Positions 1 to 64,000 of a stretch of 64,000 bases of DNA are shown here, piece after piece; the stretch's first letter is position 1; every line of letters starts with the position of its first letter. Below the pieces are notes generated by a model, which saw only the letters and a program-made list of their open reading frames with translations, was not told the DNA's origin and ran no database searches. The position numbers and the translations under genes are program-made. Origin of the DNA: Burkholderia sp. BCC0506. Lineage in GTDB: Bacteria > Pseudomonadota > Gammaproteobacteria > Burkholderiales > Burkholderiaceae. The DNA lies in assembly GCF_902833145.1 (NCBI RefSeq), contig NZ_CADFEN010000002.1:434001-498000 (forward strand), given 5' to 3'.

Positions 1-1
1 T

Positions 2-520
2 CACGCCGTCGACGGCATCGTCAACAACGCGGGCATCGCGCTGCCGCAACCGCTCGGCAAGATCGATTTCCGGTCGCTGCAGGCCGTGTTCGACCTCAAC
101 GTGCGAGCCGCGATCCAGGTCACGCAGCACTTCGCCGATGCGATGAAGGCGCGCGGCTACGGGCGCATCGTCAACATCTGCAGCCGCGCGATCTTCGGCA
201 GCCTCGATCGCACCGCGTATTCCGCCGCGAAGAGTGCGCTGGTCGGCTGCACGCGCACGTGGGCGCTCGAACTCGCCGAATACGGCGTGACCGTCAATGC
301 GGTGGCGCCGGGCCCGATCGAGACGGAACTGTTCCGCCAGACGCGGCCGGTCGGCAGCGAAGCCGAGCGCAAGGTGCTCGCTACGATTCCCGCGCGCCGG
401 CTCGGCACGGCCGACGACGTCGCGGCCGCGACCGCGTTCTTCCTGTCCGACGAAGCCGGGTTCGTCACCGGGCAGGTGCTGTCGGTGGACGGCGGCGGCA
501 GCCTCGGCGGGCGAAGCTGA
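2..520 (+). CDS. SDR family oxidoreductase, 3' part
   Basis: Only the C-terminal ~172 residues are present because the window cuts off the start. The part seen carries the NNAG motif of the Rossmann core, the YSAAK catalytic Tyr/Lys pair, the PGPIETEL segment after strand 6 and the VLSVDGGGSLGG C-terminal motif. These are the marks of a classical short-chain dehydrogenase/reductase of the FabG-like type using NAD(P)H. The substrate cannot be told from this fragment. A sulfatase operon follows on the same strand after a 136-base gap, so co-transcription is possible but not shown. Confidence 0.88.
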   Translation, partial: HAVDGIVNNAGIALPQPLGKIDFRSLQAVFDLNVRAAIQVTQHFADAMKARGYGRIVNICSRAIFGSLDRTAYSAAKSALVGCTRTWALELAEYGVTVNAVAPGPIETELFRQTRPVGSEAERKVLATIPARRLGTADDVAAATAFFLSDEAGFVTGQVLSVDGGGSLGGRS

Positions 521-656
521 TGCATCGCGGCGCGGTGCGTGGCGGACGGCGCGCACCGCATATTCCCCCACCCCGTTAGCATGTGACGAATCCGACTTTG
601 GGCGCTGCGCGCGCGACGCTAAGATCGCCGATCCCGTAGATCGAGCGTCAACAATA

Positions 657-2606
657 ATGGAAAAGTCCGCTTCGCCGTTGCATGCCTTTCGTTTCCGTGT
701 CGTCTGCGCCGCGATTGCCGGTGCGGTGTCGCTCGCGTCGTGCGGCGGCGTCGACAGCGATCCGCCGCCCCAGGCCAGCGCGACGCCCTCGGTCAAGCGC
801 CCGAACATCCTGTACATCATGGCCGACGATCTCGGCTATTCCGACATCCATGCGTTCGGCGGCGAGATCAACACGCCGAACCTCGACGCGCTCGTCGCAT
901 CGGGCCGCATCCTGTCGAACCACCACACGGGCACCGTCTGCGCGATCACGCGCGCGATGCTGGTGTCCGGCACCGATCATCATCTGGTCGGCGAAGGCAC
1001 GATGGGCGTGCCGACCGACGAACGGCGCGGGCTGCCCGGCTACGAGGGTTACCTGAACGATCGCGCGCTGTCGTTCGCGCAACTGCTGAAGGACGCCGGT
1101 TATCACACGTATATCGCCGGCAAGTGGCACATCGGCTCGGGGATCGTCGGCAGCGCGACGGGCAGCGGGCAGACGCCCGATCAGTGGGGCTTCGAGCGCA
1201 GCTACGTGCTGCTCGGCGGCGCGGCGACGAACCACTTCGCGCACGAGCCGGCCGGCTCGTCGAACTACACGGAAGACGGCCGCTACGTGCAGCCGGGCCA
1301 GCCCGGGCAGCCGGGCGGTGCGGGCGGCAGCCCCGCGGTGTTCTATTCGACCGATTTCTATACGCAGAAGCTGATCTCGTACATCGATGCGAACAAGCAG
1401 GACGGCAAGCCGTTCTTCGCATACGCGGCGTACACGTCGCCGCACTGGCCGCTGCAGGTGCCGGACCCATGGCTGCACAAATACGCGGGCGTGTACGACG
1501 CCGGCTATGACGCGATCCGCAATGCGCGCATCGCGCGGCAGAAGGCGCTCGGCCTGATTCCCGCCGACTTCAAGCCGTTCGACGGTCTGCCGGAAACGAC
1601 GTCGGCATCGCCCGCGACGGCCAACAACGGTACCGCCGACGCGAAGTACATCAGCGCGGTGCATTCGGCCGCGGACGGCTACAGCGACTACGGCCCCGGC
1701 AAGGTCGACAAGCTGTGGGCCAGCCTGAGCCCGGCCGAGCGCAAGGCCCAGGCGCGCTACATGGAGATCTACGCGGGGATGGTCGAGAACCTCGACTACA
1801 ACATCGGACGCCTGATCCAGCACCTGAAGGACATCGGCGAATACGACAACACGTTCATCATGTTCCAGTCGGACAACGGCGCGGAAGGCTGGCCGATCGA
1901 TTCCGGCGCCGACCCGACCGCGACCGACACCGCGAATGCACAGGAGCCGACCTATTCGGCGCTCGGCACCGACAACGGCAAGCAGAATGCGCAGCGCCTG
2001 CAGTACGGCTTGCGCTGGGCCGAGGTGAGCGCGGCGCCGTTCCGGCTCACGAAGGGCTATTCGGCCGAAGGCGGCGTGTCGACGCCGACGATCGTGCACC
2101 TGCCGGGCCAGTCGCAGCCGTTGCCGACGCTGCGCGCGTTCACGCACGTGACCGACAACACGGCGACGTTCCTCGCGGTCGCGGGCGTCACGCCGCCGTC
2201 GCAGCCGGCGCCGCCGCTCGTCAATACGCTGACGGGTGTCGACCAGAACAAGGGCAAGGTCGTTTACAACAACCGCTACGTGTATCCGGTCACGGGCCAG
2301 TCGCTGCTGCCGGTGCTGACCGGCTCGGCGTCGGGCGAAGTGCACACGACGCCGTTCGGCGACGAAGCGTATGGCCGCGCGTACCTGCGCAGCGCCGACG
2401 GCCGCTGGAAGGCGCTGTGGACCGAGCCGCCGCTCGGGCCGCTCGACGGTCACTGGCAGCTCTACGACCTCGCGTCGGATCGCGGCGAGACGACCGACGT
2501 GTCTGCACAGAACGCGTCGGTGGTCAGCACGCTCGTCGACCAGTGGAAGACCTACATGAGCAACGTCGGCGGCGTCGAGCCGCTGCGTCCGCGCGGCTAC
2601 TACTGA
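657..2606 (+). CDS. Arylsulfatase-family lipoprotein with unusual FGly motif
   Basis: 649 residues if started at this ATG, which gives a proper export signal; a longer in-frame extension upstream is Arg-rich and not signal-like. The N terminus ends in a lipobox (LASC, Cys29), so it should be a lipoprotein outside the cytoplasm. Type I sulfatase hallmarks follow: RPNILYIMADD metal-binding start, the nucleophile segment with Cys95, GKWHIG, and the late DNGAE metal site. It resembles the Pseudomonas-type arylsulfatase around TDHH. The nucleophile motif reads C95-A-I-T-R99 rather than C/S-x-P/A-x-R, so the third position is Ile. The next gene encodes a formylglycine-generating enzyme, which supports function as an FGly-dependent sulfate ester hydrolase. 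The substrate is unknown. Confidence 0.88.
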   Translation: MEKSASPLHAFRFRVVCAAIAGAVSLASCGGVDSDPPPQASATPSVKRPNILYIMADDLGYSDIHAFGGEINTPNLDALVASGRILSNHHTGTVCAITRAMLVSGTDHHLVGEGTMGVPTDERRGLPGYEGYLNDRALSFAQLLKDAGYHTYIAGKWHIGSGIVGSATGSGQTPDQWGFERSYVLLGGAATNHFAHEPAGSSNYTEDGRYVQPGQPGQPGGAGGSPAVFYSTDFYTQKLISYIDANKQDGKPFFAYAAYTSPHWPLQVPDPWLHKYAGVYDAGYDAIRNARIARQKALGLIPADFKPFDGLPETTSASPATANNGTADAKYISAVHSAADGYSDYGPGKVDKLWASLSPAERKAQARYMEIYAGMVENLDYNIGRLIQHLKDIGEYDNTFIMFQSDNGAEGWPIDSGADPTATDTANAQEPTYSALGTDNGKQNAQRLQYGLRWAEVSAAPFRLTKGYSAEGGVSTPTIVHLPGQSQPLPTLRAFTHVTDNTATFLAVAGVTPPSQPAPPLVNTLTGVDQNKGKVVYNNRYVYPVTGQSLLPVLTGSASGEVHTTPFGDEAYGRAYLRSADGRWKALWTEPPLGPLDGHWQLYDLASDRGETTDVSAQNASVVSTLVDQWKTYMSNVGGVEPLRPRGYY

Positions 2607-2616
2607 GGACGGCACG

Positions 2617-3666
2617 ATGCGGTTCCGCTTCCTGACGCTCGGCTCGGCACTCGCGGCCACGCTGTTTGCGGCTGCGTTTGCCGCCGGCTATGCGAGCCCG
2701 TCGGCGTCCGCGGGCGGCGCGTTCGACGACGCGAATCGCGGGCGCCCGCTGGCGCCGCTCGGCTCCGAGCGCCAGTGCGAACGCTATTCGGGGCTGCCCG
2801 CGAAGTGGCGCGACGATCCGAAGGCCGGAATGGTGCACCTGCGCGGCGGCGCGTTCGTGTTCGGCAGCACGCGCGGCTATGCGGACGAGCGTCCGGCCGG
2901 CGACGGCAAGACGCGCGTCGGCGGGTTCTGGATCGACCAGACGGACGTGACGATCGCGCAGTTCGCGGCATTCGTGCAGGCGACCGGTTACGTGACCGAG
3001 GCCGAGCAGCAGGGCGGCGCGGCGGTGTTCCATGTGCCGACGCGCGACGAGATGAACGCGCGCGACCTCGCGTGGTGGTCGTGGGTGAAGGGTGCGTCGT
3101 GGCGGCATCCGCGCGGGCCCGGCAGCGACGTGGACGGGCACGGCAACCTGCCGGTGACGCTCGTCACGCAGCGCGATGCGCTCGCGTATGCGCGCTGGCT
3201 CGGCCGCGACCTGCCGACCGAGGCCGAATGGGAATACGCGGGCAAGGCCGGCCGCGACGACGCATCGCTCGATGCGGCGCCGCGCGATGCGGACGGCAAG
3301 CCGGCCGCGAACTACTGGCAGGGCGCGTTCCCCGTGCTCGACACGGCCGAGGATGGTCATGCGGGCCTCGCGCCGGTCGGCTGCTACGCGGCGAACGGCT
3401 TCCATCTGTACGACATGATCGGCAACGCGTGGGAATGGACGAAGGACGCGTACACGGGCCCGCATCAGTCGCATACGAACGGCGACACGGCGGCCGTCGC
3501 ACCGCCGACGCGCCGGCACGATACGCCGATGGTCATCAAGGGCGGCTCGTTCCTGTGCTCGCGCGATTACTGCGTGCGCTATCGCGCATCGTCGCGCGAA
3601 CGGCAGGAAGCCGATCTCGGCGCGTCGCATATCGGGTTTCGCACGATCCTGAGGGACGCGTCATGA
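2617..3666 (+). CDS. Formylglycine-generating (SUMF1/FGE) family enzyme, exported
   Basis: 349 residues starting 10 bases after the sulfatase stop. A signal peptide is evident (hydrophobic stretch about residues 6-24, then ASPSASA). The FGE-sulfatase fold begins near residue 60 (GMVHLRGGAFVFGS) and runs to the end, including WEYAGKAG and GNAWEWTKDAY. The C-terminal GGSFLC-SRDY-CVRYR segment keeps both copper/substrate cysteines (Cys314 and Cys319), so it looks catalytically competent for oxidising a sulfatase Cys to formylglycine. Many SUMF1-like proteins lack these cysteines and do other jobs. Characterised bacterial FGEs are mostly cytoplasmic, so the signal peptide is noteworthy. The stop overlaps the next start (ATGA). 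Confidence 0.88.
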   Translation: MRFRFLTLGSALAATLFAAAFAAGYASPSASAGGAFDDANRGRPLAPLGSERQCERYSGLPAKWRDDPKAGMVHLRGGAFVFGSTRGYADERPAGDGKTRVGGFWIDQTDVTIAQFAAFVQATGYVTEAEQQGGAAVFHVPTRDEMNARDLAWWSWVKGASWRHPRGPGSDVDGHGNLPVTLVTQRDALAYARWLGRDLPTEAEWEYAGKAGRDDASLDAAPRDADGKPAANYWQGAFPVLDTAEDGHAGLAPVGCYAANGFHLYDMIGNAWEWTKDAYTGPHQSHTNGDTAAVAPPTRRHDTPMVIKGGSFLCSRDYCVRYRASSRERQEADLGASHIGFRTILRDAS

Positions 3667-4475
3667 CGGCCGGCATCGGGCGATTCGTTTCGGCGTGGCT
3701 GCTGGCGGCATGCGGCGTCGCGCACGGCGGCGCGGCGCTGGCTGCCGACGCCGCGGCGCCGGCCGTGCGCGTCGGCGTCACGCGCGGCGTGCACGCGCAG
3801 ATCCTCGACGAAGTGAAGCGGGTGGCCGCCGCGCGCGGGCTGGGCGTCGACGTCGTCGAATTCGACGATGCGTCGCGCATCGACACGGCGCTGGCCGACG
3901 GGCGGATCGACGCGGCCAGCTTCGAGGATGCGCAACGCCTGAGCGCCACGCGCGCGGCGAAAGGCTATGCGCTGACCGCCGTCGCGCCGACCGTCACGCT
4001 GCCGATGGCGTTCTATTCGCGCAAGCTGACGAGCCTGAACGCATTGCAACCCGGCGCGACGGTCGCGCTTCCCGCCGATCCGCGCGGGATGGCGCGCGCG
4101 CTCGTGCTGCTGCAGAACGACACGCTGGTGACGCTGCGCGAACAGGCCGGCCTGCATGCGACGCTGCGCGACGTCACGAGCAACCGGCTCGGGCTGAAAT
4201 TCGTCGCGCTGCGCCGCGACCGGCTTTACGCGGCGCTCGACACGGCCGCGTTCGTCGCGATCGACAGCGACGACGCGGCCCGCTTCGGGCTGCAGCCCGC
4301 GCGCGACAGCATCAGCCTCGAGGACGCCCGCTCGCCGTATGCGAACGTGCTGACGGTGCGCGACGCCGATCGCACGAAGCCGTGGGTCGCGCAGCTCGTC
4401 GCCGCGTATCACTCGGACGACGTCGCGCGCTTCATCCTCACGCGCTACCAGGATTCGGTGCGCCGGCCGTGGTAG
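3663..4475 (+). CDS. MetQ/NlpA-family substrate-binding protein, orphan
   Basis: 270 residues, start overlapping the FGE stop by 4 bases. The N terminus is a secretion signal containing a possible lipobox (LAAC, Cys17); a later ALAADA site would also fit signal peptidase I. The mature part follows the MetQ pattern closely: VGVTRGVHAQILDEVK, a central LNALQPGATVALPADPR, LEDARSPYANVLTVR, and a C-terminal HSDDVARFI. MetQ proteins bind methionine or related compounds for the MetNI ABC transporter. No ATPase or permease gene is nearby, so this copy either shares a distant transporter or serves another role. The sulfatase context suggests sulfur scavenging, which is an inference. Confidence 0.82.
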   Translation: MTAGIGRFVSAWLLAACGVAHGGAALAADAAAPAVRVGVTRGVHAQILDEVKRVAAARGLGVDVVEFDDASRIDTALADGRIDAASFEDAQRLSATRAAKGYALTAVAPTVTLPMAFYSRKLTSLNALQPGATVALPADPRGMARALVLLQNDTLVTLREQAGLHATLRDVTSNRLGLKFVALRRDRLYAALDTAAFVAIDSDDAARFGLQPARDSISLEDARSPYANVLTVRDADRTKPWVAQLVAAYHSDDVARFILTRYQDSVRRPW

Positions 4476-5455
4476 ACACCTACCTGCTCGCGTGCCACGC
4501 GTGCGGCCGCTGCTGCAACAGCGCGCCGACGTTGTCGTTGCGCGAACTGTTCCGGCATCGGCATCGCTTCGTCGGCGCATTGACGATTCGCCGCGTGCCG
4601 AGGCGGCGGATCGGCGAACGCTGGCAGGCGGGCGGTCGCGAACATGCGCTCGATGCCGACGACGTCGCGGCGGCCGATGCGCTGGCGGACCGCCTGTTCC
4701 ATCGCCGCGGCGGCGCGCAGGCCGAATGGCTCGCGCTGACGCTGCAAGGTTACGACTATCCGTCGCTGGGCCGCTGCGCGGCGCTCGCCGACGACGGTCG
4801 CTGCGGCGTGCACGCGAACAAGCCGTCGATCTGCCGCGCGGTGCCGCTCGATCCGATGCTGCCCGACCGGTTGCAGGCACGCGTGCTCGCGGCACGGCGC
4901 GACGATGCGGCGTGGCTGGGCGCGAACTGCATCGTCGAAGCGGGGCATGTGCGGTCTGCCGACGAATCGGTGTTCCCGATTCCGCTGGTGACGGCCGGGC
5001 AGGTCGCCGATTGCGCGGCGCTCGACGCGCATCGCGAGGCGCTCGTGATCGAGCGCGCGGTGTGGCGCGACGCCGTGTTCGCGTCGCTGACCGGCGGCGG
5101 AGCGGGCGCGAGCCACGCGCTGTCGCGGCTTGCCCCCGGCGGCTACCTGACCGTGTCGATCGTGCCGGTCCTGCTGACCGTCGCTCAGGTGTCCGCGCAT
5201 TGCCGTGCGCTGTGCATCGATTTCATCGACGCCCAGCTGGCGCTGATCGGCGCGAACATCGAAGCGGCGCTCGCGCGCCGACTGGCCGCCGACCGGCCGG
5301 CGACGCACGAATTGCGCGGCTTCGCGCAGGCGCTGGAACGCGCGCGACGGGCGCTCGCGGCGATGCCCGCATCCGCGGTTGGAACGCGCGACGATGCGCC
5401 ACGCATCGACGCATGGCTCGACGATCGCGTCGACGCCGATCCGCTCGCCGCGTGA
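4469..5455 (+). CDS. YkgJ-like cysteine-cluster protein
   Basis: 328 residues from a GTG start that overlaps the preceding stop by 7 bases; no ATG closer to the conserved N terminus is available. Residues 9-16 read CHACGRCC, the C-x2-C-x2-CC signature of the YkgJ family (putative Fe or Zn binding). Further cysteines follow in GRCAAL, GRCGVH and SICRAVP, also typical. The rest is Ala/Arg-rich and poorly conserved. The biochemical role of YkgJ proteins is not established. Its position as the last translationally coupled gene of the sulfatase operon suggests a metal or redox role for that system, but nothing in the sequence proves it. Confidence 0.75.
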   Translation: MVDTYLLACHACGRCCNSAPTLSLRELFRHRHRFVGALTIRRVPRRRIGERWQAGGREHALDADDVAAADALADRLFHRRGGAQAEWLALTLQGYDYPSLGRCAALADDGRCGVHANKPSICRAVPLDPMLPDRLQARVLAARRDDAAWLGANCIVEAGHVRSADESVFPIPLVTAGQVADCAALDAHREALVIERAVWRDAVFASLTGGGAGASHALSRLAPGGYLTVSIVPVLLTVAQVSAHCRALCIDFIDAQLALIGANIEAALARRLAADRPATHELRGFAQALERARRALAAMPASAVGTRDDAPRIDAWLDDRVDADPLAA

Positions 5456-5518
5456 CGATCGCGGCACGCCGCGCATGCCTTACACTTCGCGCTCTTTCAT
5501 TCATTCGGATGGAGCGGC

Positions 5519-5845
5519 ATGTACGCATCGACCTTCATTTTTCGCGCCGGGCAGTACGACGACGAATTTCACCGGCTCGACCGGCAGATCGCCGACATGG
5601 CGCGCGCGACGCCCGGCTATCTCGGCGAGGAAGCGTGGGAGAACGCGGAGGCCGGGCTGATCCAGAACGTCTACTACTGGGAATCCGAGGCGGCGCTGCG
5701 GCAGTTGATGCAGCATCCCGCGCATCTCGAGGCCAAGGCGAAGCAGGCGCGCTGGCTGGACGGGTATCGCGTCGTGATTTCGCAGGTGCTTCGCGAGTAT
5801 GGCGACGGCAAGCTGACGCCGCCGCGTGTGGCGCCAGCCGCGTAA
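5519..5845 (+). CDS. Small ABM-type (antibiotic biosynthesis monooxygenase fold) protein
   Basis: 108 residues starting at an ATG preceded by GGATGGAGCGGC, which includes a usable GGAG. The pattern FIFRAGQYDDEFHRLD ... TPGYLGEEAWEN ... VYYWESEAALRQLMQHPAHLEAKAK matches the ferredoxin-like dimeric alpha/beta barrel of ABM proteins. The WES-HP-H-AK spacing is characteristic. Members include haem-degrading and quinone-forming monooxygenases and many uncharacterised proteins, so no reaction can be assigned. It lies 63 bases after the YkgJ-like gene on the same strand and could be the operon's last member. Confidence 0.75.
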   Translation: MYASTFIFRAGQYDDEFHRLDRQIADMARATPGYLGEEAWENAEAGLIQNVYYWESEAALRQLMQHPAHLEAKAKQARWLDGYRVVISQVLREYGDGKLTPPRVAPAA

Positions 5846-5855
5846 CGGTTGCCGG

Positions 5856-6740
5856 TCAGGCAGTCGCCCCGGCTTCTCCCGGCGCGCTCGACTCGCTCGT
5901 CGCGCGCGCCCAGATCGGAAACGTCGCGTTCTGGATCGACGTCTGCGCATCGATGACCTTGCGGTGATCGATGCCGGGCAGATCGAGCAGCCGGTCGACC
6001 GCCGCCTTCGCGCCTTCCGCGTCCTGCGGGAAGGCGCATGCGAATCGCTGGTTCGTATCGAACAGGATCCACCAGATATCCGACACGAACGGACCCTCGT
6101 CGTTGGTTTCGATCACGATCGCGCCGAGGTCGGACAGCGCAATGCCGCGCGTCGCGCCCGTCTGGTCGGTCGCTTCGATGTGCGTATCGGTTGCCGTCAC
6201 GGTCCAGCCGCTCGGCCGGGCGGGCGGTCGAGTCGATGCCGACGCGGCATTCGGGCGGGTCGGGCTGTCCGTGCCCGTGCCGGCCGGCACGGCCGCACGC
6301 GCGGCATCGACCGCATGGTTCGGGGCCACGCCATCCTGCCGCCTGCGCCCGTCGATCCACGGCAGCGCGGCGGCGCCCACCATCGCCGCGATCCATAAGT
6401 AGTACCCGGCCCCGAACGTGCGGATCGTTTCGTAGTTCGCGTCGGTCGGGATCGTATGCCACCCGAGCGCAAAGGCCACGACCACGGCCAGCAGCGCGGA
6501 TACGGTACGGCTCGGCCTGAGCAGCGCGACGACGAGCAGCGGGTTGCCGAGCCACGCGAATTGCAGGTCGAGGATCGCGAGCCCGCCGAGCGCGAGCACC
6601 GTGTAGCCGCGCCACCAGCTCACCGCGCCGGCCGCGTTCGGCGGTTCGGCCGCGACGGGCAGCAGCAGCGACGCGACGTACAGCGCGACGATCACGGCGC
6701 GCGCCAGGTTCAGGCGGGGCGAAGCGGAGCGAATCGGCAT
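5856..6740 (-). CDS. Membrane protein of unknown function with cytoplasmic C-terminal domain
   Basis: 294 residues. About four hydrophobic segments fill residues 10-125 (LARAVIVALYVASLLLPVAA, a GYTVLALGGLAILDLQFAWL region, a LLAVVVAFALGWH region, and GYYLWIAAMVGAAALPWI). After a Pro/Thr-rich linker comes a soluble domain from about residue 175 with alternating strands (GWTVTATDTHIEATD, ALSDLGAIVIETND, DIWWILFDTNQ) reminiscent of a PH-like or DUF-type regulatory domain. I do not recognise the family. It ends convergently 11 bases from the ABM-domain gene, and its start faces the LysR gene region. Confidence 0.65.
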   Translation of the reverse strand: MPIRSASPRLNLARAVIVALYVASLLLPVAAEPPNAAGAVSWWRGYTVLALGGLAILDLQFAWLGNPLLVVALLRPSRTVSALLAVVVAFALGWHTIPTDANYETIRTFGAGYYLWIAAMVGAAALPWIDGRRRQDGVAPNHAVDAARAAVPAGTGTDSPTRPNAASASTRPPARPSGWTVTATDTHIEATDQTGATRGIALSDLGAIVIETNDEGPFVSDIWWILFDTNQRFACAFPQDAEGAKAAVDRLLDLPGIDHRKVIDAQTSIQNATFPIWARATSESSAPGEAGATA

Positions 6741-6895
6741 GTTGCCTTCTCGGGGGGCGCGATCGTGCGAAGCGGCGAATGCCGGATGGCCGGGCGGTCA
6801 TTCACGCGGCGCGGCGCCGGTGTCGCGACGCGCCGAATGCGATTGTGGGGGATTCGCATCGCGATGTCGACCGCGCGTCATCCGGCGCATGACCG

Positions 6896-7828
6896 TCAAA
6901 GCGCTTCGACCAGCAACCGCGTGCTCTTCTCGCAATACTCGTGACATGCCGCGCGCGCGGCGATCGATGCGCCGTGTACGAACCGCGGCGCGTCCGCCCG
7001 CCGCGACATCGACACGACGATCGACGGCGGCGACGGCTGCAGCGGCAGCTCGACGACTTCGCCGCTCTCGATCAATGCATCGACGAACAGCACCGGAATC
7101 GCGGCGACGCCGAAACCGTCGCGCACCAGCTGCACGATCACCGAGATCGACGGCGACCCGGTGATGCGCGTCTCCGACAGCGGCACGCCGTGCGCATGCG
7201 CGAGCGTGCGCACGATGTCTTCCAGCGCGCGATGGGGCGCGGTGCCGCGCCCGTAGGTGAGGATCGGCTGACGCAGCACCTGCCGCGCGAGGCCCGTGCG
7301 CGTGTTCGGCAGCAGCCCCGCGCGCGCGATCCAGCGCACCGGGTAGTTCGCGAGCGCGTCGCACACGACCGACGCCTCGTCGCTGCCCTCGACGCGGATG
7401 ATCAGGTCGAGTTCTCCGGCCATCAGCCGGCGCTGCAGCACGACGCTGACGTCGACGGTCAGGTCGATCTCGAGCTGCGGATAGTCGGCCGCGAGCCGGC
7501 GCATATAGTGCGGCAGCCAGCTGTGCACGACCGTCTCGATCACGCCGAGCCGCAGCTTGCCGCGCAGCGCGCGCTCGCCGGACGCGGCGGCCTGCAGTTC
7601 CTGCGTCGCCTCGACCACGGCTTTCGCATAGCCGAGCAGGTATTCGCCGTTCGGCGTGAGCCGGAACGCGCGGCTGTCGCGATCGACGAGTACGGTATGC
7701 AATTCGTCCTCGAGCGCCTTCAGGCGTTGCGAGATCGCGGCCGGCGTCGCATGCAGCGCGGCCGCGGTCGTGCGGAAGTTGCGCAGCTTCGCGAGCGTGA
7801 CGAAGGTTTCGAGAAAACGCGTGTTCAT
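6896..7828 (-). CDS. LysR-family regulator, divergent from the D-glutamate/5-oxoproline genes
   Basis: 310 residues. The N-terminal winged helix (residues 1-60, [21 protein letters not shown] then [13 protein letters not shown]) and the periplasmic-binding-protein-like effector domain from about residue 90 ([18 protein letters not shown]) are clear. It is transcribed away from the D-glutamate-cyclase-like gene across a 203-base gap that is locally AT-rich. This is the standard layout for a LysR protein controlling its divergent neighbour. The effector is inferred to be a substrate of that pathway, such as 5-oxoproline or D-glutamate. Confidence 0.85.
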
Positions 7829-8031
7829 GGCGGTCGGGCGAGCAGTGGATGCGCAGCTTGCCGGCGACGAAAAATGAACGGGACCGGGGAAAACCCGCGG
7901 GTCCGTTAAGAAATTCTATACAACGGGCGCAAAAAAACTCGTTGGCGACAAAATTTTTTCCTTTCTATTCTTCGCCGTATCCGATGACACGCCACCGTCA
8001 TCTCCCCGTCACCCGATCTGCGACCACCATC

Positions 8032-8805
8032 ATGACGCCTTCCGAATTCCGCCAGTCCGTGCGCCGCGGCGCGTTTCGCGGCCCGACCGCCGGCCATTGC
8101 GGCCCGTTTGCCCAGGCGAACCTGGCGATCCTGCCCGACGCGTACGCGCACGATTTCCTGCGCTTTTGTCAGGCGAACCCGAAGGCCTGCCCGCTGCTGG
8201 GCGTCGGCGAACCGGGCGCGTTCCGCCTCGACGCGCTCGGCGAGGATCTCGACATCCGTACCGACGTGCCGAGCTACAACGTCTATCGGGACGGCCGCCT
8301 GACCGAGCGCGTCGAGTCGCTCGAAGCGCTGTGGCGCGACGATTTCGTCGTATTCGCGATCGGCTGCTCGTTCTCGTTCGAGGACATGCTCGCCCGCGAA
8401 GGCATCGGCCTGCGCCACGTCGAGGAGGGTCGCAACGTGCCGATGTACCGCACGTCGATCGCGAACCGCCGCGCGGGCATCTTCGGCGGCCAGCTGGTCG
8501 TGTCGATGCGGCCGCTGCGCGGCGCCGACGCGATCCGCGCGGTGCAGATCACGAGCCGCTTCCCGGGCGTGCACGGCGCGCCGATCCATATCGGGCACCC
8601 GCGGGAACTCGGCATCGAGGATCTGAACGCGCCCGAATTCGGCGACGCGGTGACGATCCGCGACGACGAGCTGCCGGTGTTCTGGGCGTGCGGCGTGACG
8701 CCGCAAACCGCGCTGATGGACGCGAAGCTGCCGATCGCGATCGCGCATACGCCCGGCCACATGCTGATGACCGACATCGCGAACGCGTCGCTGGCCGTGT
8801 TCTGA
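8032..8805 (+). CDS. D-glutamate cyclase family / putative hydro-lyase (DUF1445)
   Basis: 257 residues from the ATG before TPSEFRQ; an upstream in-frame extension exists but the family starts here. Conserved DUF1445 features are present: [17 protein letters not shown] near the middle, [42 protein letters not shown] and [11 protein letters not shown]. Bacterial members are usually annotated as putative hydro-lyases. A mammalian homologue converts D-glutamate to 5-oxo-D-proline. The next genes encode an MFS carrier and a 5-oxoprolinase, which would use exactly that product, so a D-glutamate cyclase role is a reasoned inference here. Confidence 0.82.
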
Positions 8806-8890
8806 CCCGGCCGGGCATCCCTGCGCGACGCACGTACGACACACACCGCACCCACGCCATTTCACGGCGCACAACGACAGGAGTACCGCC

Positions 8891-10189
8891 ATGGAAAGCA
8901 AGACCCTCGCGGCGCCCGCCGCCGAGCCCGCGAGCCGCGAGCGCACCGGCCTGTTCTCGTGGTACGCGGATGCGCAGCCGCGCGAGCGGCGCGCGTTCTG
9001 GAGCTGCAAGGTCGGCTACATGCTCGACGGGATGGACACGCAGATGCTGTCGTTCGTGATCCCGACGCTCGTCGCGACCTGGGGCATTTCGCTCGCCGAC
9101 GCGGGTTTCATCGGCACGATCACGCTGCTCGCGTCGGCGCTCGGCGGCTGGATCGCCGGCATCCTGTCCGACCGGATCGGCCGCGTGCGCACGCTGCAGC
9201 TCACGGTGCTGTGGTTCGCGGTGTTCACCGCGCTGTGCGGGCTCGCGCAGAACTACCCCCAACTGGTCGCGGCGCGCGCGCTGATGGGCTTCGGCTTCGG
9301 CGGCGAATGGACGGCCGGCGCGGTGCTGATCGGCGAAGTGATTCGCGCGCGCGATCGCGGCAGGGCGGTCGGCCTCGTGCAGTCGGGCTGGGCGATCGGC
9401 TGGGGGCTGTGCGCGCTGCTGTATGCGCTGCTGTTCTCGGTGCTGCCGGCCGAGCAGGCATGGCGCGCGCTGTTCCTCGTCGGGCTCGCGCCCGCGCTGC
9501 TGGTCGTCGCGATCCGCCGCTACGTGAAGGAGCCGGACGTCTACGAGAAGGAGAAGGCCGCGCAGGCGAAAGTGGCCGGCGCGCCGCGCCTCACCGAGAT
9601 CTTCGCGCCCAAGCTGATCACGACGACGCTGCGCGCGGCGCTGCTGACGACCGGCGCGCAGGGCGGCTACTACGCGATCACGACGTGGCTGCCGACCTTC
9701 CTGAAGACCGAGCGGCACCTCACGGTGATGGGCACCGGCGGCTATCTCGCGATGATCATCTTCGGTTCGTGGGTCGGCTACCTGACGAGCGCGTACCTGA
9801 CCGATCGCCTCGGCCGCAAGCCGAACTTCATCCTGTTCGCGGTCGGCTCGATGGTGATCGCGTTCTCGTATACGTCGCTGAACCTGACCAACGCGTCGAT
9901 GCTGTGGCTCGGCTTCCCGCTCGGCTTCTTCGCGTCGGGCATCTTCTCCGGGATGGGCGCGTTCCTCACCGAGCTGTTCCCGACCCGCGTGCGCGGCTCC
10001 GGCCAGGGCTTCTGCTACAACGTGGGCCGCGCGATCGGTGCGCTGTTCCCGTTCCTGATCGGTGCGCTGTCGAAGCAGTACGGGCTCGGCACGAGCATCG
10101 GCCTCTTCGCGGTCGCCGCCTACGGCGTGGTGATCGTCGCCGCGCTGACGCTGCCCGAGACCCGCGGCCGCGAACTCGACGCCGCCTGA
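8891..10189 (+). CDS. MFS carrier in the 5-oxoproline module
   Basis: 432 residues with 12 predicted membrane segments. An AGGAG sits 6 bases ahead of the start. MFS signature motifs occur at both domain starts: [12 protein letters not shown] after helix 2, and [12 protein letters not shown] after helix 8. The N-terminal [18 protein letters not shown] resembles aromatic- and organic-acid proton symporters, whose helix 1 usually holds an Asp. It sits between the cyclase-like gene (86 bases upstream) and the 5-oxoprolinase (128 bases downstream), all on one strand. Import of 5-oxoproline or D-glutamate is likely by context but cannot be read from the protein. Confidence 0.85.
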
Positions 10190-10317
10190 CCGGCGGCAAC
10201 GGCAGGGCGGCAGGCCCTGCGTCTTCCTTTCCCTTTCATCGAGACCGTGACACGGCGTGCGACGCGCGCCGTGCGGCGGCGCTCGTTCCTCGATTCAACG
10301 ACGCATCGACCGACATC

Positions 10318-13300
10318 ATGACTGACCGACATCTTTCTCCCGTTTCCTCCGACGCCGCCCGCTGGCAATTCTGGATCGACCGCGGCGGCACGTTCACCGA
10401 CATCGTCGCGCGGCGGCCCGACGGCACGCTCGTCACGCACAAGCTGCTGTCGGAGAACCCCGAGCAGTACCGCGACGCGGCCGTGGCCGGCATCCGCCAC
10501 CTGCTCGGCCTCGCGGCCGACGAGCCGATCACGCCGGCGCAGGTCGACATGGTGAAGATGGGCACGACGGTCGCGACCAACGCGCTGCTCGAACGCAAGG
10601 GCGAACGCACCGCGCTCGCCACGACGCGCGGCTTTCGCGACGTGCTGCGCATCGCGTACCAGAACCGGCCGCGCCTGTTCGATCTCGACATCGTGCTGCC
10701 CGACGCGCTGTACGAGACGGTCGTCGAGATCGACGAGCGCGTCGGCGCGCAGGGCGACGTGGTCGTGCCGCTCGACGTTCAGGGTGCCGAAGCATCGTTG
10801 CGCCGCGTGTTCGACAGCGGCGTGCGGGCGCTCGCGATCGTGCTGATCCACGGCTACCGCCATACCGCGCACGAACGGATGGTGGCCGAACTCGCGCGCC
10901 GCATCGGCTTCACGCAGGTGTCGGTGTCGCACGAGGTGTCGCCGTTGATGAAGATGGTGTCGCGCGGCGATACGACCGTCGTCGACGCGTACCTGTCGCC
11001 GATCCTGCGCCGCTATGTCGAGCAGGTCGCGCACGAGATGCCGGGCGTGAACCTGCAGTTCATGCAGAGCAGCGGCGGCCTGACGCGCGCCGATGCATTC
11101 CAGGGCAAGGACGCGATCCTGTCCGGCCCGGCCGGCGGCATCGTCGGGATGGTGCGCGCGGCGCGCGCGGCCGGCTTCGAGCGCGTGATCGGCTTCGACA
11201 TGGGCGGCACGTCGACCGACGTGTCGCACTACAACGGCGAATTCGAGCGCGTGTTCGAGACGCAGGTGGCCGGCGTGCGGATGCGCGCGCCGATGATGAG
11301 CATCCATACGGTCGCGGCCGGCGGCGGCTCGGTGCTCGGCTTCGACGGCGCGCGGCTGCGCGTCGGGCCCGAATCGGCCGGCGCGAACCCGGGGCCGGCC
11401 GCCTACCGGCGCGGCGGCCCGCTGACGGTGACCGACTGCAACGTGATGCTCGGCAAGATCCAGCCCGACCATTTCCCGCGCGTGTTCGGCCCGCATGCGG
11501 ACCAGCCGCTCGACCGCGACGGCGTGGTCGCGAAGTTCGCGGCGCTCGCCGATGAAATCCACGCGGCGACCGGGCGGCGCGAGACGCCCGAGGCGCTCGC
11601 CGAAGGGTTCCTGGAGATCGCGATCGGCAGCATGGCGAATGCGATCAAGAAGATTTCCGTGCAGCGCGGCCACGACGTGTCGCGCTACGTGCTGACGACG
11701 TTCGGCGGCGCGGGCGGCCAGCACGCGTGCGGCGTGGCCGATGCGCTCGGGATGACGCAGGTGTTCGCGCATCCGCTCGCCGGCGTGCTGTCCGCGTACG
11801 GGATGGGCCTCGCCGACCAGACGGCAATGCGCGAGCGTGCGGTGGAAGCCGTGTTGTCCGACGCATCGCTGCCGGCGCTGAATGCGGCGCTCGACCGGCT
11901 GGCCGACGAAGCCATCGGCGCGTTGCTTGAACAGGGCGTGCCGCCGCAGCGGATCGTGACCGAACGGCGCGTGCACCTGCGCTACCAGGGCACCGATTCG
12001 GCGCTCGACGTGCCGGCCGGCTCGGTCGCGGCGATGCAGCAGGCGTTCGAAACCGCGTACCGGCAGCGCTACGCGTTCCTGATGCCCGGCACGCCGCTCG
12101 TCGCCGAGCTTGCGTCGGTCGAGGCGATCGGCCGCTCGGACGCGCCGGTCGACGTCGCGCCGCTCGCCCCGCGCGAGGCTGGCGCGGCGCCGCAGGCGCA
12201 CGCGGCCGTGCGCTTTTATTCGGGCGGCCAGTGGCACGATGCGGCGCTGGTCGTGCGCGACACGCTGCGCGCCGGCGACGCGATCGACGGCCCGGCGATC
12301 GTCGCGGAGCAGAACGGCACGACCGTCGTCGAGCCCGGCTGGCGCGCCGGGATGACCGCGCAGGGCAACCTCGTGCTGACGCGCACGACGCCGCTGCCGA
12401 CGCGCCGCTCGCTCGGCACCGACGCCGACCCGGTGCGGCTGGAGATCTTCAACAACCTGTTCATGTCGATCGCCGAGCAGATGGGGCTGCGGCTGCAGAA
12501 CACCGCGTACTCGGTGAACATCAAGGAGCGGCTCGACTTCTCCTGCGCGATCTTCGACGGCGACGGCAACCTGATCGCGAACGCGCCGCACATGCCCGTG
12601 CACCTCGGCTCGATGGGCGAAAGCATCCGCACGGTGATCGCGCGCAACCGCGGCCGCATGCGCGACGGCGACGTGTTCATGCTCAACGACCCGTATCACG
12701 GCGGCACGCACCTGCCGGACGTCACCGTCATCACGCCGGTGTTCGCGGACGGCTCGGACGCACCGCTGTTCTACGTCGGCTCGCGCGGCCACCATGCGGA
12801 CATCGGCGGCACGACGCCGGGCTCGATGCCGCCCGATTCGACGCATATCGACGAGGAAGGCGTGCTGATCGACAACTGGCAGCTCGTGTCGGCCGGCGTG
12901 CTGCGCGACGCCGAGACGCGCGCGCTGCTGGCGTCGGGCCGTTATCCGGCGCGCAACGTCGAGCAGAACATGGCCGACCTGCGCGCGCAGGTCGCCGCGA
13001 ACCAGAAGGGCGTCGACGAGCTGCGCCGGATGGTCGCGCAGTTCGGCCGCGACGTCGTGCTCGCGTTCATGGGGCACGTGCAGGACAACGCGGAAGAAGC
13101 GGTGCGGCGCGTGATCGGCGCGCTGCAGGACGGCGCGTACCGCTACCCGCTCGACAACGGCGCGGAGATTCGCGTCGCGATCCGCGTCGATCGCGCGGCA
13201 CGGCGCGCGGAGATCGACTTCACCGGCACGTCCGCGCAGCTCGACAACAATTTCAACGCGCCGAAGGCCGTCTGCATGGCCGCGGTGCTGTACGTGTTCC

Positions 13301-13956
13301 GCACGCTGGTCGGCGACGACATCCCGCTGAACGCCGGCTGCCTGAAGCCGCTGACCGTGATCGTGCCGGCCCGCTCGATGCTGAACCCCGACTACCCGGC
13401 GGCCGTCGTGTCGGGCAACGTCGAGACGTCGTCGGCGGTGACCAACGCGCTGTACGGCGCACTCGGCTGCGTCGCGTCGAGCCAGGGAACGATGAATAAC
13501 TTCACATTCGGTAACGATCGGTACCAGTACTACGAGACGATCGCCGGCGGCAGCGGCGCGGGCAACGGCTTCGCGGGTGTCGGCGCGGTGCAGACGCACA
13601 TGACGAACTCGCGGCTCACCGATCCGGAGGTACTCGAATGGCGCTACCCGGTGCGGCTCGATTCGCACCGGATCCGCGCCGGCTCGGGCGGCGGCGGGCG
13701 CTGGCGCGGCGGCGACGGCGCGGTGCGGCGGATCCGCTTCCTCGAGCCGATGACCGCGTCGATCCTGTCGAACAACCGGATCCACGCGCCGTTCGGCGCG
13801 GCGGGCGGCGAGGCCGGCGCGCTCGGCCGCAACACGATCGAGCGGGCGGACGGCACGGTGGAGGTGCTCGGCCACATCGGCCGCGCGCAGATGGCGCCGG
13901 GCGACGTGTTCGTCGTCGAAACCCCGGGCGGCGGCGGCTACGGCGCGGCAGGCTGA
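10318..13956 (+). CDS. 5-oxoprolinase (ATP-hydrolysing), HyuA-HyuB fusion
   Basis: 1,212 residues, the normal size of a fused eukaryotic-type 5-oxoprolinase. The HyuA half (residues about 15-690) starts with [17 protein letters not shown], the actin-like phosphate-binding loop, then [28 protein letters not shown] and [17 protein letters not shown]. The HyuB half begins near residue 704 ([20 protein letters not shown]) and holds [29 protein letters not shown] and a C-terminal ETPGGGGYG. The enzyme cleaves 5-oxoproline to glutamate with ATP. The substrate is given more weight by the cyclase-like neighbour, but hydantoin or related rings cannot be excluded. A hairpin follows the stop. Confidence 0.88.
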
Positions 13957-13965
13957 GCCGCGCAT

Positions 13966-13988
13966 CCGGCGCGGACGTGCCGCGCCGG
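13966..13988 (+). terminator. GC-rich hairpin after 5-oxoprolinase
   Basis: A perfect 9-base inverted repeat (CCGGCGCGG / CCGCGCCGG) with a 5-base loop begins 9 bases after the 5-oxoprolinase stop. There is no T-run, so intrinsic termination is plausible but not certain. Confidence 0.5.
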
Positions 13989-14534
13989 GTGCCGGTGCCG
14001 GATACGGGGTGGCGGATATTGCAACGAACTGTGGAATAAAGCCCGGCATTCACGCCTGAATGGAATCAAAAGCGGCGAAAAGCCGGCTCGCCGACTGCGA
14101 TTCGACCCTGCCGCCGCGGTATCGGCAAAGGTCCGGCCCCATATTCTGGAGTTGGCGCCAGAAGCCCGCCCGGCGGCCCTCCCGGGCGGTCTCGCCGCCC
14201 GGCCGCACGCCGCGTCATCCGCCCGTTGGCCCGCTGCCGATCATGAAAAATCGGGCTTGCCAATCGAGTCCCGGTTCCTTGACACACCGATCTAAATGTG
14301 AGTGCCAATCCTCATCGTCATTTGATAAGATGGCTCTCATCATTCGTAAGGCAGAACCTGCGCGCGTCATGCGCGAACGCCGGCCGCATTAGCTGGAAAC
14401 AAGTACGGGACGAGGCCCGCTGTCACGGCAATCACGGCTGCCCTGCCGGGCATGCGCACTGCGCGACCCGGGAAGGCGGCCGGCCCACTCGCCTCCGTCT
14501 ACACTGTGCGTTTTTTCTGGATCGGGGCGTGTCC
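13989..14534. other. Intergenic region upstream of rpfR
   Basis: About 550 bases without a supportable gene; reading frames here lack coding character. The part from 14,270 to 14,360 is clearly less GC-rich than its surroundings and contains a TTGACA at 14,279, so it probably carries the rpfR promoter. No convincing -10 element at 17-base spacing could be fixed by eye. A short GGGCGG/CCGCCC stem lies near 14,184-14,200. Confidence 0.4.
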
Positions 14535-16538
14535 ATGGATGACGAAAACGATAGCGCGGTGCTCGAGGCGCACGTCGGTACGCGCAGCCCGTGCTGGCGG
14601 CTCGGCAGCGACAGCAACGCGCTCGAACTGGCCGCGGTCCGCGGCCTGACCAACGTCGCGATCGCACTGACGGCCGAGCAGGCCGCGCGCATCCGCGCAC
14701 TGACCGGCGTCACGTCGCACCTCGTGATCGACATCGTGCTGTTCGGCAACCCGGTCAGCCTCCATCTCGTCGGCAGGAAGGTCAATACGGTCGACTGGGC
14801 CGGCACGGCGTCCGCCTATTCCGATACCGCCTCCGTCGCCGCCGACCTGTCGCACGGGCTCGCGTTCGCCGAGCAGGTCGTGTCCGAAGTGAATTCGCTC
14901 GTCGTGATCCTCGACCGCAACGGGATGGTGCAGCGCTTCAACCGCCTGTGCGAGGAGGTGACGGGCAAGCGCGAGGTCGACGTGATCGGCCGCAGCGCGT
15001 TCGAGCTGTTCATGAGCCCGGAGCAGGGCGCGCAGTCGCGCAGCAACATCACGGGGTTCTTCGCGAGCAACCAGTCGTTCGCGGTCGAGCGCTACATCAA
15101 CACGGTCAACGGGCCGCGTCTGTTCCAGTTCCGCAACAAGTTCGTGCAGAGCGGCAGCGGCGTCGACGAGCAGTTCCTGATCTGTTCGGGTATCGACATC
15201 ACCGAGGAGCGCAACGCGCAGCAACGGCTCACCGAGCTCGCGAACACCGACGTGCTCACCGGGCTGCCGAACCGCCATGCGATCAGCGAGCGCATCCGTA
15301 CGGCGATCGCCGAGGAGAGCGAGCTGACGCGCGGCCAGGTCGGCATCCTGTTCCTCGATCTCGACAACTTCAAGCGCGTCAACGATCACTACGGGCACAT
15401 CACCGGCGACCGGCTGCTGCAGGACGTGTCGGCGATCATCAGCGGCTGCCTGCCGTCCGGCGCGACGCTCGCGCGGCTCGGCGGCGACGAATTCCTCGTG
15501 CTGTTCGAACACGGCACGCGGCCGCTGCTGGAGGCGACCGCGCAGATCATTCTCGAGCGGCTGCGCACGCCGATCCATCTCGGGCTGATGGAGATCTACA
15601 CGAGCTGCTCGATCGGCATCGCGATGCATCCGCAGCACGGCGATTCGCTCGAGACGCTGATCCGCAGCGCCGACACCGCGATGTACGTCGCGAAGGAAGA
15701 AGGCAAGCACACGTATCGCGTGTTCTCGCTGGAGATGAACCAGAAGGTCGCGAAGTACATGTGGCTCGACACGAACCTGCGCAAGGCGCTCGAGGAAGAG
15801 CAGTTCGTGCTGCACTACCAGCCGGTCGTCGATATCGCGACGGGGGACGTGCACGGCGTCGAGGCGCTGATCCGCTGGCAGTCGCCCGATCGCGGGCTCG
15901 TCGCGCCGGTCGAGTTCATCCGGTTCGCGGAGGAGTCGGGGCTGATCGCGCCGCTCGGGCGCTGGGTGATGCGCACGGCGGCCGCGCAGGCCGCTGCGTG
16001 GAAGGCGAAGGGGCTCGGTATCCGGATCGCGGTGAACGTGTCCGCGCGGCAGTTGCAGGACATGAACATCGTGCACCAGTTCGCGTCGATTCTCGACGGC
16101 GCGGGGCTGAAGCCCGGCCTGCTCGACATCGAGCTGACCGAGAGCTGCTTCATCGAGGACGAGGAGGCGGCCAACGGGCTGATGCGGCAGTTCCGCCAGC
16201 TCGGCGCGCAGATCCATCTCGACGATTTCGGCACCGGTTATTCGTCGCTGTCGCAGTTGTCGCGCCTGCCGCTCGACGCGATCAAGCTCGACCGTACCTT
16301 CATCACGGCCATCGACCGCAATCCGCGCTCGCAGGCGCTGGTGCGCTCGGTCGTGTCGCTCGCGAAGGCGCTGAATTTCGCAGTGGTCGCCGAAGGCGTC
16401 GAAACGCACGCGGAAGCCGAATTCCTCAAGCAGCTCGACGTCGATCACGCGCAGGGCTACTACTACGCGCGGCCGATGCCGGCGCAGGCGTTCGAGGCGT
16501 GGCTCGCGGAGACGAGAAAGCTCAGGCTGATCGCCTGA
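14535..16538 (+). CDS. rpfR: BDSF receptor RpfR (FI-PAS-GGDEF-EAL)
   Basis: 667 residues, exactly the length of Burkholderia RpfR. The N-terminal ~100 residues form the RpfF-interacting (FI) domain. A PAS domain spans about 110-225 (NSLVVILDRNGMVQRFN). A GGDEF domain follows with an intact GGDEF motif at 316-320, then an EAL domain with EAL at 443-445, DDFGTGYSS at 563-571 and EGVET at 620-624, so the phosphodiesterase residues look complete. In the characterised system the PAS domain binds cis-2-dodecenoic acid and stimulates c-di-GMP hydrolysis, while the FI domain binds and restrains RpfF. The gene converges on rpfF, and a strong hairpin lies between them. Confidence 0.93.
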   Translation: MDDENDSAVLEAHVGTRSPCWRLGSDSNALELAAVRGLTNVAIALTAEQAARIRALTGVTSHLVIDIVLFGNPVSLHLVGRKVNTVDWAGTASAYSDTASVAADLSHGLAFAEQVVSEVNSLVVILDRNGMVQRFNRLCEEVTGKREVDVIGRSAFELFMSPEQGAQSRSNITGFFASNQSFAVERYINTVNGPRLFQFRNKFVQSGSGVDEQFLICSGIDITEERNAQQRLTELANTDVLTGLPNRHAISERIRTAIAEESELTRGQVGILFLDLDNFKRVNDHYGHITGDRLLQDVSAIISGCLPSGATLARLGGDEFLVLFEHGTRPLLEATAQIILERLRTPIHLGLMEIYTSCSIGIAMHPQHGDSLETLIRSADTAMYVAKEEGKHTYRVFSLEMNQKVAKYMWLDTNLRKALEEEQFVLHYQPVVDIATGDVHGVEALIRWQSPDRGLVAPVEFIRFAEESGLIAPLGRWVMRTAAAQAAAWKAKGLGIRIAVNVSARQLQDMNIVHQFASILDGAGLKPGLLDIELTESCFIEDEEAANGLMRQFRQLGAQIHLDDFGTGYSSLSQLSRLPLDAIKLDRTFITAIDRNPRSQALVRSVVSLAKALNFAVVAEGVETHAEAEFLKQLDVDHAQGYYYARPMPAQAFEAWLAETRKLRLIA

Positions 16539-16554
16539 GCGCCGTTCCGGACAA

Positions 16555-16579
16555 GGCGCCGCCGGCAATCGGCGGCGCC
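16555..16579. terminator. Bidirectional hairpin between rpfR and rpfF
   Basis: A perfect 10-base inverted repeat (GGCGCCGCCG / CGGCGGCGCC) with a 5-base loop starts 17 bases after the rpfR stop and ends 8 bases before the rpfF stop. Its position between two convergent genes suits a shared terminator. No flanking T-run is present. Confidence 0.6.
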
Positions 16580-16586
16580 CGTCGCA

Positions 16587-17450
16587 TTACACCGTGCGCA
16601 GCTTCGATACGCGCCGGTTCTGCAGCATCACCAGGCGTTCCATGTACGCGAGGTCCTTCGGCTCGATCGTGAACGCCGCATGCACCCACGCTTCCGTGAT
16701 GTCCATCAGCTCCGAGCGCGACAGCTGGAACACGCGTTCGCGGGCGCGCAGCATCGCGCGGATGCCGTTCAGCTTGGGCTTCGTCACGTCGATGAAGGTG
16801 CGCGTCGCCAGATACGCGTCACCCGCGTCGAACGTCTCGTCGATCAGCCCGCGATCCTCGTACCACTCGGCCGCATGCGCCTCGCCGGTCGCGATCAGCG
16901 ATTCCGCGAGGCCGCGGTTCGCCTTGCGCGCGACCAGCGAATAGCCGCCCATGCCCGGGAACAGGTTGAACGCGATCTCCGGGAACCCGAGTTTCACGCC
17001 CTTCTGCGCGAGCACGTAGTGATGCGCGAGCGCGGCCTCGAAGCCGCCGCCGAGCGCGCTGCCCTCGACCATCGCGATCGAGATCGCACCGGTGCCGAAG
17101 CCCGTGTAGATCTCGTACACGCCGTCGATGCACGAGCGCGCGTAGGCCATCAGCTGATCGCGCCGGCCGCTGCGGATCGCGTCGACGAAGAAGCTCAGGT
17201 CGCCGCCGACGTTGAACAGCTCGGGGACGAGCGAGCCCGTCACCCAGAAGTCGAACGTGAGGCCCGAGTCGCGTGCGACGCGCGCGAGATGGATGATGTC
17301 GGTGACGAGTTGCTGGTTGAAACACGGCCGCGGCTCCGATCGCAGCATCATCCACATGACGTTACGGCCTTCTTCGTAGAAGGCGGTCAGTTGCGAGAGT
17401 TCGCCGGCTTCGTAAAACGGGCGGCATGCCGGATGGGATTGGAGTTGCAT
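16587..17450 (-). CDS. rpfF: BDSF synthase RpfF (crotonase fold)
   Basis: 287 residues of the enoyl-CoA hydratase superfamily and the usual length for Burkholderia RpfF. The oxyanion-hole and active-site segments are SALGGGFEAA (Glu138) and LGFPE (Glu158), with both catalytic glutamates in place. RpfF acts as dehydratase and thioesterase on 3-hydroxydodecanoyl-ACP to make cis-2-dodecenoic acid. The ribosome binding site AGGA lies 6 bases ahead of the ATG. An unusually long inverted repeat sits 36 bases upstream of the start. The convergent rpfR encodes its receptor and binding partner, which makes the assignment secure. Confidence 0.93.
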   Translation of the reverse strand: MQLQSHPACRPFYEAGELSQLTAFYEEGRNVMWMMLRSEPRPCFNQQLVTDIIHLARVARDSGLTFDFWVTGSLVPELFNVGGDLSFFVDAIRSGRRDQLMAYARSCIDGVYEIYTGFGTGAISIAMVEGSALGGGFEAALAHHYVLAQKGVKLGFPEIAFNLFPGMGGYSLVARKANRGLAESLIATGEAHAAEWYEDRGLIDETFDAGDAYLATRTFIDVTKPKLNGIRAMLRARERVFQLSRSELMDITEAWVHAAFTIEPKDLAYMERLVMLQNRRVSKLRTV

Positions 17451-17486
17451 GGTATGTCCTCGTGAGATGTGGTTTTAAAGACCGTC

Positions 17487-17534
17487 GCGCCAGGCGCCTG
17501 GCGGGCATCGGGTTGCCCGCCGGGCGCCTGGCGC
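17487..17534. promoter_or_regulatory. 48-base inverted repeat upstream of rpfF
   Basis: Two 20-base arms separated by the 8-base loop ATCGGGTT match at 19 of 20 positions. The left arm contains the self-palindrome CCAGGCGCCTGG. It lies 36 bases upstream of the rpfF start codon, so it may be an operator or a hairpin in the 5' leader. Confidence 0.6.
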
Positions 17535-17917
17535 GAGGCATCGCCATTGTTGCGCGCGCACAAAAGACGAATTGCGGGGAACAACGCACGAACGGGACGC
17601 GGGTGAGGGGGGCACTCGGGTGGGCCGGGGACGACGGACGCAGAGACGGGAATCGGGAGGGGGCGCGGTGGATCGGGCGGGAGGCGACGTCTGCCGGCGC
17701 GGGCCGGCAGACGGTTCGGCGCAGGGTTGTCGGCATCGTTCGCTTACATGCCGAAAGCGCTGCCCGGCCGCGGGGCGGCCTGCGGCTGCATGCCGGACAG
17801 TCCGGTGGGCGGCTACCGGATCGCATCCGGCAGTCCGGACGGCCGGACAAGGTTTGCTAAGATGCGCGCCGCATCACCGCGATCAATCGAACTAAAAATC
17901 TATTCCGAGAGACTCCC
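17535..17917. other. Intergenic region between rpfF and the OmpA-domain gene
   Basis: Divergent upstream region of rpfF and the OmpA-domain gene. No gene is supported. A TAAGAT about 60 bases ahead of the OmpA-domain start could be a -10 element. The region also contains scattered CCGG-rich short repeats around 17,765-17,845. Confidence 0.35.
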
Positions 17918-18919
17918 ATGAAGAACGCAGTCACGACGTTCACCCGTTTCACGCGTGCAGGCCGTTACGCATTGCCGGCCGCCGCGCTGCTGTCGCTTTC
18001 CACGCTCGCCTGGGCCGCCGGCGACGTGCCCGGCTCGAAGGACCATCCGCTGATTTCGCGCTTCGCCGGCGCGACGATCAACGCGTATTCGCAGACCGCG
18101 TTCGACGAGGCATTCCTGCCGAACCAGCCGATCGACGACGAGCGAACCGCGAAGGGGTTGAACCTGGAAGGCAAGATCACGCGCATCGGCTATACGATCG
18201 GCGGCGACAAGTCGACGCTCGAAGTCGAGCGCAACTACCTCGATGCGCTGCAAAAGGGCGGTTTCCAGATCCTGTTTCGTTGCACGGCGGAGCAGTGCGG
18301 CAAGAGCGGCGGCAACGAGTTCCAGAGCGTCGTGATCAACTCCGGGCGGATGCGCAAGGCGGGCGGCGGCGAAGCGAACTTCGGCGGCAAGCACCGGACG
18401 ATCCTCGCGAAGCTGCCCCGCGCGGCGGGCGATGCATACGTGTTCGTGCACGTGATGGACGATTCGGCGTCGAACAAGCGCACGGTCGTCTACGAGGAAG
18501 TCGTCGAGGTGAAGCCGATGCAGACGGGGCAGGTGAAGGTGATCGATTCCGGCGCGCTGCAGAAGGGGCTGGCCGCGACCGGCAAGGTCGCGCTGTACGG
18601 CATCTACTTCGATACCGACAAGGCGCAGGTGAAGCCGGAGTCGAAGGCGCAGCTCGACGAGATGGCGAAGCTGCTGTCGGCGAATCCGGCGCTGAAGGTC
18701 TACATCGTCGGGCATACCGACAACCAGGGGCAGCTCGCGCACAACGTCGACCTGTCGCAGAAACGCGCGGAGGCCGTCACGCAGGCGCTCGCGACGACGT
18801 ACCGGATCGCGCCGGCACGGCTGGTCGCGAAGGGCGTGGCATCGCTGTCGCCGGTCGCCTCCAACGCCGACGACGCGGGCCGTGCGCAGAACCGCCGCGT
18901 CGAGCTCGTGCAGCAGTAG
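17918..18919 (+). CDS. Exported OmpA-domain protein
   Basis: 333 residues with a signal peptide (RYALPAAALLSLSTLAWAA). Residues about 30-210 form a domain I do not name with confidence; it has a FRCTAEQCG pair of cysteines that could form a disulfide. The C-terminal ~115 residues are an OmpA-like peptidoglycan-binding domain: IYFDTDKAQVKPESKAQLDEMAK, VYIVGHTDNQG, LSQKRAEAV and the final NRRVELV. It is probably periplasmic or outer-membrane associated, anchored to peptidoglycan. An A-rich leader with GAGAG precedes the ATG. It stands alone, divergent from rpfF. Confidence 0.85.
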   Translation: MKNAVTTFTRFTRAGRYALPAAALLSLSTLAWAAGDVPGSKDHPLISRFAGATINAYSQTAFDEAFLPNQPIDDERTAKGLNLEGKITRIGYTIGGDKSTLEVERNYLDALQKGGFQILFRCTAEQCGKSGGNEFQSVVINSGRMRKAGGGEANFGGKHRTILAKLPRAAGDAYVFVHVMDDSASNKRTVVYEEVVEVKPMQTGQVKVIDSGALQKGLAATGKVALYGIYFDTDKAQVKPESKAQLDEMAKLLSANPALKVYIVGHTDNQGQLAHNVDLSQKRAEAVTQALATTYRIAPARLVAKGVASLSPVASNADDAGRAQNRRVELVQQ

Positions 18920-19400
18920 TACGCGTCAGCGACGAGCTATGACCTGAAGGGGCAATTGCGCGGGCAGCACGCGCAGGCCGGTGCGTACACGCTCGCGTGG
19001 ACGTGGCGCGGCAAGCGCGTCGGCGACTGCCAGTAACGGGCCGGCGCGGCGGGCATCGCACCGGCACACGACGGCGAGCGGCTGGTACAGCGCACCGCAC
19101 TCGAGCCCTTCGCCCACCGCCGGGTCGACGAGTGCGACCGGACGAACGACGACCGGGCCGCGATCACGTCGGCATCGGCATCGCTTCGATCAGCGCGATG
19201 CCGGCCGTCACGGTTTGCCGCGCCGCGCGCCGGCCTTGCGCCAGGCGGCTTGACGCTCGCCGGTACGTCACCCACACTGGCCGCACGACGGCCCCCGCGG
19301 CGGGTACGCGGGTGGCCCGTCATGTGCGCGTCATGCGGTACGAGTTCCGCGCCGGCGCGCGGCCCTGACGCCCGGTAACGAACGCGCGGAGAGCTTCGAC
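18920..19400. other. Intergenic region with an unexplained open minus-strand stretch
   Basis: 481 bases between two plus-strand genes. On the minus strand 88 codons from 19,189 down to 18,926 stay open, with a GTG at 19,117 and Val/Ala/Leu-rich composition, but no motif or ribosome binding site was found. It may be a decayed gene end or chance openness in GC-rich DNA. Confidence 0.3.
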
Positions 19401-21290
19401 GTGGTGCGTTTTCCTTCCCGATGGACCGGCTGCCTGTTCGCATGCGCCGTGGCGCTCGGCGCAGGTACGGCCGCGGCCGATACGCACGACACGGGCGACA
19501 CGGCGCCCGTCACGCTCGTCAGCGACGTCCACGAATTCGTGATCCAGCACGACGGTTCGCTCGACGAGCACGACGATTCGACGCTGCGCGCGAACGACGC
19601 GAACGGTATCGACGCGGTCGCGCAACGCTACGTGTGGTTCGACAAGAATCTCGAGAAGGTCGAGCTGTTCGCGGCCGAGACGATCGACCGCGACGGCGTC
19701 GCGCATCCGGTCGGCGCGGACGGCATTCGCGACGTGCAGGAGCCGCGCTCGGCCGGCGCGCCGACGTTCCAGGACGGGCTGCTGCGCACCGTCGTGTTCC
19801 CCGGCGTCGAAGCCGGGTCGAGCACCCGCGTCGCGTTTCGCAAGACCCGCACGAAGCCCGTCAATCGCGGCTACTTCGGCTATTACGTGGAGCCGTCGCG
19901 CGAGCCGGTCGACAGCCAGCGGCTGATCTTCGACGTGCCGGCCGACATGCCGCTGTACGCGGATGCGCGCGGCTATGTCGCGCTGCCGCCGGTCACGGCG
20001 AACGGCCGCACACGCTACGAATTCGACTACCGGCACGGCGCGTACGATCGCATCGAGAGCGGCGCGGTCGGCTATCCGACCTACGGCGACCGGCTCGTCG
20101 TGTCGACGCTGCCCGATTACGCGGCGTTCGCGGCGCGCTACCGCGACGCGGCCGTCGACGCGAGTGCGAACGATCCGGCCGTCGTGCAACTGGCGCGCGC
20201 GCTCACGGCGGGTGCCGCCGATTCCCGCGACAAGGCGCGCATCCTGTACGACTGGGTGCAGGCGAACGTGCGCTACGTCGGACTGTTTCTCGGCGAAACG
20301 GCCGCCGCGCCGCATCGCGTGGCCGACATCCTGCGCAACCGCTACGGCGACTGCAAGGATCATGTCGCGCTGTTCGGCGCGCTGCTCGCGGCGGTCGGCA
20401 TTCGCAGCGAGCCGGTGCTGATCAATCTCGGCTCGGTGTACACGCTGCCGTCGGTGCCCGGCTACGGCGCCGGCGCGATCAATCATGCGATCACGTGGCT
20501 GCCCGATCTCGGTCTCTACGCGGATACCACGACGGCCGGCATCGCGTTCGGCTACCTGCCGCCGATCGTGATGGATCGGCCGGCGCTGCTCGTCGATACG
20601 GGCGTGCTGTCGCGCACGCCGGCCACGCAGCCGCGCGGGCGCATCGCGCGCATCGCGATCGATGCCGCGCAGCCCGGCGCCGCGCGTGTTCAGGCGTATG
20701 TCGAGGACGACGGCTGGACGGCCGAACTCGAGCGCAACCTGTTTCGCCGCGCGTCGCGCGACCGCATCGCGCAACTGGCGAACGAGCGCCTGCGGCAAAG
20801 CGGCCTGCGCGGCCGCGCGCAACTGGCGACCAGCGACCGGCACGTGACCGACGGGCCGTTCGGCGTGACCCTGACCGGCACGCTCGATCATGTCGTATGG
20901 CCCGACGGCACGACCGCGTTGCCCGCATTGTCGAGCCTCACGGGCGGCATCGCGACGCAGGTAGAGAGCTGGCTGGCCGAGCCCGTGCGCACGCAGCCGT
21001 GGGGCTGCCTCGGCGGCACGTTCGACGAGACCGGCCAGATCGCGCTGCCGGCGGGCGTCGCCGTGACCGACCTGCCGGCCGATGCGGCCGTGCACGATCG
21101 CTTCGTCGATTTCACGTCGCATTACGTGTTCGATGCGGCCGCGCACGTCCTGCAGGTCACGCGGCGGATGAAGGCGGATTTCGGCCGGCAGGTGTGCACG
21201 CCGGACGAATTCGCGGCGCTGCGCGCGTCGCTGGAGCGCATCGAGCGCGACACGCAGGCGCAGATCGTCGTGCGGGCGAAGCCGCGTTGA
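19401..21290 (+). CDS. Exported DUF3857 / transglutaminase-like protein
   Basis: 629 residues from a GTG start with GGAGAG 8 bases ahead. A signal peptide occupies residues 1-25 (cleavage near TAAADT). The N-terminal half matches the DUF3857 beta-rich domain found with transglutaminase-like cores. The core keeps the Cys-His-Asp triad: NRYGDCKDH with Cys318, INHAITW with His362 and LYADTT with Asp375. Such proteins are periplasmic and poorly characterised; hydrolase or cross-linking activity is possible. A 54-codon gene follows after 68 bases on the same strand. Confidence 0.83.
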   Translation: MVRFPSRWTGCLFACAVALGAGTAAADTHDTGDTAPVTLVSDVHEFVIQHDGSLDEHDDSTLRANDANGIDAVAQRYVWFDKNLEKVELFAAETIDRDGVAHPVGADGIRDVQEPRSAGAPTFQDGLLRTVVFPGVEAGSSTRVAFRKTRTKPVNRGYFGYYVEPSREPVDSQRLIFDVPADMPLYADARGYVALPPVTANGRTRYEFDYRHGAYDRIESGAVGYPTYGDRLVVSTLPDYAAFAARYRDAAVDASANDPAVVQLARALTAGAADSRDKARILYDWVQANVRYVGLFLGETAAAPHRVADILRNRYGDCKDHVALFGALLAAVGIRSEPVLINLGSVYTLPSVPGYGAGAINHAITWLPDLGLYADTTTAGIAFGYLPPIVMDRPALLVDTGVLSRTPATQPRGRIARIAIDAAQPGAARVQAYVEDDGWTAELERNLFRRASRDRIAQLANERLRQSGLRGRAQLATSDRHVTDGPFGVTLTGTLDHVVWPDGTTALPALSSLTGGIATQVESWLAEPVRTQPWGCLGGTFDETGQIALPAGVAVTDLPADAAVHDRFVDFTSHYVFDAAAHVLQVTRRMKADFGRQVCTPDEFAALRASLERIERDTQAQIVVRAKPR

Positions 21291-21358
21291 ACGGGGCGGG
21301 CACGGCATTCGCTCCGCACGGGCGAATCACTGAATCGCCGACGCGCAGGAGGGACATC

Positions 21359-21523
21359 ATGACGGAGCGGGACCGCGAGATCGCCGAGCTCGCGAAGGAA
21401 TTGCTGGGCCGGATCGTGCAAGGCACGGTCGCGACCGGCGCGACAGTCGATGTGGAGCAGTGCGCGGCGCTCGCCGTGCGGTGCGCGACGGCGCTGGTCG
21501 ACCGGCTCGACGCGCTGAAGTGA
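21359..21523 (+). CDS. Small hypothetical protein, 54 residues
   Basis: A short gene supported by a near-perfect ribosome binding site (AGGAGGG, 5 bases from the ATG) and by Burkholderia-like codon use. The protein is mostly helical and amphipathic (DREIAELAKELLGRIVQG ... CAALAVRCATALVDRLDAL) with two cysteines and no signal peptide. No family is recognised. It could be co-transcribed with the transglutaminase-like gene upstream. It converges on the AraC gene. Confidence 0.6.
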   Translation: MTERDREIAELAKELLGRIVQGTVATGATVDVEQCAALAVRCATALVDRLDALK

Positions 21524-21563
21524 GGCGGGGCGGGCGGCTACCGCCGCCGCCGCGCGCCGGGCG

Positions 21564-22613
21564 TTACGCTTCGGCGTGCACGGCGCCGTCCGCGCGCACG
21601 GCGCCCGGCGGTTTGCCGATCACGCGCTTGAACGCGCGACTGAACGCGGCGAGCGACCCGTAGCCGAGCCGGTACGCGACCGCTTCGATCGTCTCGCGGT
21701 CGCGCGCGATCCACTGCGCGGCGAGCCGCATCCGCAGCTCGGTCAGGTAACGCACGGGCGTCATTCCGGTTGCCGCGAGGAAGCGCTCGGCGAACACCGA
21801 ACGCGACACGCCCGCTTCGGTCGCGAGTTCCGCGACGCTCCAGTTGCGCCCCGGGTCGCGATGCAGCGCGACGATCGCGCGGCCGAGCTTCGGCTCGCGC
21901 AGCGCCTGGACCCAGCCGGTCGCGTCGCCGCATCCGCACTCGACCCAGCCGCGCACGATGAACGCCGCGACCACGTCCGCGAGCCGCGCGAGGATGCCCG
22001 CGAAGCCCGCGCGCGCGGTGCACGCTTCGCGCTCCATCGCATCGAGCATCGGGCGGATCTCCGGGTAGCGCGCGAGCAGCGTGCCCACGTGCATGAACGC
22101 GGGCATCGTGCCGACGAGCGGCTGCATGCCGCCGAGGTCGAGCTCCATGCACGCGCTGAAGATCAGCGCGTCGCCGGCGCCGGGTTCCGCCGTCGCGCAG
22201 GTGGACGGCGAGACGCCGGCCGACGCCACCGACGCGACCGTATCGCAGATCTTCGCGATCTCGAAGCCGTTGATCTCGCGGCACGGCACGTCCGGATCGG
22301 ACACCAGCGCGTGCATGCCGCCGTGCGGCAACAGGATCGCGTCGCCGGCCTCGAGCCGCATCGTCTCGCCCGAATCGTCGCGCAGCAGCACCGGCCCGCG
22401 CACGACGAAATGGAACTGCGCCCGCCCCGGCGCATGGCCGAAATTCAGCCCGAACGGCCGCGCGACCTGGATGCGGCGGTACTGGACGCCGCTCAGGCGC
22501 ATCCCGAGCAACAGCTCGCTGACGAGGTCGTGCGTGTCGGGAATCGGGGGCAGAAGGGGCGCGGACATATCGAGATACGGACGTTCGATCAACAAGAACG
22601 GATTGTATGTCAT
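21564..22613 (-). CDS. AraC-family regulator with cupin-type N-terminal domain
   Basis: 349 residues from the first ATG; a second in-frame Met at residue 16 (MSAPLLPP) could equally be the start. The N-terminal domain has the cupin-like FHFVVRGPVLLRDD ... LEAGDAILLPHGGMHAL pattern. The C-terminal ~100 residues are the double helix-turn-helix of AraC proteins (WSVAELATEAGVSRSVFAERF, then TIEAVAYRLGYGSLAAFSRAFKR). It is divergent from the nepI-like efflux gene with 70 bases between starts, and likely controls it. Confidence 0.87.
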   Translation of the reverse strand: MTYNPFLLIERPYLDMSAPLLPPIPDTHDLVSELLLGMRLSGVQYRRIQVARPFGLNFGHAPGRAQFHFVVRGPVLLRDDSGETMRLEAGDAILLPHGGMHALVSDPDVPCREINGFEIAKICDTVASVASAGVSPSTCATAEPGAGDALIFSACMELDLGGMQPLVGTMPAFMHVGTLLARYPEIRPMLDAMEREACTARAGFAGILARLADVVAAFIVRGWVECGCGDATGWVQALREPKLGRAIVALHRDPGRNWSVAELATEAGVSRSVFAERFLAATGMTPVRYLTELRMRLAAQWIARDRETIEAVAYRLGYGSLAAFSRAFKRVIGKPPGAVRADGAVHAEA

Positions 22614-22683
22614 AGACCGTCCTGCCGTCGTTCCTTACGATACGCCCTCATCCGTATTTTCCCTAACCGACACGGAACCTCGC

Positions 22684-23886
22684 ATGAATCCCGGAATCTC
22701 CTCGACCGCCTCGACGGCGGCCCCCCGCGAACCGGCCTGGGGCGCGGTTTTCGCGATGGCGCTCGGCGTGTTCGGGCTCGTCACGGCCGAATTCCTGCCG
22801 GCGAGCCTGCTGACGCCGATGGCCGAGAGCCTCGGCGTGACCGAAGGCGTGGCCGGACAGGCCGTCACGGCCACGGCCACGGTCGCGCTCGTCACGAGCC
22901 TGCTGATCTCCGCGCTCACGCGCACGATCGATCGGCGGCGCGTGCTGCTGGTGTTCTCGGTGCTGCTCGTCGCGTCGAACCTCGCCGTGGCGTGCGCGCC
23001 GAACTTGGGTGTGCTGCTGATTGGCCGCGTCGTGCTCGGCATCGCGCTCGGCGGCTTCTGGACGATGGCGACGGCCACCGCGATGCGGCTCGTGCCGACG
23101 GCGATGGTGCCGCGCGCGCTGTCGATCATCTTCAGCGGCGTGGCGGTCGCGACCATCGCGTCCGCGCCGATGGGCAGCTACTTCGGTCACCTGATCGGCT
23201 GGCGCAACGTGTTCCTGATCGCGGCCGCGCTCGGCGGCCTCGCATTCGTGTCGCAGCTTCTCACGCTGCCGTCGATGCCGCCGAGCGGCACGACGCGGCT
23301 GCGCACGCTGATCGACGTCCTGCGCCGGCCGACCGTCGGCCTCGGGATGTTCGCGACGATCCTCGTGTTCACCGGGCATTTCGCGTTCTTCACGTATCTG
23401 CGGCCGTTCCTCGAACAGGTGGCGGGCGTCGGCGTGAACGGGCTGTCGGCGATCCTGCTCGGCTACGGCATCGCGAACTTCGTCGGCACGTCGCTCGCGG
23501 GCCGCGTGCTCGAACACCGGCTGCGGCCGATGCTGATCGGCATGCCCGCGCTGATGGTCGTGCTCGGCATCGCGCTCGTCGTGCTCGGCCGCGCGCCGAT
23601 GATCGACGCGGTGCTGGTCGCGTTGTGGGGGATGGCGTTCGGCGGCGTGCCGGTCGCGTGGTCGACGTGGGTCACGCGCACCGTGCCCGACGAGGCCGAG
23701 AGCGCGGGCGGCCTGATCGTCGCGGCGATCCAGCTCGCGATCGCGACGGGCGCGGCGGCCGGCGGCGTCGTGTTCGACGCGAACGGCGCGGCGGGCGTGT
23801 TCGTCGGCGCGGCGATCGTGCTGGCGGTGGCGGTCGCGACGATCGTGACCGGCGTGCCCAAGCGGGTCGGCGTGGCCGCGTCCTGA
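22684..23886 (+). CDS. nepI: MFS efflux protein, NepI-like
   Basis: 400 residues with 12 membrane segments. The sequence follows E. coli NepI closely by eye: AVFAMALGVFGLVTAEFLPASLLTPMAE is paralleled there by a similar EFLPVSLLTPMAQ, and later stretches such as IGRVVLGIALGGFW, APMGSYFGHLIGWRNVF, GHFAFFTYLRPF and PVAWSTWVTR match in order. NepI exports purine ribonucleosides such as inosine. Substrate transfer across genera is uncertain, so the gene symbol is by similarity. It is divergent from an AraC regulator. Confidence 0.7.
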   Translation: MNPGISSTASTAAPREPAWGAVFAMALGVFGLVTAEFLPASLLTPMAESLGVTEGVAGQAVTATATVALVTSLLISALTRTIDRRRVLLVFSVLLVASNLAVACAPNLGVLLIGRVVLGIALGGFWTMATATAMRLVPTAMVPRALSIIFSGVAVATIASAPMGSYFGHLIGWRNVFLIAAALGGLAFVSQLLTLPSMPPSGTTRLRTLIDVLRRPTVGLGMFATILVFTGHFAFFTYLRPFLEQVAGVGVNGLSAILLGYGIANFVGTSLAGRVLEHRLRPMLIGMPALMVVLGIALVVLGRAPMIDAVLVALWGMAFGGVPVAWSTWVTRTVPDEAESAGGLIVAAIQLAIATGAAAGGVVFDANGAAGVFVGAAIVLAVAVATIVTGVPKRVGVAAS

Positions 23887-23935
23887 CCGGCCTGGCGGCC
23901 CGCATTGCGCGGGCTGCCGGGCGATCGTCCGCGCG

Positions 23936-24814
23936 TCAGGCGGCGCGGGCGCTCGCGATGCGGTCCAGTTCCGCGAGCGCGTCTGCCGGCAGATCGAGAT
24001 CGGCAGCCGCGAGATTCTCGCGCAGATGCGCGACCGACGACGTGCCGGGAATCAGCAGGATATTCGGCGCGCGGTGCAGCAGCCACGCAAGCGCGACCTG
24101 CATCGGCGTCGCGCCGAGGCGGGCCGCCACGCCGGACAGCGTCGACGACTGCAGCGGCGAGAAGCCGCCGAGCGGAAAGTACGGCACGTATGCGATGCCG
24201 TCACGGGCGAGCGCGTCGATCAGCGCATCGTCGCCGCGATGCGCGATGTTGTAGTGATTCTGCACGCAGACGATGTCGCAGATCCGCCGGCCTTCCGTGA
24301 CCTGCGCGGGCGTCACGTTGCTCAGGCCGATGTGCCGCACGAGCCCGCGCTGCTGCAGCTCGGCGAGCGTGGCCAGCGGCGCCTCGATCGATCCTTCGGC
24401 CGGCCCGTGCGTGTCGAACATGATGCGCAGGTTGACGACGTCGAGCACATCGAGCCCCAGGTTGCGCAGGTTGTCGTGCACGGCCCGCTCGAGTTCGTCG
24501 GGCGCGAACGCGGGCAGCCACGATGCGTCGTCGCCGCGTCGCGCGCCGATCTTGGTGACGATCACGAGATCGTCGCGATACGGATGCAACGCGTCGCGAA
24601 TCAGCCGGTTCGTTACGTGCGGGCCGTAGAAGTCGCTGGTGTCGAGATGGTCGACGCCGGATTCGACGGCTTCGCGCAGGACGTTCAATGCGGCTTCGCG
24701 ATCTTTCGGCGGGCCGAATACACCGGGGCCCGCGAGCTGCATCGCGCCGTAGCCGATTCGTCTGACGTGACGATTTCCGAGCTTGCAGGTGGCGGTGTGG
24801 CGAATGTCGGGCAT
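23936..24814 (-). CDS. pdxI: Aldo/keto reductase, pyridoxal reductase PdxI-like
   Basis: 292 residues forming a complete AKR barrel. The order of motifs matches E. coli PdxI/YdbC almost residue for residue: LDTSDFYGPHVTNRLIR, LVIVTKIGARRGDDASWLPA, AVHDNLRNLGLDVLDVVNLR, LSNVTPAQV, VQNHYNIAHR, PYFPLGGFSPLQSSTLS and LIPGTSSVAHLREN. Asp58, Tyr63 and Lys88 of the tetrad are present, while the usual His position is Asn128, as in that subgroup. PdxI reduces pyridoxal to pyridoxine with NADPH in vitamin B6 salvage. It is divergent from a LysR gene and converges on nepI. Confidence 0.78.
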   Translation of the reverse strand: MPDIRHTATCKLGNRHVRRIGYGAMQLAGPGVFGPPKDREAALNVLREAVESGVDHLDTSDFYGPHVTNRLIRDALHPYRDDLVIVTKIGARRGDDASWLPAFAPDELERAVHDNLRNLGLDVLDVVNLRIMFDTHGPAEGSIEAPLATLAELQQRGLVRHIGLSNVTPAQVTEGRRICDIVCVQNHYNIAHRGDDALIDALARDGIAYVPYFPLGGFSPLQSSTLSGVAARLGATPMQVALAWLLHRAPNILLIPGTSSVAHLRENLAAADLDLPADALAELDRIASARAA

Positions 24815-24915
24815 GACCGTGCTCCTGTCGGTGAATTGAATGCATCCAGCATAGGGATGCGTCGCCTGCGCGATAAGGCGTCATAATTCGCACGGGTTGT
24901 ACGAAAAGGCGAACA

Positions 24916-25815
24916 ATGCAAACCGATCTGGGCGATCTGAACGCGTTCATGGCCGTGGCGCGCGCCGGCGGGTTCCGCGACGCCGCACGCAAGACCGGCC
25001 TCAGCGCATCGGGGCTGAGCGAGGCCGTGCGCCGGCTGGAAGCGCGGCTCGGCGTGCGGCTGCTGCATCGCACGACGCGCAGCGTCGTGCCCACCGAAGC
25101 CGGCGAGCGCCTGCTCGCGCGTCTCGGGCCCGCACTGACCGAAGTGGCGGCGGCGCTCGACGGTATCGACGAATTCCGCGGCCGCCCGGCCGGCACGCTG
25201 AAGCTCAACGTGCCGGTCAGTGCATCGCGGCTCGTGTTGCCGGCGATCGTACCGCGCTTTCTCGATGCGTATCCGGACATCCGGCTGGAAGTGATCGCCG
25301 ACGAAAATTTCGTCGACGTGCTGGCGGCCGGATGCGACGCGGGCATCCGCTACGACGAACGCCTCGAACAGGACATGATCGCGGTGCCGATCGGCCCGCG
25401 CATCCAGCGCTTCGCGACCGCGGCGGCGCCCGGCTATCTCGACCGGCACGGCCGGCCGCGGCATCCGCGCGATCTGCTCGACCATCGGTGCCTGCGCGGG
25501 CGCTTCGCGAGCGGTGCGATGCCGCCGTGGGAGTTCGAGCGCGACGGCGAGGTCGTGCGGGTGGAGCCGGCCGCCGGGCCGCTGCTGGTCCAGATCGGCG
25601 GGGCGACGGAGCTGCTGGTCGACGCGGCGATCGCCGGGACGGGCATCGTGCATCTGTTCGAGGACTGGCTGCGCCCGCATGTCGACAGCGGCGCGCTCGA
25701 ACCGGTGCTCGAACCGTGGTGGCGGCCGTTCTCGGGACCTTTTCTGTATTATCCGGGGCGACGCCTCGTGCCGCCGGCACTGCGCGCATTCATCGATTTC
25801 GTCAAGGGATCCTGA
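24916..25815 (+). CDS. LysR-family regulator divergent from the pdxI-like gene
   Basis: 299 residues of the CrgA/AaeR-like LysR subgroup: an N-terminal helix-turn-helix (LNAFMAVARAGGFRDAA, then SASGLSEAVRRLEARLG) and RPAGTLKLNVPVSASRLVLP opening the effector domain. It is transcribed away from the pdxI-like reductase with 101 bases between starts, and so probably regulates it. Downstream on the opposite strand lies a decayed regulator tail. Confidence 0.85.
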   Translation: MQTDLGDLNAFMAVARAGGFRDAARKTGLSASGLSEAVRRLEARLGVRLLHRTTRSVVPTEAGERLLARLGPALTEVAAALDGIDEFRGRPAGTLKLNVPVSASRLVLPAIVPRFLDAYPDIRLEVIADENFVDVLAAGCDAGIRYDERLEQDMIAVPIGPRIQRFATAAAPGYLDRHGRPRHPRDLLDHRCLRGRFASGAMPPWEFERDGEVVRVEPAAGPLLVQIGGATELLVDAAIAGTGIVHLFEDWLRPHVDSGALEPVLEPWWRPFSGPFLYYPGRRLVPPALRAFIDFVKGS

Positions 25816-25822
25816 GCGTCGA

Positions 25823-26020
25823 TCAGCGCGCCGGCGCATGCGCGTCGAGCAACTTTCGGTGGCGCGCGTCGGTCGCGTCGTCGGCTGGAAACATGCATTC
25901 CATGCGCAGCTCCTGAGCGGCCGCGCTGTGCGGCGTGCCGACCGTCGTGACGAGCGAGAAGTAACGCAGCACGACACCTTCGTGGATGAAGCCGATCGGG
26001 ATGACCGGCAGCGACGGGGC
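25823..26020 (-). pseudogene. Tail of an XRE/MmyB-type regulator gene
   Basis: The minus strand encodes a convincing C terminus of about 65 residues ending at a TGA: LPVIPIGFIHEGVVLRYFS, then LVTTVGTPHSAAAQELRMEC, MFPADDATDARH and a short tail. This matches the end of the ligand-binding domain of MmyB-type helix-turn-helix regulators. No N-terminal part exists; upstream lies a GC-only tract and then the intact stop of the PEP-mutase-family gene. It is best read as a 3' remnant left by a deletion. Confidence 0.6.
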
Positions 26021-26048
26021 GGCGGCCGCCCGCCGCCCCGCGAATCCG

Positions 26049-26810
26049 TCAACCGCCTTGCTTGACCAGCGCCGCCAGCGTCTTCATCGCCTGCAGGTAC
26101 GGATACGGCCCGTGGCTGATGCGCGCCACGCCGTATTCCGCGAGGTCGGCGAGCGTCGGCGTGTCCGCGACGCGCATCACGTTCACCGGCAGCGGCGACG
26201 CGGCCGTCAGCGCGCGAATCAACTCGGGGGAGCGCAGGCCCGGCACGAACAGGCCGTCGGCGCCGGCCGCCGCATACGCGCGGGCGCGTGCCAGCGTTGC
26301 ATCGAGCAATCGTTCGTCGTGCGTCTCGGCTGCCGCCTTGAAGAACACGTCGGTGCGCGCGTTGATGAAGTAGTCGGCGCCCGCGCGATCGGCCGCCTGC
26401 CGGGCGGCCGCGAGACGGGCCGCCGCTTCGTCGACGTCGCGCAGCTCGCCCGTGGCCGGAAAACTGTCTTCGAGATTGCAGCCGATCGCGCCGGCCTGGA
26501 TGCTCATCGCGATCGTCTCGGCGACATCCTCCGGCCGCTCGCCGTACCCGCTTTCGAGATCGACGGTGACGGGCAGCTCCGTCGCGCGCACGATCCGCGC
26601 CAGCACCTCCATCATCACCGCGCGCGGCATCTGCTCGCCGTCGACGAAACCGTTGGCCGCCGCGACCGACCAGCTGCCGGTCGCCAGCGCGGGCGCGCCG
26701 GCATCGGCCACCGCGCGCGCACTGCCGGCGTCCCACACGTTGAACAGCGTCAGCGGCTGGCCCGCGCGGTGAAGCGACCGGAACGTCGCGCCTTTCTCGT
26801 TGTTGCCCAT
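26049..26810 (-). CDS. Isocitrate lyase / PEP mutase family protein
   Basis: 253 residues from the ATG preceded by GGAGACGAGC; a longer frame upstream is not conserved. The barrel shows LFNVWDAGSARAVADAGAPALATGSWSVA near the N terminus, VTVDLESGYGE with metal-binding acidic residues, GCNLEDS, FINARTDVFF and GADGLFVPGL. These fit the oxaloacetate decarboxylase/carboxyphosphonoenolpyruvate mutase-like subgroup. A lyase acting on a 2-oxo or hydroxy acid is likely, but the family is too broad to name the substrate. A MarR gene lies directly upstream on the same strand. Confidence 0.8.
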   Translation of the reverse strand: MGNNEKGATFRSLHRAGQPLTLFNVWDAGSARAVADAGAPALATGSWSVAAANGFVDGEQMPRAVMMEVLARIVRATELPVTVDLESGYGERPEDVAETIAMSIQAGAIGCNLEDSFPATGELRDVDEAAARLAAARQAADRAGADYFINARTDVFFKAAAETHDERLLDATLARARAYAAAGADGLFVPGLRSPELIRALTAASPLPVNVMRVADTPTLADLAEYGVARISHGPYPYLQAMKTLAALVKQGG

Positions 26811-26956
26811 GCTCGTCTCCTCGTGGATACCCGACCGGTTGTCGTGTCGAGCGATATTGCCACCGAATCGGGCGGTGCGACGAAGCCCGGCAATGTCTGC
26901 TGACAGCGCGTGGCAGGAAGTTCGCGCGAGCGCGGCGGCGCGATGTGCGCGCCGGC

Positions 26957-27424
26957 TCAGTCGCGCGAATCCGGATCGACCGACAGCGTGCGCAACTGGT
27001 CGCGCAACCGGTCGACGTCGCCCGGCGCGAACGGCCGCTCGATCTCGGCATGCGCGTGCTGCCACAGCGGGAACGCTTCGGCCAGCAGGTCGTGCCCGGC
27101 CGGCGTCAGCGAGAGCAGGCGGCTGCGTCCGTCGTCCGGATCCTGCACGATCGTGACGAGGCCGCGCCGCTCGAGCGGCTTGAGCGCCGCGGTGAGCGTG
27201 GTGCGGTCCATCGCGAGCAGCGACGCGACCGATTTCATCGGAGCCGGTTGCGGCCGGTTCAGCGACATCAGCAGCGAAAACTGACCGTTGGTGAGATCCA
27301 GCGGGCGCAGCACGTCGTCGAAAATGCGCGCCAGATTGCGCGCCGCGCGCTGCATGTGCAGGCACAGGCAGCAGTCGCGCACCATCAGCGCCGTCTCGAA
27401 GGGAAGCTTTTCTTTTCGTGCCAT
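26957..27424 (-). CDS. MarR-family regulator
   Basis: 155 residues with the winged-helix MarR core: LTNGQFSLLMSLNRPQPAPM, SVASLLAMDRTTLTAALKPLERRGLV and the DPDDGRSRLLSLTPAG wing. A CCLCLHM cluster near residues 18-24 could be redox- or metal-sensitive. It is divergent from the YciI-like gene with 81 bases between starts, which hold a perfect 12-base palindrome fitting a MarR operator. The PEP-mutase-family gene downstream may be in the same transcript. Confidence 0.85.
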   Translation of the reverse strand: MARKEKLPFETALMVRDCCLCLHMQRAARNLARIFDDVLRPLDLTNGQFSLLMSLNRPQPAPMKSVASLLAMDRTTLTAALKPLERRGLVTIVQDPDDGRSRLLSLTPAGHDLLAEAFPLWQHAHAEIERPFAPGDVDRLRDQLRTLSVDPDSRD

Positions 27425-27435
27425 GTTGCAATTGT

Positions 27436-27447
27436 GTTGATATCAAC
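27436..27447. promoter_or_regulatory. Palindromic operator candidate for MarR
   Basis: GTTGATATCAAC is a perfect 12-base palindrome, 12 bases upstream of the MarR start and 58 bases upstream of the divergent YciI-like start. MarR proteins bind such short palindromes and repress themselves. Confidence 0.55.
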
Positions 27448-27505
27448 CTATCTTGTCAAGGTCGAGGCGCGGCAGCCCGCCGCGTCCGTCATCGGAGGAG
27501 CAGGC

Positions 27506-27874
27506 ATGAGTGCGCAACCCCAGTTGTATCTCGCCGTATTTCTCGGAACCAAGGATAGCCCGGCGATGCAGGCCTGGATCGCGCTGCCGGAGGAAGAGCG
27601 GCGCACGCGCGAGCGCGACGGCATCGCGGCATGGCATGCGTGGGTCGACCGGCATCGCGACGCGATCGTCGAGCTGGGCGGGCCGCTCGGCAAGACCAAG
27701 ACGATCGACGCAGGCGGCATCCGCGACACGACCAATGCGCTGAGCGGGTTCACCGTCGTGCGGGCGGCGTCGCACGAGGCGGCCGCCGCGCTGTTCGAAG
27801 GTCATCCGCATTTCACGCTGTTCCCGGGCGTGTCGGTCGACGTGATGCCGGTGCTCGCGATTCCCGGCGCGTGA
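27506..27874 (+). CDS. YciI-like protein
   Basis: 122 residues with GGAGGAG 5 bases ahead of the ATG. The pattern LYLAVFLGTKDSPAMQAW ... HRDAIVELGGPLGKTKTID ... LSGFTVVRAASHEAAAALFEGHPHF fits the YCII ferredoxin-like fold (dimeric alpha/beta barrel). Members are small proteins with proposed but mostly unproven catalytic roles. Divergent from MarR, so probably its target. Confidence 0.78.
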   Translation: MSAQPQLYLAVFLGTKDSPAMQAWIALPEEERRTRERDGIAAWHAWVDRHRDAIVELGGPLGKTKTIDAGGIRDTTNALSGFTVVRAASHEAAAALFEGHPHFTLFPGVSVDVMPVLAIPGA

Positions 27875-27968
27875 GCGACGCGCGATGCCGGGCACGGCGT
27901 GTCGCGTCGTTCGATGTGCCGTGATCCGCACGCAGACATTTTTCCGACATTCTGGATGGAGACTGGCG

Positions 27969-28586
27969 ATGAAGCTTTACGGATTTGCCGGCACCCGCAC
28001 GCAACGGGCGCTGTGGGGGCTGAAGGAACTGGATGCGGATTTCGAATTCGTGTCGGTCAACCTGCTCGAGGGCGAGCACAAGCGGCCCGAATTCCTGCGT
28101 CTCAACCCGGCCGGCAAGGTGCCCGTGCTGGTGGACGGCGACCTCGTGATTCCCGAATCGGCCGCGATCGTGCTGTATCTCGCGGACAAGTACCCGGAGA
28201 AGGCGCTGCTGCCCGTCGATCCGGCGCTGCGGGCGCAGGCCTATCGGTGGATCATGTTCGCGGTGACGGAACTCGAGCAGCCGCTGTGGCGGATCACGCG
28301 GCACACGTTCATCTATCCGCCGGAGAAGCGTTCGCCGGCCGACATCGAACTGGCGCGCGAGGATTTCACGACGATGGCCGCGGTTCTCGACAAGCATCTC
28401 GAAGGGCGCGCGTTCATCGTCGGCGATACGCTGACGGTGGCCGATTGCGTGACGGCCTATCTGATCGACTGGGCGAGCGAGTGCCAACTGATCGAACCGT
28501 TCCCGCAATTGCGCGCGTATCTCGAACGGCTGTATGCGCGGCCGAAGGCGCCGCAGCGGATCGCGGAGGCGAGGAAGGCGGCTTGA
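27969..28586 (+). CDS. Glutathione S-transferase family protein
   Basis: 205 residues. The thioredoxin-like N domain (MKLYGFAGTRTQRALWGLKEL, then LNPAGKVPVLVDGDLVIPES-AAIVLYLADKY) gives the cis-Pro and the glutathione gamma-glutamyl site ES. The helical C domain has VGDTLTVADCVTAYLI with the conserved N-capping Asp. The likely role is glutathione-dependent detoxification. It follows the YciI-like gene by 94 bases on the same strand, and a perfect 8-base stem hairpin follows its stop. Confidence 0.88.
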   Translation: MKLYGFAGTRTQRALWGLKELDADFEFVSVNLLEGEHKRPEFLRLNPAGKVPVLVDGDLVIPESAAIVLYLADKYPEKALLPVDPALRAQAYRWIMFAVTELEQPLWRITRHTFIYPPEKRSPADIELAREDFTTMAAVLDKHLEGRAFIVGDTLTVADCVTAYLIDWASECQLIEPFPQLRAYLERLYARPKAPQRIAEARKAA

Positions 28587-28607
28587 ACGGGCGGACGGTG
28601 CGGGGTG

Positions 28608-28632
28608 GGTCATGCGCCGCATCGGCATGACC
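28608..28632. terminator. Hairpin between convergent GST and HAD genes
   Basis: A perfect 8-base stem (GGTCATGC / GCATGACC) with a 9-base loop lies 21 bases after the transferase stop and 18 bases before the HAD gene's stop. It suits a shared terminator, though a T-run is lacking. Confidence 0.5.
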
Positions 28633-28650
28633 TGCCGCGTCCGCCTGCGA

Positions 28651-29373
28651 TCACGAAGCCGTATCCGGCCCGCCGAGCGCACGGCACAGCATCGCGAGGT
28701 CGCGCAACGTAAGATGCGGCGTCGCCACGTGCCGCGGAGCCTGTTCTCCTTCCGCCCGAGGCTCGCGCACGACCCACGCGGCCTGAAGCCCCGCATTCAA
28801 CGCGCCGACGATATCGAGGTGGAAATCGTCGCCGACATGCAGCAATTCGGCCGGACGCACGCCGAGTGCGTCCGCCGCCGCATGGAAGATCTCGGGGTCC
28901 GGCTTAGCGAAGCCGAATGCACGCGCGCTGAGCGTCGTGCGGAAGAATTCGCCGCCGCCGGTCAGCCGGAGATCCGCGTTGCCGTTGGTGACCGCGATCA
29001 ACGGAAAGCGGGCGCTCAACCATGCGAGCGCCGGCAGCGCGTCCTCGTAGAACTCGACGCGGTTGCGCGCCGCATAGAAGACGTCGTAGGCACGATCGGT
29101 CAGCGAGACGTCTTCGTTCGCGCGCTCCAGCGCAAGCCTGATCGAGCCGATTCGCATCGCACGATAGTCGCCGGCGAGATCCGGATGCAAACGTTCGTAT
29201 TCCTCACGTAATGCACTGAGAGCCTGTTGTGTCGGCAGCACGCTCGCGGTATTCGGCGCGTGCTCGATCAGCCATGCGCGAAGCGTCGCCTCGGCCCGTA
29301 CGACGGACGGCCCGAACGGCCACAGGGTATCGTCGAGGTCGAACGAGAGCGCGGAAACTTTGGCGAGACGCAT
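28651..29373 (-). CDS. HAD-family hydrolase
   Basis: 240 residues with all four HAD motifs: LSFDLDDTLWP (motif I, nucleophile Asp), LIAVTNGNAD (motif II), the GFAKPDPEIF Lys (motif III) and HVGDDFHLDIVGA (motif IV). The helical cap between motifs I and II places it among phosphoglycolate-phosphatase/haloacid-dehalogenase-like enzymes. Phosphatase activity is most likely, with the substrate unknown. It starts 24 bases after the stop of the ornithine-cyclodeaminase-family gene on the same strand, so the two are probably one transcript. Confidence 0.85.
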   Translation of the reverse strand: MRLAKVSALSFDLDDTLWPFGPSVVRAEATLRAWLIEHAPNTASVLPTQQALSALREEYERLHPDLAGDYRAMRIGSIRLALERANEDVSLTDRAYDVFYAARNRVEFYEDALPALAWLSARFPLIAVTNGNADLRLTGGGEFFRTTLSARAFGFAKPDPEIFHAAADALGVRPAELLHVGDDFHLDIVGALNAGLQAAWVVREPRAEGEQAPRHVATPHLTLRDLAMLCRALGGPDTAS

Positions 29374-29397
29374 GGCGGTCGAAAGCGGGAAGTCGTG

Positions 29398-30369
29398 TTA
29401 CCAGGGCCACGGAACGGAGGTGCCGGTGCCGTTGTCGACGGCGTGCCGATACAGGAAGCGCGCGACGGTCAGGTCCTGAAGCGCGAGCCCCGTCATGTCG
29501 AAGACGGTGATCTCGTGCGCGGCACGGTCGATCGAAGTCGCACCCGCGAGGATGTCACCGATTTCCGTACACGGCAAATCCGGCGCCCACTGGCACTCGC
29601 CGATGCTGCGTGCCTGGTCACGATCGTCCACGACGATGCGCGCGCGTTCCAGCACGTCTGCCGGAAGTTCGCGCTTGCCCGCGGTGTCGGCGCCCACGCA
29701 GGTCAGGTGGGTGCCCGGCTGAACCGCATCCGCGTCGAACAACGCGCCGCCGCCGGGCGTGGCCGTGATCACCACGTCGCTGTTGGCCACCGCGTCGTTC
29801 CGGTCGCGCGCCACGCCGATCGTGCATCGATCGACGAAGTGCGCTTCGAACGCCGGGTCCGATTCGCCGCTCACATTCACGTACTGCACCGTGCACCGCT
29901 GCGGCAGCAGCCTGAGCGCGTAATCAAGTTGCACGCGCGCCTGCACGCCGGTGCCGAACACGCAGAGCCGCGTGCTGTCGCGGCGCGCCAACTGTTGCAG
30001 CCCGAGGCCGCCCGCCGCGCCGGTGCGTGCGGTGGTGATCGCGTTGCCGTCCATGATGCACAGCGGGCGGCCCGTCGCCGGATCGAACAACGCGACGGTG
30101 GCCTGATGCGGCTCGCTGCCGTGCGCCCGGTTGCCCGGCCAGAACCCGGCCGCCTTGAAGCCGAGCAGATCCTGACCGGCGACGTCGCCCGACTTGATGC
30201 CGAACACGCCGCCGGTGTGCAGTTTCTCGCGTACCACCGGGAATACGCGTCCGGCCCGTCGACTGTGCAGCACGAAGGCTTCGCGCACGGCCGCCATCAC
30301 TTGCTCGGCCCGCAGGGCGGGCTCGACGGCATCGCGGTCGAGGAGAAGGAGGTGGGCGTCGGTCGGCAT
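29398..30369 (-). CDS. Ornithine cyclodeaminase/mu-crystallin family, iminosuccinate-reductase-like
   Basis: 323 residues from the ATG before PTDAHLLLLDRD; a longer frame upstream overlaps the promoter palindrome and is unlikely. Rossmann and signature elements are clear: FPVVREKL, GFKAAGFWPGN, TARTGAAGGLGLQQLARRD, CVFGTGVQARVQL, GTHLTCVGADTAGKRELP, RSIGECQWA and ITVFDMTGLALQDL. The FPVVRE, FWPGN and SIGECQ features recall the iminosuccinate reductase branch (BhcD) more than ornithine cyclodeaminases. The upstream neighbour is a D-threonine-aldolase-family gene, the same pairing as in the beta-hydroxyaspartate cycle. The function is an inference from family and context. Confidence 0.78.
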   Translation of the reverse strand: MPTDAHLLLLDRDAVEPALRAEQVMAAVREAFVLHSRRAGRVFPVVREKLHTGGVFGIKSGDVAGQDLLGFKAAGFWPGNRAHGSEPHQATVALFDPATGRPLCIMDGNAITTARTGAAGGLGLQQLARRDSTRLCVFGTGVQARVQLDYALRLLPQRCTVQYVNVSGESDPAFEAHFVDRCTIGVARDRNDAVANSDVVITATPGGGALFDADAVQPGTHLTCVGADTAGKRELPADVLERARIVVDDRDQARSIGECQWAPDLPCTEIGDILAGATSIDRAAHEITVFDMTGLALQDLTVARFLYRHAVDNGTGTSVPWPW

Positions 30370-30414
30370 GGTGGGCGGTGCCTGTTCGGCACGAGACGAA
30401 TCGAGAGTGTTTAA

Positions 30415-30443
30415 AGTTTGTCCAAATTTGGATAAATAGTCAA
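30415..30443 (-). promoter_or_regulatory. Promoter with palindromic operator in its spacer
   Basis: On the minus strand TTGACT (30,443-30,438) is followed after exactly 17 bases by CAAACT (30,420-30,415). The spacer begins at the -10 side with the perfect palindrome TCCAAATTTGGA (30,421-30,432). The elements lie about 46 bases upstream of the iminosuccinate-reductase-like start. The -10 match is weak, so the assignment is tentative, but the palindrome is exact and locally AT-rich. Confidence 0.5.
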
Positions 30444-30477
30444 TGCGTGGTGGCACGGCACGGACACCGGGTTTCGC

Positions 30478-31608
30478 TCACCACCCGTAGAAGCGCGGCC
30501 ACGTCTGCGCGGCGCCGTCGTCGCCGATCGCCTGGTAGTCGGGATGTTGCGCACCGGTGGCGCACGCGTGATTCGGCAGGATGCGCAGGCGCGTGCCGAT
30601 CGGAAACCGCTGCGCGATGCCCGTATCCGGCGCGCCCGCGCGCGACACGATCCCGTGTTCCTGGTTGGCGGCGCTCATCAGGTAGTCGCCGAGCACGTCG
30701 CCGGCTTCGGTGCAGACCAGCCCGTAGCCGAAATCGCGCGCCTGGCGCTGCGTGCCGCGGTCGCGGCTCATCGCCATCCAGCCCGCGTCGACGATCGCCC
30801 AGCCTTTCTCTTCCTGGTGGCCGATGACGGTGGTCAGCACGGACAGCGCAATGTCGGACAGTTCGCATACGCCGATGTTGTGCATCACGAGGTCGAACAT
30901 CACGTACACGCCGGCGCGCACTTCGGTCACGCCGTCGAGCCGTTGCGCGGCCAGCGCGGTGGGCGTCGAGCCGATACTCACGACCGGGCAGGGCAACCCG
31001 GCGGCCCGCAGGCGCTCGGCGGCGCGCACGGTGCGGCTGCGCTCCTGTTCGGCGATCGCGACCAGCGCGTCGTGCGTGTCGTATTCGTAGCTGGAGCCTG
31101 CGTGCGCGAGCACGCCGCCGAGCCGCATGCCGCCGTCGGTCAGCGCGCGGCCGACGTCGATCAGCAGGTCGGCGTCGGGCGGGATGCCCGAGCGGTGGCC
31201 GTCGACGTCGACTTCGATCCATACGTCGAAACGCTCGCCATGCTCGCGCCCGAAGGCGGCGATCGCGTGCGCGGCCGGCAGGCTGTCGGCGACGATCTTC
31301 AGGTCGCAGCCTTGGCGGCGCAGCGCGAGCGCCTAGCCGAGCTTGGCGGGCACCATGCCGACCGCGTAGACGATGTCGCGGATGCCGTGCGCGAAGAACT
31401 GCTCGGCTTCCTTGAGCGTCGACACCGTGATGCCTTGCGCGCCCGCCGAGATCTGCGCGTCGACGACGTGCCGGCATTTGGTGGTCTTGAGGTGCGGCCG
31501 GAACCGGACGCCGAGCGCCTCCAGATGCGTTTGCATGCGAGCGATATTGCGCTGCATGCGGCCGACATCGATCAAGGCCGCGGGGGTGTTGAGGGTGTGA
31601 AGGTTCAC
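30478..31608 (-). pseudogene. D-threonine aldolase family PLP enzyme, interrupted by an amber codon
   Basis: The whole frame from a GTG start is 376 codons, the normal size of D-threonine/3-hydroxyaspartate aldolases (alanine-racemase-like barrel). The N part has LNTPAALIDVGRMQRNIARM and RPHLKTTKCRHV, whose Lys is the expected PLP lysine. The C part has LAHAGSSYEYDTHD, GSTPTALA, VDAGWMAMSRDRGT, EHGIVS and the metal-binding LPNHACAT with its His and Cys. A single TAG at 31,333-31,335 splits the otherwise continuous frame after KLG; coding resumes at once in the same frame (ALALRRQGCDLKIV). GAG (Glu) is the likely ancestral codon. Inactive unless suppressed, or a sequencing error. Confidence 0.85.
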
Positions 31609-31737
31609 GATGCGTCCGATTGCCAGGTTGCCGAAGCGGACACTGTAGGCTGGTTGGTTCGCACCGTGTTTAATGCGAGGCTAATCCGGCATTAAGCCGC
31701 ATTTAATCCACCGAATTGCGCGGATCGTGGCGCTGCC

Positions 31738-32697
31738 TCACGCCTTGCCGCGCCACGGCGGCGGATCGAGAAACTGCCGCGCGGCGTCGAGAAACACCCG
31801 CTGCCGCGCGGAGCGGCCGGTGCGCGACGGCAGCAGCGCCGTCACCGGCGCGGGCGGCAGGCGCCAGCCGGGCAGCAAGCGGACGAGCTTGCCGTTCGCG
31901 AGCAGCGGGGCGACGTCCCACTCGGAGCGTTCGACGATGCCGAGCCCGGCCAGCGCCCATTCGGTGATCACGGTGCCGTCGTTGGACGACAGCGCGCCGC
32001 TGACGCGGATGACGGTCGCCCGCCGCGGCTCGCCCTTGGCGCCGCTCGCAGGCGAGAAGCGCCAGCGCGGGATGTCCTCGTCGTTCTCGCGCAGGCACAG
32101 GCAGTCGTAGCGCGTCAGGTCGGACGGATGCTTCAGGTCCTTGAGGCGGCGCGCGTACGCGGGACTCGCGCACAAGAAGCGCTCGTTGGGCGCGAGCGGA
32201 TAGCCGATCCACGAAGACGACTTGAGGCTGCCGACATGGATGACTACGTCGGCGCCCGATGCACTGGTCAACGGGCTTTCGGACAGGTGGAGCGAGATTT
32301 CGAGCTTCGGATGCGCTCGCTGCACGTCGCGCACGATCCGCGCGACGTACTTGCGGCCGAAGCCGAGCGGCGCGACGACGCGCAGCGTGCCCTGCACGTC
32401 GCCATGGTCGCCCGCGATGCTGACCGGCAGCGCCTCCACGCGCTCGAGAATGCCGACGGCTTCCTGGTACAGCCTCTGCCCTTCATCGGTCAGCGCAATC
32501 CCTTTCGGCTGCCGCACGGCGAGCCTCGCGTTCAGGCGCGCCTCCATCCGCTGCAGGCGAATCGTGACCGCGGGCGGCGTGAGATCGAGCAGCCGGGCGG
32601 CAGCGGCTAACGAGCGCGACGTGCCGATCGCGCGGACGAGTCGAAGGTCGTCGAGGTCGAGCATTTCGTGGCTCTTAATGCAGGTGGTGTCGAGCAT
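31738..32697 (-). CDS. LysR-family regulator
   Basis: 319 residues from the first start; Met12 (MLDLDDLRL) is the more typical beginning. Helix-turn-helix SLAAAARLLDLTPPAVTIRLQRMEARL is followed by the linker and RVVAPLGFGRKYVARIV opening the effector domain. It lies just upstream of the interrupted aldolase gene on the same strand. Its other side abuts the AT-richer insert, where the start of a divergent gene still exists but the body is missing, so its original divergent target may have been lost. Confidence 0.83.
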   Translation of the reverse strand: MLDTTCIKSHEMLDLDDLRLVRAIGTSRSLAAAARLLDLTPPAVTIRLQRMEARLNARLAVRQPKGIALTDEGQRLYQEAVGILERVEALPVSIAGDHGDVQGTLRVVAPLGFGRKYVARIVRDVQRAHPKLEISLHLSESPLTSASGADVVIHVGSLKSSSWIGYPLAPNERFLCASPAYARRLKDLKHPSDLTRYDCLCLRENDEDIPRWRFSPASGAKGEPRRATVIRVSGALSSNDGTVITEWALAGLGIVERSEWDVAPLLANGKLVRLLPGWRLPPAPVTALLPSRTGRSARQRVFLDAARQFLDPPPWRGKA

Positions 32698-33766
32698 TAA
32701 ACCGCAGATCGAAATGCGAGGCCATCGACGTGCAGTGCCCTCTGGTTGAAGGAGACATATGAGTCGGTCATGTAATTCATGATGAGGGACGTCAAGGTAA
32801 AGCGGAGTAATCCGCAGAATTCTCGTCTGCCGGACGCGATGGAGGCAGATGTTCTCGCCTTTGAGCCGCTAGGCTTTTCTCAAAATGGCCGTCTGGCTAC
32901 GTCGCATATCTGCACACCATACACGAAGACAGGAGAGATGCTGCCACATCAATTACGACAACGTTCGCCAGTATTCTCGCTTCCTTCAGGGGGCGGCACC
33001 TGTGCAGCTCAATAGAGGAGTTTGTGGTCTGTGCCACTCTTCGTTCACACTTTTTCAAGTTTTAATGGGGCTGCAAATTCTAGGGCGGGTTGTCTTCGCC
33101 TCCTAATTTTACGAAACGTCGGTGGCCGCTTTTCCGAGCGTGACTCAGCCAAGAACCGCGACAGCAGTTCACTCCTTGAGGTTCAAGTGCGGACAAGTCC
33201 GCGTCTTTTTGGGTCACGTGAGATTCTCAATGCAACGATACTGGTTTTCCCGTGCGCTCCTGAGACAGATGTCAGATCTTTCCCTGAGTGCCTCATAGAA
33301 TGATTGGTTCGCTTGCGACAACTCGAGGAGATGCGCGCGAAGTCGAAAATTAGGAGCCTCGTAATACTGGTCGACGAAATTCCCCTCTCCAATTCACTCC
33401 CGAGGAATTTGGCCACTGTCGAAAACGCCACGACTGCGTGCAGGAAATTGAATGTGGAACTGGTCGGTGGAGTCAATGCATCGACTTCAGAAGACTCAAA
33501 GACGTCAGGATCTGGTCCCTTGCAATCCGGGTTGACCATACGCTTGGTCGCTCAATGTTAGGCTGAACGTAGCCAATTTCGCAGACTTCGTTCGACGTGG
33601 TGAGGCGCTGGACTTGGGTGAATCGAGCGGCAAGACGAAAGCGCACACTTCGGCGGTGACGCTGAGTTGGACTCCGATCCTTGATTCGGCGACTGGCCAG
33701 GGCGTCTCTGCGGAAGTGCAGCGACCTGGATAACTGATCAATGCGAGGAGCCGCTGTCCCATCGGG
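32698..33766. other. AT-richer insert with decayed reading frames, left part
   Basis: About 1.07 kb with markedly lower GC and non-Burkholderia codon use. At 32,759 an ATG with a perfect AAGGAG 8 bases ahead opens a frame that stops after seven codons, which looks like the severed start of an older gene. One plus-strand frame from 32,779 to 33,561 contains only two stops (TAG at 33,013 and TGA at 33,301). A second frame from 33,536 to 33,733 reads protein-like (VANFADFVRRGEALDLGES, then TSAVTLSWTPILDSA). These look like pieces of one decayed gene. No family is recognised. Confidence 0.45.
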
Positions 33767-34255
33767 ATGGGGGTGACTTCGACTGGAAGAATTATCGTGC
33801 AAATCAAGAACAAAGTGCTTGTCTATCTTACATGGCGAGATAAATTGCTCACTTTCACGCAGCCTAAGTTTCCGGAAGCCGGGCGGCAGGTAATCGCCGG
33901 CACGATGGAACAGGACGAAACACCAGAAGCCGCTGCGCTACGTGAGCTACGAGAGGAAAGTGGCATCCAAGATGCAGAAGTTGTTCGCATCCTCGGTGAC
34001 TACTTCTATTCGATGAGAAAATTCGGAAGAAGCGAGATCCAGCACCGGCATGTTGTGCATGTCATGGCGAGTGACTCCATTGCTATGAAGGAATGCTGGA
34101 CGTATTTCGAGACTCATCCAAGTTCCGGTGGCGAACCAATTGAACTCAGCCTTCAATGGCTTCCCCTTTTTGAAAAAGAATTCGCGCTGATCGGTGGACA
34201 CGATTTCTTCCTGCCCATACTGAAACATTTCGTGCGCGAGCATTCGGAGATTTGA
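33767..34255 (+). CDS. Nudix hydrolase within the AT-richer insert
   Basis: 162 residues. The Nudix box is complete at residues 45-67: G-x5-E-x7-RE-L-REE-x-G-I (GTMEQDE ... ALRELREESGI), giving the metal-binding helix for cleavage of nucleoside diphosphates linked to another moiety. The N part (GRIIVQIKNKVLVYLTWRDKLLTF) provides the first strands. Codon use and GC are unlike the chromosome, which suggests transfer. The ribosome binding site is weak. The frame overlaps nothing, and decayed frames lie on both sides. The substrate is unknown; it could be the last intact gene of a small imported unit. Confidence 0.75.
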   Translation: MGVTSTGRIIVQIKNKVLVYLTWRDKLLTFTQPKFPEAGRQVIAGTMEQDETPEAAALRELREESGIQDAEVVRILGDYFYSMRKFGRSEIQHRHVVHVMASDSIAMKECWTYFETHPSSGGEPIELSLQWLPLFEKEFALIGGHDFFLPILKHFVREHSEI

Positions 34256-34832
34256 GATGTGCTGCCGATGACGTCGACAAAAGCGCATTGTTTGACGAGC
34301 CCACGGCCATCCACCTCGCGTCGGCAAGGCTGGTGGACGGTCGTGCGATCCACCACTACCTGATGTTTATCGAACCGGTGCTGGAGGCATCGAGGGCACA
34401 GGCGAGACAGAGAGAGAGTGCATGCTAGGTGAGGCTGGCTTGATGAATATCGTTGCCCGTTGGGCAGACGGAGCGCGCGCGAGGCCGAAGCATCGCTGCT
34501 CGCACGCTTCGGCGCAGTCGCGCTCGGCATGCTGTCGCGCGATTTCGAGGCGAAGGCGGCCCGCCTGCGCAAGCCGCGCTGACGCAGCGCAGCACGGCCG
34601 CAGTACGCGTATGGCGCGCGCTCCGGCGCGCTCGAAACCCTCGCGCCGCCATGTTCTGACCCCCAACTTCTGCCCGGTTCGCCCGCCACAGGGCAAAATA
34701 CGGGTTTTCCGCACCCGCGAGGGCGCGTTCGAATCACGCGCCGGGCGGCGGCAGTGCGCATGCCGCACGCCGCCGCCGGGCGCCCAGGCAAGATCGCTCG
34801 CCGTGCCGCGAGCCCACAGGAGTCCAGACCCC
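34256..34832. other. Right end of the insert and junction to native DNA
   Basis: Up to about 34,430 a plus-strand frame (ADDVDKSALFDEPTAIHLAS, then LVDGRAIHHYLMFIEPVLEA) stays open to a TAG but has no start of its own. From about 34,475 the DNA returns to Burkholderia composition, and a 34-codon tail (REAEASLLARFGAVALGML, then SRDFEAKAARLRKPR) ends at TGA 34,580-34,582. It looks like the 3' end of the gene whose start survives at 32,759. The rest, 34,583-34,832, is leader of the DUF2760 operon. Confidence 0.45.
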
Positions 34833-35423
34833 ATGCCCGAATCCAACCTGTCCTTCTTCGGCCGGCTGTCGCTGGCCGTCGGTACGTTCTTCTCCGTGCT
34901 CGGCAATCGCGAGTTCGCGGCCGACGTGCTGCGCGTGCGCGACGGCGCGCCGGCCCCGATCGCGCCGGCCCCGACGCCGACGCCCGCTGCCGCGCCCGTC
35001 GCACCCGCGCCGGTGAAGGCGCCGGCGCCCGAGCTGCGCGAAGCGAGCCCGCAGGCCGCACTGCAACTGCTCGGCCTGCTGCAGCGCGACGCGCGCTTCA
35101 TCGATTTCGTCGAGGAAGACATCGCCGGCTACGCGGACGCCGATATCGGCGCCGCCGCGCGCCTCGTGCACGACGGCTGCCGCGCCGCGCTGCGCGAACA
35201 CTTCACGATCGTGCCGGTGCGCGACGAAGCCGAAGGCAGCCGTGTGACGTTGCCGGCCGGCTTCGACGCAACCGCCGTGCGCGTGACCGGCAACGTGGTC
35301 GGCTCCGCGCCGTTCACGGGCACCGTCAGCCATCGCGGCTGGCGCGTGTCCGACGTGCGCCTGCCGAAGCTGACGGGCAGCCACGACGCATCGGTGATCG
35401 CACCGGCGGAGGTGGAATTGTGA
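34833..35423 (+). CDS. DUF2760 protein
   Basis: 196 residues from the ATG with CAGGAG 10 bases ahead. The N terminus has an amphipathic/hydrophobic stretch (LSFFGRLSLAVGTFFSVL), then a Pro/Ala-rich linker (about residues 38-66), then the conserved domain (ALQLLGLLQRDARFIDFVEED ... LVHDGC-RAALREHF ... RVTGNVVGSAPFTGTVSHRGWRV). The function is unknown. Its stop overlaps the next gene's GTG start, so it is translationally coupled to two Hsp70-family ATPases and probably acts with them. Confidence 0.8.
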   Translation: MPESNLSFFGRLSLAVGTFFSVLGNREFAADVLRVRDGAPAPIAPAPTPTPAAAPVAPAPVKAPAPELREASPQAALQLLGLLQRDARFIDFVEEDIAGYADADIGAAARLVHDGCRAALREHFTIVPVRDEAEGSRVTLPAGFDATAVRVTGNVVGSAPFTGTVSHRGWRVSDVRLPKLTGSHDASVIAPAEVEL

Positions 35424-37261
35424 GCGATCCGCGCTATTCGATCGGTATCGACCTCGGGACGACCCATTGCGCGCTGTCGTACGTCGACAGCAGCACCAGT
35501 GACGGCGAAACGATCACGCAGCAGGTGCTGCCGATCGCCCAACTGACCGCGCCCGGCGCACTGGAATCGCGCGACCTGCTGCCGTCGTTCCTGTACCTCC
35601 CGCATGAAAGCGAGCTGACGCAGGGCGACCTGACGCTGCCGTGGACGGCCTCGCGCACCTTTGCGGTCGGCGAGATGGCGCGCACGCGCGGCGCCGGCAC
35701 GCCGATCCGCCTCGTGTCGAGCGCGAAGAGCTGGCTGTGCCACCCGGGCGTCGACCGCCGCGCGGCGATCCTGCCGAGCGATGCGCCGCCGGAAGTCGCG
35801 CGCGTCTCGCCGCTGGAAAGCTCGATCCGCTACCTGACGCACCTGCGCGAAGCGTGGGACCACGCACACCCCGACGCGCCGTTCGCCGACCAGGACGTGA
35901 CGGTCACGATCCCCGCGTCGTTCGATCCGGCCGCACGCGAGCTGACGGCCGAGGCGGCCCGCGCCGCCGGCTACTCGCGGATGACGCTGCTGGAAGAGCC
36001 GCAGGCCGCGCTGTACAGCTGGATCCAGAAGAGCCAGGGCGGCTGGCGCAAGCAGGTGCAGGTCGGCGACCTGATCCTGTGCGTCGACGTCGGCGGCGGC
36101 ACGACCGACCTGTCGCTGATCGCGGTGGTCGAGCGCGACGGCAATCTCGAACTGCATCGCGTGGCCGTCGGCGAGCACATCCTGCTCGGCGGCGACAACA
36201 TGGACCTCGCGCTCGCGCACGTGGTCGCGCGCAAGCTCGCGCAGCAGGGTACGCAGGCCGATCCGTGGCAACTGCGTGCGTTGACCTACGCGTGCCGCTC
36301 GGCGAAGGAAACGCTGCTGTCCGACCCGACGACCGACGCGGTGCCGCTCGTCGTGCCGAGCCGCGGCTCGAAGCTGATCGGCGGCTCGATCCGCACGGAA
36401 CTGACGCGCGCGGAACTCACGCAGACGATCCTCGAAGGCTTCTTCCCGCAAGTCGATGCGACCGCGCGCCCGGTGAGCCGCGCGCGTGTCGGTCTCACGC
36501 AGCTCGGCCTGCCGTATGCGCAGGATGCGGGCATCACGCGCCATCTGGCGGCGTTCCTGGGCCGCCAGGTCGCGGCGCTCGACACGCTCGAAGGCGTGCA
36601 GCGCACGCTGCCGCAGGGCGCGACGTTCCTGCATCCGACCGCCGTGCTGTTCAACGGCGGCGTGTTCAAGTCGACGCTGCTCACGCAGCGCGTGCTCGAT
36701 ACGCTCAACGGCTGGCTCGCCGCCGAAGGCGCGCCGCCCGCGCGCCTGCTCGAAGGCGCGGATCTCGATCTCGCGGTCGCGCGCGGCGCGGCGTACTACG
36801 GCTACGTGAAGCGCGGCCGTGGCGTGCGCATTCGCGGCGGCACGGCGCGTGCGTACTACGTCGCGATCGAGTCGGCGATGCCCGCGGTGCCGGGGCTGGA
36901 GCCGCCGGTGCAGGCGCTGTGCGTCGCGCCGTTCGGGATGGAGGAGGGCTCGGACGCGGCGCTGCCGCCGCAGGAGTTCGGCCTCGTCGTCGGCGAACCG
37001 GTGCAGTTCCGCTTCTTCGGGTCGTCGGTGCGCCGCCAGGACCAGGTCGGCACGCTGCTCGACTACTGGTCGCCGGAAGAGCTGCAGGAGCTGGAGGAAA
37101 TCCAGGCGACGCTGCCCGCCGAAGGACGCACGGTCGGCGAAGTCGTGCCGGTGAAGCTGCATGCGCGCGTGACAGAAGCCGGCACGCTCGAACTCGAGGC
37201 GATCCCGAGCGGCACGGACGAGCGCTGGAAGGTCGAGTTCGACGTGCGCGGCGCCGCCTGA
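35420..37261 (+). CDS. Hsp70-family ATPase, short type
   Basis: 613 residues from a GTG overlapping the DUF2760 stop by 4 bases. The actin-like nucleotide-binding domain has SIGIDLGTTHCALSYV (phosphate 1), VTIPASFDPAARELTAEAA, LEEPQAALYSW and CVDVGGGTTDLSLI (phosphate 2). A GGDNMDLALA segment and a short C-terminal beta-rich region follow (ELEEIQATLPAEG ... VPVKLHARVTEAGTLELEA). No DnaK-type lid or EEVD-like end is present. It resembles other divergent Hsp70 proteins encoded beside DUF2760. The client is unknown. Confidence 0.87.
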   Translation: MSDPRYSIGIDLGTTHCALSYVDSSTSDGETITQQVLPIAQLTAPGALESRDLLPSFLYLPHESELTQGDLTLPWTASRTFAVGEMARTRGAGTPIRLVSSAKSWLCHPGVDRRAAILPSDAPPEVARVSPLESSIRYLTHLREAWDHAHPDAPFADQDVTVTIPASFDPAARELTAEAARAAGYSRMTLLEEPQAALYSWIQKSQGGWRKQVQVGDLILCVDVGGGTTDLSLIAVVERDGNLELHRVAVGEHILLGGDNMDLALAHVVARKLAQQGTQADPWQLRALTYACRSAKETLLSDPTTDAVPLVVPSRGSKLIGGSIRTELTRAELTQTILEGFFPQVDATARPVSRARVGLTQLGLPYAQDAGITRHLAAFLGRQVAALDTLEGVQRTLPQGATFLHPTAVLFNGGVFKSTLLTQRVLDTLNGWLAAEGAPPARLLEGADLDLAVARGAAYYGYVKRGRGVRIRGGTARAYYVAIESAMPAVPGLEPPVQALCVAPFGMEEGSDAALPPQEFGLVVGEPVQFRFFGSSVRRQDQVGTLLDYWSPEELQELEEIQATLPAEGRTVGEVVPVKLHARVTEAGTLELEAIPSGTDERWKVEFDVRGAA

Positions 37262-37266
37262 GCGCG

Positions 37267-40023
37267 ATGAAGCGTTATACGGTCGGCATCGACCTCGGCA
37301 CGAGCAATACGGTCGTCGCGTACGTCGAGGCCGGTTCCGACGCGATCTGCGTGTTCGACGTCGAGCAACTGGTCGGCCCCGGCGCGGTGGCCGCGCAGCC
37401 ACTGCTGCCGTCGGTGCGCTATCACCCGGCGGCGGGCGAGCTGCCGCCGGACGCGCTGCGGCTGCCGTGGTCGGCCGATGCGAAGGCCAATACGAAAGCG
37501 CACGCGGCCGATGCGCCGCCGGCCGTGATCGGGCGCTACGCGCGCACGCTCGGCGCGCAGGTGCCGGGCCGGCTCGTGACGAGCGCGAAAAGCTGGCTGT
37601 CGCACGCGGCGGTCGACCGGCTCGCGGCGATCCTGCCGTGGGGCGCGGCCGACGGCGTCGACAAGGTGTCGCCGGTCGATGCGAGCGCGAGCTATCTCGC
37701 GCATGTACGCGACGCATGGGACGCACGCTTTCCCGATGCGCCGCTCGCGAAGCAGGACGTGATCCTGACGGTGCCCGCGTCGTTCGATGACGGCGCGCGC
37801 GCGTTGACGGTCGAAGCTGCCAAACGCGCGAAGCTGCCGGCGCTGCGCTTGCTGGAAGAGCCGCAGGCCGCGTTCTACGACTGGCTGTATGGCCAGCGCG
37901 CGTCGCTGCGCGACACGTTCGCCGCGCCGCGGCGCGTGCTGATCTGCGACGTCGGCGGCGGCACGACCGACCTCACGCTCGTCGACGTCGCGCCGGGCGA
38001 CGACGGCGAGCCGACCTTCACGCGCGTGGGCGTCGGCAACCACCTGATGCTCGGCGGCGACAACATGGACCTCGCGCTCGCGCGCCTGGTCGAGACGCGG
38101 CTCACCGAGCCCGGTACGCGGTTGTCGGCCGCGAGCCTGTCGCAACTCGTCGAACGCTGCCGCGCGGCGAAGGAGCGGCTGCTCGGCGACGATGCGCCCG
38201 CGTCCGTCACCGTCACGCTGCTCGGCGCGGGCAGCAAGCTCGTCGGCGGCGCGCGCTCGGCCGAGCTGACGCGGCAGGAAGTCGAGCAGATCGTCGTCGA
38301 CGGGTTCTTTCCGCAGGTCGAGGCGGGCGACTTGCCGCGCCGGGCGCGCGCGGCGATCGTCGAATTCGGCTTGCCGTATGCGAGCGACGCGGCCGTCACG
38401 CGCCACGTCGCCGCGTTCCTGAACCGTCATGCGGAAGGCCCGTTGCCCGACACGCTGCTGCTCAACGGCGGCGTGTTCCGCGCGGGCGCGCTCGCCGGCC
38501 GCCTCGCGCAGACGCTCGGCGCGTGGCGCGGCGCGCCGCTCGACGTGCTGCACAACGCGCATCCCGATGTGGCCGTCGCGCGCGGCGCGGTGGCCTACGG
38601 GCTCGCGCGTGCCGGTCATGCGCCGCGCATCGGCGGCGGCTCCGCGCGCAGCTATTTCCTCGTGCTCGACGATGGCGCGGACGATTCGACGGCACGCGGC
38701 GTCTGTCTGCTGCCGCGCGGCGCGGAAGAGGGCCGCGAAATCCGGCTCGACGATCGCACGTTCGCGCTGCAGCTCGGGCAGCCGGTGCGTTTCCACCTCG
38801 TATCGACGGTGGCCGACACGAAGTATCAACCCGGCGATCTCGTCGATCTCGATGGCGGCGATTTCGTGCGGCTGCCGCCGATCGCGACGGTCGTCGATGC
38901 GCAGGCGGGCGGCGACGTACGCGAAACGCCGGTGAAGCTCACCGCGTCGCTGACCGAGGTCGGCACGCTCGAAATGCATTGCATCGCGACCGACGACGCG
39001 GCGCGCCGCTGGCGGCTCGAATTCCAGTTGCGCGGCGATGCGCCGGTTCGCGGCGACGATGCCGCGCCCATGCGGCATCCGCGGCTCGACCAGGCGATCG
39101 AGCTGATCGAGCGCTCGTTCGGCAGCAAGGCCGCGGGCGTCGCGCCGAAGGACACGCGCCGGTTGCGCGCGCAGCTCGAACAGGTGCTCGGCGCGCGCGA
39201 AGACTGGGACGTCGCGCTCGCACGCGAACTGTTCGACGCGTTGCTCGCGCGGGCGCGGCGGCGCCGCCGCTCGGCCGATCACGAGCGCGCGTGGCTGAAC
39301 CTGGCCGGGTATTGCCTGCGTCCGGGCTTCGGTCATCCGCTTGACGCGTGGCGGATCGAGCAGCTGTGGCCGCTGTTCGACGACGGCATTCAATATGTGA
39401 CCGACGCGCAGGTGTGGTCCGAATGGTGGACGCTGTGGCGGCGCGTGGCCGGCGGCCTCGACGACGATGCGCAGACGCAGGTGCGCGACGCGATTGCGTT
39501 CCTCGAACCGTCCGACGACAAGCGGCGCAAGCTGCCGTTCGATCCGGCCAAGGTCGGGCCGGCCGACATGACGCGGTTGTCGGCGTCGCTCGAACGGCTG
39601 CCGGTCGAGCGCAAGGTCGAACTGGCCGAGCGCCTGATCGTGCAATTGCAGAAGCCGGCCGAACGTCCGTTATGTGCGTGGGCACTGGGCCGGATCGGCG
39701 CGCGCCGGCCGTTCTACGGCAGCGCGCACGGTGTCGTGCCGGCGGAAATCGTCACGGGCTGGCTCGATGCGCTGTTCGCGCTCGACTGGAAGCAAGTCGA
39801 GCCGGCCGCGTTCGCGGCCGCGCAGATTGCGCGGATGACGGGCGACCGCTCACGCGATCTGCCGGACGATACGCGCGAGGCCGTCATCAAGCGCCTGTCG
39901 GCCGCGAATGCGTCGGCGGCGTGGATCGACATGGTGCGCGAAGCGATCGCGTTCGACGAAGCCGATACGGTGCGCGTGTTCGGCGAAACGCTGCCGGCCG
40001 GGTTGAAGCTGCTGGCCGATTGA
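37267..40023 (+). CDS. Hsp70-family ATPase, long type with extra C-terminal domain
   Basis: 918 residues starting 5 bases after the previous stop. The N-terminal ~600 residues repeat the architecture of the preceding gene: VGIDLGTSNTVVAYVEAG, PASFDDGARALTVEAAKRA, LLEEPQAAFYDW, ICDVGGGTTDLTLVDV and GGDNMDLALARL. The C-terminal ~300 residues, from about KAAGVAPKDTRRLRAQLEQVL, are a helical extension absent from the shorter paralogue (HERAWLNLAGYCLRPGFGHPLD ... ERLIVQLQKPAERPLCAWALG). The two proteins probably arose by duplication and may work as a pair. A strong hairpin ends the operon. Confidence 0.87.
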   Translation: MKRYTVGIDLGTSNTVVAYVEAGSDAICVFDVEQLVGPGAVAAQPLLPSVRYHPAAGELPPDALRLPWSADAKANTKAHAADAPPAVIGRYARTLGAQVPGRLVTSAKSWLSHAAVDRLAAILPWGAADGVDKVSPVDASASYLAHVRDAWDARFPDAPLAKQDVILTVPASFDDGARALTVEAAKRAKLPALRLLEEPQAAFYDWLYGQRASLRDTFAAPRRVLICDVGGGTTDLTLVDVAPGDDGEPTFTRVGVGNHLMLGGDNMDLALARLVETRLTEPGTRLSAASLSQLVERCRAAKERLLGDDAPASVTVTLLGAGSKLVGGARSAELTRQEVEQIVVDGFFPQVEAGDLPRRARAAIVEFGLPYASDAAVTRHVAAFLNRHAEGPLPDTLLLNGGVFRAGALAGRLAQTLGAWRGAPLDVLHNAHPDVAVARGAVAYGLARAGHAPRIGGGSARSYFLVLDDGADDSTARGVCLLPRGAEEGREIRLDDRTFALQLGQPVRFHLVSTVADTKYQPGDLVDLDGGDFVRLPPIATVVDAQAGGDVRETPVKLTASLTEVGTLEMHCIATDDAARRWRLEFQLRGDAPVRGDDAAPMRHPRLDQAIELIERSFGSKAAGVAPKDTRRLRAQLEQVLGAREDWDVALARELFDALLARARRRRRSADHERAWLNLAGYCLRPGFGHPLDAWRIEQLWPLFDDGIQYVTDAQVWSEWWTLWRRVAGGLDDDAQTQVRDAIAFLEPSDDKRRKLPFDPAKVGPADMTRLSASLERLPVERKVELAERLIVQLQKPAERPLCAWALGRIGARRPFYGSAHGVVPAEIVTGWLDALFALDWKQVEPAAFAAAQIARMTGDRSRDLPDDTREAVIKRLSAANASAAWIDMVREAIAFDEADTVRVFGETLPAGLKLLAD

Positions 40024-40036
40024 CAGCAGGACGGGG

Positions 40037-40065
40037 TGCTTCGATCTCGTTCGCGGATCGAAGCA
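40037..40065 (+). terminator. Hairpin ending the DUF2760-Hsp70-Hsp70 operon
   Basis: A perfect 10-base stem (TGCTTCGATC / GATCGAAGCA) with a 9-base loop starts 13 bases after the stop of the long Hsp70 gene. Only a short, T-poor tail follows, so rho-independent termination is likely but imperfect. Confidence 0.6.
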
Positions 40066-40271
40066 TCGATCCGGTCGCGCCCGACCGTGGCGCGACGCCG
40101 AAGCCGTTCCATTCAGGCGTGCGACATCGCTTCGCGCCGCTTTTCCACGGATCCGATTTCCGCGCCGTCTTGCGCGGCTGCCAAACGGGAGCGCCGATAC
40201 CGCGACGAGCATTGTGTTGTCGACGCACCAGGCACGACGCGGGCAAGGCCGCACCACGTTCCTGCGCGCGG

Positions 40272-40865
40272 TCAGACGCCGGCCGCCCGCTCGGGAAACA
40301 CCGGCTCGCCGAGCGTCAGCATCAGCCGGTTCGCCCACGCGAAGATCGCGATCGCGTGCGACAGGTCGAGAATCTCCTCATGCGTGAGCCCTTCGGCTTC
40401 GAGCGCGGCGATGTCACTGTCGTCGATCGCGTCGGGCCGTTCGGTCAACGCGATCGCATAGCGGACGATCGCGCGTTCGCGCGCCGTCGTGCCGGCCGCC
40501 GCCGGATCGTCGAACACCTGCTCGATCGCGTCGGTGCGTTTCGCGAGTTGCGCGAAGCGCTGCGCATGCACCGACGCGCAGTACACGCAGCCGTTCACGC
40601 GCGACACAGCCGTGCTCGCCAGTTCGCGTTCGGAGCGCGACAGCCCGCCGGGCCCGTACATGATCGCGTTGAACACGCCCGAGCGCTGCCGCAGGATCTC
40701 GGGCAGATGGACGAGCAGCAGGTAATAGTCGGACGTTTTCGCCTGCGGATGGCTCGCTTCGAGCACCGCGATCTGATCGGGCGTCGCCGCGTCGAGCGAG
40801 ACCGTGTCGAGCCACGCGCGCCAGCCGAGCGTGGCCGATGTGAAGCCGTGGGCGGCAGTCGTCAT
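40272..40865 (-). CDS. Alkylhydroperoxidase/CMD-domain protein (Avi_7169-type)
   Basis: 197 residues. The carboxymuconolactone-decarboxylase-like fold carries the AhpD-type CxxC: VNGCVYCASVHAQR with Cys93, Cys96 and His100. Upstream is the typical MYGPGGLSRSERELASTAVSR helix, and the end LSHAIAIFAWANRLMLTLGEPV is well kept. Such peroxidase-related proteins are usually redox-active. Its start overlaps the stop of the next CMD-domain gene upstream by 4 bases, so the two are translated together. The paired arrangement with ABC transport and flavin genes is known for the Avi_7169/Avi_7170-type families. Confidence 0.82.
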   Translation of the reverse strand: MTTAAHGFTSATLGWRAWLDTVSLDAATPDQIAVLEASHPQAKTSDYYLLLVHLPEILRQRSGVFNAIMYGPGGLSRSERELASTAVSRVNGCVYCASVHAQRFAQLAKRTDAIEQVFDDPAAAGTTARERAIVRYAIALTERPDAIDDSDIAALEAEGLTHEEILDLSHAIAIFAWANRLMLTLGEPVFPERAAGV

Positions 40866-41392
40866 GCGGCCTCCTTTGCGGCACGTGCCTGAAGTGCCCG
40901 TGCGGCAGCGGCCACGCGCAACTGATACGCGACGAACGCGACGAGCTGCGACAGCGCGACGATCGCGGGCGTCGTGAGTCCGGCCGATTTCAACGCGTCG
41001 AGATCGGCTGCGCGTGCGTCGACCGGCGCGTGCGTCAGGCGCTTCGCGTGCGACAGGATCGCGCCGAGGCGTCGGGGCAGTGCGTCGAGCGCGTCGGCAT
41101 CGGCGTGCGCGATGTCGTCGCGCGTGCCGCCTGCGTCGAGCAGCCGGGCGCGATAGATGTCGGCCAGCGCGTGCGCGTTCGACTGACGCGCGACATACCG
41201 CGCCGCATGCAGCCGCTCGATCAGCGAAAGATCGGGCAGCGTGGAATCGAACAGCGCGGCTTCGCTCAGTTGCGTATGCAACAGCATCTTGTCGCGTGCA
41301 CGGCGCAGCGCGGCGACGGCGTCGCCTTCCCGCAAGCCGGCTGCCGCGTCGATCGTATCCGGCACGGCGGCCGGCGTGATGGCGTCATTCAT
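40862..41392 (-). CDS. CMD-domain protein without CxxC (Avi_7170-type)
   Basis: 176 residues. It shares the helical CMD-type fold (LSLIERLHAARYVARQSN, LSHAKRLTHAPVDARAADLD, LKSAGLTTPAIVALSQLVAFVAYQLRV) but lacks the redox CxxC entirely and has no cysteine. It is probably the partner subunit of the redox-active CMD protein encoded directly downstream. Its start overlaps the flavoprotein stop by 4 bases. The catalytic role is unknown. Confidence 0.75.
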   Translation of the reverse strand: MNDAITPAAVPDTIDAAAGLREGDAVAALRRARDKMLLHTQLSEAALFDSTLPDLSLIERLHAARYVARQSNAHALADIYRARLLDAGGTRDDIAHADADALDALPRRLGAILSHAKRLTHAPVDARAADLDALKSAGLTTPAIVALSQLVAFVAYQLRVAAAARALQARAAKEAA

Positions 41393-42849
41393 CGTTTCGG
41401 TATTCCTTCTTCGTCAAAGTGATCGAGGGCGTCGGCATCGCGCCATTCGTCGCCCTGCAATTCCGCATTCGCGTAGGCGACGAGCGCGTCGTAGTGGCGG
41501 TCGCGATCGGCGTCGAACAGCCGGCTCGCAATGCCGCGCGCGAGCCGCTGCGCGCCCGCGCTGATCGCCGGAATGTCGCCGGACAGCTTGCCGTGGCTCA
41601 GGCTCGCCGCATGGTTGAAGCAATGGATGCGCGTGACGGCCGGACACGCGCCGCGTTCGCGCTCCTGGAATGCGAATGCGGGGCCGAGATCGGGCGACTC
41701 GGCGAGCTCGTCGAGCCACAGCGCCGGCTCCGGCCGATAGCGGTCCTTCCAGCGCCGCACGTGGGCGCCGAACGACGCGAATTCGTCGCGCGTCGTCCAG
41801 TCCGAATGAAAACCCGTCGCGAAGATCAGGAAGTCGACCGTGTAGCGGCCGCGCGGCGTCGTCACGTCGAGGCCGTCCGCATGGTCGGCGAGCGACTCGA
41901 TCGGGCTACCCGCATGGAAATGCGCGCGGTCGTGGCGCGAGACGCGCAGCACGCTGTCGCGCGGCGGCGGGGTCTGCGACGTCAGCGCGTAGTGCATGAA
42001 GCGCCACTTCGTCGCGTCGTCGAGATCGGCGTAGCCGTGCACGAGGCCCGGGCTGCCGATGCCGGTCAGCTTGTTGATGCGCGGAATGTCCGCGCGGCGG
42101 AAGAACAGGTCGACGCGCGCGGCGCCCGCTTCGAGCGCGGTGCCCGCGTTGTCGAACGCGGACGCACCCGCGCCGACCACGCCGACGCGCTTGCCGGCGA
42201 GCGCCGCGAAATCGATCGGCTCGGACGAATGGGCCCAGCGCGAGCGCGGCGCACGCTGTGCGACGGGCGGCACGTACGGGCCGCCGAGCCCGTCTCGGCC
42301 GGTCGCGAGCACGACGTGCCGCGCGAGCAGCGTCTGCGCCTCGCCGTTGCCGCGCACGTCGAGCGCGAGCAGCCCGTCCTCGCGCGGGCGCAGCGCGACG
42401 AGCGTCGTGTCGTTGCGCACCTGCAGGTCGAGCACGCGCCGGTACCAGCGCAGGTAGTCCATCCATTGCGGGCGCGGGATCTTGTACAGCGCATCCCACG
42501 CATCGCGGCCGTATTGCGCTTCGAACCACGCGCGGAACGTCAGCGCGGGCAGGCCGAGCGCGGGGCCGGCGAGTTGCTTGGGAGAACGCAGCGTCTCCAT
42601 CCGCGCGAACGTGACCCACGGGCCTTCGTAGCCGGCCGGTGCGCGGTCGATCACGCATTGGTTGTCGATGCCGAGCAGGCGCAGTTCGGCGGACGCCGCG
42701 AGCCCGGCCATACCGCCGCCGACGATCGCGACGTCGAGCACGCGCGCGCCGTCCGTTTCGCGCGGCGGCACCCACGGCGGCGCGGGCAGGTCGAGCCAGC
42801 GCAAGTCCTGCGCGAGCCGTGCTTCGAGTGCGTCGAGCGGGATCGTCAT
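41389..42849 (-). CDS. Flavin-dependent monooxygenase-like oxidoreductase
   Basis: 486 residues. Two dinucleotide-binding motifs are visible: VAIVGGGMAGLAASAELR (FAD) near residue 45, and VGVVGAGASAFDNAG (NADPH) near residue 220. HVVLATGRDGLGGPYVP and FLIFATGFHSDW are the late ATG motifs of flavoprotein monooxygenases, and PRPQWMDYLRWY resembles the FMO/Baeyer-Villiger group. The gene overlaps the LysR stop upstream and the CMD-domain start downstream by 4 bases each, so all four genes are coupled. The substrate is probably what the divergent ABC transporter imports. Confidence 0.82.
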   Translation of the reverse strand: MTIPLDALEARLAQDLRWLDLPAPPWVPPRETDGARVLDVAIVGGGMAGLAASAELRLLGIDNQCVIDRAPAGYEGPWVTFARMETLRSPKQLAGPALGLPALTFRAWFEAQYGRDAWDALYKIPRPQWMDYLRWYRRVLDLQVRNDTTLVALRPREDGLLALDVRGNGEAQTLLARHVVLATGRDGLGGPYVPPVAQRAPRSRWAHSSEPIDFAALAGKRVGVVGAGASAFDNAGTALEAGAARVDLFFRRADIPRINKLTGIGSPGLVHGYADLDDATKWRFMHYALTSQTPPPRDSVLRVSRHDRAHFHAGSPIESLADHADGLDVTTPRGRYTVDFLIFATGFHSDWTTRDEFASFGAHVRRWKDRYRPEPALWLDELAESPDLGPAFAFQERERGACPAVTRIHCFNHAASLSHGKLSGDIPAISAGAQRLARGIASRLFDADRDRHYDALVAYANAELQGDEWRDADALDHFDEEGIPKR

Positions 42850-43859
42850 GCAGCCTCCGGACGCACGCGGCGGGTTCGTGCCGGGCGAGGCGGGCGCGCC
42901 GCGCGTTCGCTGCGCAACCGGTCGCCGCGCAGCAGCGCATCGTGCGCGGCGGCGTCGTGAAAGATCACGTCGTCGAGCAGCGTGTGCGTCGTGCGGTGCA
43001 GCGCGTCGAGCAGCGCATCGACGGCGGCCGTGCGCGCCTTGCCGGCCGGCGTCGCGACGCCGAACGCGAACGGGATGTCGACGTCGAGCGCTCGCGAGAC
43101 GACGCCGTCCACCGGCAGCGCGACGCCCGTGGCCGGATCGACGATGCCGATCGCGATGCCCGCGCGCGCGGCCATCACCGCATTCAGCGACGCATTGGTT
43201 TCGATGAACACGCGCGCATCGACACGTGCGGCCGCGAACGCCGCGTCGATCCGCTGGCGCAGCCGGTGCCGGTTCGCGACCGTCACGATGCGGCGCCGCG
43301 CGAGGTCGCGCAACGCGATGCGCGGCTTCGCCGCGAGCGGGTCGTCGGCCGGCAACACGGCGACGCAGGGTGTTTGCGCGATCCAGTGCACGTCGAGCCC
43401 GGCATGCGCCATCGGCAGCGTGACGACACCGACGTCGGCCGTGCCGGCCAGCACCTCGTGCACGACATGCTCGGCCGATTCGCTGCGCAACTGGTAGTGC
43501 GGCGCATGCGCGTCGTCGGGCAGCGCGGCGAGCGCGGCCGGCACGAGCGTGGCCGCGAGCGACGGCGTGGCCGCGATACGCACGGGCTCGGCGGTTTCGT
43601 CGCCGAGCGCGCGCGCCCGCGCCTCGATCGCGCGCAGGCCGACGAGCGAGCGTTCGACTTCCTCGTACAGCAGGAACGCGCGCCGCGTCGGCGTGACGCG
43701 CGGGCCGTGCCGGTCGAACAGCGCGTAGCCGAGATCGGCTTCGAGATCCTGGATCTGCCGCGTGACGGCCGGCTGCGAGCGGCCGAGCAGTTCGCCCGCG
43801 CCAGTCACGCTGCCGGCCGACATGACCGCGGAAAAGGCTTCGAGTTGATGCAGCTCCAT
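42846..43859 (-). CDS. LysR-family regulator of the CMD/flavoprotein operon
   Basis: 337 residues; helix-turn-helix LEAFSAVMSAGSVTGAGELL then SQPAVTRQIQDLEADLGYALF, and an effector domain from VRIAATPSLAATLVP. The C-terminal ~45 residues are an Arg/Pro-rich tail beyond the usual LysR end. It is the first gene of the coupled operon and is divergent from the ABC transporter with 355 bases between starts, so it is placed to control both sides. Confidence 0.85.
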   Translation of the reverse strand: MELHQLEAFSAVMSAGSVTGAGELLGRSQPAVTRQIQDLEADLGYALFDRHGPRVTPTRRAFLLYEEVERSLVGLRAIEARARALGDETAEPVRIAATPSLAATLVPAALAALPDDAHAPHYQLRSESAEHVVHEVLAGTADVGVVTLPMAHAGLDVHWIAQTPCVAVLPADDPLAAKPRIALRDLARRRIVTVANRHRLRQRIDAAFAAARVDARVFIETNASLNAVMAARAGIAIGIVDPATGVALPVDGVVSRALDVDIPFAFGVATPAGKARTAAVDALLDALHRTTHTLLDDVIFHDAAAHDALLRGDRLRSERAARPPRPARTRRVRPEAA

Positions 43860-44214
43860 GACGCGTTCCGATGATGCGATTTGCGCATTGTAGGAGTGCG
43901 AGCATGCGCGATTCATATAATGATTTTTGCTATCGACAGCGGGAAAACTGCGAAGGGCGTGCGCGTGGCGACTGCCGGTTGTGCGTGCGTGCGCATCGTT
44001 TGCACGCGGTGCCGCCGATGAAACGCCAATCGAATCAATACGATGCAATGCATGCCGGCATGTCGCTCGATGCAGGCGGTGCCGACGACCGATCGCGCAC
44101 GTCATCCGCTTCGCGCCGCCTGCGATATCGATATGCGCAAAACTTCGTTGGAACGCCCTGAACCGGATGGTTACATGCCCTCACTCTTTTCGATCGACTG
44201 AAGCTGGGGGACGC
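43860..44214. other. Divergent regulatory region of LysR and ABC transporter genes
   Basis: 355 bases without a supportable gene. Next to the LysR start it is AT-rich, with ATTCATATAATGATTTTTGC around 43,911, the likely LysR binding and promoter region. A second AT-rich patch (GCGATATCGATATGCGC) sits about 90 bases before the binding-protein start. No further structure was recognised. Confidence 0.45.
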
Positions 44215-45408
44215 ATGAACGTTTCGGGGAACGACGCACGCGGCGCATGGCGGCGCGTGCTGGGTACGGTGGCGGCGCTCGCCGCCGCATGGGGCTTGTC
44301 GACGGGCGGCGCGCTCGCGGCCGGCGTGTCGGGCGAACCGGTGGTGATCGGCGTGAGCGGGCCGCTGACGGGCCAGGACGCGCAATACGGCGAGCAGTGG
44401 AAGCGCGGCTTCGATCTCGCGCTCGACGAGATCAACGGCAGCGGCGGTATTCACGGCCGCCCGCTCGCGATCGACTTCCAGGACAGCCGCAGCGACCCGC
44501 GCCAGGCGGTGGCGATCGCGCAGAAGTTCGTCGCCGATCCGCGCATCGCGATCGAGCTTGGCGACTTCTCGAGCGCGACGTCGATGGCCGCGTCGCCCAT
44601 CTACCAGCGCGGCCAACTGATCCAGTTCGGCTTCACGAATTCGCATCCGGATTTCACGAAGGGCGGCGACTATCTGTGGAGCACCGCGCTGAGCCAGGCC
44701 GAGGAACAGCCGCTGCTCGCGCGCTACGCGGTGAAGGAGCTCGGCTTCAAGCGGATCGCGGTGCTGTACCTGAACACCGACTGGGGCCGTACCAGCAAGG
44801 ACATCTTCGCGAAGGCGGTGGCCGGGCTCGGCGCGCAGGTCGTCGCGGCCGAGGGCTACCAGCCGGCGGAGAAGGATTTCCGCTCGACGCTCGTGCGCAT
44901 CGGCGAATCGAAGCCCGATTCGATCGTGTTGATCTCGTACTACGCGGACGGTGCGCAGATCGTGCGGCAGGCGCGCACGTCGGGCGTCGCGCTGCCGATC
45001 GCGGCGGTGGGATCGGTGTACTCGCCGAAGTTCCTCGAACTGGGCGGCACGGCCGTCGAAGGCGTCTATACGGAATCGAACTTCTTCCCGGCCGAACCGC
45101 GCCCCGAGGTGCAGGCGTTCGTGCAGCGCTATCGCGCGAAATTCCACGCCGATCCCGATTCGTTCGTCGCACGTGCGTACGACGCGCTGATCCTGTCGGC
45201 CGAGGTGCTGCGCCGCTACGGCACGACGCGCCAGGCCGCGCACGACGGCTTCGCGAAGATCAGCGACGTGCCGAGCGTGATCTTCGGCAAGGTGCGCTTC
45301 GATCCGCAGACGCGCCGCGTCGCCGGCGCGCGCACCGTGTATCTCGTCGTGAAGCAGGGGCAGTGGGCGCTGTGGGACGGCGCGAAGCCGCAGCTCGCGG
45401 CGCGCTAA
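44215..45408 (+). CDS. HAAT-type periplasmic binding protein
   Basis: 397 residues with an N-terminal signal peptide (LGTVAALAAAWGLSTGGALAA). The Leu/Ile/Val-binding-protein fold is plain: EPVVIGVSGPLTGQDAQYGEQW, GFDLALDEINGSGGIHGRPL, DSRSDPRQAVAIAQKFV and the RIAVLYLNTDWGR hinge region. It binds an amino acid, amide or aromatic-type ligand. It leads a four-gene transporter operon. The divergent redox genes suggest a substrate that is oxidised after uptake rather than a simple branched-chain amino acid. Confidence 0.87.
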   Translation: MNVSGNDARGAWRRVLGTVAALAAAWGLSTGGALAAGVSGEPVVIGVSGPLTGQDAQYGEQWKRGFDLALDEINGSGGIHGRPLAIDFQDSRSDPRQAVAIAQKFVADPRIAIELGDFSSATSMAASPIYQRGQLIQFGFTNSHPDFTKGGDYLWSTALSQAEEQPLLARYAVKELGFKRIAVLYLNTDWGRTSKDIFAKAVAGLGAQVVAAEGYQPAEKDFRSTLVRIGESKPDSIVLISYYADGAQIVRQARTSGVALPIAAVGSVYSPKFLELGGTAVEGVYTESNFFPAEPRPEVQAFVQRYRAKFHADPDSFVARAYDALILSAEVLRRYGTTRQAAHDGFAKISDVPSVIFGKVRFDPQTRRVAGARTVYLVVKQGQWALWDGAKPQLAAR

Positions 45409-45426
45409 AAACACGGACGCATCGTG

Positions 45427-47238
45427 ATGGCTTCCTGGCTCGACTACACGCTCAACGGCCTCATCGTCGGCAACATCTACGCGCTGCTCGCGGTCGGGCT
45501 CGCGCTGATCTTCGGCGTGTCGCACCTGATCAACTTCGCGCACGGCTCGGTCTACATGGTCGGCGCGTTCATCGGCTGGCTGTGCCTGACGCGCTTCGGC
45601 CTGCCGCTGCCGGTCGCACTCGCGGCGGTCGTCATCGGCTGCGGCGCGCTCGGCATCGCGATCGAGCGGATCGGGCTGCGGCCGCTGCGTCATGCCGCGC
45701 GCATCGCGCCGCTGCTCGCGACGATCGGCATCAGCTTCATCCTCGACCAGCTCGCGCAGCTCGCATTCGGCGCGGACCCGCGCGCGGTGCCGACGCCGCT
45801 GCCCGACTGGCACGTGCGCATCGCCGGCGCGACGCTCGGCTCGCTCGACCTGCTGATCGCCGGGATCGGCATCGCGGCGGCCGCGTTGCTGTACGGCTTC
45901 CTGCGCTTTACGCGGCTCGGCTGGGCTGTGCGCGCGACCGCGCAGGATCGCGACGCGGCGCTGCAGATGGGCGTCGACGTCGATCGCGTGAACCAGACCG
46001 TGTTCGCGATCGCGTGCGCGCTCGGCGGCGTGAGCGGGCTGCTGGTCGGCATGTACTACAACAGCATCGATCCGGCGATGGGCTTCCAGGCGACGCTCAA
46101 GGGCGTCGTCGCGCTGCTGATCGGCGGGCTCGGCAACGTGCCGGGCGCGATCGCCGGCAGCCTGCTGCTCGGCCTCGTCGAAAGCTACGGCGTCGCGCTG
46201 TTCGGCACCAGCTATCGCGACCTGTTCGCGTTCGGGCTGCTGATCGTGTTCCTCGTGTGGCGGCCGAACGGCCTGTTCAGCGCGAACCGAGCGCTGCCGC
46301 CGGAGCCGATGACGGGCACCTTCCTCGCCGCCGCGAAGGCCGTGCGCGTGCCGCGCCCGATGCTCGTCGCGCTGATCGCGGCGGCGGTCGTGCTGCCGTG
46401 GCTCGGTGCATCGCCTTACGTGCTGCAGACGCTGACCAACGCGTGGCTGTACGGTCTGCTCGCGCTCAGCCTCACGCTCGTCGCGGGCACGGTCGGACAG
46501 ATCTCGCTTGGCCATGCGGCGCTGCTCGTGATCGGCGCGTATGCGTCGGCGCTGCTGTCGTCGGATCTCGGCTGGTCGCCGGCCGTGACGATTCCGTGCG
46601 CGGGTGCGATCACGGCCGTGCTCGGCACGCTGCTCGTCTATCCGGCGTTCCGGCTGCGCGGGCACTACGTGTCGATCGCGACGCTCGGCATCGGCGAAGT
46701 AGTGAGCCTCGTGATCCTGAACTGGGATGGCTTGACGCGCGGCCCGCTCGGCATCACCGGCATCGCGCCGCTGCCGTGGGCGACGACCGCGCGCGCCGCG
46801 TACTGGTTCACGTTCGCGGTGCTCGTCGCGTTCGCGCTCGTGCAGGTGCGGCTGCTGCGCTCGCATCTGGGCCGCACGCTGCGCGCGGTGCGCGAGGACG
46901 ACGTGGCCGCGCGTGCGCACGGCATCGCGCCGAACCGCTACAAGGCGATCGCGTTCGCGGTCGGCGGCGTCGCGGCCGGCGTGAGCGGCGGCATCGCCGC
47001 GCATCTGTACAGCTACATCAATCACCAGACTTTCGATTCGCAGGTGTCGATCCTCGCGCTGACGATGGTGATCCTCGGCGGCCTCGGCAACGTGCTCGGC
47101 GGCATCGTCGGCGCGATCGCGCTGATCGGGCTGCCCGAGCTGTTCCGCTGGGCGGCCGACTACCGGATGCTGATCTACGGCCTCGTGCTGCTGCTGCTCG
47201 TCCGGTTCCGGCCGCAGGGCCTGCTCGGCACGGTGTGA
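45427..47238 (+). CDS. Fused LivH-LivM permease
   Basis: 603 residues; a GTG directly ahead of this ATG is an alternative start. The LivH half (residues 1-~285) has [26 protein letters not shown] and the [12 protein letters not shown] loop. The LivM half (~310-603) has [31 protein letters not shown] and [19 protein letters not shown]. About 16 membrane segments are expected. Normally these are two genes; the fusion puts both permease halves in fixed ratio. Confidence 0.87.
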
Positions 47239-47249
47239 GGAGGAATGCG

Positions 47250-48107
47250 ATGACGACTACCCGACCCCTGCTCGACGTGCAGGGCCTGACGCGCCGCTTC
47301 GACGGCGTGACCGCGCTCGACGGCGCGAGCCTGACGCTGGCCGACGGCGAACTGCTGAGCGTGATCGGCCCGAACGGCGCGGGCAAGTCGACGCTGTTCA
47401 ACCTGATCGCGGGCGCCGACCGGCCCGATGCCGGCCGCGTGACCTTCGACGGCCGCGACATCACCGGCACCGCGCCCGAACGGCTCGCGGCGCTCGGCAT
47501 CGCGCGTACCTTCCAGCATGGCCGCGTGTTCGGCAACCTCAGCGTGCTCGACAACGTGCTGATCGGCGCGCATGCGCGGCTGCGGGCGGCGCGGCCCGGC
47601 TGGCCGGCGCTCGGCGCGGCCGCCGAAGTGCTGCGCGCGCTCGTGCGGCCCGCGTCGGTGCGGCGCGAGGAAGCGGCGCTGCGCGACGAGGCGCGCGACA
47701 TCATCGCGGGCTTCGGCGAGCGGCTCACGCCGCGCATCGATCATCCGGCGCACAGCCTGTCGTACGCGAACCGGCGGCGCGTGGAGATCGGCCGCGCGCT
47801 CGCGCTGCATCCGCGCCTGCTGCTGCTCGACGAGCCGACGGCCGGGATGAACGAGACGGAGACCGCCGAGATGCTGGCGCTGATCCAGTCGCTGAAGGCG
47901 CGCGGCCTGACGATCCTGCTGATCGAGCACAAGCTCGAACTCGTGATGCGCGTGTCCGACCGCGTGATGGTGCTCGACAACGGCGTGAAGATCGCCGAAG
48001 GCGCGCCGCGCGACGTGCGGCACGATCCGCGCGTGATCGAGGCGTATCTCGGCCGTCGCCACGCGGGCGGCGCGGCTGTCGAGCACACCGTGCAGGCGAC
48101 CGCATGA
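47250..48107 (+). CDS. LivG-like ABC ATPase
   Basis: 285 residues with GAGGAGG 5 bases ahead of the ATG. Walker A is IGPNGAGKST and Walker B is LLLLDEPTAGMNETET. The signature is degenerate: where most ABC proteins have LSGGQ this has LSYANRRRVEIGRALA, which is the normal LivG form. The C-terminal VIEAYLGR is typical of LivG. It overlaps the second ATPase gene by 4 bases. It energises the HAAT transporter encoded around it. Confidence 0.88.
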   Translation: MTTTRPLLDVQGLTRRFDGVTALDGASLTLADGELLSVIGPNGAGKSTLFNLIAGADRPDAGRVTFDGRDITGTAPERLAALGIARTFQHGRVFGNLSVLDNVLIGAHARLRAARPGWPALGAAAEVLRALVRPASVRREEAALRDEARDIIAGFGERLTPRIDHPAHSLSYANRRRVEIGRALALHPRLLLLDEPTAGMNETETAEMLALIQSLKARGLTILLIEHKLELVMRVSDRVMVLDNGVKIAEGAPRDVRHDPRVIEAYLGRRHAGGAAVEHTVQATA

Positions 48108-48868
48108 GCGCACTTTCTTCGGAACCCGATACGACCATGACCGACGCGCTGTTGAAACTCGAACACCTCGATACGTTCTACGGACCGGTGCAGGTGCACT
48201 TCGACGTGAACTTCGAGGTCGGCCGCGGGCAGATCGTCAGCCTGCTCGGCGGCAACGCGAGCGGCAAGTCGACGACGATGAAGCTGATTCTCGGGCTGAT
48301 GCGGCCGAAGCGTGGCGTCGTGCGTTTCGACGGCGACGACGTGACGGCGCTCGCGACGCCGCAGCGCGTGCGGCGCGGGATCGCGGCCGTGCCGGAGGCG
48401 CGGCGGCTGTTCGGCGACATGAGCGTGCGCGAGAACCTGCTGATGGGCGCGTACACGCGCGGCGATCGTGCGGCGGTGTCCGACGACTACGAACGCGTGC
48501 TCGACCTGTTTCCGCGTGTGCGCGAACGGCTCGCGCAGCGCGCGGGCACGCTGTCCGGCGGCGAGCAGCAGATGCTCGCGATGGCGCGTGCGCTGATGGC
48601 GCGGCCGAAACTGATCTGCATGGACGAGCCGACGATGGGGCTGTCGCCGCTCTACGTCGACAAGGTGCTGGAGCTGATCGACGCGATCAACCGGCAGGGC
48701 GTGACGGTGTTCATGGTCGAGCAGAACGCGAGCCTCGCGCTGGAGATCGCGCACTACGGGTACGTGCTGCAGACGGGGCGCGTCGTGCTCGAAGGGCCCG
48801 CGAAAACATTGCTCGACGACGAGCGCGTGCGCGATGCGTATCTCGGTGGGGAGGCGGTGGCGGTGTAG
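48104..48868 (+). CDS. LivF-like ABC ATPase
   Basis: 254 residues from the overlapping ATG; an internal Met (MTDALLKLEH) would give a shorter LivF-like form. Walker A reads LLGGNASGKST instead of the common GPNGAGKTT, but GxxxxGKS is intact. The LSGGEQQMLAMARALM signature and LICMDEPTMGLSPLYV Walker B are standard. It is the last gene of the transporter operon and converges on the histidine kinase gene. Confidence 0.87.
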   Translation: MSALSSEPDTTMTDALLKLEHLDTFYGPVQVHFDVNFEVGRGQIVSLLGGNASGKSTTMKLILGLMRPKRGVVRFDGDDVTALATPQRVRRGIAAVPEARRLFGDMSVRENLLMGAYTRGDRAAVSDDYERVLDLFPRVRERLAQRAGTLSGGEQQMLAMARALMARPKLICMDEPTMGLSPLYVDKVLELIDAINRQGVTVFMVEQNASLALEIAHYGYVLQTGRVVLEGPAKTLLDDERVRDAYLGGEAVAV

Positions 48869-48889
48869 GGGGCGCCACGGGACTTCATT

Positions 48890-50311
48890 TCATGCGTGAT
48901 CGGCGTGCATCGCTGCCGCCCGCGGAAACGTCAACACCACGGCAAACCCGCCCGCCTCGGGAAACGCGAACCCGACGCGCCCGCCGTGCGCCTTCATCAC
49001 TTCCTGCACGATCGCGAGCCCGAGGCCCGACCCGGTGCGCCGCTCGCTGCCGTCCGGCGCGATCCGCACGAACGGCTGCAACGCCGCGTCCCAGTGCTCG
49101 CGCGGCATCCCGCGCCCGTTGTCGGTGACGGTCAGCGTCACCGCTCGATCCACGTTGCCGATGGTCGCGACCGACACGACGATGTCGTCCGCGTGCCCAT
49201 GCAGCAGCGCGTTGTGCAGCACGTTCGACAGCGCTTCCTGAAGACTGATCGCATCGCCGTCGATCCACGCATGCGGCGCGTCGCTCGCGAACGCAACCGC
49301 CACGTCGCGCTCGCCGGCGAGCGGAATCGTGCGGCCCAGCACCTCTTTCGCGAGCGCGACGAGGTCGACCGGTTGCAGCGGCACGGCCTCGGTGCGATGA
49401 ATCACCATCGCATGATTGAGCAACTGCCCGGTGAGCCGGCCGACGTCCGAGCAGGTCGCGCGCAGCGCATCGAGCCGCGCCGCGTGACGCGCGGGATCGG
49501 ATTCGCCGTCGAGCAGCTCGATCTGCGCATCGAGCCGCGCGAGCGGCGTGCGCATCTGGTGCGCGGCGTCGGCGATGAAGCGCTGCATCGCGTTGATCCG
49601 CTCGGCGAGCCGCCGCATCAGCCCGTTGATCGACCCGATGATCGCGTCGATCTCGCTCGGCGTATCGACGGCCACGGGCCGCAGGTCGGCCGGATCGCGC
49701 GCGGCGATGATCGTGCCGATCTGCGCGAGCGGACGCAGGCCGCGCCGGATCGCGAGGCCGCTCGCGCCGATCGCGAGCACGCTCATCAGCAGGATCAGCG
49801 TCCAGACCTTGAAGCTCATGTCGTTCGTCAGCTGCTGGCGCGCGTTGGTTGTCTGCGCAACCGTCACGAGCGCCCAGCCCGGCGTGCTTTCCTCGGGCAT
49901 GTAGCGTGCGATGGTCGCGGTGCGGACCCGGTGCCCCTGGTAGACGGCATTCGCGAACGCCGGGCCTTGTTTCGCGGCGGCGAGCGTCGCGGGGCTCGCG
50001 AGATCGTGGTAGCCGGCCACGACCACGCCGCGCGAATCGACCACCTTGTAGTAGACGAGGTCGTAGCGCGACAGCGTCGACAGCGCGGCCACCGGCGGAT
50101 TCAGCGCGAGCACGCCGCCTTGCACGTACAGGTTTTCCGCGACCTGGATCGACGCGCCTGCCAGCAACTGGTCGTACGCGCGTTCGGCCGCGACCCCGGC
50201 GTAGTAGCGCGCGATCGCCGCGAGCGCGAGCGCGCCGGTCGCGACGACGAGCGCGATGAACAGCAGCGTGCGCCCGAACAGCGTCTTCGGGAACCAGTCA
50301 ATGCGCGGCAA
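48890..50311 (-). CDS. Sensor histidine kinase, TctE-like
   Basis: 473 residues from a TTG that overlaps the response-regulator stop by 14 bases; an upstream in-frame ATG would reach far into that gene. Two membrane helices (about residues 13-34 and 170-190) enclose a periplasmic sensor domain. Then come HAMP, the HisKA box DAAHQMRTPLARL with His251, the N box (ALSNVLHNALLHG) and the G boxes (VTDNGRGMP, GSGLGLAIV). The periplasmic arrangement resembles tricarboxylate sensors. The pair is divergent from an orphan binding protein plus MFS carrier. Confidence 0.85.
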   Translation of the reverse strand: MPRIDWFPKTLFGRTLLFIALVVATGALALAAIARYYAGVAAERAYDQLLAGASIQVAENLYVQGGVLALNPPVAALSTLSRYDLVYYKVVDSRGVVVAGYHDLASPATLAAAKQGPAFANAVYQGHRVRTATIARYMPEESTPGWALVTVAQTTNARQQLTNDMSFKVWTLILLMSVLAIGASGLAIRRGLRPLAQIGTIIAARDPADLRPVAVDTPSEIDAIIGSINGLMRRLAERINAMQRFIADAAHQMRTPLARLDAQIELLDGESDPARHAARLDALRATCSDVGRLTGQLLNHAMVIHRTEAVPLQPVDLVALAKEVLGRTIPLAGERDVAVAFASDAPHAWIDGDAISLQEALSNVLHNALLHGHADDIVVSVATIGNVDRAVTLTVTDNGRGMPREHWDAALQPFVRIAPDGSERRTGSGLGLAIVQEVMKAHGGRVGFAFPEAGGFAVVLTFPRAAAMHADHA

Positions 50312-50963
50312 TCTGATACCCCATCCCGCGGGCGGTGCGGATCTCGACCGAGCTGCCCTGCAGCTTCCTGCGCACACGCGTCACGTATTGCTCGACCGCG
50401 TTCGCGGTCGGCTCGTTGCCGAAGCTGAACAACTGGTTCAGCAGTTCGTCCTTCGAGAAGATGCGCTGCGGCCGGCTCGCGAGGATTTCGAGCAGCGCGA
50501 ATTCCTGGCGCGACAGCGACAGCGGCCGGCCGTCGAGTTCCGCGAGGCGGCTGCTGCGGTCGATCACGAGGCCGCCGAGCGTCAGCACGTCGTTCGCGTG
50601 GCCGCTGTTGCGGCGCAGCAGCGCCTGCACGCGCGCGTCGAGTTCGCGGTAGTCGAACGGCTTCACGAGGTAATCGTCGGCGCCGAGGCCGAGGCCGCTC
50701 ACGCGGTCGTCGATCGCCGAGCGCGCGGTGACGAGCAGCACGGGCGTCGTGCTGCCCGACGCGCGCAGGTTGCGCAGGACCGTGAAGCCGTCCATGCCGG
50801 GCAGGTTCGCATCGAGCACGACGAGGTCGAAGCGCTCGACGCGCAGCAGCCCGTTCGCGGTCGCGCCGTCGGCTTCGAGATCGACGGCGTGGCCGAGCCG
50901 GGCCAGGCGGCTGCGGATCGCCGCGCCGATTTCGGCATCGTCCTCCACGACGAGAATACGCAT
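50298..50963 (-). CDS. OmpR-family response regulator, TctD/QseB-like
   Basis: 221 residues. Receiver domain with the acidic pair EDD at 7-9, phosphoacceptor Asp51 in VVLDANLPG, Thr in LVTARS and Lys in DYLVKPFDY. The C-terminal winged helix has LSLSRQEFALLEILASRPQRIFSKDELL and VEQYVTRVRRKLQGSSVEIRTARGMGYQI. Translationally coupled to the sensor kinase. Its start faces the binding protein/MFS genes across 240 bases, so it probably controls them. Confidence 0.88.
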   Translation of the reverse strand: MRILVVEDDAEIGAAIRSRLARLGHAVDLEADGATANGLLRVERFDLVVLDANLPGMDGFTVLRNLRASGSTTPVLLVTARSAIDDRVSGLGLGADDYLVKPFDYRELDARVQALLRRNSGHANDVLTLGGLVIDRSSRLAELDGRPLSLSRQEFALLEILASRPQRIFSKDELLNQLFSFGNEPTANAVEQYVTRVRRKLQGSSVEIRTARGMGYQIAAH

Positions 50964-51203
50964 GGTGCCGTTTGCAGGTAGGTAGATTAGGGGTTTTCCC
51001 GGAGCCGGGATGTCAGCATTTTCTCAGACTCGGCCGATAACCTGTGTCGAGCCGGAAGCAGCAAGCAAGGACGGCATTAATACCAGAAATATTCAAGGAG
51101 ACGGCAACATGCAGCATGTCACGGGCACGACGAATGCGCGCCGCGGCGCCACGCCGGCCCGCGCGTGGCCGCTGGCCGTTCGTCGCACGACGACGGTGCG
51201 CGC

Positions 51204-52229
51204 ATGACGATGTCGCCGCGCCGCCGCGCATTGATCGCCGCCGGGCTCGGCGTGCTGGGCGTGCTCGGGGCGCCGGCGCTCGTGCGCGCGAAGCCGCGCA
51301 CGGTGCGGACCTCGAAAGGCTATGGCGTGCTGTACCTGCCGCTGCTCGTGATGGAGAAGCAGCGGCTGTTCGAGCGACACGCGGCGCGCCACGGCGTGCG
51401 CGACGTCGCGGTCGAATGGGTGCTGCTCGACGGCGGCAACTCCGTCAACGACGCGATGATGGCCGGCACGCTCGATTTCGCCGGTGCCGGCGCGCCGGGC
51501 TTCATCGAGCTGTGGGCGCGGGCGCGCGGCATTCCGAACGTCGAGGTGATCGGCATCAGCGGGCTGTCGACCACGTCGCTGTCGCTGAACGCGAACCGGC
51601 CGGGCCTCGCGTCGCTGCGCGACTTCACGCCGTCCGACCGGATCGCGGTGCCGGGCATCCGCACGTCGCTGTCGGCGGTCGTGCTGCAGATGGTCGCGAG
51701 CCGGCAGCTCGGCCCGACGCACTTCGCGCAGCTCGATTCGATCACCGTGAACCTGCCGCATCCGCAGGCGATGCAGGCGCTGATCCGCCGCGAGAACGGC
51801 GTGACCGCGCACTTCACGTCGCCGCCGTTCTCGACGCTCGAGTTGCGGCAGCCGGGTATCCACCGCGTGGTGAGCTCGGTCGACGTGCTCGGCCCGCTGA
51901 CGCTCGACGTCGTGTTCGCGCCGAAGCGGCTCGTCGATACGGAGCCGGCGCTCGCCGCCGCGTTTCTCGGCGCGCTCGACGAAGCGAACCGCCTGATCGC
52001 GCAGGACCCGCGCGCGGCGGCGGCGCTCTATGCGGCGTCGTCGGGCGTCGGCGTGTCGCACGACGACGTGATGCGGATGCTCGCCGCGCCCGACACGCGC
52101 TTCTCGGTGCGACCGAACCAGCTGATGGACTACGTCGAATTCCTGTACCTGGCCGGCACGATCAAGGCGAAGCCGCGCGCGTGGCACGAGATGTTCGCGC
52201 CGATGCTCGACGACTACCGGTCGGGTTGA
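51204..52229 (+). CDS. NitT/TauT-type periplasmic binding protein, orphan
   Basis: 341 residues. The N terminus SPRRRALIAAGLGVLGVLGAPALVRA resembles a Tat-type signal (paired Arg then a mild hydrophobic core). The mature protein has the fold of sulfonate/nitrate/thiamine-precursor binding proteins (GVLYLPLLVMEKQRLFERHA, NSVNDAMMAGTLDFAGAGAPG, PGIRTSLSAVVLQMVA). No ABC ATPase or permease is adjacent; the next gene is an MFS carrier. It may sense for the divergent two-component system or pair with a distant transporter, both inferences. Confidence 0.82.
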   Translation: MTMSPRRRALIAAGLGVLGVLGAPALVRAKPRTVRTSKGYGVLYLPLLVMEKQRLFERHAARHGVRDVAVEWVLLDGGNSVNDAMMAGTLDFAGAGAPGFIELWARARGIPNVEVIGISGLSTTSLSLNANRPGLASLRDFTPSDRIAVPGIRTSLSAVVLQMVASRQLGPTHFAQLDSITVNLPHPQAMQALIRRENGVTAHFTSPPFSTLELRQPGIHRVVSSVDVLGPLTLDVVFAPKRLVDTEPALAAAFLGALDEANRLIAQDPRAAAALYAASSGVGVSHDDVMRMLAAPDTRFSVRPNQLMDYVEFLYLAGTIKAKPRAWHEMFAPMLDDYRSG

Positions 52230-52354
52230 GCCATGCCTGCCGCGATTCGAGTCCATTCATCGAACCACACCTGACGCGGGCGCGTTCGTCACGCGCGGCG
52301 TCGATTCGACCGACACGCAACCGATATGCAACCGATTCACCCAAGGAGCCTGAA

Positions 52355-53665
52355 GTGAACGCTACCGACACCCTGGACCCCGCGTCCGCCGAAGAACAGC
52401 GCATCATGTCGAAGATGGCGCGGCGCCTGCTGCCCATCCTCGTCGTGATGTTCCTGATCGCGTTCATCGACCGGCAGAACGTCGGGTTCGCGAAACTGCA
52501 GATGGTGCACAGCCTCGGGATGACGGAAGCCGCGTTCGGGCTCGCGTCGTCGCTGTTCTTCATCGGCTACCTGCTGTTCGAGGTGCCGAGCACGCTTGCG
52601 CTGCATCGTTACGGCGCGCGCGTGTGGCTCGCGCGGATCATGCTGACGTGGGGGCTCATCACGGTGCTGATGGGCTTCACGACGTCGATGCCCGCGTTCT
52701 GCTCGCTGCGCTTCGTGCTCGGCATCGCCGAGGCCGGCTTCTATCCGGGCGTGATCTATTACCTGACGCTGTGGTTCCCGCAGAGCTACCGCGCGAAGGT
52801 GCTCGGCATCTTCACGCTCGGCAGCGCGCTCGCGAACATGCTCGGCTCGCTGGTCGGCGGTCTCCTGCTGAGCCTGAACGGCGTATGGGGGCTGGCGGGC
52901 TGGCAGTGGGTGTTCGTCGCGACGGGCCTGCCCGCCGTGATCGTCGCGATTGTCGTGTTCCGCGTGCTGCCTGCGTCGTTCCGCGAAGCGCCGTTCCTCG
53001 ACGCGCGCGAGAAGCAGATCGTCGCGGCCGCGCTGGAGCGCGAGAAGCCCGCGCAGGCCGAGCACGGCCAGCCGTGGAAGGCGCTGCTCGATCCGCGCGT
53101 GATGCTGTTCGCGGCGACCTACATGCTGATGTCGACGTCGCTGTACGGCGTCACGTACTGGCTGCCGACGCTCGTGAAATCGTTCGGCGTGTCGAGCACG
53201 ACGAACGGGTTCCTGAGCATGCTGCCGTGGGCGCTCGCGGTGGTGCTGCTGGTGTGGCTGCCGTCGAAGCTGCGCCGCGCGAAGAGCATCCTGCGCACGA
53301 TCGCGATCGTCGCGGCGCTGGGTGCGCTCGGCTTCCTGCTGAGCCTCGTGCTGCCGTCCACGCCGCTGCGCTTCATCGCGCTCGTGCTCGGCGGCGCGTG
53401 CATCCCGCTGCTGTATCCGTGCTTCTGGTCGATGCCGCCGCGTTACTTCACCGGTGCGCGGGCGGCCGCGAGCGTCGCCGCGATCAACTCGATCGGCAAC
53501 CTCGGCGGCTTCTTCAGCCAGAACCTGATGCCGTTCGCCGGCAAGGTGACGGGCACCGCGTTCGGGCCGATGATCGTGCCGATCGTGTGCCTTGCGCTGC
53601 TCGGCGTCGGCGCGCTGGTCGCGTGGACGCGCTCGGAGCGGGGGATGGTGGCGGCGCGGGCGTGA
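52355..53665 (+). CDS. MFS carrier, anion:cation symporter type
   Basis: 436 residues from a GTG with AAGGAG 9 bases ahead. Twelve membrane segments and the ACS-family pattern are clear: LIAFIDRQNVGFAKLQM in helix 1, FFIGYLLFEVPSTLALHRYGARVWLARI, FVLGIAEAGFYPGVIYYLTLWFP and GWQWVFVATGLPAV. Members import tartrate, phthalate, 4-hydroxyphenylacetate and other organic anions. Likely co-transcribed with the binding protein gene and controlled by the divergent two-component system. A hairpin follows. Confidence 0.86.
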   Translation: MNATDTLDPASAEEQRIMSKMARRLLPILVVMFLIAFIDRQNVGFAKLQMVHSLGMTEAAFGLASSLFFIGYLLFEVPSTLALHRYGARVWLARIMLTWGLITVLMGFTTSMPAFCSLRFVLGIAEAGFYPGVIYYLTLWFPQSYRAKVLGIFTLGSALANMLGSLVGGLLLSLNGVWGLAGWQWVFVATGLPAVIVAIVVFRVLPASFREAPFLDAREKQIVAAALEREKPAQAEHGQPWKALLDPRVMLFAATYMLMSTSLYGVTYWLPTLVKSFGVSSTTNGFLSMLPWALAVVLLVWLPSKLRRAKSILRTIAIVAALGALGFLLSLVLPSTPLRFIALVLGGACIPLLYPCFWSMPPRYFTGARAAASVAAINSIGNLGGFFSQNLMPFAGKVTGTAFGPMIVPIVCLALLGVGALVAWTRSERGMVAARA

Positions 53666-53689
53666 CGGGGCGCGGCGCTATCGCGGCGT

Positions 53690-53721
53690 CGCCCGGTTTC
53701 CGCTCGTCTTGAAACCGGGCG
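53690..53721 (+). terminator. Hairpin after the MFS carrier gene
   Basis: A perfect 11-base stem (CGCCCGGTTTC / GAAACCGGGCG) with a 10-base loop starts 24 bases after the MFS stop. No T-run follows. Confidence 0.55.
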
Positions 53722-53864
53722 GCGCGGACGGATCAGGGTATGCCCGCGTGGCCGGTGCGATCGTCGCGCGCCGGCACGGCTTCCCCGGAGCCGCTGCGCG
53801 AACCGCGTCGATTCAGGACTAAACTGGTGCCTGATGCCACGTGCGCGAATCGAGGAGCCCTGCG

Positions 53865-54317
53865 ATGATCGACCTTGCCGATATCCTGCCGTCCGCACTG
53901 CCCGCCGCCGTCGCCTGGGCCGAAGCGGAGGCGGCGCGCGGGCTGTTGCAGGGTGTGCCGCTGACGCCCGCGCAAGCCGACGACGCGCGCACCGTGGGCG
54001 TCGCGCAACCGGACCGGATCCGCGTGATGGCGGTCGACCGCATGCCGTTTCCCGACACGCCGACGCTTGCCGCGATCGCCCGCGACACGGGGCTGCTGTC
54101 GCCCGGGACGATCGGCCTCACGCTCGGTCATGCGGTGTACGTGCTGCGCGGGCACGCCACGCGCCGCCTGTTCACCCACGAATTCCGGCATGTGCATCAA
54201 TTCGAGGCCGCCGGCTCGATCGGCGCGTTTCTTGCGCGCTATCTGCGCGAGATCGCGACGGTCGGCTACCACGACGCGCCGCTCGAGGCCGACGCGCGGC
54301 AGTACGAGTTCGATTGA
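53865..54317 (+). CDS. Small putative zinc metallopeptidase (HExxH)
   Basis: 150 residues with GAGGAG 8 bases ahead of the ATG. The only catalytic-looking motif is FTHEFRHVHQFE: His105, Glu106 and His109 form HExxH. A downstream acidic site (APLEADARQYE, Glu141 or Glu148) could be the third, gluzincin-type ligand. There is no signal peptide. This type of short HExxH protein is uncharacterised, and peptidase activity is inferred from the motif alone. It is followed after 116 bases by the DedA fusion gene. Confidence 0.65.
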   Translation: MIDLADILPSALPAAVAWAEAEAARGLLQGVPLTPAQADDARTVGVAQPDRIRVMAVDRMPFPDTPTLAAIARDTGLLSPGTIGLTLGHAVYVLRGHATRRLFTHEFRHVHQFEAAGSIGAFLARYLREIATVGYHDAPLEADARQYEFD

Positions 54318-54433
54318 ACGCCGAGCCCTGAACCCCGACGCGGGCGCGAGCGTGCGCATGTCGCGATGAACGTATCCCATGCCCCTGCCGGCCCGGTGTG
54401 CGCGCACCGGGCCGCACCGTTCGGGAGTGTGCG

Positions 54434-56452
54434 ATGAGCGACACGATCCATGCGTGGATCGGCGCGATCGGCGCGCATCCGCTGCTCGTGTTGGCGATCG
54501 TGTTCGTGGCCGCCTGCGCCGAGGCGATCGCGTTGATCGGCACGGTCGTGCCCGCCGGCGCCGTGATGTTCGCGGCCGGCGCGCTGATCGGCGCGGGCGC
54601 GCTCGATGCATGGGCGACGATCGGCATCGCGGCCGTCGGCGCGGTGATCGGCGACGGGGTCAGCTACGAACTCGGGCGGCATTACCGCGGGATGATCCGC
54701 AACGCGTGGGTGCGCTTCGGCTATGCAACGGCCTACGCGCGCGGCGAGGAATTCGTGCTGCGTCACGGCATGAAGAGCATCGTGCTCGCGCGCTTTCTCG
54801 CGCCGGTGCGTGCGGTGGTGCCGGTCGTCGTCGGCTGTGCGATGCTGCCGCGCCGGTCGTTCTACCCGGTCAACGTGATCTCGGCGCTCGTGTGGGCGCC
54901 CGTCCACGTCGCGCCCGGCATTCTGTTCGGCGCGTCGGCCGCGCTCGCCGCGGCGATCAGCGTGCGGGTCGCCGCGATCCTGCTGGTCGTGGCCGCGCTG
55001 GTCGCGCTCGTGTGGATCGGCGTGCGCGTCGCGCTGCGGCGCGGCTGGCCGCTGCTGCGCCGTGCGCTTGCCGAAGCCGTGCACGCCGGCGTGCGCCGCT
55101 GGCCGCGGTTCGGCGCGCGAGTGCACGACGGGATCGCATATCTGCGCGGGTTGCCGGGCGCGGTGCCCGTGCTCGCGCTGCTGTTCGTCGGCTGCGTGTG
55201 GCTGTTCGCGGGCATCGTGCAGGACGTCGTCGCGAACGATCCGCTGATGCATGCGGACATCGCGCTGTACGCTTTTCTGCAGAGCCTGCGCACGCCGCCC
55301 GTCGACGCCGCGATGAGCGCGCTCGCCGTGCTGCACGGCCACGATACGGGGCTGATCGTCGCGGCCGCGTTTCTCGTCTGGCTGATGATTCACCGCTGCT
55401 GGCTGACGGCGGCATGGTGGCTCGCGACGGTCGGCGTCGCCGTCGTGCTCGTGCCGGTGTTCGGCGCGGGGATGCCCGGCGCGACGCCCGCGAGCCTGCC
55501 GCCCGGCGCGCCGCACGTGCCGCTGCCCGATGCCGACGCCGCCTTCGCGATCCTCGCGAGCAGCGGCCTCGGCTGGGTGCTCGCGCGCGACCGGCCCGCG
55601 CCGTGGCGCATTCCGGTCGTGACGGCGGTCGTGCTGTGGATCGTGCTGGGCGGTTTGGCGCGGCTGTACGTCGGCGATACCTGGTTGTCGGGTTTGCTGG
55701 GCGGGTGGAGCCTCGGGCTCGCGTGGTTCGCGTTGCTCGCCGGAGCGTATGCGTACTGGCGCGTGCGGGAGCACGTGCAGCCGAGAGGTGCGCTCGTCGC
55801 GGTCGTCGTCGTGCTGGCGACGGCCGGCGTATGGACGGTGCCCGCGCAATGGCAGCGCGATCGCGCGGCGCGTCCGCATGTCGGCGACGTGGTCGCGATG
55901 ACCGTCGACCAGTGGCTGCACGGCGGCTGGCAGCGCGTGCCGGCGCGGCGCACCGAGATCGGCGGCGACCGCGAGGAATATCTGCCGCTGCAATGGAGCG
56001 CGACGTCGGACACGCTCGACCGCCATCTTGCGCAGGCCGGCTGGCAGCGCGCGACGCCGTGGACGCCGGCTACCGCGCTGCGCTGGCTGGTGCCGCAGGC
56101 GCCGGCCGACACGCTACCCGTACTGCCGCGCTACACGCATGGCGAAAGCACGCGGCGCGTGTTCGTCCGCGTCGATCCGGCTCACCCTGAAAGCCGCTTC
56201 GTGCTGCGGCTGTGGCGTTATCCGTACGTGTTGCAGGATGCGCTCGGCATGCGGCCGCTGTGGTACGGCGCGCTGTATCGCGAGACGCTGCGCCGGCCGG
56301 CGCGGCTGATGACGATCGTGCGCACGACGACGATCGACGATGCGGCGGCGATCGCGCAGGCGCTGGCGGTCGAGCCGACGATCGCGCATCGGCCGGCGGG
56401 GATGACGGGGGCGCCGGACGAGATGCTGCTCGTGTGGATGGTCAGGCCGTGA
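54434..56452 (+). CDS. DedA-PAP2-LssY fusion membrane protein with a decayed PAP2 site
   Basis: 672 residues. A DedA domain fills about residues 1-205 (ALIGTVVPAGAVMFAAGALIG, LARFLAPVRAVVPVVVG with the family's Arg pair). A PAP2-like membrane domain spans about 240-440. An LssY-type soluble domain ends the protein (DEYLP-like REEYLPLQWSATSDTLDRHLA, RVFVRVDPAHPESRFVLRLWR). DedA proteins are lipid carriers/flippases such as those recycling undecaprenyl phosphate. In the PAP2 part the expected PSGHA reads P365-DADA and the expected HWxSD reads DTWLSG (415-420), and the first RP motif is missing, so phosphatase activity should be lost. Confidence 0.82.
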   Translation: MSDTIHAWIGAIGAHPLLVLAIVFVAACAEAIALIGTVVPAGAVMFAAGALIGAGALDAWATIGIAAVGAVIGDGVSYELGRHYRGMIRNAWVRFGYATAYARGEEFVLRHGMKSIVLARFLAPVRAVVPVVVGCAMLPRRSFYPVNVISALVWAPVHVAPGILFGASAALAAAISVRVAAILLVVAALVALVWIGVRVALRRGWPLLRRALAEAVHAGVRRWPRFGARVHDGIAYLRGLPGAVPVLALLFVGCVWLFAGIVQDVVANDPLMHADIALYAFLQSLRTPPVDAAMSALAVLHGHDTGLIVAAAFLVWLMIHRCWLTAAWWLATVGVAVVLVPVFGAGMPGATPASLPPGAPHVPLPDADAAFAILASSGLGWVLARDRPAPWRIPVVTAVVLWIVLGGLARLYVGDTWLSGLLGGWSLGLAWFALLAGAYAYWRVREHVQPRGALVAVVVVLATAGVWTVPAQWQRDRAARPHVGDVVAMTVDQWLHGGWQRVPARRTEIGGDREEYLPLQWSATSDTLDRHLAQAGWQRATPWTPATALRWLVPQAPADTLPVLPRYTHGESTRRVFVRVDPAHPESRFVLRLWRYPYVLQDALGMRPLWYGALYRETLRRPARLMTIVRTTTIDDAAAIAQALAVEPTIAHRPAGMTGAPDEMLLVWMVRP

Positions 56453-56476
56453 GCGGACCCGCGTGCCATGCGCGGC

Positions 56477-56806
56477 TCATGCGTGAGCCGGCTGCGCGGG
56501 AACCACGGATAGCCGCAGGCCGACCGTCTTGAGCACCGCGAGCAGGGTTTTCAGCGTCGGGTTGCCATTCGGTGACAGCGTGCGGTACAGCGATTCGCGG
56601 CTGATGCCGGCTTCGGCCGCGACGGCGCCGAGCCCGCCGTACGCTTCCGCGACCGTGCGCAATGCGAGCAGGCCGGCCGCGCGGTTGTCCGGGTCGTCGA
56701 GCGATTCCATCGCGACGCGCAGATAGGCGACAGCGAGTTCGCGGTCGGCGCCGAGTTCGGCAACTTCCGCGTCGTGGTGCGATACCGCACCTTTGAGCTT
56801 GTTCAT
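56477..56806 (-). CDS. Antitoxin of a HigBA-type toxin-antitoxin pair
   Basis: 109 residues of the addiction-module antidote family with an XRE-like helix-turn-helix (LRTVAEAYGGLGAVAAEAGISRESLYRTLS, then NPTLKTLLAVLKTVGL). The N-terminal ~40 residues (SHHDAEVAELGADRELAVAYLRVAME) are the usual toxin-binding part. The start overlaps the toxin stop by 4 bases. Toxin-first order is that of HigBA/RelBE-like Gp49 modules. It is expected to neutralise the toxin and repress the shared promoter. Confidence 0.85.
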   Translation of the reverse strand: MNKLKGAVSHHDAEVAELGADRELAVAYLRVAMESLDDPDNRAAGLLALRTVAEAYGGLGAVAAEAGISRESLYRTLSPNGNPTLKTLLAVLKTVGLRLSVVPAQPAHA

Positions 56807-57135
56807 GTTTGCCTCCGTTTCCAGTTCGACCAGTGTTCCCTGGCGCGCCTGATGTCGTCGGATTGACTCGCCTTGTCGCCGCCGGACAGCAACAGCACCA
56901 GGGCGCTGCCGTGCCGGCCGAAGTACACGCGGTAGCCGGCGCCGACATGGACGCGCAGTTCGATCACGCCTTCGCCGACCGGCTCGCAATCGCCGAAGTT
57001 ACCGGTCTGCACGCGACGCAGGCGCTCGCGAATGCGTGCCTGCGCGGGCTTGTCACGGATGGCGTTCAGCCATTCGGTGAAAGGCTCGCGACCGTCGTCG
57101 CGCCGATAGCGAAGGAGTTTGAACTTGGCGAGCAT
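56803..57135 (-). CDS. RelE/ParE-superfamily (Gp49/HigB-like) toxin
   Basis: 110 residues: FTEWLNAIRDKPAQARIRERLRRVQTGNFGDCEPVGEGVIELRVHV then GYRVYFGRHGSALVLLLSGGDKASQSDDI-RRAREHW. This matches phage-derived Gp49-like toxins, mRNA interferases that cut at the ribosome. The conserved GYRVYF and the late basic residues are intact. No ribosome binding site precedes the ATG; instead the base before it belongs to a palindrome containing a TATAAG, which suggests a leaderless transcript. Confidence 0.85.
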   Translation of the reverse strand: MLAKFKLLRYRRDDGREPFTEWLNAIRDKPAQARIRERLRRVQTGNFGDCEPVGEGVIELRVHVGAGYRVYFGRHGSALVLLLSGGDKASQSDDIRRAREHWSNWKRRQT

Positions 57136-57154
57136 TGTAACTTATAAGCTACAA
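57135..57154. promoter_or_regulatory. Operator/promoter of the toxin-antitoxin pair
   Basis: A 20-base inverted repeat (TTGTAACTTATAAGCTACAA) with one mismatched pair overlaps the first base of the toxin start codon. On the minus strand its centre supplies TATAAG, which ends 6 bases before the ATG, the spacing expected of a -10 element with transcription starting at the A of ATG. Palindromes here are normal autoregulatory sites of such modules. Confidence 0.65.
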
Positions 57155-57509
57155 ATAAGTAAATGGAACGAGGCGGTGCGCATCGCAATGGCTGGTTGGC
57201 TGACACGCGTGCGATGTATTCATGGTTAGGGATTCGAGGGCGTGGAGCGAGCCTCCCGGACGACGATCATTTTTTCATCCGGGATGGCGTCTGACGATTC
57301 GGCCGAATGGCCGGTATCGATGGTGCGATGGGGGCGTGTCGTGGCCGAGCGGCTCGGCTTCAGCGATCTATCCGGTTTTCCCGAGCGCACAAGCCCTGGT
57401 ACGGCGCGCCGCAGCGCAGCGCGGCAAGATAGCGACCGTCGATGAATCGCGGTACGATCGCCCGTTTGCCTGTCTGGCCTGTCGCCGTCCCCCTCACGAG
57501 AGACCTCGC
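57155..57509. other. Intergenic region between toxin-antitoxin pair and acetyltransferase
   Basis: 355 bases without a supportable gene. AT-rich next to the operator. A short inverted repeat (TCCCGGA / TCCGGGA, about 17-base loop including a T-run) lies at 57,259-57,289. Nothing else was recognised. Confidence 0.35.
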
Positions 57510-58019
57510 ATGATCACGATCCGTCCGATGACCAACGACGATTTCGCGCGCTTCTGGCCGACCTATCGCGCCATCGTCGCTGCTCAGGAAACCTACGCAT
57601 TCGATCCCGAACCGACGCCGGAAGCGGCACGCGCATTGTGGCTCGACGCGCCGCTCTGCACGTGGATCGCCGAGGAGGACGGCGTGGTGCTCGGCTCGTA
57701 TTATCTGAAGGCGAACGCGGCCGGCCCCGGCAAGCACGTGAGCAACTGCGGCTACATGGTGAGCGAGGCCGCGCGCGGTCGCGGCGTCGCGCGCCTGATG
57801 TGCGAGCACTCGCAGCAGGTCGCGCGCGAGCGCGGTTTCCTCGCGATGCAGTTCAACTCGGTGGTCGCGACGAACGAGGTCGCGGTCGCGCTGTGGCAGA
57901 AGCTGGGGTTCGAGATCGTCGGCCGGCTGCCGCGCGCATACCGTCACGCGCGGCTCGGCTTCGTCGACTGCTTCGTGATGTTCAAGTGGCTCGGCGACGC
58001 GGCCGCCGCCGAAGCCTGA
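57510..58019 (+). CDS. GNAT-family N-acetyltransferase
   Basis: 169 residues from the ATG of MITIRPM; a longer upstream frame is not conserved. The GNAT core is clear: ITIRPMTNDDFARFWPTYR, TWIAEEDGVVLGSYYLK and the acetyl-CoA pyrophosphate loop VSEAARGRGVARLMCEHS (Q/RxxGxG/A), then NEVAVALWQKLGFEIVG. The substrate is unknown. It converges on the M29-like gene with 17 bases between stops, so a link to the peptide locus is possible but not indicated by strand. Confidence 0.85.
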   Translation: MITIRPMTNDDFARFWPTYRAIVAAQETYAFDPEPTPEAARALWLDAPLCTWIAEEDGVVLGSYYLKANAAGPGKHVSNCGYMVSEAARGRGVARLMCEHSQQVARERGFLAMQFNSVVATNEVAVALWQKLGFEIVGRLPRAYRHARLGFVDCFVMFKWLGDAAAAEA

Positions 58020-58036
58020 GCAACCGGCTCCCTGCG

Positions 58037-58990
58037 TCAGACGGCGAACGCGCCGTCGAACACGATGCGTTCGTCGAGCGCGAGCGTGCCGCGCGCGAAG
58101 ATCAGGTCGAGATGGTGGCTGCCGTTTTCGCCGCCGCCGAGCCCGAGATGCAGCCCGGGGTGGCGTTCCTCGAACCCCGCGTTGCGGCCGTACAGGCCGC
58201 GGATCCCGAGGTTCGTGCCGATGCCGAATTCCTCGATCCGCCGGTGATTCGCGTGCCGGTCGAGATAGGTCGAGAAATCGCGCCGGAAGCCCGCATCGTC
58301 GGTGTCGAAATCGACGATCGTGCTGTGCTCGACATGCAGCGTCGCGAGCCGCTCGGCCACCTTGTACTTGATCGCGAACGGCACGGTGCCGAGAAACGTG
58401 CCGCTGAACACGACCGAGCCGTTGAGGTCGGTCACGTGCGTCGCGATCTCGCCGGGCACGACGTCGAGGTTGCCCATGCCGTCTACGCTCGTCCACTTCT
58501 GGTCCGGCGTGAGCGAGCCCGTCAGCGCGTTGCCGGCTTCGTCGATGAAGCGGATCCGCGACGCGCGTGCGGCCGCCTCGATCAGCCGGCCGTTGCGTGC
58601 GGCGATGTCGTCGAGCGATTCGGCGAACGCCTCGTCGAGGTGCGGACCGTAATCCTTGAACAGCACCGACTTGCTCCAGTGCTCGACGATCGCGGGGCGG
58701 ATCGCGGCGAGGAACGGCGGCCCGCTCGGCGACGGTGTCGGCAGGCACGACGAGTCGTACAGCAGCACGAACAGGTCGGCGTCGTCGAGCGCGGCGGCGA
58801 TTTCGCCGGGCGGCGTGCTTTCGAGGCAGAGGGTGGTCGCGTCGAGCGAATCGGGCAGGGCGGAAAAGGCGCGCAACGCGATGTCGCGGTTGCGGGTGTC
58901 GTAGCCGACCAGCAGTTTTCCCGATTCGCCGCGTGCCAGCTTGTCGCGCAGCGCCGGGTGAAAGCCGAGCGCGCGGTGCAGGTTCTGCAT
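58037..58990 (-). CDS. M29-type (aminopeptidase T-like) metallopeptidase family protein, compact
   Basis: 317 residues, shorter than typical M29 aminopeptidases (about 370-410). The N-terminal ~150 residues form a Rossmann-like domain without clear motifs. The C-terminal half has the M29 metal-site pattern: VVPGE (Glu181), EEFGIGTN (Glu254), HLGLG (His281) and HHLD (His293, Asp295), the ligand order expected for a two-metal peptidase. It has no signal peptide and so acts in the cytoplasm. It is the only other gene on the transcript of the 40-residue peptide, separated from it by a perfect hairpin. It may cleave, bind or mature that peptide, which is an inference. Confidence 0.72.
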   Translation of the reverse strand: MQNLHRALGFHPALRDKLARGESGKLLVGYDTRNRDIALRAFSALPDSLDATTLCLESTPPGEIAAALDDADLFVLLYDSSCLPTPSPSGPPFLAAIRPAIVEHWSKSVLFKDYGPHLDEAFAESLDDIAARNGRLIEAAARASRIRFIDEAGNALTGSLTPDQKWTSVDGMGNLDVVPGEIATHVTDLNGSVVFSGTFLGTVPFAIKYKVAERLATLHVEHSTIVDFDTDDAGFRRDFSTYLDRHANHRRIEEFGIGTNLGIRGLYGRNAGFEERHPGLHLGLGGGENGSHHLDLIFARGTLALDERIVFDGAFAV

Positions 58991-59007
58991 GCGTATCTCC
59001 GGAAACG

Positions 59008-59031
59008 GCGGAAGGGCCGCGGCCCTTCCGC
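59008..59031 (-). promoter_or_regulatory. Perfect hairpin between peptide gene and M29-like gene
   Basis: GCGGAAGGGCCG followed directly by its exact reverse complement makes a 24-base perfect palindrome, 17 bases after the peptide stop and 17 bases before the M29-like start. It lacks a T-run. Its place suits partial termination or mRNA protection that would favour the peptide over the enzyme. Confidence 0.65.
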
Positions 59032-59048
59032 GAGAACGGGTGGCCCGC

Positions 59049-59171
59049 TCAGACCGGCCAGAGCGCGGTGCCGAACGGCACCACGGCGTCCTCGACCATC
59101 ATGTCGACGGCTTCGGGGTGCGTGTCTTCCTGCATCCAGTCAAGCAATTCGATTTGCTGGGTTTCCTGCAT
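59049..59171 (-). CDS. 40-residue acidic peptide, candidate RiPP precursor
   Basis: Opens with ATG after AGGAGA at 7-base spacing, an excellent ribosome binding site, and ends 58 bases before the M29-like gene. The peptide begins MQETQQIELLDWMQED and ends in the hydrophobic VVPFGTALWPV. It has nine Asp/Glu, one His and no Lys or Arg, so an acidic leader-like N part and a neutral C-terminal tail are visible. There is no Cys and no signal peptide. The layout (short precursor, hairpin, then one peptidase-like protein) resembles ribosomal peptide systems. No known precursor family is recognised, so the function is open. Confidence 0.65.
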   Translation of the reverse strand: MQETQQIELLDWMQEDTHPEAVDMMVEDAVVPFGTALWPV

Positions 59172-59274
59172 GTCAATTCTCCTGTGGTGAACATGAGTGA
59201 TTCAACATGAAAGCGCGGTAAAAGTATTTCCGCTCCTCGTTCGATATTTTGTGAATGCCGGACGAGTGGCGTCG

Positions 59275-59303
59275 ATATTAGTCTGCTGAATTTGCGAAAG
59301 CAA
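59275..59303 (-). promoter_or_regulatory. Sigma-70-like promoter for the peptide gene
   Basis: On the minus strand TTGCTT (59,303-59,298) and TAATAT (59,280-59,275) are separated by exactly 17 bases. Transcription would start near 59,268, giving a leader of about 97 bases before the peptide ATG. The surrounding AT-rich DNA fits a strong promoter. Confidence 0.6.
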
Positions 59304-59577
59304 TGCGTTGCAATGTTTTTAGTCGCGACGTGCTAAACACGGATGTTTTCGATTCACATATTGAAAAAACCGGATAAAACGGGCGACAGATCGCGCATCT
59401 TTTTTTCAGAGAATGGAATCCGGATCCAGGAAATGAATACGGTTATTTTTAATTGATATTCAATTGACCGGATTGCTGCACTTTATGTCGTTCTGGAAAG
59501 CCGCATGCGCGACCGTCCGGTGCTCGAAGCGGTCCGCGCGTTTTACACGCGTCAAGCGGTCGATCGGCATCCGCGCG
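59304..59577. other. AT-rich intergenic region below the Lrp gene
   Basis: Non-coding. From about 59,210 to 59,470 the composition is among the most AT-rich in the window, with runs of T near 59,400 and 59,445. It may contain regulator binding sites for the peptide promoter. No further gene, including on a scan for short frames with ribosome binding sites, was found. Confidence 0.4.
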
Positions 59578-60033
59578 TCATCCGAGCAACGCCTTTCCGA
59601 TCGCCTTGGTCGGCTCGGAGCGCAGCACCAGCGAAGTCGTGACCGCGCCGAAGCGGGCAATCGCGTCGATGAGCGTTTCGAGCTGGCCCGGCGTCGGCAC
59701 CAGCACCTTCAGCAGAAAGCAATCCTCGCCGGTCATGCGGTGGACTTCGATCACATGCGGCATGTCGGCAAACGCGCGCAGCGCCGGTTTGATGTGCTCG
59801 TGCGTCGTTTTCAGCCGGATGATGGCCATCATGCCCAACCCGAGCGCCGCCGGATCGATCCGTGCGCCGTAGCCGGCGATGATGCCGCGTTCCTCGAGTC
59901 GCTTGACGCGCTCCGAGGTCGCGGGCTGTGACAGCCCGATGCGCCTGCCGACTTCCGATAGCGGCGTTCGCGCGTTCTCCTGCAAGGCTTCGAGGATCGC
60001 AAGATCCAGGCGATCCAGTGCTTCGTCCGGCAT
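59578..60033 (-). CDS. Lrp/AsnC-family regulator
   Basis: 151 residues: helix-turn-helix LDRLDLAILEALQENARTPLSEVGRRI then GLSQPATSERVKRLEERGII, and the RAM/AsnC ligand domain (MMAIIRLKTTHEHIKPALRAF, HRMTGEDCFLLKVLVPT). Such proteins respond to amino acids. It lies upstream of the peptide/M29-like pair on the same strand and is divergent from the hydrolase gene; either could be its target. An inverted repeat lies just ahead of its start. Confidence 0.87.
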   Translation of the reverse strand: MPDEALDRLDLAILEALQENARTPLSEVGRRIGLSQPATSERVKRLEERGIIAGYGARIDPAALGLGMMAIIRLKTTHEHIKPALRAFADMPHVIEVHRMTGEDCFLLKVLVPTPGQLETLIDAIARFGAVTTSLVLRSEPTKAIGKALLG

Positions 60034-60056
60034 GTCGGTCCTCCGCTACCGTTGAT

Positions 60057-60086
60057 TCATCGGCATTTTGTCTCAATAACCGATGA
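60057..60086. promoter_or_regulatory. Inverted repeat upstream of the Lrp gene
   Basis: TCATCGG and CCGATGA, 7-base perfect arms 16 bases apart, lie 23 bases ahead of the Lrp start and 61 bases ahead of the divergent hydrolase start. The AT-rich centre (ATTTTGTCTCAATA) suits Lrp-type binding. Confidence 0.5.
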
Positions 60087-60147
60087 GTTGCCATTCCATG
60101 CCGGCCGGCGCGTGGTCACACTGCGGCTTTCGTTGACGGAGGCAGTG

Positions 60148-60693
60148 ATGGATCAGGCGATGGTGATCGTGCCGGGTATCGGCAATTCGGGACCGGATCA
60201 TTGGCAGAGTCATTGGGAGGCGGCGTTGCCCCGCGCCGCGCGCATCGCGCCGGCTTCGTGGGAGGCGCCGGATCTGGCCGACTGGACGGCGGCGCTGGAC
60301 GCGGCTGTCGCGAACGCCGGGGCGCCGCCGCTCGTGGTTTGTCATTCGCTGGGCTGTCTGTTGTTCGCGCATTGGCATGCCGTTTCGCCGCGCGCGGTGC
60401 GCGGCGCGTTTCTCGTGGCCGTGCCCGACCCGGAAGGGCCGCGCTTTCCGGTATCCGCCGCCGCGTTCGGGAACCTGCCGAACGGCCGGTTCGGGCGCGT
60501 GCCGGTGCTTGCGGTCGCGAGCACGGACGATCCGTACGATCCGTCGGGGCGAGCGCTCGAATGGGCCACGGAACGGGGCGCGACGCCGCTTGTGCTCGGC
60601 GCGCGCGGCCATCTGAACGCGGCGTCGGGGTTGGGCGGATGGGCCGAAGGGCGCGCGCTGCTTGCGGCGTTTGCGGCCGGACTCGGGCGATAG
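60148..60693 (+). CDS. RBBP9/YdeN-family alpha/beta hydrolase
   Basis: 181 residues from the ATG after GGAGGCAGTG. The family pattern is complete: VIVPGIGNSGPDHWQSHWE, then the nucleophile elbow VVCHSLGC (Ser), VASTDDPYDP (Asp) and ARGHLNAASGLGGW (His). These are small serine hydrolases with uncertain substrates. Divergent from the Lrp gene. Confidence 0.87.
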   Translation: MDQAMVIVPGIGNSGPDHWQSHWEAALPRAARIAPASWEAPDLADWTAALDAAVANAGAPPLVVCHSLGCLLFAHWHAVSPRAVRGAFLVAVPDPEGPRFPVSAAAFGNLPNGRFGRVPVLAVASTDDPYDPSGRALEWATERGATPLVLGARGHLNAASGLGGWAEGRALLAAFAAGLGR

Positions 60694-60815
60694 TGCGCGC
60701 CGGCACCGGGCCGCCGGATTTTTGCCGCCTGTGCGCGCCGGTTTCACGGCGGCTCGAGTATGATCGGCCGACGGTGGCCCAAGCCCCGGAATCGAACAAC
60801 GATGGAGACACCCCG

Positions 60816-62069
60816 ATGCGCGCAGTGCCGCAACAGGAGCGTGACGGCCGCTCGCGGCCGGACGCCGGCGCAACCGATCCCGGCCGGATGGCCGCGTGGC
60901 GGCTTGCGATCTGCCTGTCGCTCGGCAGCGCGATCGCGCTCGGCCTCGCACGCTTTTCATATGCGCTGCTGCTGCCGCCGATGAAGGCCGATCTCGGCTG
61001 GACCTTCGCGCAGGCCGGCGCGCTGAACACGGCGAACGCGGCCGGCTACCTGGTCGGCGCGCTTGCCTTTCCGCTGTTGTCGCGGCGCTGGCGCGCGGGC
61101 ACGCTGCTCGCGGCCGGTTGCGCGTTGACTGCCGTACTGATGGCCGCGGGCGGGCTCACGTCGGACATGCACGTGCTGCTGGTGCAGCGGCTGGCAACGG
61201 GTATCGGCAGCGCATTGATCTTCATCAGCGGCGGCGTGCTGGCCGCGCGGCTCGCGTCCGCGTCGCCGCGCGACGCAGGGCTGTTGCTTGGCCTCTATTA
61301 CGGCGGCACCGGCTGGGGCATCGTCGCGTCGTCGCTGCTGGTGCCGGCCACGCTCGCGTCACGCGTGCATGGCTGGCAACCCGCGTGGTTCGCGCTCGCC
61401 ACCGCATGCGTGCTGTTCTCGGCGGTGGCCGTGTCGGCGGCGTTTCGCATCGAGCGCGTGCATGCGGCGCCGGCCACGCAGGCCGACGGCACGCGACCGG
61501 CGCCGACCGCGAGCCCAACCCGCTTCGCGCTCGCGCTGGCCGGCTACGGCCTGTTCGGCGTCGGCTATATCGGCTACATGACGTTCATCGTCGCGCTGTT
61601 GCGCGGCGCGGGCATGAGCGGCACGGTGGTCGCCGCGTTCTACGTGATGCTCGGGATCGCGACCGTCGTGTCGGCGCGGCTGTGGTCGGGGCTGCTCGAC
61701 CGGATGCGCGGCGGCCAGGCGCTTGCCGTGCTCGACGCGCTGCTCGGCGTCGCGACGTTGATGCCCGCGCTGTTCGTGCATCCGGCTGCGGCATTCGCGT
61801 CGGGGCTGCTGTTCGGCGCGACGTTCCTGTCGGCGGTTGCGTCGACGACGGCCTTCGTGCGGCACAACCTGCCGCCCGACGGCTGGGCGAAGGGCATCAG
61901 CGCATTCACGACGGTCTTCGCATTCGGGCAGATCGGGGGGCCGGTGGCGATCGGCTGGGTGTCGGACAGTGCGGGGCTCGCGCGCGGGCTCGTGTATTCG
62001 GCGCTGACGCTGTTCGCGGGCGCCGCGCTCGCGGCCGGACAGCGGGCGCTGCGCGGCACGTCCGCGTAG
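60816..62069 (+). CDS. YbfB/YjiJ-like MFS carrier
   Basis: 417 residues, 12 membrane segments. The N terminus is distinctive: AIALGLARFSYALLLPPMKADLGWTFAQAGALNTANAAGYLVGAL, the YbfB/YjiJ pattern (written here in part). GLLLGLYYGGTGWGI and GWAKGISAFTTVFAFGQIGGP are also typical. The substrate is unknown. The stop is followed in the same reading frame by the remnant of a response regulator. Confidence 0.82.
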   Translation: MRAVPQQERDGRSRPDAGATDPGRMAAWRLAICLSLGSAIALGLARFSYALLLPPMKADLGWTFAQAGALNTANAAGYLVGALAFPLLSRRWRAGTLLAAGCALTAVLMAAGGLTSDMHVLLVQRLATGIGSALIFISGGVLAARLASASPRDAGLLLGLYYGGTGWGIVASSLLVPATLASRVHGWQPAWFALATACVLFSAVAVSAAFRIERVHAAPATQADGTRPAPTASPTRFALALAGYGLFGVGYIGYMTFIVALLRGAGMSGTVVAAFYVMLGIATVVSARLWSGLLDRMRGGQALAVLDALLGVATLMPALFVHPAAAFASGLLFGATFLSAVASTTAFVRHNLPPDGWAKGISAFTTVFAFGQIGGPVAIGWVSDSAGLARGLVYSALTLFAGAALAAGQRALRGTSA

Positions 62070-62096
62070 TCGCGCGACCGTCACCGCACGCAGGCG

Positions 62097-62469
62097 GTGC
62101 GCGACGCTGCCGGTATCTTCGTCAGCGGGCACGGCGACATTCCGATGTCGCTGCGTGCGCTGCAGAACGGCGCGATCGATTTCGTCGAGAAGCCGTACAA
62201 CTCGCAGCAGATGCTCGAGCGCGTGCAGCGTGCGCTGCGGCTCGCGCAGCAGCGGCATGCGGTGAGCCAGCGCCGCCGCGAGCTGCGCCAGCGGCTCGAC
62301 GCGCTGACCGCGCGCGAGAAGGAAGTGCTGCGCGGCGTCGTGGACGGCAAGGGCAGCAAGCAGATCGCGTCGGACCTGTCGATCGACGTGCATCGCGCGA
62401 GCATCAAGGAGAAGCTCGGCTCGACGTCGATCGCCGCGCTGGTGCGCGACGTGATGGTCGTGTGGGGAG
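62097..62469 (+). pseudogene. Truncated FixJ/NarL-type response regulator
   Basis: About 120 codons encode the last third of a receiver domain (IFVSGHGDIPMSLRALQNGA-IDFVEKP, with the Lys-Pro end) and a LuxR-type helix-turn-helix (LTAREKEVLRGVVDGKGSKQI, then SDLSIDVHRASIKEKLG). The first ~75 residues with the phosphoacceptor Asp are missing: the frame runs straight back to the MFS stop. After the helix-turn-helix the frame runs on without similarity. It is a decayed gene lacking both ends, and no partner kinase is nearby. Confidence 0.75.
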
Positions 62470-62652
62470 GAGGCGCGATAGCCGTAGCTATTGCAACGAC
62501 GAACGACGCCGCCATGCGGGCGGAAAGGCACGTTCCCCCCGTTTGGAAAATTCATTCGTGGGGCCGGCGCAAGCCCGTTATTAGCGTGAACAGACCCTGG
62601 TGTTGTCGGCCCGCCGCTCCCCGGTCAAATCCGCAGAAAAAGGGGAGTGTCA

Positions 62653-63570
62653 TCACTCCCGCAAATGATGGTCGGCGCGCGAGGCGGCGCTTTCCTGCAG
62701 CAGCGCGATCATCCGCTGCGCGAGCGGTGGCACGTATGCGCCCGCGCGATGCATCGCGCCGACGCGGCGGTCCAGCTCGAGTTCGCCGGCCCGCAGGTCG
62801 AGCGCGCGCAGTCCGGACACTTGGCCGAGCGCGTCGGCGCCGCCGACGCACAGCAGCGACGTGCCGCGCAGCAACTGCAGCAGCGACGTGTTGCCGAAAT
62901 CGGTCTCGACGCGCAGGCGCGGCGCCGGCAGCCCGCGCGCGCGGAACGCGTCGTCGATCCGGTGCCGCACCGGGATCGTCGTTTCCGGCAGCAGCCATTC
63001 CTGGTCGGCGAGATCCGCGAGCGTGAGCGCGCGCTTGCGCTGCAGCGGGTGGGCGGCGTCGGCGAGCACCGTGAGCCGGTCGTCGAACAGCACGATGGTG
63101 TCGAGCGCGAGGTCCGGCTGCTGCGGCTCGGGCGCCACGACCAGGTCGAGCTCGCCGGCCGCGAGCAGGTCGAGCAGCTCGCGGGCGAGCCGGCAGCGCA
63201 GCCGCAGCCGCGCGGCCGGCCGCTCGCGGATCAGTTGCCGGCACGCACCGAGCACGAACGCGTTCGGCACGGTCGGCGAGTAGCCGACCCGCACGACGCC
63301 CTGTTCGCCGCCGCGGATCGCGCGCATCTCCTGCAGCGCATCGTCGAATTCGAGCGCGATCCGCTGCGCGCGGGCGACGAAGCGCGCGCCGGCCGGCGTC
63401 GACGTCATCCCGTTCGCGGTGCGCTCGAACAGCGTCACGCCGACCTGCGTCTCCAGCCGCTGCACGGCCTTGGTCAGCGCGGGCTGCGACAGCCCCAGCG
63501 CGTCGGCGGCCTTGCCGATGCTGCCGTGCCGCTCCACGGCCAGCAGGTATTCCAGATCGCGGGTATCCAT
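62653..63570 (-). CDS. LysR-family regulator, divergent from acyl-CoA synthetase
   Basis: 305 residues. Helix-turn-helix LEYLLAVERHGSIGKAADAL then SQPALTKAVQRLETQVGVTLF; effector domain from VVRVGYSPTVPNAFVLGA. It is transcribed away from the acyl-CoA synthetase gene with 100 bases between starts, so it likely controls that gene and whatever pathway continues beyond the window. Confidence 0.87.
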   Translation of the reverse strand: MDTRDLEYLLAVERHGSIGKAADALGLSQPALTKAVQRLETQVGVTLFERTANGMTSTPAGARFVARAQRIALEFDDALQEMRAIRGGEQGVVRVGYSPTVPNAFVLGACRQLIRERPAARLRLRCRLARELLDLLAAGELDLVVAPEPQQPDLALDTIVLFDDRLTVLADAAHPLQRKRALTLADLADQEWLLPETTIPVRHRIDDAFRARGLPAPRLRVETDFGNTSLLQLLRGTSLLCVGGADALGQVSGLRALDLRAGELELDRRVGAMHRAGAYVPPLAQRMIALLQESAASRADHHLRE

Positions 63571-63670
63571 CAGGGATTCCTGTCGGTTATGACTTTATAT
63601 CCGGTAATGCATTGTGGTGATGCCTCGGCATCTTACAGACTGGCGGCACTGTTCGACCAGGAGAATCGTT

Positions 63671-64000
63671 TTGAGCTTCGCCTACTTCCTGCGGCGCGCG
63701 GCCCGTTACTGGGGCAGCCAGCCCGCCGTGATCCACCGCGACCGCGCGGTCACGTATCGTCAGCTCGACGAACGTTCGACGCGCCTCGCGAACGCGCTGC
63801 GCGGCCTCGGCTTCGCGCGCGGCGAGCGCATCGCCGTGCAGGCGCGCAACTGCATCGAACTCGTCGAGATCGAGTGCGCGCTATACAAAGCCGGCCTCGT
63901 GAAGGCCGCGCTGAACCCGCGCTTCACGGCGGCCGAGGCCGCCGACGTCGTCGGCAACTGCACGCCCGTCGCGTTCATCGGCGGGCGCGGCTATACGGAC
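63671..64000 (+). CDS. AMP-binding acyl-CoA synthetase, 5' part
   Basis: The first 110 residues of an acyl-adenylate-forming enzyme, cut by the window end. The TTG start is chosen because AGGAGA lies 6 bases ahead and the family begins here (SFAYFLRRAARYWGSQPAVI). Continuing motifs are VTYRQLDERSTRLANALRGLG, GERIAVQARNCIELVEIECA and KAALNPRFTAAE. The ATP-binding motif lies beyond the window. Substrate not inferable. Divergent from a LysR gene. Confidence 0.85.
   Translation, partial: MSFAYFLRRAARYWGSQPAVIHRDRAVTYRQLDERSTRLANALRGLGFARGERIAVQARNCIELVEIECALYKAGLVKAALNPRFTAAEAADVVGNCTPVAFIGGRGYTD

Follow-up and report, generated by a model that had tools for sequence, protein, structure and literature searches.

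A conserved acidic peptide gene paired with a CgnB-like M29-fold metalloprotein gene: a candidate minimal RiPP-like cassette in Burkholderia and other genera

Introduction

Within the window analysed here, a stretch of 64,000 nucleotides from the 7.29-Mb genome of Burkholderia sp. BCC0506, a 40-codon gene for an acidic peptide lies 58 nt upstream of a gene for a compact M29-like protein, both on the minus strand (Table 1). The question raised by this locus is whether the two genes form a functional unit and, if so, what the protein does to the peptide. An earlier note on this DNA had proposed binding, trimming or maturation of the peptide by the protein, and had recognized no described family with such a two-gene layout. 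The analysis described below favors, on balance, a stand-alone minimal RiPP-like cassette, in which a CgnB-type protein would bind the tail of the peptide and modify or cleave it, by analogy with crocagin biosynthesis.

Table 1. Positions of the cassette, of its flanking elements and of other loci mentioned in the text (positions of the window unless a locus or genome is named)
Feature	Position	Strand	Basis or remark
M29-fold metalloprotein gene, CgnB-like, 317 aa	58037-58990	minus	ORF, metal ligands, predicted fold
Perfect 24-nt palindrome (RNA hairpin)	59008-59031	minus	between peptide stop and enzyme ribosome site
40-aa acidic peptide gene, candidate precursor, C-terminal AVVPFGTALWPV	59049-59171	minus	ORF and ribosome site
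Plausible sigma-70-like promoter, TTGCTT-17nt-TAATAT	59275-59303	minus	upstream of peptide, below consensus-scan threshold
Lrp/AsnC-type regulator gene	59578-60033	minus	first in minus-strand order, then peptide, palindrome, M29-like gene
Likely toxin-antitoxin pair	56480-57135	minus	addiction-module antidote match and Gp49-like match below cut-off
Enzyme remnant without peptide	G493:C1:2619985-2620068
Cassette and flanking genes, Photorhabdus	L026:7313-12170
Radical SAM gene, Chromobacterium	L034:7986-9047	minus	about 1 kb downstream, opposite strand
TPR protein gene (example)	L122:8500-9915	plus	same strand as enzyme gene
Distant-subfamily gene	L126:6969-8159	plus
Distant-subfamily gene	L132:4353-5534	minus
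Distant-subfamily gene	L133:4001-5128	plus

Conservation of the peptide

The peptide gene was found as the earlier note had described it. Served by an AGGAG ribosome site, it encodes MQETQQIELLDWMQEDTHPEAVDMMVEDAVVPFGTALWPV, which contains nine Asp/Glu residues and zero Lys/Arg. The peptide is conserved: in a set of 19 Burkholderia sequences (the window and L005-L022, with L023 left out), pN/pS is 0.16 for the peptide and 0.19 for the enzyme, and the C terminus AVVPFGTA[L/M]WP-x is common to six genera among the best 80 of at least 115 loci. A chance open reading frame is thus rejected. The strongest conservation is that of the C-terminal tail (alignment A2); across 65 sequences from Burkholderia and Pseudomonas, the last 12 codons vary at their third position and never at their second. 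Fourteen chosen peptides, which are acidic, share L9, W12, M25, A29, V30, T35, A36 and W38 as invariant residues in the same alignment, and all 14 end with [L/M]-W-[P/A] plus at most one residue. This last residue is V, F, L or absent in the chosen peptides, and M and H are also found there among the best 80 of at least 115 loci. The acidic N-terminal part is patterned around xxLxxW..E.TH..AVEMM, and no leader-cleavage motif was recognized in the peptide. The strings FGTAMWP, FGTALWP and VVPFGTA are absent from the literature searched, where no published account of the peptide family was found; most subscription papers and the supplement of PMC10070186 lie outside this coverage.

Pairing and distribution of the two genes

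A search of genome contigs returned at least 115 relatives of the M29-like protein, the best 80 of which were kept as loci. These 80 belong to Burkholderia, Photorhabdus, Chromobacterium, Xenorhabdus, Paraburkholderia and Pseudomonas, with 45-98% identity to the window protein, and the hosts include soil, plant- and insect-associated bacteria. The peptide is present at 79 of these best 80 loci. At 78 it is a short upstream frame on the same strand with the VVPFGTA[L/M]W tail; in L036 (Xenorhabdus kozodoii) the order is reversed, and the peptide gene, which has a GAGG ribosome site, follows the enzyme gene. In L038 the contig ends inside the enzyme gene, and no peptide lies upstream. By tblastn, each of the 80 loci has one enzyme place.

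Whole genomes gave the same picture. Of 65 Burkholderia genomes, 50 encode the full-length enzyme, in 54 copies, and these same 50 encode the peptide, likewise in 54 copies (E < 1e-19). One further Burkholderia genome has an enzyme fragment only and no peptide, and the other 14 have neither gene, save one weak hit taken for chance. In Pseudomonas, 89 of 249 genomes encode the enzyme and the same 89 encode the peptide, while one further genome retains a 28-residue enzyme remnant without a peptide. Scripted pairing placed the peptide upstream on the same strand in 54/54 and 89/89 copies, with 55-96 nt between the profile matches in all 143 pairs. In total, 139 of the 314 genomes from Burkholderia and Pseudomonas contain the pair. 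One genome (G669), in which the enzyme reads as two overlapping pieces near its end and the frame may be broken, was counted as present; G453 and G493, which hold only remnants and no peptide, were counted as lacking the pair, and 11 weak peptide rows (E 0.02-0.6) in the Burkholderia search were dropped as chance. The enzyme remnants, in L127 (G453) and in G493, may reflect joint loss of both genes. Neither of the two outcomes that would have spoken against the proposal of the earlier note was observed: the peptide is conserved, and no full-length copy of the enzyme in the 314 genomes stands without it. The layout is that expected for RiPPs, a short conserved peptide gene beside a dedicated protein, adjacent in 143 of 143 copies. 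In an even draw of 398 Pseudomonadota genomes, eight had a match, six of them with the peptide; of the other two, L091 is truncated where its contig stops, and L092, a distant relative, lacks this peptide.

A second, diverged cassette occurs in Burkholderia, with 46-47% enzyme identity to the window. It is additional in four genomes and the sole type in one, and in all five cases its own peptide is diverged as well and ends VIPFATALWA. The branching of the enzymes disagrees with that of the species: Chromobacterium and Xenorhabdus group together (93/96), and the Paraburkholderia enzyme, whose peptide is Pseudomonas-like, is placed outside the Burkholderia-containing group (95/100). In this tree, peptide types follow the enzymes. 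Together these features fit transfer of the two genes as a unit, within the limits that long branches and open forks set on the tree.

Neighboring genes

At the best 80 of at least 115 loci, to which the following cluster counts also refer, no additional gene keeps a constant position next to the pair from genus to genus. Clustering of frames of at least 70 aa within 9.5 kb gave 15 clusters in two or more genera. One is the enzyme, three (1, 10 and 79) overlap it, and the distance or side of the other eleven differs between genera; only the enzyme and frames overlapping it span more than three genera. Cluster 14, an amino acid permease, has 43 Pseudomonas and 2 Xenorhabdus members, and cluster 3 has 42 Pseudomonas, 18 Burkholderia and 3 Xenorhabdus members. 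Ten neighbors scanned in five genera comprise an amino acid permease (two loci), a pseudouridine synthase, a MatE transporter, a riboflavin synthase-like protein, a cyclopropane fatty acid synthase-like protein, a LysR regulator, an EamA transporter, an aquaporin-like protein and one protein without a family.

In the window, a GNAT acetyltransferase gene converges on the pair from the other side. The twelve neighbors scanned include two MFS transporters, regulators, a serine hydrolase, a VTT-domain protein, an ABC ATPase and an addiction-module-like pair, which is likely a toxin-antitoxin system near the cassette judging from its matches (Table 1); two of the twelve matched no family. Among all scanned neighbors (12 in the window, 10 and 9 at other loci, a few without a family), no dioxygenase family was found. 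Transporters lie near some loci, and no exporter or protease is consistently linked. In Photorhabdus L026, the cassette lies between the riboflavin synthase-like and cyclopropane fatty acid synthase-like genes. The radical SAM gene near the Chromobacterium cassette L034 has no counterpart among the other scanned neighbors.

All five second-type cassettes (L121-L125) are followed on the same strand, after 135-141 nt, by a gene for a TPR protein of 472-476 aa. At a loose threshold, two of these proteins gave a sub-threshold glycosyltransferase-9 match (E 0.11-0.13), and each of the 65 Burkholderia genomes searched encodes related TPR proteins. Glycosyltransferases have been noted in crocagin-like clusters (Adam et al. 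2023, PMC10070186).

Intergenic hairpin and promoter

The earlier note had placed the pair between a promoter and a perfect hairpin. The palindrome is real; it lies between the two genes, however, and does not frame them. Its core arms GGAAGGG/CCCTTCC are invariant in 20 aligned Burkholderia rows (A3), and at the next base pair a two-sided change in L022 keeps the pairing and a change in L021 breaks it. Hairpins of different sequence occupy the same intergenic slot in other genera. Folding of 77 of 78 loci against mononucleotide shuffles gave a mean z of -4.3 in 8 Photorhabdus, -2.1 in 45 Pseudomonas, -1.5 in 3 Chromobacterium and -1.6 in 19 Burkholderia loci. The z value is below -2 in 40 of the 77, drawn from the best 80 of at least 115 (Burkholderia 3/19, Photorhabdus 8/8, Chromobacterium 1/3, Pseudomonas 26/45, others 2/2). 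Rfam returned no match at the gathering score, and a known RNA element is rejected on this ground. The hairpin suggests unequal output of peptide and enzyme, and it probably lowers the enzyme relative to the precursor.

A consensus scan detected no sigma-70 promoter and no terminator at the pair. The promoter of the earlier note is nevertheless plausible from its sequence, since the columns ATTGC and TAnTAT of the element upstream of the peptide are invariant in 19 aligned Burkholderia rows (A5, with L014 left out).

Fold and metal site of the M29-like protein

Neither the peptide nor the M29-like protein matched Pfam or NCBIfam at E 1. The window protein has 0 Pfam families at E <= 1, hence no Peptidase_M29 (PF02073) match, and an ordinary M29 aminopeptidase is rejected accordingly. 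PF02073 is also missing from the nine families listed for 33 scanned members, which were matched by one or two members only at E > 0.02 and are taken for chance; it occurs in 1 of 80 genomes of the order, and not in that of the window. A defense or phage gene is rejected as well, as PHROGs gave none, phage records were without a match, and PADLOC gave just Cas2 at E 0.0074, taken for chance. So is a plasmid gene, the only records filed as plasmids being three of 3.2-3.5 Mb, sized like large Burkholderia replicons.

The five metal ligands named in the earlier note, Glu181, Glu254, His281, His293 and Asp295, are invariant in 81 of 81 sequences (the window and the best 80 of at least 115 loci), and so is Glu275. 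When relatives of 18-23% identity are added, these six remain among 23 invariant columns. An AlphaFold2 model of the protein reached a pLDDT of 92.3, showed the M29-like fold along its full length and matched CgnB (6zsv) in the PDB by Foldseek at E 1.1e-12; only nine PDB chains, those of CgnB, CgnE, NicX, AmpT and PepS, were matched at E <= 0.001. Identity in the structural alignment with CgnB and CgnE is 12-16%. At the sequence level, the profiles A1 and A7 recovered neither CgnB nor M29 among PDB sequences, and the broadened HMMER profile A6 matched CgnB at a non-significant E of 0.16, a match used for register only. In that register, Glu252/Glu274/His280/His291/Asp293 of CgnB (chain numbering read with an inferred offset of 8) align with Glu254/Glu275/His281/His293/Asp295, and Glu181 was paired with the sixth CgnB ligand, Glu161, by order only. 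By its predicted fold and its metal-site residues, the window protein is of the CgnB/CgnE kind.

Comparison with known systems

CgnB and CgnE are peptide-binding proteins of crocagin biosynthesis (6zsv and 6zsu; PMC10070186). They share with the window protein an M29-derived fold, a length of about 300 aa, the lack of a Pfam family and a nearby peptide gene, and CgnB has the same six-ligand dinuclear site; the M29 aminopeptidases hold their dinuclear center in the same place (PMC10070186). The crocagin cluster contains two close copies, CgnB and CgnE, together with the 2OG dioxygenase CgnC, whereas each locus here (best 80 of at least 115) has one copy and one peptide, and no conserved oxygenase, protease or methyltransferase lies beside the pair. 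The peptides differ as well: the crocagin precursor has a basic leader and ends Ile-Tyr-Trp, while the peptides here are acidic, with no Lys/Arg in that of the window, and end Ala-Leu/Met-Trp-Pro-x. The M29 enzymes with solved structures (AmpT 2ayi, PepS 4icr/4ics, AMPS 1zjc) are alike in fold; in contrast to them, the window protein has a constant peptide neighbor and no Peptidase_M29 match. It is also shorter, as the earlier note had stated: it has 317 aa, whereas the solved chains have 397-413 residues. The CgnB/CgnE kind lacks the N-terminal dimer interface of the aminopeptidases; for the window protein the corresponding observation is its shorter length.

As to the novelty seen in the earlier note, the peptide family is without a published account in the literature searched, but the fold and metal site of the protein are those of the CgnB/CgnE kind. 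Adam et al. (2023) also report CgnB homologues that occur singly, retain their metal sites and have precursors predicted by RiPPER (PMC10070186). We regard the pair as a two-gene form of the CgnB kind that stands alone, related proteins having already been described. Judged by titles, PMC10070186 is the only report on the CgnB protein in the literature searched.

Possible function of the pair

The reading that we consider moderately probable is that of a minimal RiPP-like cassette with a CgnB-type maturation protein. The short gene would encode a precursor consisting of an acidic N-terminal part, the near-invariant core AVVPFGTA[L/M]WP and at most one variable residue, and the second gene would supply a CgnB-type protein with a shortened M29 aminopeptidase fold and an intact six-residue dinuclear metal site. 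The protein would most likely bind the precursor mainly via the C-terminal core, as reported for CgnE and CgnA (PMC10070186), and the metal site would act on the Ala-Leu/Met-Trp-Pro tail by cleavage or cyclization. The intergenic hairpin would keep enzyme output below that of the precursor, and any additional enzyme that may be required would work in trans. Strict pairing and the analogy with CgnB make binding of the conserved tail and action through the metal pair the likeliest role of the protein. This reading is favored by the pairing of all 143 copies, by the diverged second cassette keeping its own peptide, by the peptide type following the enzyme in the tree, by the Foldseek matches with six ligands invariant even in distant relatives, and by the hairpins in the intergenic slot. 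Against it, a tethered peptide-linker-enzyme AlphaFold model, the structure prediction suggested in the earlier note, left the peptide undocked at a pLDDT of about 30-40 (with a shallow alignment), the sequence similarity to CgnB is not significant, and no dioxygenase was found among scanned neighbors, whereas CgnB worked together with CgnC (PMC10070186). The lack of a recognized leader-cleavage motif and of a linked exporter or protease, and the small share of Burkholderia intergenic stretches that fold below z -2 (3 of 19), also count against it. The earlier proposal of binding, trimming or maturation agrees with the linkage and, by analogy, with the kinship in fold with CgnB/CgnE, and drew no support from the model.

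A bolder claim, possible but rather doubtful in our estimation, is that the pair represents a new two-gene RiPP class, in which one M29-fold dinuclear metalloprotein recognizes the precursor and makes the defining modification of its Ala-Leu/Met-Trp-Pro tail without an oxidase, a protease or an ATP-dependent partner. If so, a core that is nearly identical in six genera would mean that all of them make the same small molecule, more akin to a signal, a metallophore or a cofactor than to a variable antibiotic; the near-invariance of the core predicts one product common to soil, plant- and insect-associated bacteria. In the literature found, work on the CgnB/CgnE kind concerns a single pathway, in which it operates together with an oxygenase. 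For learning how this kind acts on a peptide, a version of two genes would be the simplest system, and the pair would offer a clear test of how an aminopeptidase fold turns into a peptide-binding or peptide-modifying protein.

The protein could instead be a CgnE-like chaperone that only binds the peptide and presents it to an enzyme encoded elsewhere, without catalysis of its own. In crocagin biosynthesis CgnC performs the oxidations while CgnB and CgnE bind CgnA (PMC10070186), and the absence of any other gene with a fixed place beside the pair is in keeping with a partner in trans. CgnE, however, is reported to have lost its metal ligands (PMC10070186), while all six are invariant here, and no trans partner is known; this role is rather unlikely. 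A peptidase or other hydrolase acting on another substrate, with the acidic peptide as its dedicated inhibitor or regulatory subunit, is an improbable alternative. The M29 fold, the metal site and the strict one-to-one pairing agree with it, and pairing alone would fit a regulatory subunit or inhibitor equally well; yet CgnB and CgnE, of similar size and fold, are reported to show no aminopeptidase activity (PMC10070186), the peptide is most strongly conserved at its C-terminal tail, and the hairpin suggests unequal output.

An oxygenase with this fold does exist, namely NicX (7cn3, 7cup), which gave the highest VIA Z (21.4, over 279 aligned residues at 5.0 A), and a mononuclear-iron enzyme oxidizing the conserved Trp might be imagined for this reason. 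NicX, a 2,5-dihydroxypyridine dioxygenase, acts on a small pyridine with a mononuclear Fe held by His265/Ser302/His318/Asp320 (PMC7910607). Such an activity is very improbable for the window protein: Glu254 and His281 stand where NicX has His265 and Ser302 (matched by order only), and the order-matched positions Glu254, His281, His293 and Asp295, together with Glu181 and Glu275, make up the dinuclear M29/CgnB set. A leader-peptide attenuator or uORF controlling the enzyme gene, to which a short frame followed by a conserved hairpin upstream of an enzyme would correspond, is hardly credible, since most changes in the peptide gene are synonymous and the encoded sequence is kept, and is largely refuted by the gene order in L036.

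A distant subfamily

Distant relatives of 376-397 aa, with 18-23% identity and the same six ligands, carry a Cys-Cys-Gly near the C terminus. At each of the three loci (L126, L132 and L133), a frame of 60-84 aa lies upstream and contains a W-x-V/I stretch close to its end. BLAST detected no similarity among these three frames; the subfamily and its upstream frame are possibly another peptide-protein pair.
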